This document shows positions 1 through 38,566 of a stretch of DNA of 38,566 nucleotides, piece after piece. The translations under genes were made by a program, and so were the position numbers. The first letter of the stretch is position 1. Every line of letters begins with the position of its first letter. The notes below the pieces were generated by a model that saw nothing but the letters and a program-made list of their open reading frames with translations, had not been told where the DNA came from and ran no database searches. Source of the DNA: a virus. The DNA is taken from positions 1 through 38,566 of the IMG/VR virus record IMGVR_UViG_3300035698_025276. One strand, written 5' to 3'.

Positions 1-1472
1 CCCATTGTTTGGAGTTGTGGAATTGTGTTCTGCATCATTATGCTAGACCAACCAGAAAAATTAAAACCTGATTTAGTTGACGTTGCAAGCATACTATTTA
101 AAATAGTACTTTGTGCGTTTTTATCACCCATCATTGTACTTAAACCAGAAGCAATTGGAATTACTTGTTGAGCACCTTCGCCAGTAAGTTTTGTGTAAGA
201 TATTAATGATCCAATATTAGTACCAAAACTTTTTGCATATGGGCTTCTTGCAATGAATTTAGCAACTTCACCAAATTCTGACATGTCTGACCCCATTGCG
301 GATTGAGTATATGGATTTAAGCTACTTGTTATACCTTGAGAAAAAACATTTGCTAATTGCAGATTTCTAATTTCTTTCATTCCATTTTTTAAGGCTGTTA
401 CCATTTTTGATAGAAAATAAGAAATACTCGACCACATATCTGCAGCATCTTTCATTTCAGCTTTGGCATCTTCTAATCCTTCTTTTTTTATTATAGCTCC
501 TTCTTTTATTTTAGCTAATTTTTCATTCTCTGCTTTAATATCCTTATCTGCTTGTGCTTTTTTCTGCTGAAGAACTTCTATCTCTTGTTTTTGAATTTTT
601 GTATATCCATTTTTTACTGCATCTAAAGTAACTAATCTTTTTCTAGCTGTCATGCTGTTTTTCTTTGTTATCTCGTTTTCTATTGCTAATTTTTTCTTTG
701 CAGATGCAACCCCCTTGAGATCCTTATTGGTTTGGGTTAGCTTTTTTTTGTTAGCTTCTAACTTTGTGGCTTCTCCGTCAAGGAATGCTTTTTCTGCTTG
801 TTGCAATTTGTTAATTTTTTCCTGCAACCCTTTATAATACTGATCATTCATATCCTTCATTCCCTTTCTTCCAATTTCTCTGTTTCTTACTGCTTTTTTG
901 CTATTTCCTTGCTTTTCAGCCTTTTTAGAGTATTTATTCCACTGCTCTTCTTGTGTTAATCCTTGTTTAGAACCAGGCATTTTATTACGACCATATAGAC
1001 TACCACGTATTCCATTACTTCCACCTAGTCCTTTTCTAGCTAGTAGCTCTTCGCTAAAATTTCTCTGCCTTAATGCGTCTCTTTGCCTATCTTTACTCTT
1101 AGGCGGTATAACGTCAACCTTGCCCTGTAGTCTAAATTTACTTGAGGCTAATTCTCCATGTGCTAAATTTAATGCTTTTAATTTGTTTTTTTGATCTTCA
1201 AGAGCTAAATTGTATCCCCTTATCTGGTTTGATTTGAATGCTTTTCTCGTATCTATGGAACTTATATTTCTCTTTAATCTTTTTATATTTTTCGTTGTAG
1301 CTTCTGTTTCTTTTCTAAAGATTTTCATTCTGGAGGTTTTAATTTCAACTTTCTGCCTACTTAAAGAAGCTGCGGTGTGCTTGACTTTTGTCATTACTGT
1401 ACTTAACTTCATTGCACCTTGGAAACCTCTAACCCCAAGTATAATATCTAAAAACGCAGCAGCATGTACCAT
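1..1472 (-). CDS. Tail tape measure-like protein, N-terminal part (runs off the window)
   Basis: The minus-strand frame is open from an ATG at 1472 to the window edge, about 490 residues. A ribosome binding site (GGAGG at about 1480-1485) precedes the ATG. The first 330 residues are very rich in Lys, Glu, Gln and Arg and contain long predicted coiled-coil stretches. After that comes a more hydrophobic Gly/Ser/Ala-rich part (for example SSLNPYTQSAMGSDMSEFGE), the usual change of character in tape measure proteins. It is the last gene after sheath, tube and the probable tail-assembly proteins, where tape measures normally sit. Inferred role: sets tail length inside the tube and may be ejected with the DNA. 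No enzymatic domain is visible in the portion present. The position supports the call more than any specific motif does. Confidence 0.7.
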   Translation of the reverse strand, partial: MVHAAAFLDIILGVRGFQGAMKLSTVMTKVKHTAASLSRQKVEIKTSRMKIFRKETEATTKNIKRLKRNISSIDTRKAFKSNQIRGYNLALEDQKNKLKALNLAHGELASSKFRLQGKVDVIPPKSKDRQRDALRQRNFSEELLARKGLGGSNGIRGSLYGRNKMPGSKQGLTQEEQWNKYSKKAEKQGNSKKAVRNREIGRKGMKDMNDQYYKGLQEKINKLQQAEKAFLDGEATKLEANKKKLTQTNKDLKGVASAKKKLAIENEITKKNSMTARKRLVTLDAVKNGYTKIQKQEIEVLQQKKAQADKDIKAENEKLAKIKEGAIIKKEGLEDAKAEMKDAADMWSSISYFLSKMVTALKNGMKEIRNLQLANVFSQGITSSLNPYTQSAMGSDMSEFGEVAKFIARSPYAKSFGTNIGSLISYTKLTGEGAQQVIPIASGLSTMMGDKNAQSTILNSMLATSTKSGFNFSGWSSIMMQNTIPQLQTM

Positions 1473-1518
1473 TTATGAACCTCCTTTTTTTATTACCATA
1501 TTATGGCTTTTAATAGAA

Positions 1519-1588
1519 AAAGGGAGAAAATTAAATAAAATAAAAACTTTTTTATTTTTTTATTTTTTTTATTTAATTTTCTCCCTTT
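1519..1588. repeat. 21-bp perfect inverted repeat (large hairpin) before the tape measure gene
   Basis: Arms 1519-1539 and 1568-1588 are exactly complementary over 21 bp and include a GGGAG/CTCCC core. The 28-nt loop (1540-1567) is almost pure A and T and can extend the helix. It lies in the 138-nt gap between the small tail gene (stop at 1611) and the tape measure start. In the leftward transcript it would form a long stem followed by a short U-rich stretch, so it could be an attenuator, an RNase III processing site or an mRNA-stabilising hairpin. Confidence 0.75.
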
Positions 1589-1610
1589 CTCCTTTTTTAT
1601 ATATTTGTTA

Positions 1611-1829
1611 TTAAAAAATACTTCTGATAAACTTTTTGTCATTATGAATTTGGACTGCCCTCTTATGTACCTCAAATTTAACAGAATCTGGCATCTCTAA
1701 AAAAGCATTAAAATTAACTCCAAATGCCCACCACATTAAATGTAATGATTCAGCTTCCAACTCGGTTAAAACATGCGAAAAAGACTCTTTCTCTAACTCT
1801 TCTTCTTCTTCTGATTTAGAATTATTCAT
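1611..1829 (-). CDS. Small acidic tail protein, possible tail-assembly chaperone partner
   Basis: 72 residues with an N-terminal run of Glu and a Trp-Trp pair near the middle. Its ATG lies inside the end of the upstream gene (8-nt overlap, ATGAATAA), typical of translational coupling. It sits directly between the tube-side gene 1822-2301 and the tape measure, where many tailed phages encode the two tail-assembly chaperones, often joined by a programmed frameshift. Here the small ORF is in the +1 frame relative to its neighbour and I see no canonical -1 slippery heptamer. Coupled re-initiation therefore seems likelier than a classical -1 shift. I do not recognise the family; the role is inferred from position. 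Confidence 0.6.
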   Translation of the reverse strand: MNNSKSEEEEELEKESFSHVLTELEAESLHLMWWAFGVNFNAFLEMPDSVKFEVHKRAVQIHNDKKFIRSIF

Positions 1830-2301
1830 TTAAGTAAAAATCAGTAAGAAACATAGTTTTATTCATGTAGAAAAATGCATCTGAAATAGATTGAGATTCT
1901 TCTAATCCCCAATCTAAAATCTCCTTAGAAATTGCATCAACCGTTACAGCCGCTCCTGCTGAATCAAAAGGATCAATAACTGTTCTTCCGCTAAGCGATG
2001 TATTTTCACCTGTATATTCTAATTTTGTAACCCATTTAACACCAACAGAAAAATCATCTAATTTTCCGCTCTCTCTTGCAGCCATTTGTTTCCTACTTAC
2101 AGATCCAACTGGCTCCTCCATTGTTACAATGGTTTGCGAAACTGGAGTTTTGTAAATAAATTTACGTCTTCCATTACCATTTTTAATATATGAAACGTCT
2201 TCAACTTTATCTATTTTATTAAATTTACTCCATATATCTTTTTTAATTTCAATTTTTTCCTCTTCTGTAATTTCTTTTACGTCTTTATTTTTTTCTGACA
2301 T
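1822..2301 (-). CDS. Probable tail-assembly protein (chaperone position)
   Basis: 159 residues with a charged N-terminus (Lys/Glu-rich, residues 1-30) followed by a mixed alpha/beta body. No catalytic motif or membrane segment is visible. It lies between the tail tube gene and the tape measure gene, where tail-assembly chaperones are found. Those proteins coat the tape measure during assembly and are absent from the virion. The GGGGAAAAG just before the ATG serves as ribosome binding site. The assignment is by gene order only; a baseplate or tube-accessory protein is possible. Confidence 0.6.
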   Translation of the reverse strand: MSEKNKDVKEITEEEKIEIKKDIWSKFNKIDKVEDVSYIKNGNGRRKFIYKTPVSQTIVTMEEPVGSVSRKQMAARESGKLDDFSVGVKWVTKLEYTGENTSLSGRTVIDPFDSAGAAVTVDAISKEILDWGLEESQSISDAFFYMNKTMFLTDFYLNE

Positions 2302-2313
2302 CTTTTCCCCTTT

Positions 2314-2793
2314 CTAAGCGTTTCTATATTTAAATATATCATAACTTGAAGATTTGATAGTTAATGTTTCCGAATTCTCTCCAGTTCCAGCTTGCAAACT
2401 CAAAGAATCAGACTTCATTACACCATTTATAATTTGATATAAATAAACTCCACTATCTGCATCATCTCCAGGAAAACATATTTCAATTTGTATCATATAA
2501 TAAGGTCTATCAAACGCACAATTTGAAGTTGACATTGTCTTCTTAAATTCTTGCATTAATCGGGCATTAACGTGACCCCTTTCTAGAGTAATATTAATAG
2601 TATTTTTTTGTGAGTATGAAATTGGATCAGAAGAACTGAAAAAATCATATTCTGAATCCTCTACAGCCATTTCTATTGTGGCAGATTTAAATTCAGCTAC
2701 TGTTTTCCAAGATCTCTCCCCCTCAGTAAAAATTAAAACCTTAATATCTTTTCCAGAAACAGGAGTATTTCTAACTCTTTGCATTCTTCCCAT
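2314..2793 (-). CDS. Tail tube protein
   Basis: 159 residues, immediately downstream of the sheath gene, with a strong AGGAGGTAG site before the ATG. Sheath and tube are almost always adjacent in contractile tails, and the length fits the small tube proteins that stack as hexameric rings inside the sheath. The sequence is beta-rich with many Ser, Thr and Ile residues, without Cys pairs or a signal peptide, as expected for a tube subunit. The second residues GRMQRVRN resemble the short basic N-terminal arm often seen in tube proteins. Family membership is inferred from size, composition and order. Confidence 0.75.
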   Translation of the reverse strand: MGRMQRVRNTPVSGKDIKVLIFTEGERSWKTVAEFKSATIEMAVEDSEYDFFSSSDPISYSQKNTINITLERGHVNARLMQEFKKTMSTSNCAFDRPYYMIQIEICFPGDDADSGVYLYQIINGVMKSDSLSLQAGTGENSETLTIKSSSYDIFKYRNA

Positions 2794-2807
2794 TTTGTTC
2801 TACCTCC

Positions 2808-4298
2808 TTATAAGTAAGATTGGTTTCTATAAACCTTAGCAACTATATGTTCAATTGTTGGAGCTAAATACATATGTATAGTTATTCTTGCAACACCAGT
2901 ATTAAATTCTGTTATCTCCATATCTGGAAATGATATATTGTAAGGCTTTAAGGTAGCACCTGTTACTGAATCATATCCGTTATGTAGCCAGCCTGCTGTA
3001 ACCCAATGGCTTAACCTAGAAGCTGCAAGTCCATTTAAATCTGATTTTGTGGTCTCCATACTTGATACAGACCCTAAGTATAATACAAAAGCAGTATCAA
3101 GGTCTGTTTCAATATCAATTGCTCTTCTAGTCATTGATATATCCCTATAATTTACATCCCTAACCTCTAATCTTGCACATCTAACACAAGTTCCAACATT
3201 TGGTCTAAAACCACCAACAAACACATTGACCTGTTGTAAATAGTCTAAATCTGCTTCAGAAACTGATGTTCCGAAAGAAGATGGTAAACTTTTATTTATT
3301 GGAGATTGATTTGACTGATACTTAAAGGTAATACCAATAGCCCAAGCAATTGCCTGATCTTCGTCAACATCATCTTCTCTATTATAATATTGATAATCAT
3401 TAGGATATGCTGTAACAAGTTTTGCACTTGTTTTACCTGCCATTTCTGTGACTACCGTAGTAGTAGATGTTGGATCTTCTGGACAGGCAAAGCCTATGCA
3501 TGACCCAATAGACTCACAAAATGTTTTCAATCCTGTATATAATGCTGAAGTAGTTTCTTTTGCAAAAAGAACCCCACGCATTGTGGTAACGTCTTTTAAA
3601 TTTTCTATTGCAGTAAGATAATTACCATCTGCAACGGTAAAATCTGAACCAGCAGCCAATGCAACAGCTGCTACATCTGCTGTAGGAACGGTTACATAGG
3701 TTCCAGTTTTAGTAACTGTAAGATATTTACCAAAAGACGCACTAGCGTTTAGCACAGTAAGAAAATATCTTTCATCAGTAGTAACATTTGTTAATTCTGT
3801 AAAATCTTCACTGTAATACCATTCGTCTGAACTACTTCCTACTGTTACGTTCAAGTTAAATTTTGTTGCAGCAGTACCAGCAGTAATTTGCGTAGTTATC
3901 AAATTACCAAAAGTTCCGCCATATAATGCATTAAAAGTAATAAGCTCCCCAGTATCAACCGTAATAACTCTAGTTGATTTTAATCCAGCTGTACCTGAGG
4001 TTACTCTTTTTGCCCATATTACTGTTCCAGCAGAATCTGCATCTCCAGCAATATTAAATATTGTTTCCATGTACTTAACCAAATCGCCTGTTTGCCTAGT
4101 ACCAAAAATACTTATTGCTTCTTGTGTGTTCGAAATTCTTGTAACTCCAGTCTCTGGACCCCAATTACTTTCGCCAACTATCCCAATCTCGTTTAAACCA
4201 TTATTAAATTCAAGCGTTCTTAACTGTGTAGCTTCTATGATGTGAACATCTGGAGCTCCATTAACTGACCATGCTTGTCCTGGTGATACTATAGCCAT
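2808..4298 (-). CDS. Contractile tail sheath protein
   Basis: 496 residues; the ATG follows a very good AGGAGG site. It is a Thr/Ala/Gly-rich protein of sheath length. The N-terminal third starts with a sheath-like opening (residues about 1-45, with GIVGESNWGP). The C-terminal domain (about 375-496) has the pattern R.aiDIETDLD...YLGSVSS followed by AASRLSHWVTAGWL and a final beta-rich segment, as in phage sheath C-terminal domains that interlock neighbouring subunits. The middle region (about 125-230) is probably a surface insertion. This gene shows that the particle is a myovirus. It is followed by the tube gene after 14 nt. Confidence 0.88.
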   Translation of the reverse strand: MAIVSPGQAWSVNGAPDVHIIEATQLRTLEFNNGLNEIGIVGESNWGPETGVTRISNTQEAISIFGTRQTGDLVKYMETIFNIAGDADSAGTVIWAKRVTSGTAGLKSTRVITVDTGELITFNALYGGTFGNLITTQITAGTAATKFNLNVTVGSSSDEWYYSEDFTELTNVTTDERYFLTVLNASASFGKYLTVTKTGTYVTVPTADVAAVALAAGSDFTVADGNYLTAIENLKDVTTMRGVLFAKETTSALYTGLKTFCESIGSCIGFACPEDPTSTTTVVTEMAGKTSAKLVTAYPNDYQYYNREDDVDEDQAIAWAIGITFKYQSNQSPINKSLPSSFGTSVSEADLDYLQQVNVFVGGFRPNVGTCVRCARLEVRDVNYRDISMTRRAIDIETDLDTAFVLYLGSVSSMETTKSDLNGLAASRLSHWVTAGWLHNGYDSVTGATLKPYNISFPDMEITEFNTGVARITIHMYLAPTIEHIVAKVYRNQSYL

Positions 4299-4310
4299 AA
4301 GACACCTCCT

Positions 4311-4592
4311 TTACTTTGTTTTTTTTATTATTTTTGCTGGTACAAAGCTTTCAACAACTGGTGTTTTAACCTTTGGTTGTACCACTAGTAAAAACGCTAC
4401 TTTCCATAGCTCTGCTGGAGCTTCAATTGGTTTAGTTTCATTAAATGTATATTCCTTTTCATTTGCATTAAGCGAAACTTCACCATACCCCTTTTTCGAT
4501 ACAAAAAAAGACATATTTCCACCAAATTTTGGTAAATCACTACCTCTTTGTTTAATATGTACAACTTTTTTTCCACAATTCTTACAACTCAT
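4311..4592 (-). CDS. Small protein with N-terminal Cys pair, tail/neck region
   Basis: 93 residues. It begins MSCKNCGKK, a single CxxC that could be half of a metal site or a redox pair. The rest is basic with a beta-rich centre (residues 25-60) and a Lys-rich tail. It lies between the probable tail terminator gene and the sheath gene with tight spacing on both sides. I do not recognise the family. Similar small accessory proteins occur in this slot in other phages, but a precise role cannot be assigned. Confidence 0.6.
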   Translation of the reverse strand: MSCKNCGKKVVHIKQRGSDLPKFGGNMSFFVSKKGYGEVSLNANEKEYTFNETKPIEAPAELWKVAFLLVVQPKVKTPVVESFVPAKIIKKTK

Positions 4593-4606
4593 ACTGTACC
4601 TCCAAG

Positions 4607-5239
4607 TTATTCTTCTTCTGGAATTTCTCCATTAATATGCTCTTCATATAATACATCGCCATTATATAATTTTTTTACAATAGCTACCAATGCTGCTCCG
4701 TCATAATCTGATACAACATTATATTTTAATTCTAAACCGAGTACTATATCTACTTGAGTATCCTCGCTATCAATATCAGGTCTAAGATCCAAAGATGGAG
4801 TTCCGTTAAAGGTTATGCCCTTTTTAAGTAAATATTGATGTATATCACTTCCAGTAGAAACAAAGTAATATAATAATTGTTCCATTATCAATAAGCCTTT
4901 ATCATATGCATTATCTCTTCCCGTTGAAGAAGTAAATATACCATGAACCTCAATACTAGCTACAAAGGTAACTGAATCTTTTCCATCTAATTCTGTTGTA
5001 GGTTCTATGGAGTGTAACTGTATTGATATACAATTCTTTCCAAAGACTCTTAAAGGTTCCGATACTTGATCTCTGTATAGAATTTTAACAGGATAAGCTC
5101 CACCTTCCCCATACGGCAAAGAAAGTAAATTCGACAACATTGTTTTAAGATCTATAATAGTAGCATACATAGAATCTGATATATATTCATTTATTTGAAG
5201 TTTTTCCGCACCCTCGTCGTCTCTCCATGTTTTTCCCAT
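4607..5239 (-). CDS. Probable tail terminator / neck protein
   Basis: 210 residues. The central part (about 60-175) alternates strands and helices: a FGKNCISIQLHS strand, a SVTFVASIEVHGIF strand, a helix KGLLIMEQLLYYF, then LGLELKYNVV. That order resembles small tail terminator and tail completion proteins (lambda gpU or minor tail Z type), which cap the tube. It stands between the Mu gpG-like morphogenesis protein and the sheath gene, where the terminator usually sits. The ATG lies 3 nt beyond the stop of the previous gene. The C-terminal acidic tail (EEHINGEIPEEE) is not diagnostic. Inference from order and fold pattern. Confidence 0.6.
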   Translation of the reverse strand: MGKTWRDDEGAEKLQINEYISDSMYATIIDLKTMLSNLLSLPYGEGGAYPVKILYRDQVSEPLRVFGKNCISIQLHSIEPTTELDGKDSVTFVASIEVHGIFTSSTGRDNAYDKGLLIMEQLLYYFVSTGSDIHQYLLKKGITFNGTPSLDLRPDIDSEDTQVDIVLGLELKYNVVSDYDGAALVAIVKKLYNGDVLYEEHINGEIPEEE

Positions 5240-5242
5240 TGT

Positions 5243-5809
5243 TTACCCCTTTAATTTTGCCCATCTATTTAATTCAGCTTCTGCATCCCTTGCTTGATAT
5301 ACCTTTCCGCCTACTTCTGGTGGACAAGCCATCCCAACGACAATTCCTTCTATTTGCGTTGTTGCCATACTAAGTATTTTATTGTATGCTTGTCTTGAAA
5401 TATATACAAAGGGTCTAGCTGGCACTGTCACTGTGCTAATATTTGGATTTCCGAATGGTTGAACAGATCTTTGTACGTGAGCAGCTGAAAACTTATTTGG
5501 ATTTCTTGATTGAGATGTTGGAATTATATATTTCATAACTACTTTATTTTTTCTTTTTATTGTTCTTATTCTACCTCTTACTGCAACATTTCTCATTTCT
5601 GATCTAGCAAAGTTAGGTTTAATAATAAAACTTTTTTTTCTTTTCCAATCAATAGTAACCCTTGTATTTCTTTTCCATTTTCTTGGTCTTCCACCTACAT
5701 CAAAGTTCTTTTTTATCTGTTTTTTTATGACGCTTGTTGCCGTTCCAATACCTTTTGCTCCAGTTACTTGAAGTTTTCTTTTATATGAGCTTGTTATCGA
5801 AAAAACCAT
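5243..5809 (-). CDS. Mu gpG-like virion morphogenesis / tail completion protein
   Basis: 188 residues, strongly basic. Residues 35-55 carry FDVGGRPRKWKRNTRVTID, matching the G-R-P-x-W-x-x-L/N pattern of the phage virion morphogenesis family (Mu gpG, P2 gpS-like), which acts at head-tail joining or tail completion. The region before it (residues 20-35) is a predicted amphipathic helix, as in that family. The C-terminal part contains VPARPFVYIS, again typical of these proteins (PaRPf). The stop shares one base with the next upstream start at 5809, so the two genes are coupled. Confidence 0.75.
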   Translation of the reverse strand: MVFSITSSYKRKLQVTGAKGIGTATSVIKKQIKKNFDVGGRPRKWKRNTRVTIDWKRKKSFIIKPNFARSEMRNVAVRGRIRTIKRKNKVVMKYIIPTSQSRNPNKFSAAHVQRSVQPFGNPNISTVTVPARPFVYISRQAYNKILSMATTQIEGIVVGMACPPEVGGKVYQARDAEAELNRWAKLKG

Positions 5810-6240
5810 TATGTTCTACTCCCAAATATATCAGTACCTGTATTAGCTAAATATTCACCTCTTGACGTTTCATCTTCCATATCTTCATCTTCTAAACCGA
5901 TAGATGCTGTTCCATTCTGTATAGATTTAACTAAATTATTAGCTGCTTGACAACAATCTTCTTGTACTGTATAATTCTCTTGTTTTGTATATAGACCTCT
6001 AGCTCTTTCATTCATCAGTATAAAACAAGCAGTCTTTAATACACAAAGCCGAGATACAATCGGATATAATAATAATTCAGCATCTGTTGAAAACGGTAAT
6101 TTGCTTATAGATCCAGCTAGCAATGAATCAATTTCTATACTAGCATCATATATAGCAACTTCAATTCTATCATCAGAAGTGCCATCTTCTGTTAAAAAGT
6201 CATATCTTTTCTTTACCTCGGCTGCTGTTGTGTATAACAA
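5809..6240 (-). CDS. Mu gp36-like (DUF1320-type) head-tail connector
   Basis: 143 residues. The N-terminus MLYTTAAEVKKRYDFLTEDG, then D.rIEVAIYDASIEIDSLLAG with L-P-F and a helix KTACFILMNE, is the layout of the DUF1320 / gp6-type connector family. These small helical proteins form a ring under the portal and link the head to the tail. The acidic C-terminus (about 115-130) is variable in the family. It follows the 6253-6804 gene by 12 nt and overlaps the next gene by one base. Family assignment is by pattern recognition. Confidence 0.72.
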   Translation of the reverse strand: MLYTTAAEVKKRYDFLTEDGTSDDRIEVAIYDASIEIDSLLAGSISKLPFSTDAELLLYPIVSRLCVLKTACFILMNERARGLYTKQENYTVQEDCCQAANNLVKSIQNGTASIGLEDEDMEDETSRGEYLANTGTDIFGSRT

Positions 6241-6252
6241 ATTTAAAGCTCC

Positions 6253-6804
6253 TTATTTTTTAGATTTTTTTGTTGTAGACTTTTTATTTTTTTTATTTTT
6301 TTTATTTTTTTCTGCAACTTTCGGTTTTTTAACCACAGGTTTCTTTGCCACTTGTTTAGGCTCTTCTTTCTTTTTATCAATAACCTTTTGAATAGTTTCT
6401 TTGACTTCTTTAATTTTTTCTATTTCAATTTCTTTTTCTTTAGGTTCTTGTTCTTCTAATTCTTTAGTTTTAAGCTCTTCAGCTTCTGCTAATAATGCTT
6501 GTTCTTTTTTATATTTAGTGTCTTTGATTTGCATTGCTGTGAAACTTCTAGCTGGAAACTGCTTAGGTGCTTTTAGATTTGTGTCGCCATCTATAGCAGC
6601 TTGCTTTAGCTCTTCTTCAAATTTAATTTCAGCTTTTGGTTTTATAACCTCGGCATGACCAACTGAAGCGAGATATTCCATATCGGATAAAGTTGCACCA
6701 AATTTACGAGCTTCAAGAGAGGGGAATTGCACCCCTTCTCTCAAAATCTCGCCTCGAATTAACGTGCTAATCAAAACTAAATATTTTTTATTAGAATCTG
6801 CCAT
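6253..6804 (-). CDS. Head-module protein with a Lys-rich tail
   Basis: 183 residues. The first about 100 form a soluble domain (IRGEILREGVQF near residues 16-27). The second half is a Glu/Lys-rich helical region (about 100-145) ending in a long polybasic tail of Lys, Asn and Pro. On DNA this tail appears as the T-rich stretch near 6253-6315. It lies between the capsid gene and the connector gene. The basic tail could contact packaged DNA or the acidic portal, but no family is recognised. The gene is well supported by a good ribosome binding site and tight packing. Confidence 0.6.
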   Translation of the reverse strand: MADSNKKYLVLISTLIRGEILREGVQFPSLEARKFGATLSDMEYLASVGHAEVIKPKAEIKFEEELKQAAIDGDTNLKAPKQFPARSFTAMQIKDTKYKKEQALLAEAEELKTKELEEQEPKEKEIEIEKIKEVKETIQKVIDKKKEEPKQVAKKPVVKKPKVAEKNKKNKKNKKSTTKKSKK

Positions 6805-6827
6805 TTAAAGATTCTCCTTTCTAAATA

Positions 6828-7982
6828 TTAAGTTAAGGCTTTTACATACATTGTATAATGTGTTTTCCAGTCTCCGCTTGGAGTTACACCCAAAGCGTTT
6901 GGAAATGGAGCTGATCTTTCTTCAGCACCAAATTCAGCATTATCGTAATTAGCCCACTTTGGACTGTTTACAAATGTTTTATATGCTCTTCCTGGGGTAT
7001 CAGCTAAAGCGGTTAAACCAGATTTTCTAACTCCAACTTGATAAGGAGTAAATAAAACATAATAATCTGGAAGATACTGATAGGTTGAAGTTGTATGATC
7101 TTCACTTTGAAGAACCTGGGAGCCATCGTAAATATAAATTGGAATATCGACTGGTCCAACTGTCCATTTAGTAACTCTTAATTTTTTTGGCATTCTTGTA
7201 GTATCATTACCTAAGAAATCTGAAATACCAATATGTCTCCAATCTGAAGGATTTCCATAATCTTTATTCAATATGGTATTACCCAATATTGCAGAATATG
7301 TAGTCTGACTCATCCAAATCATCTGTGGATCATTATAACTATATTTGTACATATAATTAATTGCAGCTAATAGGTCACCCTTAATATCTGCGGCAGCATT
7401 AAGTGTGCCAGCACCATTGAACCACTTTGTAGTTGGCATTGAATTGTAGCCGACTGAAACATTAAGTACTGTATCTGTTCCTCTAGTAAAGTTAAAAAAT
7501 GGAAGATTTAAATCTCCACCCTTTGAAGACATTTGCCCTAAAGTTAAATACTTCCAAGCTTCAATTCTATTTCTAATCTCAAAAGATTCCTCTAACCCAA
7601 AAACAATATCCTGTACTTTAGTTTTAACTTTTTCTAAGTCCTGACCCATTAAACTTTTTGGGTTAGTTAAAGAAAGTTCACTCAAATTCAATACTTCTTT
7701 TTCTTTTTTAACTGGTAATGAGTAAAGTTCTTCTCTTAATATCTCTGTAACATTTTTGGTTGGTGGTTCTGCATTGTCGGTTGTATATTTAACTGGTGCA
7801 ATATTTCTATTAAAAGAACTTTGTTTTATTTGTTTGCTATAAACAAGATCTTCGGGAAACATTGCTGTCTCAATAGATGGATTCATGTTAATCTGAATCT
7901 GTTCCATATAGATATTACGAATTTTAGTTACTTCTTCGTCTGTAACTAAATTATTTAGTGTTGCATCTGTACTTCTAGCCAT
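6828..7982 (-). CDS. Major capsid protein (HK97-fold type)
   Basis: 384 residues, a common length for major capsid proteins. It lies after the scaffold/protease and a head accessory gene and before the connectors. Features seen: a helical N-terminal arm (residues 1-60), an extended loop-like region with NAEPPTKNVTEI, a long spine-helix candidate (about 110-145, KVKTKVQDIVFGLEESFEIRN), and a beta-rich C-terminal half with an MIWMSQTTYSAIL segment and IPIYIYDGSQV, the type of P/A-domain strands found in HK97-fold capsids. There is no N-terminal delta domain, so a separate scaffold is expected. The upstream 8878-10026 gene fits that. Confidence 0.78.
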   Translation of the reverse strand: MARSTDATLNNLVTDEEVTKIRNIYMEQIQINMNPSIETAMFPEDLVYSKQIKQSSFNRNIAPVKYTTDNAEPPTKNVTEILREELYSLPVKKEKEVLNLSELSLTNPKSLMGQDLEKVKTKVQDIVFGLEESFEIRNRIEAWKYLTLGQMSSKGGDLNLPFFNFTRGTDTVLNVSVGYNSMPTTKWFNGAGTLNAAADIKGDLLAAINYMYKYSYNDPQMIWMSQTTYSAILGNTILNKDYGNPSDWRHIGISDFLGNDTTRMPKKLRVTKWTVGPVDIPIYIYDGSQVLQSEDHTTSTYQYLPDYYVLFTPYQVGVRKSGLTALADTPGRAYKTFVNSPKWANYDNAEFGAEERSAPFPNALGVTPSGDWKTHYTMYVKALT

Positions 7983-7993
7983 AATTAACCCCC

Positions 7994-8863
7994 TTAAATT
8001 CCGTTATTTTGATTAGTAGAAACGATTACATTTGGAATTGTTTCTTTCATTCTATCTATTACTAATTTACTTCCACTATACCAATCTAAACTGTGATCAA
8101 AAACTTCACACTGTACTGTATATTCTGCTTGAGTATCAGCTGTGTATGTAGTTCCAAATCTATAATCAGTAATATTTGATACATAATGAGTGTTGATTCC
8201 AAGAATTTCTGGAATACCTGGGCAAATACCAACTAAACCACCAGTAGTAACAGTTGGAATACCAGTGACTGTCATAGTGTTACTAGTAATATCTGTTATT
8301 TTTCCTAAATTTTTAATACTAGTACCAGCTGTAACTGCTTCAAAAACAATATCGCCAACACTAAAATATTTAATTAAGCCAGTAGCTAAAGTAATTGATA
8401 ATGTACCTGCACCAATGGCACTTGCACTAGCAACTAAAACATTAGCTTTGTCTGTATTTACATAAAGAAAACCAGTAGTAATAGTTGGAGTAACTGTTAC
8501 TGTAATAGCATGAGTTGTGGTGTTAATACCTGTGATAAGTCCACAGTTTTCAATATCATCAAATCTATAAGTTGCCATCCAAACAGAGTCACCTTCATTA
8601 AATCTAAGTTCTTCGTCTGCTGTTACTGTAAAAGTCTTTGAAGTTAATGCAGTAACTGTAGCTAATTGAAGAACGCTAATAGCTAAGGTATCCTCATCCT
8701 GCCATACAATTGGCATTCCTGATCCAATTACAATATTGCCACTGGTAAACTTAGCACCCCACAAATGGTCTAAATAATCTGTTCCGTTAAAGGTGTTTCT
8801 TTCATTAGTGTATTCTTTACTTCTACCAATAACTTTATAAGGCTGATTCACAAAATCTGTCAT
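7994..8863 (-). CDS. Head decoration-like protein with two tandem beta repeats
   Basis: 289 residues, Thr/Val/Ile-rich and beta-strand-rich. Two internal repeats of about 70 residues are visible. One runs over about 75-140 (FTVTADEEL..FNEGDSVW...GLITGINTTTHAITVTV...TTGFLYV). The other runs over about 148-215 (LSITLATGL..FSVGDIVF...LGKITDITSNTMTVTG...TTGGLVG). Both share (F)S/NxGDxV(W/F), xxLGxIT(G/D)I and a final TITTGG/F. The gene lies between the scaffold and the major capsid gene, where decoration or head-stabilising proteins are common. An ATG with AGGAGG spacing supports the start. The repeat is directly seen; the decoration role is inferred. Confidence 0.65.
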   Translation of the reverse strand: MTDFVNQPYKVIGRSKEYTNERNTFNGTDYLDHLWGAKFTSGNIVIGSGMPIVWQDEDTLAISVLQLATVTALTSKTFTVTADEELRFNEGDSVWMATYRFDDIENCGLITGINTTTHAITVTVTPTITTGFLYVNTDKANVLVASASAIGAGTLSITLATGLIKYFSVGDIVFEAVTAGTSIKNLGKITDITSNTMTVTGIPTVTTGGLVGICPGIPEILGINTHYVSNITDYRFGTTYTADTQAEYTVQCEVFDHSLDWYSGSKLVIDRMKETIPNVIVSTNQNNGI

Positions 8864-8877
8864 ATTAATTCCTCCTT

Positions 8878-10026
8878 TTATAATTTATTAACTGTAATGT
8901 ATTGAAGTGCTTTTTTCTTTAATTCATCTGAATTGTAGAGAGAGCCATCTTCTTCTTTGTTTTTGCCCATTTTTAAAAGACTAACAACATTATCATCATC
9001 AAAACTAAGCATTTGACTATTCTCAATAAATTCACCCAACATAGATAAAGATTCAAAATCTTCATTTGCATTCAGGTTCATGTACAATTTTTCCAACTTA
9101 TCAATGCATGATGGAGAAATCTTACCTGCTTCAATAAACTTAGAAAGCTTAGATTGAATTTCAGTTAAATCTTTTTTAGACTTTAATTCAACATTTTCAG
9201 CAGATAAAGTTTCAAACCTTTCGCTAAGTGCGGTTAATTTTTCTGACATTTCTTCCATTGTTTCTTTCGGTTCTTCGTTAAGTGTTTCTGTTTTTTCATC
9301 TATTCCGCTAGATGTTTCAGTTGATTTTTCATCTTCCTTATCGTTAGATAATTCTTCTGTTTTTTCTTTCGGTTCTTTGTTGTCTAATGTTTCAGCAACT
9401 TCTGTTTTTACATCTTCTGATAACTCTTCTGTAGGCTCACCCACACTATCAGACATTTCTTTTCTAATACTTTCAACGGTTTTATTAGAAAAAAGCCATT
9501 GTAAAAAGTTTTTTTTATTTTTTTCTTCTTTCACATTTCCCTCCTGTTCGTTAATATCAAAACTACAATACTCAAATTCTTCACAGTCTTCATCAAGAGA
9601 CATAAGTTGGAACTCTGCATTTGCAATATTTGCAATTGGAATTGCTTGATTTCCAACAACGGCAATATGGTAAATTCTATTAGAACTTAATCCCTTCTTC
9701 CAAGAAAATTGCCTATAAAGCCCTTCTTTAAAAGGTTTAACATAATCAGCAAGCAACTTAATGTCTGCAAATACTACTCCAATTCCATTTAACTCTTCAT
9801 AAAATAAATCATCAACATATCCGAATACCTTATTTTGTTTCAATGCCTCATCTGGACTTAAGTCATGTGTCATGATAAGCGGTATTTCATATGTTTTTAT
9901 CGCTGCTTTTAACATTTCATGATTTAGTTTTGTTATTTTTTTTAAATCTGCATTGGTTAAAACAACTTCCTTATTCCTCCATATTCCAGCCTGTGCTATT
10001 GGAAGCTTCCTGATATAATTATCCAC
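8878..10026 (-). CDS. Prohead protease / scaffold-like protein (Mu gpI-like)
   Basis: I chose the GTG at 10026 (382 residues) because AGGAGGTGA lies just upstream; the longer ATG form (10077) would overlap the portal gene by 59 nt. The N-terminal domain (about residues 1-155) has MTHDLSPDEALKQNKVFGYV and later RIYHIAVVGNQAIP. This resembles Mu protease I / scaffold precursors, where H-P/D...G-x-V and a late A-V-x-G/N-P motif recur. The rest is a long acidic Glu/Thr/Ser-rich region and a coiled coil (about 255-310), typical of scaffolds. Expected role: capsid assembly and maturation, with the scaffold part removed. Catalytic residues are not certain. Confidence 0.65.
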   Translation of the reverse strand: MDNYIRKLPIAQAGIWRNKEVVLTNADLKKITKLNHEMLKAAIKTYEIPLIMTHDLSPDEALKQNKVFGYVDDLFYEELNGIGVVFADIKLLADYVKPFKEGLYRQFSWKKGLSSNRIYHIAVVGNQAIPIANIANAEFQLMSLDEDCEEFEYCSFDINEQEGNVKEEKNKKNFLQWLFSNKTVESIRKEMSDSVGEPTEELSEDVKTEVAETLDNKEPKEKTEELSNDKEDEKSTETSSGIDEKTETLNEEPKETMEEMSEKLTALSERFETLSAENVELKSKKDLTEIQSKLSKFIEAGKISPSCIDKLEKLYMNLNANEDFESLSMLGEFIENSQMLSFDDDNVVSLLKMGKNKEEDGSLYNSDELKKKALQYITVNKL

Positions 10027-11347
10027 CGTCTTCACCTCCTGATGTTGCTGTGTCTGTTGTATCTGGTGTTTCTGCACTTGATTCTTCTGCCCCAGAGTTA
10101 CTTGATGTTCCCGAACTTGATGTGTTCGATGAATTCTTAGTTCTTCTATTTATAAATGAACCTGCTGTAGATGCTAGTCCAGTTTTCCTTTTTACCATTT
10201 CTGTATCTTCTTCATTATTAGCTGATATAAATCCTGCTTTCGCTAACGATTGAAGCCCAGAAGAAATTTCTTTAAATTCTCTAGGTTCCAAGGTATTAAA
10301 TGTTAAATCTCCAGGATTGTATTCATTAAAATTAACTCTTAATAATGGAGCAATTATTTTATTTAACAATATATCTTTTAAATATATTATAACTTTTCTA
10401 ACTTGTTTTTTAAATAAATTATAATGAATTGATCCAAGTGAATAAGAACCACTCTCATCTGAAGTAAATAAAATTGAACTTACTCCTAATGCTGTAAGTA
10501 TTTTTCTATCCATATATCTTGCAAAATCTGTGAAGTCTGCTGTGCTTCTTGTTGCTTCCTTAAACTCAACTTCTCTATCTGGTTGTTTTGTTTCTGGATT
10601 CCAATAACGAGAAGAAACCGCAGTCATTCCAGCTCTTGCATTTGTTAATGAGTCTAAAAAATCAGTACGATCTACTTCCTTAGCATCTGGATTCATCCAA
10701 CCAAAAATCATTGGAACTCCAAATTTTTCTAAAAAGATTTTCCAACAAGCAACTACCCCCTCTCTATCATTATAAAATTTACTAATTGTATATAAAAGAG
10801 AATTTCCATATGGATCTGAAAATAATTGATTTGCCGTATGAATAAGTAATTTGTCTCTACTTATAGTCTTATCTCCATCTTCTGTCTCAAATTTTACTTT
10901 TTTTATTCCTATTCCATTTGACGGAACGTACATTTCTGGATCAACGGTACAAATATTTTTTATTAAAATTAAATTATCTTCTATAACAGTTTCTACATAA
11001 GAAACAGATACTCCTGCCCAACGTGAAGAAAGTATATTAAAAGAAATATTTTCTAAATTTAATTTTGAAAGAATTTTCTCTTGAACAAATTCTACTATTT
11101 TTGCATCTGGATGAATATAATCTTCCAATGAATCCAATGCTACATGAACTGGTAGGTCTACTGCTTGTGCAATTCCCCCATCTAAATAATACATATCTAA
11201 CATTTCTTCAAATTCATCTGAATCAAATTTAGATTGGAAATATTTAGTTTCCTTGTCAAAACTATTATATGCTAAATCCTGTTTAGAGGCTGAAACATCG
11301 TCTGGTCTAGTATTAAATGTTAATTTTTCTTTACCTTCTGTTGCCAC
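10019..11347 (-). CDS. Portal protein (Mu gp29 / DUF935-like)
   Basis: 442 residues, directly after the terminase (3-nt gap). The middle contains DPYGNSLLYTISKFY...WKIFLEKFGVPMIFGWMNP, the G-x-S/G-L...K..W..F.E.FG.P pattern seen in gp29-like portal proteins. It is followed by SYSLGSIHYNLFK near residue 300, as in DUF935 members. A long helix-rich C-terminal half fits the portal stem and crown, and the final 45 residues are Ser/Thr/Gly-rich and probably disordered. Portals form the dodecameric DNA channel at one capsid vertex and dock the terminase. Its stop overlaps the next gene's GTG by 8 nt. Confidence 0.8.
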   Translation of the reverse strand: MATEGKEKLTFNTRPDDVSASKQDLAYNSFDKETKYFQSKFDSDEFEEMLDMYYLDGGIAQAVDLPVHVALDSLEDYIHPDAKIVEFVQEKILSKLNLENISFNILSSRWAGVSVSYVETVIEDNLILIKNICTVDPEMYVPSNGIGIKKVKFETEDGDKTISRDKLLIHTANQLFSDPYGNSLLYTISKFYNDREGVVACWKIFLEKFGVPMIFGWMNPDAKEVDRTDFLDSLTNARAGMTAVSSRYWNPETKQPDREVEFKEATRSTADFTDFARYMDRKILTALGVSSILFTSDESGSYSLGSIHYNLFKKQVRKVIIYLKDILLNKIIAPLLRVNFNEYNPGDLTFNTLEPREFKEISSGLQSLAKAGFISANNEEDTEMVKRKTGLASTAGSFINRRTKNSSNTSSSGTSSNSGAEESSAETPDTTDTATSGGEDGG

Positions 11348-11350
11348 GAG

Positions 11351-13000
11351 TTAAAACCTCCTTCTATTTGTTGTTTCTGGATCAGAAGCAGATGTCCACT
11401 TACCTTCTGATTCATTATATGACATGGCAAATCCGCCCTGCCATCTATCAAAATTCTTCTTCTTACATTCTAAAGCCAGTCCAAATGCAATAACTAAATC
11501 ATCAGACTGGTGTTTTGCTTCTGCTTTATCTGTTGAATAAGTTTTAAGCTCTTGAATTAATTGCTCATCTTTTAATTTAAATAAATCTTTATCCATATTA
11601 CACTGTAGTATAAAATGCTCAATATTTGATATTGTTCTTTCTTTAGATTTCATACTAGTAAATTGAGATTGAATCTTTCCATTGGTATGCACTTGTTTTA
11701 ATAAATGAACAACAGCATCTCCATAAGTATTTGATTCAACTAAAATATGTGCATTTCCATAGTATATAGATATATTACCTATTACTCTGTGGAATTCGGT
11801 AAAAGAAACAGAATTGCTACTATAAATAGCAGCTATTCTTCCGAGTCTATCCCCTCTATTACTTGCACTGACTACAACAATTGCATTCTCATCTCCACCT
11901 TCTCCTTTAGCTGTATCAACACCTATATAATATTTTCGTTTCTCATTATACGGTTCATACAACCTAAAAGCAGAATCTGTATATGTACAAATTGCTGTTT
12001 TGGTATATCTTTTATCTGCTATACTAGCAGGTGATTCTTCTTTAAATAATGCCAACTTCTCAACATCAAATGTTGATGAAGAACCAGATGACTCAAAACA
12101 ACTTACATCATCAATTGGATAATTTGTTTTGAAATAGTTGTATCTATCTGTATCTGGATTTGGACCTAACTTATATCTCCTGAAATAAGTTTGCTCAATT
12201 GTAGCGTTATATTTTCTTTTAAAATCTACATCTTCTGGTTTTATCTGCCAATTTTCTGGAGGCTTTTCACTATAATCATTAAATTCTAAAAAAGAATAAA
12301 AGAAAGGTTTAATTTCTTCTTTTCCGATTGGTATCTTTTGATTTTTTCTTGATTCTGCTTCGTCTTTTGCTTCGTTGTAGATTCTTTTGAACTTCACTCC
12401 ATCGATCGAGGGAGATGATTCATATATTACTATACCATTTTTGTTTACTGCTGCCTTAAAGGCATCTAATGCCCTTGTAACATTCTTCCAAAATCCAACT
12501 TCAGATGCTAGAACGAAGTTTAATCTCTTACTTCTAAATGGATTAGCAGCTCCAGCTGTATCTAGGTAGATGTGAGTATTTGATGGTTTAATGTTAAAAT
12601 CAACAATTGATGCTGCTTTTGAATCTATTGATACTCCAACAGCTTTTCCATGTTCAAGAAAAAAATCTTGAAAATCTCTACCATTTGACTTTACGGCTTT
12701 TTCGTCTTGAAATAATACACCAACATTAAGATTTTTTGTTACTGTTGATAAAAACAAAATTAACGCTTTACATAATGTAGAAAACCCAACTTGTCTTGGT
12801 TTAACAACTACATTCCTTGTATGCATATTTTGAATAAAATTTCTTTGAATATCATTTAGAAGAAAAGGTATTTCTTCTCCTTCTTTACTGATTAGAGTTA
12901 CCTTTTTACAAAAGTCTTCAAAATCTGTTTTGACTAATTTAAAAAATATCTCTAATTGTGTTAATTTTATTTTTTCTTTTTTGATTTTTAATCTCTCCAA
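11351..13000 (-). CDS. Large terminase subunit (packaging ATPase-nuclease)
   Basis: 549 residues. ATPase domain: Walker A-like KPRQVGFST at residues 67-75 (the KxRQxGxS form) and NFVLASEVGFW at 161-171, with E167 as probable catalytic Glu. Nuclease domain (RNase H-like): D362 in YYIGVDTAKGEGGDENAIVV, E422 in HILVESNTYGDA and D500/D501 in HQSDDLVIAFGLAL. It pumps DNA into the prohead and cuts the concatemer. Start: TTG at 13000 lacks an upstream ribosome binding site; GGAGAG (12993-12998) lies inside the ORF, 7 nt before an in-frame ATC at 12985. Residues 1-58 contain no ATG, so the start is uncertain. No small terminase gene is recognised in the window. Confidence 0.92.
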   Translation of the reverse strand: MERLKIKKEKIKLTQLEIFFKLVKTDFEDFCKKVTLISKEGEEIPFLLNDIQRNFIQNMHTRNVVVKPRQVGFSTLCKALILFLSTVTKNLNVGVLFQDEKAVKSNGRDFQDFFLEHGKAVGVSIDSKAASIVDFNIKPSNTHIYLDTAGAANPFRSKRLNFVLASEVGFWKNVTRALDAFKAAVNKNGIVIYESSPSIDGVKFKRIYNEAKDEAESRKNQKIPIGKEEIKPFFYSFLEFNDYSEKPPENWQIKPEDVDFKRKYNATIEQTYFRRYKLGPNPDTDRYNYFKTNYPIDDVSCFESSGSSSTFDVEKLALFKEESPASIADKRYTKTAICTYTDSAFRLYEPYNEKRKYYIGVDTAKGEGGDENAIVVVSASNRGDRLGRIAAIYSSNSVSFTEFHRVIGNISIYYGNAHILVESNTYGDAVVHLLKQVHTNGKIQSQFTSMKSKERTISNIEHFILQCNMDKDLFKLKDEQLIQELKTYSTDKAEAKHQSDDLVIAFGLALECKKKNFDRWQGGFAMSYNESEGKWTSASDPETTNRRRF

Positions 13001-13043
13001 TATATAATATAATAAAAAATATAATCTCTCTCAATATACTATA
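12993..13043. repeat. Two copies of an AT-rich direct repeat at the terminase leader
   Basis: On the plus strand, 12993-13013 (CTCTCCAATATATAATATAAT) and 13025-13043 (CTCTCTCAATATACTATAC) share a CTC-C-AATATA-rich core; a third copy lies at 13263-13283. On the coding (minus) strand the elements read TATA-rich then TTGAGAG or TTGGAGAG. They lie immediately before the virion operon, so they may be promoter -10 regions or binding sites for a phage late regulator. The function is not established. Confidence 0.5.
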
Positions 13044-13123
13044 CGAGATTCAAATGCACTTTCTACCTCAAAATTGAAAAGTTTTTTTGATTTATTTTTT
13101 GAAAAAGTAACTATTGCCTGTTG

Positions 13124-13149
13124 TAGCATGTCTTTATGCTAGTTTTTTT
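13124..13149 (+). terminator. Small hairpin with T run (possible terminator on the plus strand)
   Basis: TAGCAT (13124-13129), loop GTCTTT, ATGCTA (13136-13141), then G and seven T residues. No plus-strand gene ends nearby, so it could catch antisense read-through, or on the minus strand act as a leader hairpin of the virion operon. Six base pairs with two G-C make it weak. Confidence 0.35.
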
Positions 13150-13190
13150 AAAATAATTTTTTTTATTTATTTTTCATTTTTATTACATAG

Positions 13191-13223
13191 AAAAAAGGCA
13201 GAACAAAATATTCTGCCTTTTTT
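13191..13223. terminator. Bidirectional rho-independent terminator after recA
   Basis: A run of A, then GGCAGAA (13197-13203), a 7-nt loop, TTCTGCC (13211-13217) and a run of T. The stem is 7 bp with four G-C pairs, flanked by A6 and T6, so it works on both strands. It lies between the recA stop (13281) and the terminase start. It should end the recA/sbc transcript and insulate the virion operon, which then needs its own promoter. Confidence 0.85.
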
Positions 13224-13262
13224 CACAATCGGTAACCTATCTAAAATATATTAATTAGGAGG

Positions 13263-13283
13263 ATCTCAATATATAATATACTA
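13263..13283. repeat. Third copy of the AT-rich terminase-leader repeat
   Basis: ATCTCAATATATAATATACTA matches the copies at 12993-13013 and 13025-13043 over the CTC-AATATATAATATA core. It overlaps the recA stop codon and lies just upstream of the terminator at 13191-13223. A promoter fired from here would therefore be stopped unless the terminator is antiterminated. Confidence 0.45.
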
Positions 13284-14357
13284 TTTTGAAACTACCTTCT
13301 TTTCTTTCTTAACTTTTTTATTTTCTTCTTTTTCTGTCTTCCAAAAATAAAAAGCTTGATCATAAACTAATTTTCTAATCTCATCACAAAAATCTTCATC
13401 TTGTTCTAATTTTTTCTTCACACTATCAGCTCCTTGTCCAACTTTTTCGTTGTTATAAGAATACCAAGAACCAGCTTTGTTTATTATATTATACTTCACT
13501 GCAACTGCAACTAACATTTCTTCTTCTGAAATACCAGTATCGTACATTAGAACACATTCACATTTTCTTTTTGGATCTCCACCAGTTTTATTTTTTTCGA
13601 CCTGACATCTAATTGCCTGTCCAACAACTTCAGTTCCATTTTTTATCTGCTCGCCTCGTTTTACTAGAATTCTAATGGAAGCCCCGAAATCTAAAGCATG
13701 TCCACCTGGGGTTGTAAACTTTGGTCCATAAATAACACCGATCTTATCTCTTACTTGATTTAAGAATAAAATAGTACCCTTATTCTTTTCTAATGGAATT
13801 ACAAGTTTTCTCATTGCGCTAGATAACATTCTAGCCTGTAGTCCCATATGAGAATCAGAAGCACTTGAGTTCGCTTCAGCTGTAGGAACTAATGCAGCTA
13901 CAGAATCAACAATAATTAAATCTACATCTCCATCTACTACAAGTTTTTGAATAATATCCATTGCCTTTTCTCCACTATCTGGTCTTGACAAAGCTAACTT
14001 TGTAATATCAACACCTAAAAACTTTGCATAGTTTTTATCAAATGCACCCTCTGCATCTATGTACATTACAATTCCGCCCTCTTTTTGACAAGCAGCAGCA
14101 GCCATTAATGCTAATGTGCTTTTACCAGAACTTTCTAATCCAAACATTTCTATCATTCTTCCCTTTGGATACCCTCCATTAAGAATTATATCTAATGTTA
14201 GAACACCAGAAGACCAAACATTTTCTTTTGCTAAGAAGGAAGAACCAGAATCGGAAGCTTTTAAGGCACAATTTTCCCCAAACTCTTTTTTGATAGAGAG
14301 CATAGAAGCATCAAACCTTTGTTGTTTTTCAATACTAGTTTCTATTTTCTTACTCAT
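13281..14357 (-). CDS. recA: RecA-type recombinase
   Basis: 358 residues, a full-length bacterial-type RecA rather than a T4 UvsX-like protein. Walker A GLESSGKST is at about 73-81, the DAEGAF motif with the catalytic Glu at about 103, and Walker B LIIVDSVAAL at about 147-156 (D151). MGLQARMLSSAMRKL and the L2-region sequence LNQVRDKIGVIYGPKFTTPGG follow, then EKNKTGGDPKRK. The C-terminus is Lys/Glu-rich. It forms filaments on single-stranded DNA and drives strand exchange, useful for recombination-dependent phage replication and repair. Its start overlaps the upstream gene by 8 nt, and it is cotranscribed with sbcC and sbcD. Confidence 0.95.
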   Translation of the reverse strand: MSKKIETSIEKQQRFDASMLSIKKEFGENCALKASDSGSSFLAKENVWSSGVLTLDIILNGGYPKGRMIEMFGLESSGKSTLALMAAAACQKEGGIVMYIDAEGAFDKNYAKFLGVDITKLALSRPDSGEKAMDIIQKLVVDGDVDLIIVDSVAALVPTAEANSSASDSHMGLQARMLSSAMRKLVIPLEKNKGTILFLNQVRDKIGVIYGPKFTTPGGHALDFGASIRILVKRGEQIKNGTEVVGQAIRCQVEKNKTGGDPKRKCECVLMYDTGISEEEMLVAVAVKYNIINKAGSWYSYNNEKVGQGADSVKKKLEQDEDFCDEIRKLVYDQAFYFWKTEKEENKKVKKEKKVVSK

Positions 14358-14781
14358 TATTTAAAGCTTCCTCTATTGCTCTTTTTGTAAACAATATATA
14401 ATCTCTATTGTGCATAACTCTTATTTGTAATTCTTTACTATCGCATAAGTCCATTAACTGATTTCCAAATCCTAAATTTTTATTACAATTAACAAAAACA
14501 AATTTTAACATTGTTCCGAGAGAAAATGCCTCTGGCACAATAAAAGAATCTTGAGTTAAATTATAGGCACTATTTAACTGTTCTTTATTTGCTACTTCTG
14601 TTTCCCTACTGTTGTATGGGCTTTCTTCAAACCCTAAACTATTTCCCTTCATTGTGTAATAATTTTCTACCAATACAAATGTTCCATCAGCTTTTTCACT
14701 TGCAATAATCTCATATTTTTCTACATTATCATTCAAAATTAAATTAAAACTTTTTTCTAATAAAACTACATCTTTCTTCAT
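14350..14781 (-). CDS. Hypothetical protein coupled to recA
   Basis: 143 residues; the ATG is preceded by AAGGAGAA. The body is alpha/beta with no recognised motif: a beta-rich N-terminal part (EKYEIIASEKADGTFVLVEN), a single Cys pair in the C-terminal third, and a final helix. Its stop overlaps the recA start by 8 nt, so translation is coupled. Its place between the sbcCD genes and recA suggests a recombination accessory role, but that is inference from neighbours only. Confidence 0.65.
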   Translation of the reverse strand: MKKDVVLLEKSFNLILNDNVEKYEIIASEKADGTFVLVENYYTMKGNSLGFEESPYNSRETEVANKEQLNSAYNLTQDSFIVPEAFSLGTMLKFVFVNCNKNLGFGNQLMDLCDSKELQIRVMHNRDYILFTKRAIEEALNNE

Positions 14782-14859
14782 GCTATTCTCCTTGTCTTAA
14801 AATAAAAAAATTATTTTTTTTATTTTTTTGCTATAAATATTTTCTACCACACTTTCAAC

Positions 14860-14949
14860 CTATTTTCTTTTCATAAGTGTTAATAAAAACTCCATTAATT
14901 CTTCTGACGGATCTTTAACCCTTAACAACTTTCTGTACACACATGCCAT
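14860..14949 (-). CDS. Possible 29-residue micro-ORF between sbcC and the recA operon genes
   Basis: ATG at 14949, stop at 14860; the product is MACVYRKLLRVKDPSEELME followed by FLLTLMKRK. It has a plausible but weak AAAGGTAGG site just upstream and a balanced amphipathic composition. It fills most of the otherwise empty 190-nt gap between sbcC (stop 14973) and the gene starting at 14781. A chance ORF in AT-rich DNA cannot be excluded. Confidence 0.35.
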   Translation of the reverse strand: MACVYRKLLRVKDPSEELMEFLLTLMKRK

Positions 14950-14972
14950 TACCTACCTTTATTTTTTAATAA

Positions 14973-17783
14973 TTAAACTATATTAATTTTAGAACGACCA
15001 TTTCCGACTTTTGTTACATCAATTCTATTCAAAACTTTTTCTTTAACACTTTGCAAATGAGAAATTATCCCAATTGTTCTATTCTTACTTTTAATTTTAT
15101 TTAAAATTTCAAAAATTCTTTCTAATTCGATTTCATCTAAACTACCAAAACCTTCATCAATAAACAAACTTTCAATTTGAGACTTTCTTCCTGCTATATC
15201 AGAAAGAGCTATTGCCAATATCAATGCAACAATAAAACTTTCTCCGCCAGATAAACTTGTAATTGGTCTGTGTATGTTGTTTTGGTGTGTGTCTATAACC
15301 TCTAAACTTAAAAACTTATCTTCCTGCCTATTTAGTATATATCTAAATTCAACATCACTTAAATACCTATTAGCTATTAATACCATATTATTTAAAGTTA
15401 TAGCTTGAACATATTTAGAAAACTGCTTTCCATCAGCAGATCCAATTAATTTTTTTATTTTTTTTAAATAAAATAAATCTTCATCTATTTTTTTCTCTTT
15501 AAATTCTAACTGTTTTAATGTTTCTTTATTTTCTTCATTTAAATTTAACCTTGATTCAATAGCAAATGTTTCCTTTGTTTTTTTATCTTTTTGTTTTAGG
15601 TTAATTTCCATTGTAGCCTCAAGTTCTTCCTCTGCTACCTCTACCTCTTTAACATTTAAATTAATAATACTAGTATTTAACTCCTTTATACTTTTTAAAT
15701 AAAAATCAGTTTGTTCGGTATATGTTTCTATTTTTTGAGTACACTTATCATGTGTACTTCTAAAATCATCTTGAAGAAACATTGAATCTATTTTTTCTAA
15801 ATCCAAATCATGTACACAAACCTTCAAGTCGTGAACTAGCTTTATCTCCTCTTCAGAGTACTTCTTCACCAATACTTCAGATTTATTAAATTCTTCTTCT
15901 GAATTTAAATATACCTTCCCATCATTTTTGTTTTCAACAAAGGTATAAATAGAATCAAATTTACTATATTCTATTTTTGTACGATTAAAATATTCTAAAA
16001 ACTTAATAAAATTTATACTATTTTTTATTTTTTTTATTTCATTATCAATTGATTCTACAAATAAAATACTTTCTTCTATTATTTTTTCTTCTTCTTTAAT
16101 TTCCCTACTAATAAAAATTTCTTCTTTTTCAACTTCCTTTAACTCAACACCAAGAGCAATAAATCTTAATTCTGCTTCTTTTATTTCTAAAACAATCTTT
16201 TTCAACTCTTCTTTTTCTATTGTGGTTTCTTTTTTTAATTCAATTATTATTTTTTTTACTAATTCATTATTTATTTCAATTTCTTTTAAACTGGATTCGC
16301 AATCAGCTAATTCAACTGTATTGTCGTTTAAGGCGGAAAGAAATGCTACTTCTTCTTTTCTTATTTTTTTAATACTCGAAGAAGAATATTCTTTATCTAT
16401 CTTTTTTATACCATTGCCACAAATAGGACAGACATCCCCAACCGAAACTTCTCCTTGTATTCGAACAATACAATTTTCATTAAGTTTTTTGTTTACTTCT
16501 TCTAATTTTTTACTGTGTTGTAATTTCAATTCTTCATTTTTTTCTTTTATTTTTTTTAATTTATTTTTTTTATTTATTATTTCTTTTTCAAACTTATCAA
16601 CTTTTAAATTATTTTCTTTTATTTTTTTATAAATTAATATGTTACTATTGCATATTTCTTTTTTCTCTAATATTAAATCTATATTTTCTTTTTCATATAC
16701 AAAATTTTTAAGTGTTTTATCAATTAAACATTTTTCAATTATCTTTTTAGCTTTTAAAACTTTAGACTTTTCAATTAAATCACTATAAAAAGCAAAAGTA
16801 TTAACCATTTTACTATAAAACTTCAAAAATTTTATAAGTTCTCCACCAAATACCCCTCGTTTCAATTCCATTGAAACATTTAATTCTTTTAACTTTAAAT
16901 CATTTTCAGCTACTTCTTTTTTTAAACTAGAATACTTCTCTAAATTCTCTCGATTCTCTTCATAAAATGAAACGATTAGCTTTTCCGAAGAAACAGAAAC
17001 AAGATTTGATAATAAATTTTGAGAATTATCTAATTGATTTTTAAAAAAATAATAATTTTTAAATTTTTCATATTCAATTAATTTATTTTCTAAATCTTTA
17101 ATTTCTAATAATGTTTTTTCTTTAACTTCTTTACTTAATTTAACCTCATCAATAGACATCGTGTTAAGTATTAATTTTTGACTAACTATATTATTTTTTT
17201 CAATTTCTTTAAATTTTACTATTTCATGAGACTTTTTAGAAATTTCAGAATAAATTGTATCTCCAGTAATCTTTTCTAAAAGCTCACCTTTTTCTCCGTC
17301 AGATGATAATATAAACTTTTTAAAATTTCCCTGTTGAAGCATTAATGCCTTAACAAATCTATCATAATTTAATCCAGTAAGTTCTTCTATTGTTTTATCT
17401 ATTTCTCTTCCTTTTTCAAATAGAACAACTCCATTTTTATCTGATAGTTGCCTTTTTGCAGATTGAACCTTACCATCTATATGCCTGTTAGCTCTTTTAA
17501 CACTCCATCTTGCGGTGTAAATACCAGAAGCACATGAAAACATTACTTGAGCAAAAGAAGAGTGCTCACCCTTTGATATTATGTTCTCATTAATTCTATC
17601 TCCTTCATATCTTCCTATTTTTCCATATAAAGCAAGAGTAATTGAATCTAAAATTGAAGACTTACCAGCTCCAGTATCTCCGCAAATTAGAAATAATGAT
17701 TCAGGAAAAGCTTCTTTAAAATTAATTGTATTCTTTCCATATAGAGAATGAATATTCTCTATTTTTAATTCTATTATTTTCAC
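14973..17783 (-). CDS. sbcC: SbcC/Rad50-like SMC ATPase subunit
   Basis: 936 residues. Walker A GDTGAGKSS is at 35-43 in a typical N-terminal lobe that also has LMLQQGNFKKFI. Two long coiled coils (about 190-440 and 460-780) flank a zinc hook CPIC at about 450-453. The C-terminal lobe has the signature SLSGGESF (about 844) and Walker B SLFIDEGFGSLDE (about 868-880). With SbcD it forms the Mre11-Rad50-like nuclease that opens hairpins and processes DNA ends; in T4 the equivalents are gp46/gp47. The ATG shares one base with the sbcD stop (17783), showing coupling. The coiled coil is Lys/Glu/Ile-rich, as expected in an AT-rich genome. Confidence 0.95.
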   Translation of the reverse strand: MKIIELKIENIHSLYGKNTINFKEAFPESLFLICGDTGAGKSSILDSITLALYGKIGRYEGDRINENIISKGEHSSFAQVMFSCASGIYTARWSVKRANRHIDGKVQSAKRQLSDKNGVVLFEKGREIDKTIEELTGLNYDRFVKALMLQQGNFKKFILSSDGEKGELLEKITGDTIYSEISKKSHEIVKFKEIEKNNIVSQKLILNTMSIDEVKLSKEVKEKTLLEIKDLENKLIEYEKFKNYYFFKNQLDNSQNLLSNLVSVSSEKLIVSFYEENRENLEKYSSLKKEVAENDLKLKELNVSMELKRGVFGGELIKFLKFYSKMVNTFAFYSDLIEKSKVLKAKKIIEKCLIDKTLKNFVYEKENIDLILEKKEICNSNILIYKKIKENNLKVDKFEKEIINKKNKLKKIKEKNEELKLQHSKKLEEVNKKLNENCIVRIQGEVSVGDVCPICGNGIKKIDKEYSSSSIKKIRKEEVAFLSALNDNTVELADCESSLKEIEINNELVKKIIIELKKETTIEKEELKKIVLEIKEAELRFIALGVELKEVEKEEIFISREIKEEEKIIEESILFVESIDNEIKKIKNSINFIKFLEYFNRTKIEYSKFDSIYTFVENKNDGKVYLNSEEEFNKSEVLVKKYSEEEIKLVHDLKVCVHDLDLEKIDSMFLQDDFRSTHDKCTQKIETYTEQTDFYLKSIKELNTSIINLNVKEVEVAEEELEATMEINLKQKDKKTKETFAIESRLNLNEENKETLKQLEFKEKKIDEDLFYLKKIKKLIGSADGKQFSKYVQAITLNNMVLIANRYLSDVEFRYILNRQEDKFLSLEVIDTHQNNIHRPITSLSGGESFIVALILAIALSDIAGRKSQIESLFIDEGFGSLDEIELERIFEILNKIKSKNRTIGIISHLQSVKEKVLNRIDVTKVGNGRSKINIV

Positions 17784-18919
17784 TAGTCAATACTCCATTC
17801 TTTAATTGTATCAAAATATTTTAACATTTCTTTTTTATATTTTACATATTCATCTGGATCAGAATTATCTACTATTGCAGAAAAGATTTCTTTAGGATTC
17901 TGCTCTACAGTAAAATTAACTATTTCTGTTTTTTCGAAATTATTATTTTTTAAAATAATTTTTAATAAATTTATTTTATTTTTTTCACATAAATTATTTA
18001 ATTCTTTATTTTCAGACTCTGAAATTTCATTCCCAAGAACAATACTAGCATAACAATCAAGTTCTGCTTCAGACTTATAGTAGCCTACCTTATTAAGAAC
18101 ATCTTTAAAATCTCCAGTAAAAACTTTTACATCTCTAAACTTTGGAATATCTATAAAATTCCATTTAATCTTTTTATCTTTAACATTTAAAACCACCATT
18201 GATCTTTCATTTTCCGCTTCGCCAAATGTACAAGCAAAAGGACTTCCAGAATAAACTACATTTCCAACATTTTGCCTTTTGTGTAAATGCCCCATAGCTA
18301 AATATGAAAACTTATCTACATCTTTTTTTGAAACAACAGCATAATCTGTAGCTCTAACACACCTATTAGTACCATTCACTGCAAATCCAGATATAGAGAA
18401 ATGACCCATTGCTATATTTAAATAATTTTTATCATTTTTTGAATATTCAGAATAAACATTTTTTGTTTTTTCTTGATATTCTTTTTCTATTTCAACATAA
18501 GTTTTACCGTTTATATCTATTTCCAAATCATCTAAAGTTAAAAACGGAATAGCAGAAATTAAAATTTCATTATTTATTTTTATTAACTCTGGTTTTGTAC
18601 ATAAGGTAATATTTTCATCGTCTTTAAATATTTGATATGATGCTTCTAACTTTCTCTTGCTATCATGATTTCCACTTGTTATTATTAATTTACAATTTAT
18701 TTCCTTAATTTTTTTTAAAAAATAAAAATAATTTTTCTCTGCATAAATTGGAGGATTAGTACCATCAAAAACATCTCCAGATACTAAAACCAAACTAATA
18801 TTATTTTTTACTATAAAATCTAAAAAATAATCAATAAACATTTTTTCTTCTTGTTCACAAGGTTTACCTAAAAACTTTCGACCTAAATGCCAATCTGCTG
18901 TATGTAGAATATTTATCAA
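17783..18919 (-). CDS. sbcD: SbcD/Mre11-like nuclease subunit
   Basis: 378 residues. All metallophosphoesterase motifs are visible: D-x-H in LHTADWHLGR (D9, H11), GD in SGDVFDG (D49), GNHD at 83-86, MGHF near 171-174 and GHLHK at 210-214. A C-terminal capping region (about 250-378) would contact SbcC. The nuclease acts with SbcC on DNA ends and hairpins. It is the first gene of the leftward transcript, 28 nt after the -10 of a strong promoter, with AAGGAG upstream of the ATG. Confidence 0.95.
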   Translation of the reverse strand: MINILHTADWHLGRKFLGKPCEQEEKMFIDYFLDFIVKNNISLVLVSGDVFDGTNPPIYAEKNYFYFLKKIKEINCKLIITSGNHDSKRKLEASYQIFKDDENITLCTKPELIKINNEILISAIPFLTLDDLEIDINGKTYVEIEKEYQEKTKNVYSEYSKNDKNYLNIAMGHFSISGFAVNGTNRCVRATDYAVVSKKDVDKFSYLAMGHLHKRQNVGNVVYSGSPFACTFGEAENERSMVVLNVKDKKIKWNFIDIPKFRDVKVFTGDFKDVLNKVGYYKSEAELDCYASIVLGNEISESENKELNNLCEKNKINLLKIILKNNNFEKTEIVNFTVEQNPKEIFSAIVDNSDPDEYVKYKKEMLKYFDTIKEWSID

Positions 18920-18946
18920 TTTTTACTCCTTTTTTCTTATACTTAC

Positions 18947-18975
18947 ATTATACCACAGATTGATCTATTTGTCAA
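18947..18975 (-). promoter_or_regulatory. Sigma-70-type promoter for the sbcD-sbcC-recA transcript
   Basis: On the minus strand TTGACA (18970-18975), 17-nt spacer, TATAAT (18947-18952), preceded by TGTGG so that TG stands one base before the -10 (extended -10). Both hexamers are perfect. It points at sbcD, whose ATG is at 18919. Confidence 0.9.
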
Positions 18976-19491
18976 GTCTTTTATAAAGAAAAAGTAATAT
19001 TTTATCAAAAAATCTTTATCATGCAATGCTACTACAAGTAAAAATCAAAAAACAGAAAACACAAAACTTTACAATTTAAAAAATCCAAAAAAGAAAATCT
19101 TGAATCAAATAAAATTTTTACGGTAAAATTTAAATTTAAATATACCACTGTAAGTTAAAGTTATATGTCATTTTAAAGAGTTTTATTGGTTTACGTATAT
19201 TTGGTTATCCAATATCATTTTAATTAATATAAACATTCTTAAATACCTTTTCTATCTTATTAATATTTAATTATAATTAATTCTTTATTTATTAGTATTT
19301 TAAATTGGTTATTAGTTTAATGTTATAGTTTTCTTATTAATCTTTATGTAGTATTGCATCTCGGGGATTAAGAAACTTCCTTTACTATTAAGAATAAGAA
19401 AAAGAATTAAATAAGAAAAAGAAAAGAAAATTCCTAATGGTTCCTTTTTGATAAATTTATAATAAACAAATAAAAAAAGCTTACCTAATTA
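18976..19491. other. Non-coding AT-rich divergent region (possible origin)
   Basis: About 515 nt between the leftward and rightward promoters contains no convincing gene on either strand. It is extremely A/T-rich, with several short inverted repeats of the type TTAATTATAATTAA near 19260-19280, and a single less AT-rich patch at about 19357-19390 (GCATCTCGGGGATTAAG). Divergent, gene-free, easily melted DNA at the junction of two arms is a reasonable place for a replication origin or regulator sites. I see no clear iterons or recognisable initiator boxes. Confidence 0.4.
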
Positions 19492-19519
19492 TTGACAAAT
19501 ATTTTTTTTGTGTTATAAT
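19492..19519 (+). promoter_or_regulatory. Promoter P2 for the small coiled-coil gene
   Basis: TTGACA (19492-19497), 16-nt spacer, TATAAT (19514-19519) with TG one base upstream (extended -10). It is the first promoter of the rightward arm and sits about 55 nt before the ATG at 19574. Confidence 0.88.
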
Positions 19520-19573
19520 TATAGGGTAAGATTTTAGAAAAGAATTTAAAATTACGGAAAACGGAGAAATGTT

Positions 19574-19780
19574 ATGAATGAAGCAATCTTAAAGTTAGAT
19601 GAACAAATTAGCAAGAGGTCGAAAAAAATAAGCAAATTAAACCAAAGAATAGAAATACTTAGCTATAAGTTAAAAATATGGGATGTAAAAATGAAAAAAT
19701 ATAATCAAGAAAAAACACAAGCTTATTCTGATTTAAAAAATTTACATAAACAAAAAAGGGAAATATCAAATAAAAACTAA
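19574..19780 (+). CDS. Small coiled-coil protein
   Basis: 68 residues, Lys/Glu/Leu-rich and almost wholly a predicted coiled coil with heptad-spaced Leu and Ile (SKRSKKISKLNQRIEILSYK). The ATG has a GGAGAA site. It is the first gene of the rightward arm, under its own strong promoter, which often marks early host-takeover genes. No known family is recognised. A second promoter follows immediately (19800), so it is probably expressed separately from the Ro-like gene. Confidence 0.65.
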   Translation: MNEAILKLDEQISKRSKKISKLNQRIEILSYKLKIWDVKMKKYNQEKTQAYSDLKNLHKQKREISNKN

Positions 19781-19799
19781 AAAAAGATTACTTTAACCC

Positions 19800-19827
19800 T
19801 TGACATTTTAAAAAATTGTGGTATAAT
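19800..19827 (+). promoter_or_regulatory. Promoter P3 for the Ro-like RNA-binding gene
   Basis: TTGACA (19800-19805), 16-nt spacer, TATAAT (19822-19827), with TGG directly before the -10 (extended -10). The expected start is near 19835, which places the whole hairpin unit at 19854-19901 in the 5' leader of the mRNA. Confidence 0.9.
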
Positions 19828-19853
19828 AGAAGCATGAGAGAAATAAACCGTTA

Positions 19854-19901
19854 AAGACACTGACAGCAAAAAAAATATATTTGTGATATAAAATGTGTCT
19901 T
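19854..19901 (+). ncRNA. Leader hairpin U0, same family as the downstream array
   Basis: 5' arm AAGACAC (19854-19860) pairs with 3' arm GTGTCTT (19895-19901), 7 bp. Then follow a T-T mismatch and the conserved GACAGCAA just inside the 5' arm, and TTGACAG after the 3' arm. The same design recurs five times after the Ro-like gene. Located between promoter P3 and the ribosome binding site at 19911, it could be an autoregulatory binding site or a processed Y-like RNA. Confidence 0.65.
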
Positions 19902-19922
19902 GACAGAAACAGGAGAAATGAT

Positions 19923-21461
19923 ATGTTAATGAGACAAATTGAAAAAACAATTAATCAGGATTTTAATGAAGCAAGAACGGAAAATGGAGCATTGGGCTAC
20001 GAAACTACCGGGAAAAAATTATTAGACTTAAACTTTATGGTATCTTCCTTGCGTAATTTAACCGAAGAAGAAATCATTTATAAGTTTATGTTTGCTTTTT
20101 ATGAAAACAAAGAATTAGCTATGAAATGGTTATTTTATCTTAGAGACATAAGACAGGGTTTAGGTGAAAGAAGAAGCTTTAGAGTCATCTTAAAACACCT
20201 TACAAGCACATCTAATGTGATAACATTAAGTTTGTTAAAATTAGTTTCTGAATATGGTAGATGGGATGATTTACTTCCCTTGTTAGATATAAAGAATAAT
20301 TTAAATGGACTTGGTGTTGTTGGAATTATCAGAGAACAATTAAAAAGTGATTTAAAAAATGAAAAAGAAAATAATAAAATTTCATTATTAGCAAAATGGT
20401 TACCATCAATTAACACTTCTTCTGAAAAAACTAGAAAAATTGCGAAAAATCTTTCTTCAATATTGAATTTTTCAGAGAAAGAATATAGACAACTTTTATC
20501 TAAATTAAGAAAACATATTAATGTTGTAGAACAAAAAATGTCAGCTAACCAATGGAATGAAATAGAATATGAAAAAGTTCCATCTAATGCTAATCTTTTA
20601 TATAGAAAAGCATTTCTAAAACACGACGAAGAAAGAAGAGAAGAATATCTAGAACAAGTTGAAAATGGAGAAGCAAAAATAAATTCATCTGTATTATTTC
20701 CACATGATATTGTTGGTAGATATACAGAGGGTAGTCTTTGGTCTCAATCTGTAGGTGCATTAGATAACACCTTAGAAGCATTATGGAAAGCACTTCCAAA
20801 CATAATAAAAGACAACAATACAATTGTAGTTGCGGATGGTTCTGGTAGTATGATAAATTCTATTGGAGATACAGAAACAACATATTTAGATGCTGCAATG
20901 GCATTAGCTATTTACTTTTCGGAAAGAGCTAAAGGTGATTTTAAGGATAAGTATATTACATTTAGTAGCTCTCCTAGGATTGTTGATTTTGGTAGTGCTA
21001 ATAGCTTAAAAGAAAAAATTGAAGTTGCATTAATGTATAGCGAAGTAGACAATACAAATGTAGAAGCGGTATTTGATTTAATTTTGCAAACTGCAATAAA
21101 CGGAAGAATGGAACAAAGGGATTTGCCGAAAAATATTTTAATTCTTTCTGATATGGAGTTTGATGGAGCTGTTGATGATGATTTTGATGATAAAAAATTA
21201 TTTGAAACAATTGCTGAAAAATATAGAGAACAAGGCTACAAGTTACCAAAATTAATTTTCTGGAATCTCGGAAGTAGAAGTGAAGCTATGCCAATGAAGG
21301 AAAATGATAATGGAGTTATAATAGTTAGTGGATTTTCATCAAGTTTAGCTGGTACTATTATTTCTGGTGAAACTGATCCATATAAACATTTAATAAATAT
21401 TTTGAATTCAGATAGGTATGAAATAGTAGGAAATGCAATGGGTGGAAATATAATAGAGTAA
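19923..21461 (+). CDS. Ro60/TROVE-like (DUF2828-type) RNA-binding protein with vWA domain
   Basis: 512 residues from the ATG at 19923, chosen because CAGGAGAAATG precedes it; an upstream in-frame ATG at 19893 falls in the leader hairpin. The N-terminal two thirds are HEAT-like helices with LFYLRDIRQGLGERRSFRVIL, the RD-IR-G-GER motif of the TROVE/DUF2828 ring. The C-terminal part is a vWA domain with a MIDAS DGSGS at about 305-309, then DNTNVEAVFDLI, and NILILSDMEFDG near 408. In eukaryotes and bacteria such proteins are doughnut-shaped, bind misfolded RNAs and Y RNAs, and tether nucleases. The flanking hairpin repeats fit that role. The host-side or phage-side target is unknown. Confidence 0.85.
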   Translation: MLMRQIEKTINQDFNEARTENGALGYETTGKKLLDLNFMVSSLRNLTEEEIIYKFMFAFYENKELAMKWLFYLRDIRQGLGERRSFRVILKHLTSTSNVITLSLLKLVSEYGRWDDLLPLLDIKNNLNGLGVVGIIREQLKSDLKNEKENNKISLLAKWLPSINTSSEKTRKIAKNLSSILNFSEKEYRQLLSKLRKHINVVEQKMSANQWNEIEYEKVPSNANLLYRKAFLKHDEERREEYLEQVENGEAKINSSVLFPHDIVGRYTEGSLWSQSVGALDNTLEALWKALPNIIKDNNTIVVADGSGSMINSIGDTETTYLDAAMALAIYFSERAKGDFKDKYITFSSSPRIVDFGSANSLKEKIEVALMYSEVDNTNVEAVFDLILQTAINGRMEQRDLPKNILILSDMEFDGAVDDDFDDKKLFETIAEKYREQGYKLPKLIFWNLGSRSEAMPMKENDNGVIIVSGFSSSLAGTIISGETDPYKHLINILNSDRYEIVGNAMGGNIIE

Positions 21462-21472
21462 AAATTTAAAGA

Positions 21473-21781
21473 AAGACAGTTTAACAGCAAACAAATAGGA
21501 TGTTCCTTAAATGGAATAACTGTCTTGAAAAAAATAGACGTTCACAGCAATTAAACAATTTTACAATAATAAAAATAAAATACGTCTAGTAAAAATTTGG
21601 AATAACGAGAAAAGACGGTAACAGCCATCACAAGGATAAAAAAATTCCGTCTTGATAATTTTTAAAATAAAACTAAAGACATTAACAGCAATTAAATTTT
21701 TTGGGTAAAAAAATAATGTCTTGACAATTTAGACACTCGCAGCAATTAAACAACTTCAACATGATGAAAACAATGTGTCTA
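21473..21781 (+). ncRNA. Tandem array of five structured hairpins (Y-RNA-like), downstream of the Ro-like gene
   Basis: Five units, stems seen directly: U1 21473-21526 (AAGACAGTT / AACTGTCTT), U2 21535-21588 (TAGACGT / ACGTCTA), U3 21612-21653 (AAGACGG / CCGTCTT), U4 21676-21722 (AAGACATTA / TAATGTCTT), U5 21730-21781 (TAGACAC / GTGTCTA). AGAC/GTCT is constant, while the outer pair and the inner pairs change on both sides, that is, covary. Just inside the 5' arm lies ACAGCAA (ACAGCCA in U3, GCAGCAA in U5). The 3' flank is TGA-AA after an A-U closing pair or AGTAAA after a U-A pair. Loops are long (about 28-40 nt) and variable. No ORF spans the region. It resembles the paired ends of Y RNAs, which bind Ro proteins, but size and family are not established. 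Confidence 0.7.
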
Positions 21782-21809
21782 GTAAAAATAAACAGCTATG
21801 GGAGAAAAT

Positions 21810-22292
21810 ATGAAAATTACAGTTTTGGGATTAAATTATATGGACAATAAAGAAAATATAAGTAAGTTAAACGGAAAAAAATACATCATGGATAGATTTT
21901 CGTGTAAAGATGAAGAAGAAAAAGTATACTCACAATGTTCTTATTTTAATTATTCTGGAAGTAGAATAAAGGTTGGAGATATTTTAGATGGAGATATTAC
22001 AGAGGACAAATTATATAAGGGTGAAATGACTTATAATTATAAAAAAGCTAAAGTTCCATTTATGGGTTTTGGTGGAGGAAAGGGAGTATCAAAAGATGAT
22101 CTAGTTGATGTGTCAAATGCTCTTTCTGATATAGCATTTAGTAATATTTTCTCTGCAATTTTTCCATATTATATAGATAAATTAAATAAAATTAAAGAAA
22201 CAATAACAGACGAAGCAAAGAAAAAAGAATTTAAAAGAAATGAATTAGATTTTATTATAAAAAAAGCAAAATTAATTTTAAATAAGGAGTAA
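21810..22292 (+). CDS. Hypothetical protein after the hairpin array
   Basis: 160 residues from the ATG at 21810, preferred over 21798 because GGGAGAA lies between them. The N-terminal half is beta-rich (KITVLGLNYMD, SRIKVGDILDG), then comes a Gly-rich loop (FMGFGGGKG), and the C-terminal half is helical and Lys-rich. No domain is recognised. Being the first gene after the array, it may share its transcript with the Ro-like gene, but no functional link is shown. Confidence 0.6.
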   Translation: MKITVLGLNYMDNKENISKLNGKKYIMDRFSCKDEEEKVYSQCSYFNYSGSRIKVGDILDGDITEDKLYKGEMTYNYKKAKVPFMGFGGGKGVSKDDLVDVSNALSDIAFSNIFSAIFPYYIDKLNKIKETITDEAKKKEFKRNELDFIIKKAKLILNKE

Positions 22293-22294
22293 TA

Positions 22295-22468
22295 ATGTTT
22301 TCGATAAAAGATTTAAAAGACACAATAAATAAGTTTGGACTTCAGGAAACCTTATTAGAAGTAAGTCCAGATGAAATAAAAGATGAAGATTTATCAAAGT
22401 TATGGGATAATTTATTTATAGGCTATAATTTGTTACTTGACTTTTGGGAAAAATGTGATATACTATAA
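22295..22468 (+). CDS. Small hypothetical protein
   Basis: 57 residues, ATG at 22295 with a very good AAGGAGT site 5-6 nt upstream, stop TAA at 22466-22468. It begins MFSIKDLKDTINKFG and ends LLLDFWEKCDIL: mostly helical and acidic with a single Cys. It starts 2 nt after the upstream stop. It is small, but the ribosome binding site and spacing make it a likely real gene. A promoter-like element for the next gene lies within its 3' end. Confidence 0.7.
   Translation: MFSIKDLKDTINKFGLQETLLEVSPDEIKDEDLSKLWDNLFIGYNLLLDFWEKCDIL
22437..22464 (+). promoter_or_regulatory. Possible promoter P4 inside the small gene
   Basis: TTGACT (22437-22442), 16-nt spacer, TATACT (22459-22464) with TG at the extended -10 position. 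Each hexamer deviates by one base from consensus, and the element overlaps coding sequence, so it is weaker than the others. It would serve the gene at 22488. Confidence 0.5.
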
Positions 22469-22487
22469 GAATTAGAGGAGAATTATT

Positions 22488-22928
22488 ATGGATAATATAG
22501 AATTAAAAATTAGTAAGTTAGAAGAAAAATATGAAAATTTTTATAATGATAACAAAGAAACATCAGAAGTAATTTCGTCATATTTAAATTTTATGAAAGA
22601 AGTGAATTTTGAAGGACTGAATGGTTATCTTGGACAAATGCAAGAAATCTCGATAAAGAATTCAGATACGTTTGCTGAATTAAAAATGCTGTCAATTGGA
22701 ATAGATCAACAGATCAATCTGATAAAAGCTGAAATATATGAACTTCAAGCCACTGAAGGAAAAAGTTCAGATGTAAAAATGCTTAAAGCAAAAACTAGTT
22801 CACTACAAGCAGAAAAAAACGAAGTAAAAAAGAAAGAAATTAAATTTAAAAACAGAAAAGAAATAGTTTCAGAAATAATTAAAAGTGCTATTACCTTAAT
22901 GTCAAACCATAAATCTTCTATTAGATAA
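22488..22928 (+). CDS. Coiled-coil hypothetical protein
   Basis: 146 residues, AGAGGAGAA before the ATG. It is Lys/Glu/Ile-rich with heptad-like patterns over about 1-30 and 85-130, and probably forms a homo-oligomeric coiled coil. No catalytic motif or Cys is visible. Its stop overlaps the next start by one base (TAATG), so the two genes are coupled. Unknown function; possibly structural or a host-binding early protein. Confidence 0.6.
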   Translation: MDNIELKISKLEEKYENFYNDNKETSEVISSYLNFMKEVNFEGLNGYLGQMQEISIKNSDTFAELKMLSIGIDQQINLIKAEIYELQATEGKSSDVKMLKAKTSSLQAEKNEVKKKEIKFKNRKEIVSEIIKSAITLMSNHKSSIR

Positions 22929-23761
22929 TGCTTAAAGTTGATATATTAAGGACTTCTTCAATCTATGGAGATAGGTATATAACAAGAAAAGAAGTATTGT
23001 TGCTTCCTTTTGATAAGGAGTCCGTAAAAAAAGTACTAGCTAAAATGAAAGATGTTCAAGTTATAGGAAAAGATAGGTATATTTCAGTTGCTCAACTTCA
23101 ACATTTATATTACGTAAGTTATGGTTGTACCTTAATGTTTGATCATGATTTCATTAAATTAGATAAAAAAAAAGATCCCTTAATAAATATTTTATATGGA
23201 AACGCAAGTTATTCTTTAAAAAATATTACCTTATGTACAATTGCTGCTTTTCCAGATTTGAAAAGAGCTACCATAGGACCTACCGTAAAAATGATTGTAT
23301 TACATCTTTCTAAAGGCAATAGGGTACACAAAGAGTTTATTTTGAATAGAGCATTAACTAGAGATTGGGATAGATGGATTAATAAGATTATAGGAAAATT
23401 ACTTGAAGAAAAAAAAATAAAAAAAATAAAAGTAAATAGCAGAATTGCATATAAATTAAATACAAGAGATTTGACAGTTAATAAAAGACTAATGTTAGCT
23501 TTTGATATGGTTAAGAATTTTCCTCTTGCTCAAAAAGATAAAGCACTTGTTGATTGGATTATATATGGATTTGGTTATAATGCAGAAAAGAGAGCATTTG
23601 TTTCTATGAAAATGTTTCATCCACATGGACCATCTTTTTCTGCTATGTGTAAATTTGTATGTCGAGCAGATGCAAGAACTGCAAGAACGTACATTGATAA
23701 GCATTCAATACAAGAGGAAGGATACGATAAACCATTTTTTATCGTAAAAGGTGAAAAATAG
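22928..23761 (+). CDS. Hypothetical protein, 277 residues
   Basis: Starts at the coupled ATG (22928). Mixed alpha/beta with an interspersed Lys/Arg-rich helical middle (about 140-185). Several scattered Cys residues (for example SYGCTLMF and SAMCKFVC near the C-terminus) are not arranged as a zinc finger. The overall basic charge and the position just before the primase-helicase suggest nucleic-acid binding, but no family is recognised. Confidence 0.6.
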   Translation: MLKVDILRTSSIYGDRYITRKEVLLLPFDKESVKKVLAKMKDVQVIGKDRYISVAQLQHLYYVSYGCTLMFDHDFIKLDKKKDPLINILYGNASYSLKNITLCTIAAFPDLKRATIGPTVKMIVLHLSKGNRVHKEFILNRALTRDWDRWINKIIGKLLEEKKIKKIKVNSRIAYKLNTRDLTVNKRLMLAFDMVKNFPLAQKDKALVDWIIYGFGYNAEKRAFVSMKMFHPHGPSFSAMCKFVCRADARTARTYIDKHSIQEEGYDKPFFIVKGEK

Positions 23762-23763
23762 AT

Positions 23764-24075
23764 ATGAAAAAAAGGGGAACATATACTTGTTTTAAAAAGT
23801 ATCATACAAAAAAAATAATATCTTATATTGAAGCATTGCTGCCAATATCTGAATACAATAAACCATTTGGTTGTATTACTATAACTGAATTTTATATGTT
23901 TATTGAAGATTTAAAAAATAATTGCAATGAAAAAGAATTGCAAATTTTATTATTAATAATGGACGGAAAAACGATAGAGCAAATAAAAAAAAATGTACAT
24001 ATTTCACAAAGTGCATACTATTTAACAATTGATAAGTTTTTAAGTTTTTTTTATGTTGGTGAGTTTTTAAAATGA
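23764..24075 (+). CDS. Small HTH protein, sigma region 4-like
   Basis: 103 residues; the start is 2 nt after the upstream stop and the end overlaps the primase-helicase start by 4 nt (ATGA). The C-terminal 50 residues read EKELQILLLIMDGKTIEQIK, then HISQSAYYLTIDKFLSFF. That is the pattern of a helix-turn-helix like sigma-70 region 4 or LuxR: a helix with L-L-L, G-x-T/S-x-x-x-I, then S-x-x-x-x. The N-terminal half is not recognised. A sigma region 2-like protein is encoded 2.3 kb downstream. The HTH call is reasonable; the sigma role is inference. Confidence 0.6.
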   Translation: MKKRGTYTCFKKYHTKKIISYIEALLPISEYNKPFGCITITEFYMFIEDLKNNCNEKELQILLLIMDGKTIEQIKKNVHISQSAYYLTIDKFLSFFYVGEFLK

Positions 24076-25967
24076 AAAAGAAAAATGTGGTAGCGAATCA
24101 GGTTTTTAACTTTTTAAAAAAACATAAAATGTGGTATTCTGTTGTATGTAGAGAAGATGGAAATGGAAACCACTTGGAAGCTATTTGTAATTGTCCGTTT
24201 TGTGGAGATTCGGAAAAGAAATTTTCAATTAACACAGAAACTGGAATGTGGAATTGTTTTCACTTAAATAATTGTGGAAGAAGAGGTGATTTTTATAAGT
24301 TAGCGTTATTAATGGGAGATGAAGAATATAAAGAATTATCGGCTAAAATTACTGGAGTAAAAAATATGGAAAAAATTTATAAAGAACCAATTAATCAAAA
24401 AACAGAACAAGAATTGTCGGAAGAAATATATAATTTTTTCGAAAAACGATATATACCTAGAAAAGTTATAAAGATGTGTGGAGATGCAATTCAAGAAAGA
24501 GAAGATAAATATAAAGGTAAAGCAATATGTTTTGTGCACAAGAAAACAGAACAAAAAGATAGCGATGTAGCATACATTCAGGGAAGATATATTGATAAAA
24601 CTAAATTAGGAGATAAGGATAAGAGCATAATAAGTTATACTAAACATCCAGTTAACACGCTTTGGTTAAAAGAAAAAGTAGATAAAACACAAAAAAAATT
24701 ATATATTACAGAAGGACATTTTGATACATTGGCATTAATTACGTATGGAGTTACAAATGTTGTAAGTGTTCCAAGCGGAGTTCAAAATACAGGTTGGATT
24801 GAAACAGATTGGGAGTTTGTTAATTCATTCCATGATGTATATTTAATTTTTGATAATGATCCAATTGGTATTGCAACAGCAAAAGAAGTAGCAAACAGGC
24901 TTGCAACAAACGTACACATAGTAAAACTACCGCTAAAAGATGCAAATGATTGTTTAATTAAATTTAAAACGACAAAAGATACAACTTCCGAAGAGTCCAA
25001 AGAAGTTTCCAAGAATGCTCTTTATAGAATTTTAAATAATGCAAAAATAGTAAAAGTAGATGAAATAACTGGTCCAGATGACCACAAGGCAGAGTTGATA
25101 AAACTTGTATTTAATAAAGACAAAACAATTGGAATAAGTACTGGGTTAAAAAATGTAGATTTATTATTTAGTGGAATTAGAGATGGTGAACTTACGATAT
25201 TATCTGGTAGAAGCGGTTCTGGAAAAAGTACACTACTTAGTCAAATAATGTTAAACTTGATTAACGCTAAGACTCCATCTAAATTTTGCTTAAGTAGCTT
25301 TGAGATGACAAGTGCTGAAATAATGTATATAATGTCTCAACAACAATTTAAAAAAGAATTAAATTCAAATGGAAATGAAAAAGAAGCATTAAACGAAATT
25401 GATTTGATTTGTGATTTAACTAGGGGTTATTTGTCTTTTATAAATATAAAAGATGGAATTGAAATTGATACACTGTTAAGATTAATGGAGCTTGCCAATA
25501 AAAGAAACGATATAAAATATTTTGTTATTGACTCTTTAATGTGTGTAGAAAATAATGAAGCAAGCGAAAATAGGGGGCAAACAAATATAATACGAAAGTT
25601 AAAAGATTCCGTTAGACGTCTTGGAACTCATATTTTTTTAGTTGCACACCCAAGAAAGTCAGATGGAATTTCAGTTTTAAGAAAAGATGATATTTTAGGA
25701 ACAAGCAATACTGTAAATTTGGCTGATAACTTACTCATATTGCATGAAGTATCAAAAGAATATAAACAATTTATAAGTAATGAAAATTTAAAAAGAAAAA
25801 AATCTAATATGTCAGAAATAATAATTCCGAATTGTGAACGATTTTTATATTGTGATAAATTTAGATTTAAAGGAAATAAAGACGTAAGGGCATATTTTAA
25901 TTTTGACAAAAAGTCTAATTTATTTATACCATGTGATATAAATGGTCAAGCATTTGAACAAAAATAA
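24072..25967 (+). CDS. Replicative primase-helicase (T7 gp4 / DnaB-like)
   Basis: 631 residues. The N-terminal zinc-binding domain has C39, C41, C44, C62 and C68 (CNCPFCGD ... WNCFHLNNCG), as in CHC2-type primases. The TOPRIM domain has LYITEGHFDTLAL (E214) and the DxD FDNDP (D261, D263), followed by KDANDCL (289-295). The helicase domain has Walker A GRSGSGKST (379-387) and FVIDSLMC as Walker B, then a C-terminal hexamer-forming part. It unwinds DNA 5' to 3' and primes lagging-strand synthesis at the fork. It is a single-protein fusion, as in T7 and many AT-rich phages, unlike T4's separate proteins. Confidence 0.93.
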   Translation: MKKKNVVANQVFNFLKKHKMWYSVVCREDGNGNHLEAICNCPFCGDSEKKFSINTETGMWNCFHLNNCGRRGDFYKLALLMGDEEYKELSAKITGVKNMEKIYKEPINQKTEQELSEEIYNFFEKRYIPRKVIKMCGDAIQEREDKYKGKAICFVHKKTEQKDSDVAYIQGRYIDKTKLGDKDKSIISYTKHPVNTLWLKEKVDKTQKKLYITEGHFDTLALITYGVTNVVSVPSGVQNTGWIETDWEFVNSFHDVYLIFDNDPIGIATAKEVANRLATNVHIVKLPLKDANDCLIKFKTTKDTTSEESKEVSKNALYRILNNAKIVKVDEITGPDDHKAELIKLVFNKDKTIGISTGLKNVDLLFSGIRDGELTILSGRSGSGKSTLLSQIMLNLINAKTPSKFCLSSFEMTSAEIMYIMSQQQFKKELNSNGNEKEALNEIDLICDLTRGYLSFINIKDGIEIDTLLRLMELANKRNDIKYFVIDSLMCVENNEASENRGQTNIIRKLKDSVRRLGTHIFLVAHPRKSDGISVLRKDDILGTSNTVNLADNLLILHEVSKEYKQFISNENLKRKKSNMSEIIIPNCERFLYCDKFRFKGNKDVRAYFNFDKKSNLFIPCDINGQAFEQK

Positions 25968-25996
25968 TGAAAAGTATGAAAAACATTGTTTTTTAC

Positions 25997-26025
25997 TTGA
26001 CAAATATATAAAATTATGGTATAAT
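25997..26025 (+). promoter_or_regulatory. Promoter P5
   Basis: TTGACA (25997-26002), 17-nt spacer, TATAAT (26020-26025), extended -10 TGG. A leader of about 30 nt follows with AAGGAGT before the ATG at 26058. Perfect hexamers. Confidence 0.9.
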
Positions 26026-26057
26026 GTAGTAATGAATAATTTAAGGAGTTAAAAATT

Positions 26058-26393
26058 ATGGGATGTAATTGTAATAAGAAAATAACAACAGATGTTAGCA
26101 CTAGTATAGTATATGATTTACCTGATTTGGTACGATCAGTATATCAATATGATATGGATGAAAATAATGTACCAGATGTAACAAATGATGAATGGAAAGC
26201 TTTTTTTTATATTTTAAATTTATTTGGATTGTTTAAATTAATAAATATAGAAAAATATAGAAAAGAATTTTTTAATTTAGGTGGATGTACAATTTGCTTT
26301 GACAATATAATAGAAGCATTTTGTTCCGATAAACGAGCTGAAAAAAATAAAGCTGGAACATCTTTGTTCCTTTCTTCTAAGAAGAGAAGTTAA
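26058..26393 (+). CDS. Hypothetical protein with N-terminal CxC
   Basis: 111 residues, starting MGCNCNKK. The remainder is helical with a Phe/Leu-rich middle (FFYILNLFGLFKL, too short and flanked by charge to be a clear membrane segment) and a few Cys (C75, C78, CSD). The C-terminal region includes a GGAACA/TGTTCC inverted repeat at the DNA level (26354-26369). It is the first gene of an operon under P5. No family recognised. Confidence 0.6.
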   Translation: MGCNCNKKITTDVSTSIVYDLPDLVRSVYQYDMDENNVPDVTNDEWKAFFYILNLFGLFKLINIEKYRKEFFNLGGCTICFDNIIEAFCSDKRAEKNKAGTSLFLSSKKRS

Positions 26394-26396
26394 GTT

Positions 26397-26627
26397 TTGA
26401 CCAATGACGAACTCGGTGTTTTTTATAAAAAGTTTTTTAAGGGGCTTTATCATTTTGCCAAAAAGCTAACGAAACATCATCAAGATGCAGAGGATTTAGT
26501 TCAAGATGCTTTTGTTTCCAAACTAGGCGAAATAGAAACTTTACGAAATAATGATCTTGCATTATTCGAGTATTTTAAAAATGCAATAAATTGGTTATAT
26601 TTAACAGAAAAGGAAAAAGTAAGTTGA
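26397..26627 (+). CDS. Sigma region 2-like protein (ECF-type fragment)
   Basis: 76 residues from a TTG start (26397) with AGAGAAG 8 nt upstream. Residues about 10-45 read FFKGLYHFAKKLTKHHQDAE then DLVQDAFVSKL, which is the ECF sigma region 2.1-2.2 signature (A-x-x-L-T-x-x-x-x-D-A-E-D-L-V-Q-D-x-F). That region contacts core RNA polymerase. The ORF ends before region 2.4/4, so region 4 is absent; either the protein is a degenerate or split sigma, or it binds core polymerase in another role. It overlaps the next gene by 4 nt. Confidence 0.6.
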   Translation: MTNDELGVFYKKFFKGLYHFAKKLTKHHQDAEDLVQDAFVSKLGEIETLRNNDLALFEYFKNAINWLYLTEKEKVS

Positions 26628-27004
26628 ACAAAATGGAAGTTGGGGTTTGCGACATATGTAAGAGATTTACAATAAGATCTAATATTTTACTAATACACCC
26701 TCCAAATGTTTATAAAACACATGCCGATGGATTGCGTTGTCCGGAAAATTCTAAAAATATTTGTTTTTCATGTAAATTAAGCTTAAAAGATGAAAAGTTT
26801 TTTTTAAAAGTTTTAATGCAAATATATAAAGAAAAGGGAATTGAAGAAATAATGATACTTCAGGACTTAGCCTTAGATTGTAATTCATCTAGATTGATGA
26901 CTTTATTTAGATTTGAGGAAAATATAAGAAAAATAGAACTTAATAGAAAAGGTGCTAGAGAAAGAGTAAAACTCGGTGTTCGAAAATATAAAGAAAAGGA
27001 ATAA
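26624..27004 (+). CDS. Zinc-ribbon-like hypothetical protein
   Basis: 126 residues from a TTG at 26624 overlapping the upstream stop (TTGA), with AGGAAAAA at a normal distance; an ATG at 26633 is an alternative. Two CxxC pairs, VCDICKRF near residue 8 and ICFSCKLS near 50, suggest one zinc site separated by a 35-40-residue loop. The C-terminal half is helical and basic, ending RKYKEKE. It may bind nucleic acid or protein; no family recognised. Confidence 0.6.
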   Translation: MNKMEVGVCDICKRFTIRSNILLIHPPNVYKTHADGLRCPENSKNICFSCKLSLKDEKFFLKVLMQIYKEKGIEEIMILQDLALDCNSSRLMTLFRFEENIRKIELNRKGARERVKLGVRKYKEKE

Positions 27005-27005
27005 A

Positions 27006-27854
27006 ATGATTTTTAATAAAAAAAATAAAAATAAAAATAAAAAAAATCTTAATGATTTTAAAGTTGAAGAGGCAGATGTAACGACCGCTTTAAGTTACGA
27101 CTTTCGTAGATTTGAAGATGTTGAACTTATACCAATTGGAGATCTTCATATTGGTAGCAATAAGTTTGAGTTAAATAGATTTTTAGATATAAGAGATTAC
27201 ATTTTAGCAGAAAAAAATAGAGTTACATTACTTAACGGAGATATGCTAAATTTTGGAATTCAACAAATGAGCGGTGATAAGGATTCTATGGATAGAAGTA
27301 GTCAGATTCAACAATGCGTTGAGCTACTTAAGCCATTAGCAGATGAAGGAAAAATTATATCAGCAGTTGATGGAAACCACGAAAAGCGAATGAGTAAAAG
27401 AGATTTCTATGCTAGTCAATTAATAATGAGTTTATTAGGAATTGGTGATAGATACAGGGAACCAGGAAATTATATTCACTTACGGGTTGGTAAAAACATA
27501 CACGGAAGACCGTCTTCTTATTTTATATACCACTCACATGGAGCTGGAGGAGGAAGAACTTCTGGTGCTCATTTAGAATCATTGAAAAGACTATCCGCTG
27601 GAAAAGAAGGAATAGATTTATATATTGGCTCTCATTTTCATGAACCAAAAATATTACCTATTTCTAAAATGTTTATAGATAGAATTACTAGAAACCTTAC
27701 AACGAGAGAAGAAATGTTTGTTTGTACTGGAGCATTTGTTGGATATGAAGATTATGCGGAAAGATCTGGAATGATGCCAAATAGTGAGGCTCAAGTATTT
27801 TTAACATTACAAGGGCGAAATAAAAATATTATAGCAGAGATTAAAAGTCTATAG
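27006..27854 (+). CDS. Metallophosphoesterase (calcineurin-like)
   Basis: 282 residues from the ATG at 27006, with AAAGGAAT upstream; a longer GTG form at 26976 would overlap the previous gene. The first 20 residues are Lys/Asn-rich. Motifs: IGDLHIGS (D-x-H), LLNGDMLN (G-D), DGNHEKR (G-N-H), YHSHGAGG and GSHFHEPK (G-x-H-x-H), all metal ligands of the family. It could cut DNA ends, cyclic nucleotides or phosphate esters; the replication-gene context favours a nuclease role. Unlike SbcD it has no partner ATPase next to it. Substrate unknown. Confidence 0.85.
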   Translation: MIFNKKNKNKNKKNLNDFKVEEADVTTALSYDFRRFEDVELIPIGDLHIGSNKFELNRFLDIRDYILAEKNRVTLLNGDMLNFGIQQMSGDKDSMDRSSQIQQCVELLKPLADEGKIISAVDGNHEKRMSKRDFYASQLIMSLLGIGDRYREPGNYIHLRVGKNIHGRPSSYFIYHSHGAGGGRTSGAHLESLKRLSAGKEGIDLYIGSHFHEPKILPISKMFIDRITRNLTTREEMFVCTGAFVGYEDYAERSGMMPNSEAQVFLTLQGRNKNIIAEIKSL

Positions 27855-27863
27855 GAGCAAATT

Positions 27864-28094
27864 ATGAAAATAGCCGTATTCATTTTAAAGTATTTACTTA
27901 ACTTGACAAGCATGATTGTACCGATGCTTATAATTTTAAAAATAGAGAATATTCTACAACGAGGTTGGTTCTTTGTTTTTTCTCCTGTTATTATACTTGC
28001 AATTTTTAGTATACTTTTTGTCATTGTAATAACAATAAAAAATATAAAAGCACATAAGGGAGAAAAGAAAAATGGTGGAATTAAAAAAATATAA
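27864..28094 (+). CDS. Small membrane protein, two predicted segments
   Basis: 76 residues. Two hydrophobic stretches, about 3-25 (IAVFILKYLLNLTSMIVPML) and about 33-58 (WFFVFSPVIILAIFSILFVI), then a basic tail. It lies directly before dUTPase and shares 23 nt with it. The size and two segments fit a holin or inner-membrane accessory protein, but there is no lysin nearby to support a lysis role. Confidence 0.6.
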   Translation: MKIAVFILKYLLNLTSMIVPMLIILKIENILQRGWFFVFSPVIILAIFSILFVIVITIKNIKAHKGEKKNGGIKKI

Positions 28095-28521
28095 AGAAAT
28101 AAAAATAGTTTTAGTTGATAAAAATGCTAAAATTCCAAAAAGGTCAAAACCTGGGGATGCTGGATGTGATCTATACGCAATAGAAGAACAAACGATAGCT
28201 CCACACTCAACAGTTTTAGTTGATACAGGAATAAGGGTTCAATTTCCAGAAAATTGCTGGCTTGCTATTTGTTCTAGATCTGGATTAGCATTAAATAAAA
28301 GTGTATTTGTTTTAAACGAACCCGGAGTTGTAGATTCTGGATATAGAGATAATATTAAAGTTATATTAAGAAATGAATCTGATGATCCTTTTAAAATTAA
28401 AATTGGAGATCGTATTGCCCAAGCAATACTAATGCAATATGAAAATACTATTTTTAGTGAAGTATCAAAACTAGATGATTCTTCAAGGGGAAAAGGTGGA
28501 CTTGGCTCAAGTGGAAAATAA
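28072..28521 (+). CDS. dut: dUTPase (trimeric dUTP diphosphatase)
   Basis: 149 residues. Motif I PGDAGCDLYA (27-36), II SRSGL (68-72), III GVVDSGYRD (85-93), IV GDRIAQ (112-117), V RGKGGLGSSG (139-148), so all five active-site motifs of the trimeric family are present. It hydrolyses dUTP to dUMP, keeping uracil out of phage DNA and supplying the dUMP that the nearby ThyX methylates. AGGGAGAA precedes the ATG. Confidence 0.95.
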   Translation: MVELKKYKEIKIVLVDKNAKIPKRSKPGDAGCDLYAIEEQTIAPHSTVLVDTGIRVQFPENCWLAICSRSGLALNKSVFVLNEPGVVDSGYRDNIKVILRNESDDPFKIKIGDRIAQAILMQYENTIFSEVSKLDDSSRGKGGLGSSGK

Positions 28522-28906
28522 AAATACAAATCAAATAAAATATGGAAATACACTTCGTGATAATAAGGATGAAAAAGTTAATTATAGTTTAGCTGTTCAT
28601 CCTTTAGTTTTAAGAAAACTTGCAGAGCATATGACTAAAGCTTCCTATAACGCTGGTGGAAAATATCCAAAGTGGAACTGGACAGGAGGAATGCCAAGAT
28701 GGCAATGCTTAGAAAGCTTAGAGAGACACTTAGCTCAATATAAATTAGGAGAAACTGATGAAGAGCATGTTGTTGCTTTAGTTTTTAATGCAATGAATTT
28801 AATTTATAATGATGAAATAGAAAAAATGTCAAAAACACAAAAAGAAGAATTTGAAAAACATATGAAGGAAATCTATGGAGATGATTATTGTGACTACAAA
28901 AGATAG
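28496..28906 (+). CDS. DUF5664-type protein (dATP/dGTP diphosphohydrolase N-terminal domain family)
   Basis: 136 residues from GTG at 28496, with AAGGGG 5 nt upstream; an in-frame ATG at 28475 is possible, but both overlap the dUTPase end. Residues about 20-95 carry LAVHPLVLRKLAEHM, KWNWTGGMPRWQCLESLERH and AQYKLGETDEEHVVALVFNA. This is the N-W...G...Y/W...L-x-R-H...G-E-x-D-x-x-x...H/A-x-N pattern of the DUF5664 domain. That family is linked to dNTP-hydrolase functions in phages. It would fit the dUTPase and ThyX neighbours, but the substrate is not shown. Confidence 0.65.
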   Translation: MDLAQVENKNTNQIKYGNTLRDNKDEKVNYSLAVHPLVLRKLAEHMTKASYNAGGKYPKWNWTGGMPRWQCLESLERHLAQYKLGETDEEHVVALVFNAMNLIYNDEIEKMSKTQKEEFEKHMKEIYGDDYCDYKR

Positions 28907-29195
28907 ATCAAAAAAATATGATAATAAATATGGATACGAAATTCGTCCAAGATATATTAGAACTAATTTACAGAAGGAAAAAACTCTAATAGTTTGGATG
29001 GAGGTTGGTGGAGATTTAAGTTATATTATAAAAAAAGAAAAACATATTATTAAGGTGACAAAACAAACCGAAATAAAAGAAGATGATAGATTTGTTGTAG
29101 AACGAGAAATAAAAGAATACTCCGATAGAAAGGGGTATCAAACAGTATGGGATATATTAGATAATTGTAAAGGATACATAATATCAGAAACTTAA
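28875..29195 (+). CDS. Hypothetical basic protein
   Basis: 106 residues, overlapping the previous gene by 32 nt. Three close starts (ATG 28875, ATG 28881, GTG 28890) share an AAGGAAATC site. The product is charged and beta-rich (LIVWMEVGGDLSYIIKKEKHI) with no motif recognised. It ends at TAA 29193-29195, exactly where the open HNH frame already runs. It may be cotranslated or fused by frameshift with that frame. Confidence 0.55.
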   Translation: MEMIIVTTKDRSKKYDNKYGYEIRPRYIRTNLQKEKTLIVWMEVGGDLSYIIKKEKHIIKVTKQTEIKEDDRFVVEREIKEYSDRKGYQTVWDILDNCKGYIISET

Positions 29196-29851
29196 CTTCG
29201 AAACAAAAGAAAATTTTAGATGAATGTTGGAGAAAGGCTGTAAAAGAAAGAGATGAATATATAGACCAATGGGAATTATTTACAACAAAAGAAGAAACAT
29301 TTGGAACTGATGCTCATCATATTTTTGGAAGAGGAACGTCTATAATCAATAGATACGATGTTGAGAACGGAATAACTCTTTCACGTAAAAATCATGGACT
29401 TGCAGAGAACAATAAAATGCTTGAATTTGAACACTTTATAAAAGCAAACAAAGGAGAAATGTATAATAAGTTTCAACAACAAGTAAATATTCAATGTATT
29501 CCAATGGAGTATGAAGCTATGTTTTTTAATAATTTCTTTGAAACAAAAAAACAAGAACTTGAAGATTATTATGAGTTTGAAGGATTTGAAATACAAAGTA
29601 AAAAGAAACTTATTGATATTTTAGTTGGATCAAATAGAATAAAACAGCTAGGGAAAAGTTCGACCTTACAAACAAGGGTTTTTGAATTTTGCATGACAAT
29701 GAAACCTAATATTCAAGCTAAAAAATTTTGGTGTACAATAACTGGTGAAAAAATTAATTTTTTCTATGATAGCGAAGCAAAACAAAAAATATTTTTATTT
29801 AGTATTTTTATATATGAACTTTTGAAGGAAGAGATGCTATATGTGTATTAA
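29183..29851 (+). CDS. HNH-type endonuclease-like protein with no canonical start codon
   Basis: An open frame runs from 29171 to 29851 with no ATG, GTG or TTG before an internal ATG at 29417, yet the HNH motif lies before that ATG: DAHHIFGR (about residues 35-42) followed by RYDVENGITLSRKNHGLAEN. This is the HH...N-G-I-x-L...H pattern. SD-like AAAGGA (29169-29174) stands 8 nt before an in-frame ATC (29183), which I use as start. The C-terminal 150 residues (QELEDYYEFEGFEIQ) are of unknown type. Other explanations are a -1 frameshift from the preceding gene or an error. HNH proteins cut DNA or act in packaging or homing. The Cys pairs of the classical zinc-HNH are absent. Confidence 0.6.
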   Translation: MRNLTSKQKKILDECWRKAVKERDEYIDQWELFTTKEETFGTDAHHIFGRGTSIINRYDVENGITLSRKNHGLAENNKMLEFEHFIKANKGEMYNKFQQQVNIQCIPMEYEAMFFNNFFETKKQELEDYYEFEGFEIQSKKKLIDILVGSNRIKQLGKSSTLQTRVFEFCMTMKPNIQAKKFWCTITGEKINFFYDSEAKQKIFLFSIFIYELLKEEMLYVY

Positions 29852-30524
29852 ACTATCTGTATCTAATTGTGATCTAGTTAATCATTTGGTTGATGTCTGT
29901 ACTACTATCTATTTACCGAAGTGTAGCTTAAGGTGTCCGTACTGTTTCAACTTAGATGTAGTTGATGGCAAGAATTTAAAAAACTACACAGAGCGTACAC
30001 TTACAGAAGAAATTATAAATTCAAAACAAAAAAACTTTGTTATAACTGGTGGTGAAGCATTGTTTGATTTTAGTGTTTTTAAATTAATAATAAAAATAAT
30101 AAATAAAACAAATCCAGAATCTATTCAAGTTAATACAAATATGATGCATCCTAATGAACTTTTGTGGTTTGTAGAGAATGTAGACAACCCACTTGTAGCC
30201 TTTGATTTAAAAGCAGACCTAAGTGATTACTATAAGCTGAATCCAATTTTTGCAGATACAAAAAAGAGATTTTTACAAAGTTTAAATATTTTAAAAATAA
30301 ATAAAAAATTAAAAGAAATTCAATGTAGAACAACATTATCTAACTATGTTTCCGAAGATACTTTACTTGAAATGCCAAAATTATTAACAGGATTTGGCGA
30401 AAACTTTACATGGAGTTTACAAGACTTAGAACCAAAAAAAATATACAGTAAAGCTAAGGTAGAAAGTTTTATGAGAAAAATTAAAAGTGGATACGGTATA
30501 AAGGTACTCCACAACGGAGAGTAA
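29841..30524 (+). CDS. NrdG-like radical SAM activase
   Basis: 227 residues. The C-x3-C-x2-C cluster motif is C28, C32 and C35 (CSLRCPYC), and the SAM-binding GGE is at 70-72 (VITGGEALF). The short length without a C-terminal extra cluster fits the pyruvate-formate-lyase-activase / anaerobic ribonucleotide-reductase-activase (NrdG) branch. NrdG installs a glycyl radical in NrdD; NrdD is not in the window, so it may lie elsewhere or be host-encoded. Other small radical SAM enzymes (QueE-like) are possible. It overlaps the upstream HNH frame by 11 nt. Confidence 0.75.
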   Translation: MCIKLSVSNCDLVNHLVDVCTTIYLPKCSLRCPYCFNLDVVDGKNLKNYTERTLTEEIINSKQKNFVITGGEALFDFSVFKLIIKIINKTNPESIQVNTNMMHPNELLWFVENVDNPLVAFDLKADLSDYYKLNPIFADTKKRFLQSLNILKINKKLKEIQCRTTLSNYVSEDTLLEMPKLLTGFGENFTWSLQDLEPKKIYSKAKVESFMRKIKSGYGIKVLHNGE

Positions 30525-30527
30525 AAT

Positions 30528-31106
30528 ATGTTTATTTGCGGAATAGACCCTGGTTTACAGGGCGCTATAGTATTCCTAGTTGATGGAAAGATAACTAAAA
30601 TATTAGATATGCCAACAAAAAAAATAATAAAAAATAAAAAAAATAAAACTGTTTTGGATGCGGTAAAGCTTTTTCTTATATTTACAGAGATACCTAAAAA
30701 TGGAAAAGTATATTTAGAAAAAGCTCATGCAATGCCAGGACAAGGTGTAACTTCAATGTTTACTACTGGAGAAATGTTTGGACACTTAAAACAAGCATCT
30801 ATTGATATTGGAATTATTCCAACATTAGTTTCTCCACAAGATTGGAAAAAATATTTTAATTTAATTTTAAAAAAACAAAAAATAGATAAATCTAAAATGA
30901 CAGCTAAGGAAATTACAAATAATGAAAATTTATTTAAAAAAGAAAAAAAGAAAAAAACTTTTCTCAAAGCTGTAGAAATATTTAATAATAAAGAAGATTT
31001 ATCTAGATCGTATAAAAGGAATGGTGAAGTTTTGTTAAAGATACTAGACGGTAGAAGCGATGCTGTAATGATTGCATACTACGGATTTAAAATGGAGAAA
31101 AAATGA
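30528..31106 (+). CDS. RuvC-like Holliday junction resolvase
   Basis: 192 residues. GIDPGLQGAIVF (D7) opens an RNase H-like fold. YLEKAHAMPG (E64) gives the second acid, and DGRSDAVMIAYYG (D174, D178) the third pair of acids near the C-terminus. RuvC-type enzymes cut recombination or replication intermediates before packaging. A Lys-rich insertion (about 112-147) interrupts the fold. The neighbours (NrdG-like, ThyX) are nucleotide genes, so it sits in a DNA-metabolism operon with 4-nt overlaps. Confidence 0.85.
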   Translation: MFICGIDPGLQGAIVFLVDGKITKILDMPTKKIIKNKKNKTVLDAVKLFLIFTEIPKNGKVYLEKAHAMPGQGVTSMFTTGEMFGHLKQASIDIGIIPTLVSPQDWKKYFNLILKKQKIDKSKMTAKEITNNENLFKKEKKKKTFLKAVEIFNNKEDLSRSYKRNGEVLLKILDGRSDAVMIAYYGFKMEKK

Positions 31107-31351
31107 TTTTAAGTTTATTTCAAATTTATTGTATATTTGCTTTGATTTTTGTTTTAAAGGATTGGTATGAGCACCGCCTTGATTTAGCCAGTATAGATTA
31201 TGCAGTATCTCAAAATCAAAATCTAGAAAAGAAACATTTAGTTACAGGTATAAGTTTAACAAATGCTATTAAAGTAATATTAACACAAGCCTTAATTTTT
31301 GTTATTTTTAAATTGTCACAATTAATATTTATTAATTTAGGTTGGTTGTAA
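31103..31351 (+). CDS. Small membrane protein
   Basis: 82 residues, overlapping ruvC by 4 nt (ATGA). Hydrophobic stretches at about 1-15 (ILSLFQIYCIFALIFVL) and about 60-80 (ALIFVIFKLSQLIFINLGWL). Charged residues lie between them, including EHRLD. It could be a holin-like or nutrient-uptake membrane protein; no lysis motif seen. The call rests on composition only. Confidence 0.55.
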   Translation: MILSLFQIYCIFALIFVLKDWYEHRLDLASIDYAVSQNQNLEKKHLVTGISLTNAIKVILTQALIFVIFKLSQLIFINLGWL

Positions 31352-31352
31352 T

Positions 31353-31991
31353 ATGAAAGATATAGATTTCGGAATAATATATCCAATGGTATCAATGTAT
31401 GATTGTACAAAGAATATTGGACAAAAAATAATAGACGTAACAGAAGTTTGTAGAGGAAATAATATTACAAAAACACCAACTGAAGCATTCAATATGTTGT
31501 ATAAAAGTGGACATACTTCAATTTTTGAACATCTTGTTTTTACTTTTGACATAAGTAACATAACAAGGGCTTGTTCTCATCAACTTGTACGATATAGAGT
31601 TGGAATAGTGTTTACCCAACAATCTCAAAGAGCAGTTGAGCCAAGTAAATTTTTATTACCTCCATCAATATTTAACAACTTAAAAATAAGAACATTAACA
31701 GAGCAAAGCATCCTAAGTGACTATAGCACGTATAAAGAATTAAGAAAAGCTGGAATAAAAAAAGAAGATGCAAGATACCTTCTTCCCAATGCCACAAGCA
31801 CAAGAATAATGATGACCATAAACGCTAGGGAGCTTATTGTAGCAGGACAACAAAGACTATGCATGAAAGCTCAAGAAGAAATAAGATTACTTTTTCAAAG
31901 AATTCAACAATTGGTTTTATCTGAATTTAGACCTCTTGGATTAGCAATGAATCCAGACTGCGAAAAGTGTAGTTCAACGTGTTCAAGGTAA
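31353..31991 (+). CDS. thyX: Flavin-dependent thymidylate synthase
   Basis: 212 residues. ThyX-family features: HTSIFEH (54-60), CSHQLVRYRVGIVFTQQSQR (74-93) containing the signature region, EDARYLLPNA with a conserved R, and RLCMKAQEEIR near 162. It makes dTMP from dUMP using FADH2, in line with the dut gene upstream. One deviation is notable: the canonical RHRX7S reads RYRX8S here (Y81 for His), so the binding loop is altered while the QSQR tail is kept. The His replacement may tune substrate binding or be tolerated. Confidence 0.9.
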   Translation: MKDIDFGIIYPMVSMYDCTKNIGQKIIDVTEVCRGNNITKTPTEAFNMLYKSGHTSIFEHLVFTFDISNITRACSHQLVRYRVGIVFTQQSQRAVEPSKFLLPPSIFNNLKIRTLTEQSILSDYSTYKELRKAGIKKEDARYLLPNATSTRIMMTINARELIVAGQQRLCMKAQEEIRLLFQRIQQLVLSEFRPLGLAMNPDCEKCSSTCSR

Positions 31992-32257
31992 TTGATCTTG
32001 ATGTTTATAAAAATGTAGAGATAACTGTAACCGGATCTAAAAATGGATTAAAAGAATTTAAAAGTTTTGTTGCAGAAAAGATTATTTCAGAAAATCAAAT
32101 TGATAATAACACTTTGGAATTAAAACTTACTTGGCTTATTTGGCACTATGATGGAAAAGATATGTGGTTTTACTTTACACATAGACCTTTTAATTTATTA
32201 AAGAAAAGAATAAAAACAGTTAATACCGACCGCTGGTTTAGAATAACAGGAGAATAA
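31979..32257 (+). CDS. Hypothetical protein
   Basis: 92 residues from a GTG at 31979 overlapping the thyX end by 13 nt. Alpha/beta with alternating strands (VEITVTGSKNGLKEFKSF, LELKLTWLIWHYDGKDMWFY) and no Cys. The sequence may be a small beta-grasp or ferredoxin-like fold, but no family is recognised. The start codon is uncertain because its ribosome binding site is weak. Confidence 0.55.
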   Translation: MFKVIDLDVYKNVEITVTGSKNGLKEFKSFVAEKIISENQIDNNTLELKLTWLIWHYDGKDMWFYFTHRPFNLLKKRIKTVNTDRWFRITGE

Positions 32258-32259
32258 TT

Positions 32260-32490
32260 ATGGATGTAACAGAAAAGATTTTTTCGCTTTTAAAGTCTTC
32301 AACAGAAAATTTAATTTTTGACAGTGCAAATTGTGAATACTTTTTAGCGATTTGTAAAAAATCAGATGTAAAAGAATTAATTAAAGATTTATCTATTTAT
32401 TTAGAAGAACCAACTAAGGAAATTTTTGAAAAAACAATAGAATCAGTATTTGTTGTTTCTAAGGTGTTAAACCCTAAAAAGAATGAATAA
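32260..32490 (+). CDS. Hypothetical acidic helical protein
   Basis: 76 residues, starting 2 nt after the previous stop. Mostly helical with two Cys (NCEYFLAICKK) and an acidic-basic mix. No motif recognised. Its end overlaps the next start by 8 nt (ATGAATAA), so translation is coupled. Confidence 0.55.
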   Translation: MDVTEKIFSLLKSSTENLIFDSANCEYFLAICKKSDVKELIKDLSIYLEEPTKEIFEKTIESVFVVSKVLNPKKNE

Positions 32491-32917
32491 AAAAAGTGAC
32501 TCTATAATTAATCCGCTATATAGATTGGGAATAAAAACCAGAGAGCAACATGTAGAATATTATATTGGCAAAATTAAAAATGCTAAAAAAAACATTAAAG
32601 CAACAATTAGAAATGGATTTTATCCAATGACATTATTCGATTGCTTAGAAGAACGAAAAGATGGAAAATATTGCGGAATGTGTGAGCTATACCCTATGTG
32701 TAGAGCATTTGGATGGTTGTGTCATGTTTTTAATGCACAATATTTGCAATCTCATCCTGATGATGGAGTACAGGAACTTTTAATGGGATTACTTGATGCT
32801 TTTTTACTTAAGTTGGAAAGAGAACTTGAAGATAGTATTAACGAATGGAGTAAAACATTTAGAGTTGAAAGAGGCTTGCCTAAAAAAATAAAACTTTCAA
32901 AAAAACTTGACAAATAG
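32483..32917 (+). CDS. Hypothetical protein with Cys cluster
   Basis: 144 residues. A central cluster DCLEERKDGKYCGMCELYPM then CRAFGWLC carries five Cys within about 30 residues, so a metal or Fe-S site is possible. The C-terminal half is helical (LLDAFLLKLERELEDSINEW). The last codons overlap the promoter at 32907-32935, and its stop lies just before the tRNA promoter -10. No family is recognised. Confidence 0.6.
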   Translation: MNKKSDSIINPLYRLGIKTREQHVEYYIGKIKNAKKNIKATIRNGFYPMTLFDCLEERKDGKYCGMCELYPMCRAFGWLCHVFNAQYLQSHPDDGVQELLMGLLDAFLLKLERELEDSINEWSKTFRVERGLPKKIKLSKKLDK

Positions 32918-32935
32918 ATAAAAGCGTGGTATAAT
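32907..32935 (+). promoter_or_regulatory. Promoter P6 for tRNA-Thr and the radical SAM / SNSSSSSF operon
   Basis: TTGACA (32907-32912), 17-nt spacer, TATAAT (32930-32935) with TGG extended -10: both hexamers perfect. The tRNA begins 19 nt after the -10, and the radical SAM gene follows at 33055, so one transcript may carry both. The -35 overlaps the end of the upstream gene. Confidence 0.9.
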
Positions 32936-32953
32936 AATAGCAGAAAGATAAAT

Positions 32954-33025
32954 GCCGGTGTAACTCAATTGGTAGAGTAGCTGACCTGTAATCAGCAAAC
33001 GTCTGTTCGACTCGGACCATCGGCT
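32954..33025 (+). tRNA. tRNA-Thr (anticodon UGU)
   Basis: 72 nt. Acceptor GCCGGTG pairs with CATCGGC (one G-T). D arm ACTC/GAGT with loop AATTGGTA; anticodon stem GCTGA/TCAGC with loop CCTGTAA, anticodon TGT; T arm GTCTG/CGGAC with loop TTCGACT; variable region only 4 nt (AAAC). The discriminator is T, and no CCA is encoded. Position 33 is C instead of the almost universal U, an unusual detail in the anticodon loop. A T run follows the tRNA. It would decode ACA (and ACG), a common codon in this AT-rich genome. Confidence 0.9.
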
Positions 33026-33054
33026 TTTTTAATTTATGCTAGAGAGGAAAATAT

Positions 33055-34044
33055 ATGAAAAACAAAATAGTAAGAACACCATTTTACAATTATTTATTTA
33101 ATGTTAAAACTGGATATTTTGCAAGATGGGGAAAAGACAAAGAGGATGATCCTTTATTTTCTCCTATTGGACCAGAGATTTTAGACTTCGAAGTAAGTGA
33201 AATTTGTCATGGAAATTGTGAATTTTGTTATAAATCTAATATGGCGAGAGGCTCAAACACCTCCTTTAAAACATTTAAACATATTATAGATAGAATGCCA
33301 TCAGTTACACAAGTTGCATTTGGTATTGGTGATATAGATGGTAATCCAGATTTAATTAAAATGTTTAAATATTGTAGAGAGATTAATATAGTACCGAATA
33401 TTACAATTAATGGTGCTAGAATGAATGATTATTATTATAATCAACTCGCAACACTATGTGGGGCTGTAGCAGTTTCTAGGTACGAGGATAATGAATGTTT
33501 TAATGCTGTTTGTGAACTTACTGATAGGGGTTTGAAACAAGTAAATATACATCAATTGGTTTCCGAAGAAACCTATGAGGATTGTTTGAGATTAGCAAAA
33601 TTATCACTTACAGATAAAAGATTAAAAAAATTAAATGCTATTGTATTTTTAGCTTTAAAGCAAAAAGGACGTGGAGAGTCTTTTCATGTTTTATCTCAAG
33701 AAAAATTTAATAAAATTATAAACTTTTGTACAGAAAATAACATTTCATATGGTGCAGATTCTTGTGGTGCTAATAAGGTATTACAAGCTCATATTGGAAC
33801 AAAAGAATACGACAAGGTAAAAACATATGTTGAACCATGTGAGAGTGGATTATTTTCAGCTTACGTGAATGTACATGGAGAATTTTTCCCTTGTTCCTTC
33901 TCTGAACATATAGGTGGAATTGATGGGATTGATTTAAATAATGATTTTGATTTTTTAAATGATGTATGGTATGCCCCAAACACAATAGCATGGAGAAAAA
34001 GATTGTTGAAAAATAAACGTAATTGTCCAATCTATACAGTTTAA
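33055..34044 (+). CDS. Radical SAM enzyme with SPASM-like C-terminus, next to the SNSSSSSF genes
   Basis: 329 residues. C-x3-C-x2-C cluster CHGNCEFC at 51-58, then GIGDIDGNPDL (90-100), a variant of the GGE region. Further Cys residues follow the core: C237, C262 (PCESGLFSAYVNVHGEFFPC), C280 and C324 (NCPIY). This spacing resembles SPASM/twitch domains, which bind auxiliary [4Fe-4S] clusters. SPASM radical SAM enzymes often modify peptides or proteins. Its stop is followed after 1 nt by the first SNSSSSSF gene, suggesting coupled translation. It follows the tRNA. No leader peptide gene of RiPP type is otherwise visible. The proposed substrate link is inference. Confidence 0.85.
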   Translation: MKNKIVRTPFYNYLFNVKTGYFARWGKDKEDDPLFSPIGPEILDFEVSEICHGNCEFCYKSNMARGSNTSFKTFKHIIDRMPSVTQVAFGIGDIDGNPDLIKMFKYCREINIVPNITINGARMNDYYYNQLATLCGAVAVSRYEDNECFNAVCELTDRGLKQVNIHQLVSEETYEDCLRLAKLSLTDKRLKKLNAIVFLALKQKGRGESFHVLSQEKFNKIINFCTENNISYGADSCGANKVLQAHIGTKEYDKVKTYVEPCESGLFSAYVNVHGEFFPCSFSEHIGGIDGIDLNNDFDFLNDVWYAPNTIAWRKRLLKNKRNCPIYTV

Positions 34045-34045
34045 C

Positions 34046-34393
34046 ATGAAGATAAGAACAGGATTTGTTTCAAATAGTTCTAGCTCAAGTTTTATAATAA
34101 GAAAAAGTGCATTAACTAGAAAAGAATTAGATTTTATCTATACTTTTAAAGATGCATATTGTGACTATGCTTTCAATAGTAGTATATTAGAAACTGATGA
34201 GTTTTTTATCGGAGAGATGGAACATACTTGCTCTCCTTGCTGGAATGACGATACTCCTTCTTATGAGAAAATTTTTTCTAATTTTTTTGAACATCTAGAC
34301 GAGAAAGATTTTAGGATTGGCGGAGAAGAATGTTTTTACGAAAACGATAAAGGTAAATTGGTTAATTGTTATGATGAGTACAATCAGCATTAG
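34046..34393 (+). CDS. SNSSSSSF-motif protein 1
   Basis: 115 residues. Residues 1-17 read MKIRTGFVSNSSSSSFI and are shared by seven consecutive genes. The body starts IRKSALT, continues acidic (FKDAYCDYAFNSS, EDEFFIGEMEHTCSPCW with a CxxC), and ends in KLVNCYDEYNQH. It is most like protein 6 (36136-36450), sharing IIRKSALT, a FxDAY segment, EFFxG and a DEKDF/DEDF ending. It starts 1 nt after the radical SAM stop and lacks its own Shine-Dalgarno, so it depends on translational coupling. No known domain recognised. Confidence 0.8.
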   Translation: MKIRTGFVSNSSSSSFIIRKSALTRKELDFIYTFKDAYCDYAFNSSILETDEFFIGEMEHTCSPCWNDDTPSYEKIFSNFFEHLDEKDFRIGGEECFYENDKGKLVNCYDEYNQH

Positions 34394-34405
34394 GGAGAAA
34401 TTAAT

Positions 34406-34828
34406 ATGAAAATTAGAAATGGGTTTGTTTCAAATAGTTCAAGTAGTAGTTTTGTTATAAAGGGGTTTTTAGTTGATAAGGATGAAATTTCTTTAGAAGA
34501 CTTAGCTAGTATTATTTTTCCAGAATTTAAAAAAAAGCAAAAAGAATATATGGAAGAATACAATTACTCACAAAACGAAGCAGCAGAAGCAATAGTAACC
34601 GAATTTAATGCTTGTGATCGGGATATTTACATTGGAACCGATACATCTGATGGATGTCCAATTGAAAATGTTTATCTTGTTGGAACTATTTTAGCAAAAG
34701 CATATGTGCAAGATTTTTTTAAATATTCTGAATTTGATTTAAATCCAAGTGAAAAATTAATTAAAATTAAAAATAAATTAAATATAAAAACACCAGACAA
34801 GATAATTTGCGGAAACGGAATGATGTAA
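34406..34828 (+). CDS. SNSSSSSF-motif protein 2
   Basis: 140 residues; AGGGAGAAATT before the ATG. N-terminus MKIRNGFVSNSSSSSFV. The body runs GFLVDKDEISLEDL, then DIYIGTDTSDGCPIENVYLVG and PSEKLIKIKNKL. It is clearly paralogous to protein 4 (35347-35769) over its whole length (GFLVDK, ISLE, YIG/YVG, GCP, PSE), so this pair is a duplicated body type. The body resembles an acidic alpha/beta domain of unknown family. Confidence 0.8.
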   Translation: MKIRNGFVSNSSSSSFVIKGFLVDKDEISLEDLASIIFPEFKKKQKEYMEEYNYSQNEAAEAIVTEFNACDRDIYIGTDTSDGCPIENVYLVGTILAKAYVQDFFKYSEFDLNPSEKLIKIKNKLNIKTPDKIICGNGMM

Positions 34829-34854
34829 GTATTTTTTCAAAAAGGAGATAGAAA

Positions 34855-35340
34855 ATGAAAATAAGAACAGGATTTGTATCTAATTCAAGTTCAAGTAGTT
34901 TTATAATAGCAATTGCAAGCGTTGCTAACAAAGAATACATAGAAAGAAAAGTAAAAAAAATAAATGATAACAAGTTAAAATCAGAAGAATATGGAATAAC
35001 ACTTGTTTGTGATACTATTAAAAATTTAGAAAAATCAGAAGAACATTATGATTTAAATATAGGGCATAATTTTATTGAACTTGAAACATTCACAAACGCT
35101 CATGTTTCATTGGATAGAAGAAATAAAAATCCAGATGATTTAATTATATATTTTAAATATCATGGAAATGAAGGTGATGATTGTTTTTTTGAAGATGGGG
35201 CTGATGAAATAACAAAAATACATGATTTAGAGTGGTTTGAGGACGATGGAAAAAATTTAAATAAAATTATAAATATTTTTCTTGACGAAGATGGCTTGGA
35301 AGATATTGATTTAAAATATGGCGAAGGTAGAAATGGGTGA
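34855..35340 (+). CDS. SNSSSSSF-motif protein 3
   Basis: 161 residues, the longest of the set; AAAAGGAGATAG upstream. N-terminus MKIRTGFVSNSSSSSFI, then an Ala/Ile stretch and Lys-rich helix, then a long acidic C-terminal region (DGADEITKIHDLEWFEDDGK, LDEDGLEDIDL). The body is unlike the others in the cassette. No known domain recognised. Confidence 0.8.
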   Translation: MKIRTGFVSNSSSSSFIIAIASVANKEYIERKVKKINDNKLKSEEYGITLVCDTIKNLEKSEEHYDLNIGHNFIELETFTNAHVSLDRRNKNPDDLIIYFKYHGNEGDDCFFEDGADEITKIHDLEWFEDDGKNLNKIINIFLDEDGLEDIDLKYGEGRNG

Positions 35341-35346
35341 TATAGA

Positions 35347-35769
35347 ATGAAGGTAAGAACAGGTTTCGTTTCAAATAGTTCTAGTAGTAGTTTTGTTCTT
35401 CTTGGTTTTCTTGTTGACAAAAAAGATATATCATTAGAAAGTCTTGGAAAAATTCTTATAGATAATTTTGACAGCAGGCTAGAAAAACGTATGAAAAACT
35501 ATATATATAGTGATAGAGATGAAGCTATAGATGATTTTTTTTGTGAATTTTCTTGTGAATCTAATATTTATGTTGGCGAAAATGATGAAAATGGATGTCC
35601 GAATAACGACACATACTTAATTGGTGACATGTTGGCTGAAATATCTGGAATGGAAGATTTTGATTATCAAGAATTAGCTTTAACTCCATCAGAAGAGCTT
35701 AAGGAAATTCAAGAAAAATTAAAAATTAAAAATAAAATAAAATTATTTTCTAGTAGTAGGATGATATAA
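35347..35769 (+). CDS. SNSSSSSF-motif protein 4
   Basis: 140 residues, same length and body type as protein 2: GFLVDKKDISLESL, an acidic DEAIDDFFCEF segment, NIYVGENDENGCPNNDTYLIG and LTPSEELKEIQEKL. The motif here reads MKVRTGFVSNSSSSSFV. It ends SSRMI; its stop overlaps the next ATG by one base (TAATG). Confidence 0.8.
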   Translation: MKVRTGFVSNSSSSSFVLLGFLVDKKDISLESLGKILIDNFDSRLEKRMKNYIYSDRDEAIDDFFCEFSCESNIYVGENDENGCPNNDTYLIGDMLAEISGMEDFDYQELALTPSEELKEIQEKLKIKNKIKLFSSSRMI

Positions 35770-36134
35770 TGAAAATTAGACAAGGTTTTGTTTCTAATAG
35801 TTCTTCAAGTAGTTTTATTATTACAAACAAAACAAATAAAAACAAAACATTAACAGACTTTGTAAAAGAAAATAAAAAATTATTTAAAAATTATCTTTTA
35901 TGTCAAGACGATGAACATACTATGGATCAAATGTATTCATATTCTAGTGTTTGGGATGAGGAAAATAAAGGATTTAAGCCACTTGAATCAAAGAAATGTT
36001 TTTTCGGAAATGAAGAAAATGATGGGGAATTTAGCATTGACTATGAAAATCTTTTGTCGCATGAAACAAGTAATGATAGACAAGCAATAGAATCAAAATC
36101 ATTTATTTGTGAATTTGATGGATGTTGGCATTAA
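35769..36134 (+). CDS. SNSSSSSF-motif protein 5
   Basis: 121 residues, MKIRQGFVSNSSSSSFI followed by a Lys/Asn/Thr-rich segment and an acidic body with single Cys residues (LLCQDDEHTMDQMYS, KKCFFGNEENDGEF). The ending CEFDGCWH carries two Cys and a His, possibly a metal site. Its start overlaps the upstream stop by one base. Confidence 0.8.
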   Translation: MKIRQGFVSNSSSSSFIITNKTNKNKTLTDFVKENKKLFKNYLLCQDDEHTMDQMYSYSSVWDEENKGFKPLESKKCFFGNEENDGEFSIDYENLLSHETSNDRQAIESKSFICEFDGCWH

Positions 36135-36135
36135 A

Positions 36136-36450
36136 ATGAAAGTACGTAGTGGATTTGTATCAAATAGTAGTAGTTCAAGTTTCATAATAAGAAAAAGCGC
36201 ATTAACCGAAAATCAGGAAATGATGATTCGTATATTTTTTGATGCATATGGTGATGGTATTTTAGATGAATTAAATGAAGATGAAAAATTTTTTGAAGGA
36301 AGCGTGAATTGCCATAGGGGAACACCATGGTCTGGCAATCTCTTACGAAGCAATATGCTCTGTAAAATTTTAGAAAATTTAAATGACGAAGACTTTTTGT
36401 GTTTTGCAGATATTGGTATTTACGTTGATAAAAATGATAACATAATATGA
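36136..36450 (+). CDS. SNSSSSSF-motif protein 6
   Basis: 104 residues from the ATG at 36136, 1 nt after the upstream stop; a longer ATG form (36109) would add nine residues before the motif and is disfavoured. MKVRSGFVSNSSSSSFI, then IRKSALTENQEMMIRIFFDA and EKFFEGSVNC, so its body matches protein 1. Ends YVDKNDNII. Confidence 0.8.
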   Translation: MKVRSGFVSNSSSSSFIIRKSALTENQEMMIRIFFDAYGDGILDELNEDEKFFEGSVNCHRGTPWSGNLLRSNMLCKILENLNDEDFLCFADIGIYVDKNDNII

Positions 36451-36479
36451 AGTTATTAATATAGAAAAAGGAGAAAATT

Positions 36480-36911
36480 TTGAAAATTAGAAATGGATTT
36501 GTAAGTAATAGTAGTTCTAGCAGCTTTGTTTGTTATGGAGCAAGTATTGAAGCTTATGGAAAAGAAAAAAGAGAAGAAATTAAAAATAAAATTATAAAAA
36601 GTATTAACGAAGGATTTTTTGGCGAAAAACTTAAAAAAGAATACATTAAAGAAGTACAAGAGATGGCTAATACCTGGGATTTGGGTGAGTTTTTATGCAG
36701 TACTCAAAAACTAAGCAAACTATGTTTTGAATGTAGCTTTATGAGTGATGATGATTTATTGTTAATTGGAATTGACTATTACGATGCACTAACAAATGAT
36801 GAAAATTTAACATTGAAAAAAATAAAAAGTTCTGCTAAAAAAATATTAAAAGAATTATTCGGAAAAGAAACTAAAATTGAACACATACAAACTGCGTGGT
36901 ATGATGGCTAG
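36480..36911 (+). CDS. SNSSSSSF-motif protein 7
   Basis: 143 residues, TTG start at 36480 with AAAGGAG at a normal distance; motif MKIRNGFVSNSSSSSFV. The body is Lys/Glu-rich and helical (SIEAYGKEKREEIKNKI, KKEYIKEVQEMAN), then a Cys-containing LCFECSFMSDDDLLLIGIDY. It is last in the uninterrupted series of seven. Confidence 0.78.
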   Translation: MKIRNGFVSNSSSSSFVCYGASIEAYGKEKREEIKNKIIKSINEGFFGEKLKKEYIKEVQEMANTWDLGEFLCSTQKLSKLCFECSFMSDDDLLLIGIDYYDALTNDENLTLKKIKSSAKKILKELFGKETKIEHIQTAWYDG

Positions 36912-36937
36912 ATCTTAATGAAACAAAGGAAAAAATA

Positions 36938-37192
36938 ATGATAGAAAATAGTAAAGTTGAAGGAGTTTTAGAATTAAGTTCAGATATTTTATATTTAAGA
37001 AGCTTATTAGAAGAAACAATAGATAAAAAAGAAAAACAAACAGAAACAGAAGCTTTTACATTGTTATTAAATAAAAAATTAGAAGAACTTGAAAGTTTTA
37101 TTAGTACAGATACTTATACATTTGATTATGTTTCTTCTGCTAGTAATAATACTGGAAGTTTTTTAAAAAATGCAGCTACAGGAATAATGTAA
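36938..37192 (+). CDS. Small acidic coiled-coil protein
   Basis: 84 residues. Glu/Leu-rich helix over about 7-50 and a Ser/Asn-rich C-terminus. It lacks the SNSSSSSF motif, so the cassette seems to end before it, although an SSASNNTGSF stretch occurs near the end. The stop is 1 nt before the next start. Unknown function. Confidence 0.55.
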   Translation: MIENSKVEGVLELSSDILYLRSLLEETIDKKEKQTETEAFTLLLNKKLEELESFISTDTYTFDYVSSASNNTGSFLKNAATGIM

Positions 37193-37193
37193 G

Positions 37194-37577
37194 ATGCTTA
37201 TGGAAGAGCAAGTAATTATTGTAACTAAAATAGCTAAAGAAATGTCTGAATATCTTCATATTGAATTAAATAACATATGTATTCGTTTGGAAAAAATAGA
37301 TAAAAGACTTGGTGGTATTGAAAAAAAACTTGAAAAGCAAAATGAAAATATTAATAAAATAAAAAATGATTTAAAAAATTTTCGTGATGAAAATGATAGG
37401 GCATTTAGAAATCTGAAAAATTCTGTTAGAAGTGTAGAAAATGATTCGTTTGATTTGCAAAGTAAATTCAATCAATTGCGAGTAAGAAATAATATAGACA
37501 ATGATGACGGTATTAAATACATATATTCAAGATCTTCTGAAGCCAATTCGTGTACGAATCCAGATATAATAGATTAA
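37194..37577 (+). CDS. Coiled-coil protein
   Basis: 127 residues with a long amphipathic helix over about 25-95 (KIDKRLGGIEKKLEKQNENI, DRAFRNLKNSVRSVENDSFD), Lys/Asn/Ile-rich; it probably makes a trimeric or dimeric coiled coil. ATGs at 37194 and 37200 are both possible. The C-terminus ends in SEANSCTNPDIID. No family recognised. Confidence 0.55.
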   Translation: MLMEEQVIIVTKIAKEMSEYLHIELNNICIRLEKIDKRLGGIEKKLEKQNENINKIKNDLKNFRDENDRAFRNLKNSVRSVENDSFDLQSKFNQLRVRNNIDNDDGIKYIYSRSSEANSCTNPDIID

Positions 37578-37593
37578 AATAGGAGAATAGAAT

Positions 37594-38088
37594 ATGAAAC
37601 AATTATTAGCAGGAATTTTAGTAATGATGATGGCTTCATCACCAATCTTTAGTTTTGAGGTTACAGAAGCTTGGGGTCTTTTAAATGTAAATTGTTCAGA
37701 TCAGATTCTTAATGAAGAATCTGATGTTGACATACAAAAACCTCATGATTTTCAAGTTGAAACCGTTGATAGAATATATAATATACAGACAATAGCATAT
37801 TATACAAAGTCTAGCCTAGAGAGTGGAAAAATTACTGTATATCCAACTTACCTTCTTTTCGAATGGAAACTAGTTGATGGAGCACACGAAAACTTCAAAA
37901 CTGCAACAATTTACAATGAAACTTTTGATGAGTATACGGATTTTGACATTACAAATAAAGGTAGCGTTGAAATACCATACCATGTTGGAACTAATGATTA
38001 TGATTTGTATTGTTATACTGGGCAAACAGTTGGGTTGATAGAATTTGATATTTTAGATGCTTTGATAGTTTATGTTGAGTTAAAATAA
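37594..38088 (+). CDS. Exported protein with N-terminal signal peptide
   Basis: 164 residues. MKQLLAGILVMMMASSPIFS forms a clear signal peptide (Lys, hydrophobic core, small residues), with probable cleavage before FEVTEAWG. The mature part is beta-rich and acidic (LYCYTGQTVGLIEFDILDAL, YHVGTNDYD), without a lipobox, so it may be secreted or periplasmic. Few Cys. A phage-encoded exported protein could alter the host envelope or exclude superinfecting phages. AGGAGAA precedes the ATG. Confidence 0.65.
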   Translation: MKQLLAGILVMMMASSPIFSFEVTEAWGLLNVNCSDQILNEESDVDIQKPHDFQVETVDRIYNIQTIAYYTKSSLESGKITVYPTYLLFEWKLVDGAHENFKTATIYNETFDEYTDFDITNKGSVEIPYHVGTNDYDLYCYTGQTVGLIEFDILDALIVYVELK

Positions 38089-38566
38089 TGGATAGAAAAA
38101 TTATTGGAATAGATATGGATGATACATTATATGATTTTGTAAAACCATTATTGTTATTACATAATGCAAGGTTTCGTGTGAACATAAAGGAAAGTGAAAT
38201 TACTGATTATGAAATTCAGAAATTTTTAAGTCCTTTTTGTAAAAATTTATTTAATGAATTTGCCAATGAAGATTTTTTTGAAAAAATAAAAATAAAAAAA
38301 AATAATATTGAGTCTATAAATAATTTACAAAAAACCAATAAGATATATTTTGTAACAGCTGGAGCTCCAAAGACAGCACAGTACAGACACAAGTTATTAC
38401 AAAGAACTTTTTCTTGGTATAAACATAATAACTTAATAATTATAGGGAATAAAAAATTATTAGATATAGACTATTTGATAGATGATTGTCCACATTATGT
38501 TGCTGCTTGTACAAGATATTTAAGTATACTAATGAGTAGACCATGGAATAAAAATTGTCTTGGTGA
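38088..38566 (+). CDS. 5'(3')-deoxyribonucleotidase-like HAD phosphatase, partial at window end
   Basis: The frame is open from ATG 38088 to the window edge (about 159 residues seen), with the start overlapping the upstream stop by one base (TAATG). The HAD motif I appears as IGIDMDDTLYDF (D-x-D-x-T), a later FVTAGAPKTAQYRHK is consistent with motif II, and LIDDCPHY with motif III/IV (DD). The NT5C-type family dephosphorylates deoxynucleotides and is common in phage nucleotide metabolism. The 3' end is outside the window. Confidence 0.8.
   Translation, partial: MDRKIIGIDMDDTLYDFVKPLLLLHNARFRVNIKESEITDYEIQKFLSPFCKNLFNEFANEDFFEKIKIKKNNIESINNLQKTNKIYFVTAGAPKTAQYRHKLLQRTFSWYKHNNLIIIGNKKLLDIDYLIDDCPHYVAACTRYLSILMSRPWNKNCLG

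Follow-up and report, generated by a model that had tools for sequence, protein, structure and literature searches.

Radical SAM peptide maturases such as SuiB, SkfB and CteB combine a radical SAM barrel with a C-terminal cysteine-rich region, and in these systems a dedicated peptide sequence is encoded beside the enzyme gene. The peptide maturases act on one short precursor, while the anaerobic sulfatase-maturing enzyme (anSME), also a radical SAM protein, modifies one residue of a short motif found in larger proteins. ProcM, a promiscuous RiPP enzyme of other chemistry, is a case of one enzyme with many substrates (the ProcA peptides), which have a common N-terminus and a variable remainder.

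We analysed a window of 38,566 nucleotides of viral DNA (IMG/VR record IMGVR_UViG_3300035698_025276), in which a radical SAM gene is followed by seven consecutive genes whose products start MK(I/V)RxGFVSNSSSSSF. The enzyme has the barrel and the C-terminal cysteine-rich region of SuiB, SkfB, CteB and anSME (structural matches at Z 19-24) and, as in those systems, a dedicated peptide sequence is encoded beside it. Here, however, the peptide is an N-terminal tag on many unrelated proteins. Compared with ProcM and ProcA, the enzyme here probably acts on the invariant part, and what varies from one protein to the next is whole domains.

We consider it likely that the locus encodes an enzyme-plus-tag system, in which the enzyme recognizes the N-terminal peptide on the seven neighboring proteins and covalently modifies it. 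The enzyme would recognize R-x-G-F-V-S-N-S-S-S-S-S-F on all seven proteins of the window, and the modification would most likely fall on the invariant core, (S/T)-N-S-S. The tag would form a flexible tail ahead of a folded body, the bodies would be interchangeable modules on which a single enzyme acts in trans, and the modified proteins may serve infection, for example in host take-over or counter-defence. That the relationship is one of catalysis rather than binding only, and that the modified residues lie within the tag, we infer. The features of the locus are as follows.

32907 to 32935, plus strand: sigma-70-type promoter, TTGACA-17-TATAAT, 12 of 12 matches, TG before the -10.
32954 to 33025, plus strand: tRNA-Thr (tgt), first gene of the operon.
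33055 to 34044, plus strand: radical SAM enzyme of clade A, predicted to modify the tag; phrog_7293, E 9.8e-86.
33205 to 33228, plus strand: cluster-binding motif C51-x3-C55-x2-C58, invariant in 53 aligned sequences.
33763 to 34026, plus strand: span with C237, C262, C280 and C324, all invariant; of these, C262-x12-G-x4-C280 makes up one SPASM half-motif.
34046 to 34393, plus strand: tag gene 1 (the tag is the first 48 nt); body family common to gene 6.
34406 to 34828, plus strand: tag gene 2; body family common to gene 4 and to tagged proteins of other phages.
34855 to 35340, plus strand: tag gene 3; body family with 16 tagged members and C-terminal YGxGRNG.
35347 to 35769, plus strand: tag gene 4; paralog of gene 2.
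35769 to 36134, plus strand: tag gene 5; body family with 10 tagged members.
36136 to 36450, plus strand: tag gene 6, ATG start; paralog of gene 1.
36480 to 36911, plus strand: tag gene 7, started by TTG; its body family, with 44 tagged members, is the largest.

This layout agrees with the original prediction, made from the DNA alone, of seven reading frames with a common N-terminus, a radical SAM gene 1 nt upstream of the first of them and a strong promoter. All seven starts were recovered, that of gene 6 being 36136 and not the longer GTG reading frame at 36109, and the perfect promoter match precedes the enzyme, with the tRNA-Thr gene in between. Since the promoter lies ahead of the tRNA-Thr gene, this one promoter probably drives the tRNA, enzyme and tag genes together. 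No terminator-like sites were found between 32400 and 38000. Outside the tag, proteins 1 and 6 and proteins 2 and 4 are paralogs while 3, 5 and 7 stand separate; this gives five body families, where at least five different bodies had been proposed.

The enzyme belongs to the radical SAM superfamily by its invariant C51-x3-C55-x2-C58 motif and predicted barrel. The four additional C-terminal cysteines that had been singled out are likewise invariant among the 53 aligned sequences. The label "SPASM-type" holds in part: one half-motif, C-x(9-15)-G-x4-C, is present in the window enzyme with both cysteines invariant, but the half that would bind a second auxiliary cluster, C-x2-C-x5-C-x3-C, is reduced to C324, the protein ending in NCPIYTV. 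The Matisse relative keeps CRNCPAYAVC. A structure model of the window enzyme (pLDDT 96) matched best SuiB with SuiA (Z 24.1), SkfB (23.4) and anSME with peptide (19.4), so the modelled fold is that of peptide maturases. In seeming contrast to those maturases, the approximately 38 residues modelled before the barrel hold three short strands and appear not to make up a full-size RRE (leader-binding) domain; SuiB and SkfB align from residue 1-2, and most other structural matches start at 34-41. Viperin-like nucleotide enzymes appeared among the lower-ranked matches (Z about 18-19) and were rejected, as the covariation and fusion described below favor a protein partner.

Selection acts on the tag as protein. 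Across the seven proteins the first 16 residues are the same except at positions 3 (I/V) and 5. A degenerate DNA pattern for GFVSNSSSSSF matched the window exactly seven times and never in 100 dinucleotide shuffles. When the 16 tag codons were compared over the 21 gene pairs, synonymous differences (132) dominated over non-synonymous ones (33), and the tag serines mix TCN and AGY codons among the window genes. Conservation thus acts on the peptide and not on its coding sequence, and we rejected a DNA-level element or recent gene conversion as its origin. A first logo, from 392 proteins, was shaped by the search pattern; more trustworthy is a second, for which body homology alone, a non-circular criterion, returned 291 proteins, 283 of them tagged. 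N10 and S11 are fixed in all 283. Searches by tblastn with the tag alone gave no matches, probably because low-complexity sequence was masked, and literature searches for the tag sequences returned nothing relevant and no description of an enzyme-tag system.

The original prediction hinged on enzyme and tag co-occurring elsewhere. We examined three separately drawn sets: viral loci retrieved by the tag, loci retrieved by the enzyme, and bacterial and archaeal genomes. Among 77 viral loci fetched with the 23-residue tag alone, the enzyme family lay no more than 10 kb away in 47, and in seven more it was elsewhere on the contig; counted by non-redundant groups, it was within 10 kb in 46 of 69. 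The window's dUTPase, the planned control, gave one locus only, and the neighbor-family count was used instead: the next commonest non-tag family beside A tags occurred in 6 of the 77 loci. Starting from the enzyme, tag genes lay within 10 kb in 70 of 79 loci (62 of 71 groups), with at least two tag genes in 60, and 305 of 305 tag genes were on the strand of the enzyme gene. The enzyme was also encoded in nine of ten tagged bacterial or archaeal genomes. Co-occurrence was therefore strongly positive in every set. In many phages, one to ten tagged proteins of otherwise unrelated sequence go with the enzyme; Slopekvirus and Pseudotevenvirus isolates, including E. coli phage RB43, have the enzyme and two. 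In RB43 the enzyme is CCL97631 and the tagged proteins are CCL97581 and CCL97586. The contigs of the other 23 tag loci, four of them longer than 150 kb, lack the enzyme, and a contig of 205 kb carries the enzyme with the variant FVANSSSSSF and not the exact tag pattern.

A second pair consists of the tag RxG(V/T)FETNSSS(T/S)H and a sister enzyme clade, found together in 67 of 77 loci (54 of 61 groups). Clades A and B separate on the tree (support 1.0 and 0.86), tag type tracks enzyme clade with zero crossover, and one body family bears tag A or tag B according to the enzyme present. Additional enzyme and tag variants occur in Thermus and Rhodothermus phages, and (S/T)-N-S-S is the invariant core common to the tags. 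In Salmonella phage Arash, gp146c joins a tagged protein and the enzyme in one polypeptide, whose tagged N-terminal domain matches phrog_28997, the family of Ma-LMM01 gp130; a viral scan found no further fusions of this kind. Near the fusion gene are genes with structural annotation. Because the tag varies in step with the enzyme, one viral enzyme appears to recognize, and probably modifies, a set of phage proteins. Co-occurrence, covariation of tag and clade, and the natural fusion thus support the original proposal of a recognition or modification tag on different bodies.

The same three observations would also be expected of a non-catalytic partnership, in which the tag is only a docking or targeting signal, for enzyme binding, a compartment or the virion, and the enzyme acts on some other substrate. 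The internal proteins of T4 have a common N-terminal capsid-targeting sequence, and the structural annotations near the Arash fusion gene would suit such a role. We nevertheless regard this explanation as unlikely: a near-invariant, mostly Ser/Thr core with N-S in 283 of 283 tags better fits a reaction site, the closest folds of the enzyme act on peptides, the neighbor-family count revealed no second enzyme or substrate gene accompanying the pair, and the A tag does not contain the acidic L/I-x-E site of the T4 type, at which the prohead protease cleaves.

A catalytic role could also be RiPP-like, the tag serving as a leader and the body as a core that is modified, later cut and exported. The nearest folds of the enzyme are RiPP maturases, and ProcM provides a precedent for the substrate range. 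Yet the bodies are mostly about 80-230 residues long, the model of gene 7 predicts a folded body behind a disordered tag, and the conserved part is the tag, not the body. Moreover, RiPP maturase systems have a short precursor whose leader is cleaved and a nearby protease or exporter, and the neighbor families of the 77 A-tag loci included no conserved protease or exporter family. We judge this reading improbable, and favor modification of the tag itself.

The chemistry of that modification is constrained by the tag. Serine oxidation of the anaerobic sulfatase type, hinted at earlier, found no support: despite the fold match to anSME (Z 19.4), (C/S)-x-P-x-R is missing from the tag consensus of both the 392 and the 283 proteins, and clade B enzymes have no auxiliary cysteines. 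The phage tag also differs in being N-terminal and common to unrelated bodies. As clade B has only the CxxxCxxC cluster and thus no part of a SPASM motif, one chemistry common to both clades is not assured. That cluster is also all that a glycyl-radical activase has, and R-x-G-F resembles R-V-S-G-Y, the site of glycyl radical enzymes, so the enzyme might place a stable radical on the tag glycine, as pyruvate formate-lyase activase does. This is very hard to sustain, and we ruled it out, because the glycine is not invariant: Ser, Tyr, Arg or Cys takes its place in 10 of 283 A tags and Asn in 13 of 87 B tags, and the Thermus variant lacks it. In addition, a Pfam search of the bodies found no glycyl-radical domain, and the conserved serines would be left unexplained. 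The tags also contain an N-glycosylation sequon, N-S-S (E-T-N-S-S in tag B); no glycosyltransferase family lies beside them, and this candidate was rejected.

Chance hitch-hiking, by which enzyme and tag would merely be accessory genes in the same variable regions of large phages, where both mostly occur and genes are co-directional, is scarcely plausible given that enzyme and tag are each rare (134 matches for the enzyme and 94 for the tag in 2.9 million contigs), that beside A tags other families reach at most 6 of 77 loci, that tag type tracks enzyme clade, and that some pairs stand alone beside ordinary-looking bacterial genes.

With somewhat less confidence than for the window itself, we favor a general system of viral protein tagging, in which one radical SAM enzyme covalently marks a universal N-terminal tag on exchangeable, otherwise unrelated phage proteins. 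Enzyme and tag would form co-evolved pairs (A, RxGFVSNSSSSSF; B, RxGVFETNSSSTHS; and the related Thermus, Rhodothermus and Salmonella phage pairs), spread across phages of very different hosts and rare in bacterial and archaeal assemblies. Such a system would provide a likely enzyme-substrate link for more than 100 sequence groups of uncharacterized phage proteins with only the tag detectably in common, and it predicts a protein modification not yet described. If the proposal is true, tag and enzyme could be put to use as a compact handle for modifying other proteins, and accessory proteins of phages could be sought by the tag sequence.

Existing annotations do not record the link between enzyme and tag. 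The enzymes fall in phrog_7293 and phrog_16999 and the tagged proteins in phrog_7397 and phrog_28997; only phrog_16999 has a label, Fe-S oxidoreductase, function being unassigned for the other three. The text of the Ma-LMM01 transcriptome study (PMC5780444) names neither gp128 nor gp130, and no significant match came from fold searches with the gene 7 body. The label "head-tail adaptor" carried by relatives of Matisse gp113 is based on a match to phrog_132.

Seven consecutive genes on the + strand of the window (starts 34046, 34406, 34855, 35347, 35769, 36136, and 36480) encode proteins sharing the N-terminal peptide RxGFVSNSSSSSF (the A tag), as originally predicted. Residues 1-16 vary at positions 3 and 5 only, and a degenerate GFVSNSSSSSF pattern matched seven times in the window versus zero times in 100 shuffles. 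Since codon differences across the 21 pairs of tag segments were 132 synonymous and 33 non-synonymous, they indicate selection on the tag peptide. Beyond the tag, the bodies form five families (genes 1/6, 2/4, 3, 5, and 7), the first two being the paralog pairs that the prediction had named. The genes form an operon with spacings of -1 to 29 nt, and no terminator-like site was found in the operon region. Upstream of the tag genes, it contains:

32907-32935, promoter (perfect match), at the operon start
Between the promoter and the radical SAM gene, tRNA-Thr gene
33055-34044, radical SAM gene, after the tRNA-Thr gene

The 38.6-kb record carries portal, terminase, major head, and tail sheath genes, indicating that the window is a portion of a tailed-phage genome. 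The window also contains another, distinct radical SAM gene, QueE-like or NrdG-like (29841-30524; phrog_2076/phrog_626), and a VWA-like protein gene (19893-21461; phrog_850, RNA-binding).

The expected co-occurrence of the radical SAM enzyme with the tag was found from both directions. Searching 2.9 million viral contigs with a 23-residue tag alignment yielded 77 loci; the enzyme family lay within 10 kb of the tag in 47 and elsewhere on the contig in 7 more. With near-identical loci removed, 46 of 69 groups had a local enzyme. No recognizable enzyme was present on the contigs of 23 of the 77 loci, four of these contigs exceeding 150 kb. As a control, we clustered all other genes surrounding the tags into families. 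The enzyme family was present in 51 loci, and the runner-up among families without a tag (RecA-like) reached 6; this clustering showed no protease, exporter, or additional modifying enzyme alongside the tag. With the enzyme alignment as query, 134 relatives were confirmed and 79 new loci analyzed. Tag genes lay within 10 kb in 70 of the 79 (62/71 non-redundant groups), with two or more in 60. All 305 tag genes at enzyme loci were on the enzyme's strand, the nearest at a median of 452 nt. Three of the nine enzyme loci without a local tag, including that of phage KP15, have tags elsewhere in the genome. As some contigs are common to both scans, the two sample the same population from different sides and are only partly independent. 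At one enzyme locus (L032:5811-5885), a short ORF barely longer than the tag directly follows the enzyme gene and is possibly a decayed tag gene.

Of the isolates, both Klebsiella phage Matisse and E. coli phage RB43 have the enzyme gene with two genes for tagged proteins ~20 kb from it. Vibrio phage D479 encodes at least five tagged proteins. The enzyme has 173 matching records in the phage collection, and Matisse's two tagged proteins have 174 and 175; because nearly all come from one phage lineage, these matches count as one observation. A VWA-like protein gene, gp116 (L189:3114-5330), lies between the tagged Matisse genes gp113 and gp118. Relatives of gp113 (L189:1803-2273) are labeled head-tail adaptor in several records, and the phrog_132 match, which spans residues 10-148 of a tagged protein, may stem from families merged in error or from a true relationship.

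Scanning 84,980 bacterial and archaeal species recovered the tag at only 10 loci, every one from metagenome-assembled genomes, and the enzyme is present in 9 of the 10. Short cellular contigs may reflect binning errors. At least two loci of the Treponema order appear to be chromosomal, since their neighbors, named from a reading of the sequences, resemble MiaB-like, RNase III-like, and ABC transporter genes. In two loci of this order (L202:8952-10435 and L298:3973-5532), one enzyme lies beside a single tagged protein amid seemingly ordinary chromosomal genes. The enzyme occurs in 5/294 genomes of Treponema's order and 1/286 of the Verrucomicrobia class. L298 also adjoins a Vsr-like endonuclease gene and an ATPase-like gene, and in a Lokiarchaeota assembly (L207:1586-3908) a 423-residue leucine-rich-repeat tagged protein immediately follows the enzyme gene.

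The tag is constant and the bodies are variable. The 414 unique A-tagged proteins fell into 124 sequence groups, of which 87 had a single member, in a clustering that will have missed some distant relationships. At E 0.001, only 2 of 120 representatives matched Pfam, one as a leucine-rich repeat protein and the other through a STAS-like domain. Seven families underlie these matches, five leucine-rich repeat models and related ones for the former and DUF4325 for the latter. Of 291 proteins gathered solely through homology of their bodies, 283 carried the tag; in these, N10 and S11 were invariant, S12 and R4 were present in 281, S9 in 279, and G6 in 273. Most of the eight others look truncated or to have an alternative start. 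The predicted structure of the gene 7 protein has a folded body (mean pLDDT 78), with pLDDT <50 at most residues of the tag; fold searches found no known fold for this body.

The window enzyme matches phrog_7293 across almost its full length (E 9.8e-86) and is ~41% identical to Slopekvirus and Pseudotevenvirus phage proteins. Seven cysteines (C51, C55, C58, C237, C262, C280, and C324) are invariant in 53 aligned sequences. The SPASM-type label held in part: the half-motif C262-x12-G-x4-C280 is present, and the other half is reduced to C324 alone, such that this is not a complete SPASM enzyme. The predicted structure (pLDDT 96) best matched SuiB with bound precursor peptide (Z 24.1, 302 residues), followed by SkfB (23.4), anSME with peptide (19.4), CteB (19.2), and PqqE (19.1). 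The best-ranked matches of the modeled fold are peptide-acting enzymes, although a common fold does not prove function. Two enzyme genes of the same clade as the window's, clade A (L006:7204-9553 and L037:7474-9785), are seemingly split by an intein-like element at the third cluster cysteine; their downstream parts open with an intein-like stretch ending LLVHN-CYKSN/TLVHN-CYKGN. Homing endonuclease genes adjoin the enzyme gene in D479 and lie a few kb off in KP27 (L190:1-1305, L004:12554-13078), and the enzyme gene of phage Kpn35c1 is reported to be split (PMC9960720).

At locus L002, a distant enzyme relative adjoins a protein with the N-terminus MKNIRRGIFETNSSSSHS. A scan for this second tag, RxG(V/T)FETNSSS(T/S)H (tag B), yielded 77 loci, with the L002-type enzyme in 67 (54/61 groups). 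Clades A (45 enzymes) and B (61) were separate in a 111-enzyme tree, with support of 1.0 and 0.86. The conserved cysteines of clade B are CxxxCxxC only, the other four being absent. Tag B loci contained neither an A tag nor an A enzyme, and among A loci only L002, itself a B locus, had a B tag or B enzyme; a weak pattern match at locus L256 was not a tag. One body family is found in both A and B phages and bears the corresponding tag in each. Tag B, next to a B enzyme, is also carried by gp130 of Microcystis phage Ma-LMM01 and by four to five Lak megaphage genes. Further variants are Thermus phage TMA gp160 (EVRLTSMTNSSSASM), immediately upstream of the TMA enzyme gene, and Rhodothermus phage RM378 gp106 (FIRFGLSTNSSSSHS), with the enzyme two genes away. 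In Salmonella phage Arash, gp146c is a single 476-residue protein in which the enzyme is fused with a tagged domain (TQIRYGFATNSSSSHS); its N-terminal part matches phrog_28997, the Ma-LMM01 gp130 family (E 1.5e-4, residues 4-141). All variants share an R followed by (S/T)-N-S-S-S.

In the simplest model, the enzyme would recognize the N-terminal tag and modify it, with one enzyme serving every tagged protein in trans. Computation shows that enzyme and tag co-occur and covary, that a fusion of the two exists, that the enzyme has a peptide-maturase fold, and that the tag peptide is under selection. We found no paper linking enzyme and tag among open-licence papers. The pair does not fit the glycyl-radical type, nor is it a classic RiPP system, as there is no short precursor and no protease or exporter accompanies the tag. 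The proposed enzyme would work like the peptide maturases, with a promiscuous substrate range. We infer that catalysis occurs on the tag, at a site near (S/T)-N-S-S, and that the bodies act in infection. The reaction could be a radical epimerization, a cross-link, or an oxidation of serine or asparagine, and it may not be the same for the A and B enzymes, given their different auxiliary cysteines.
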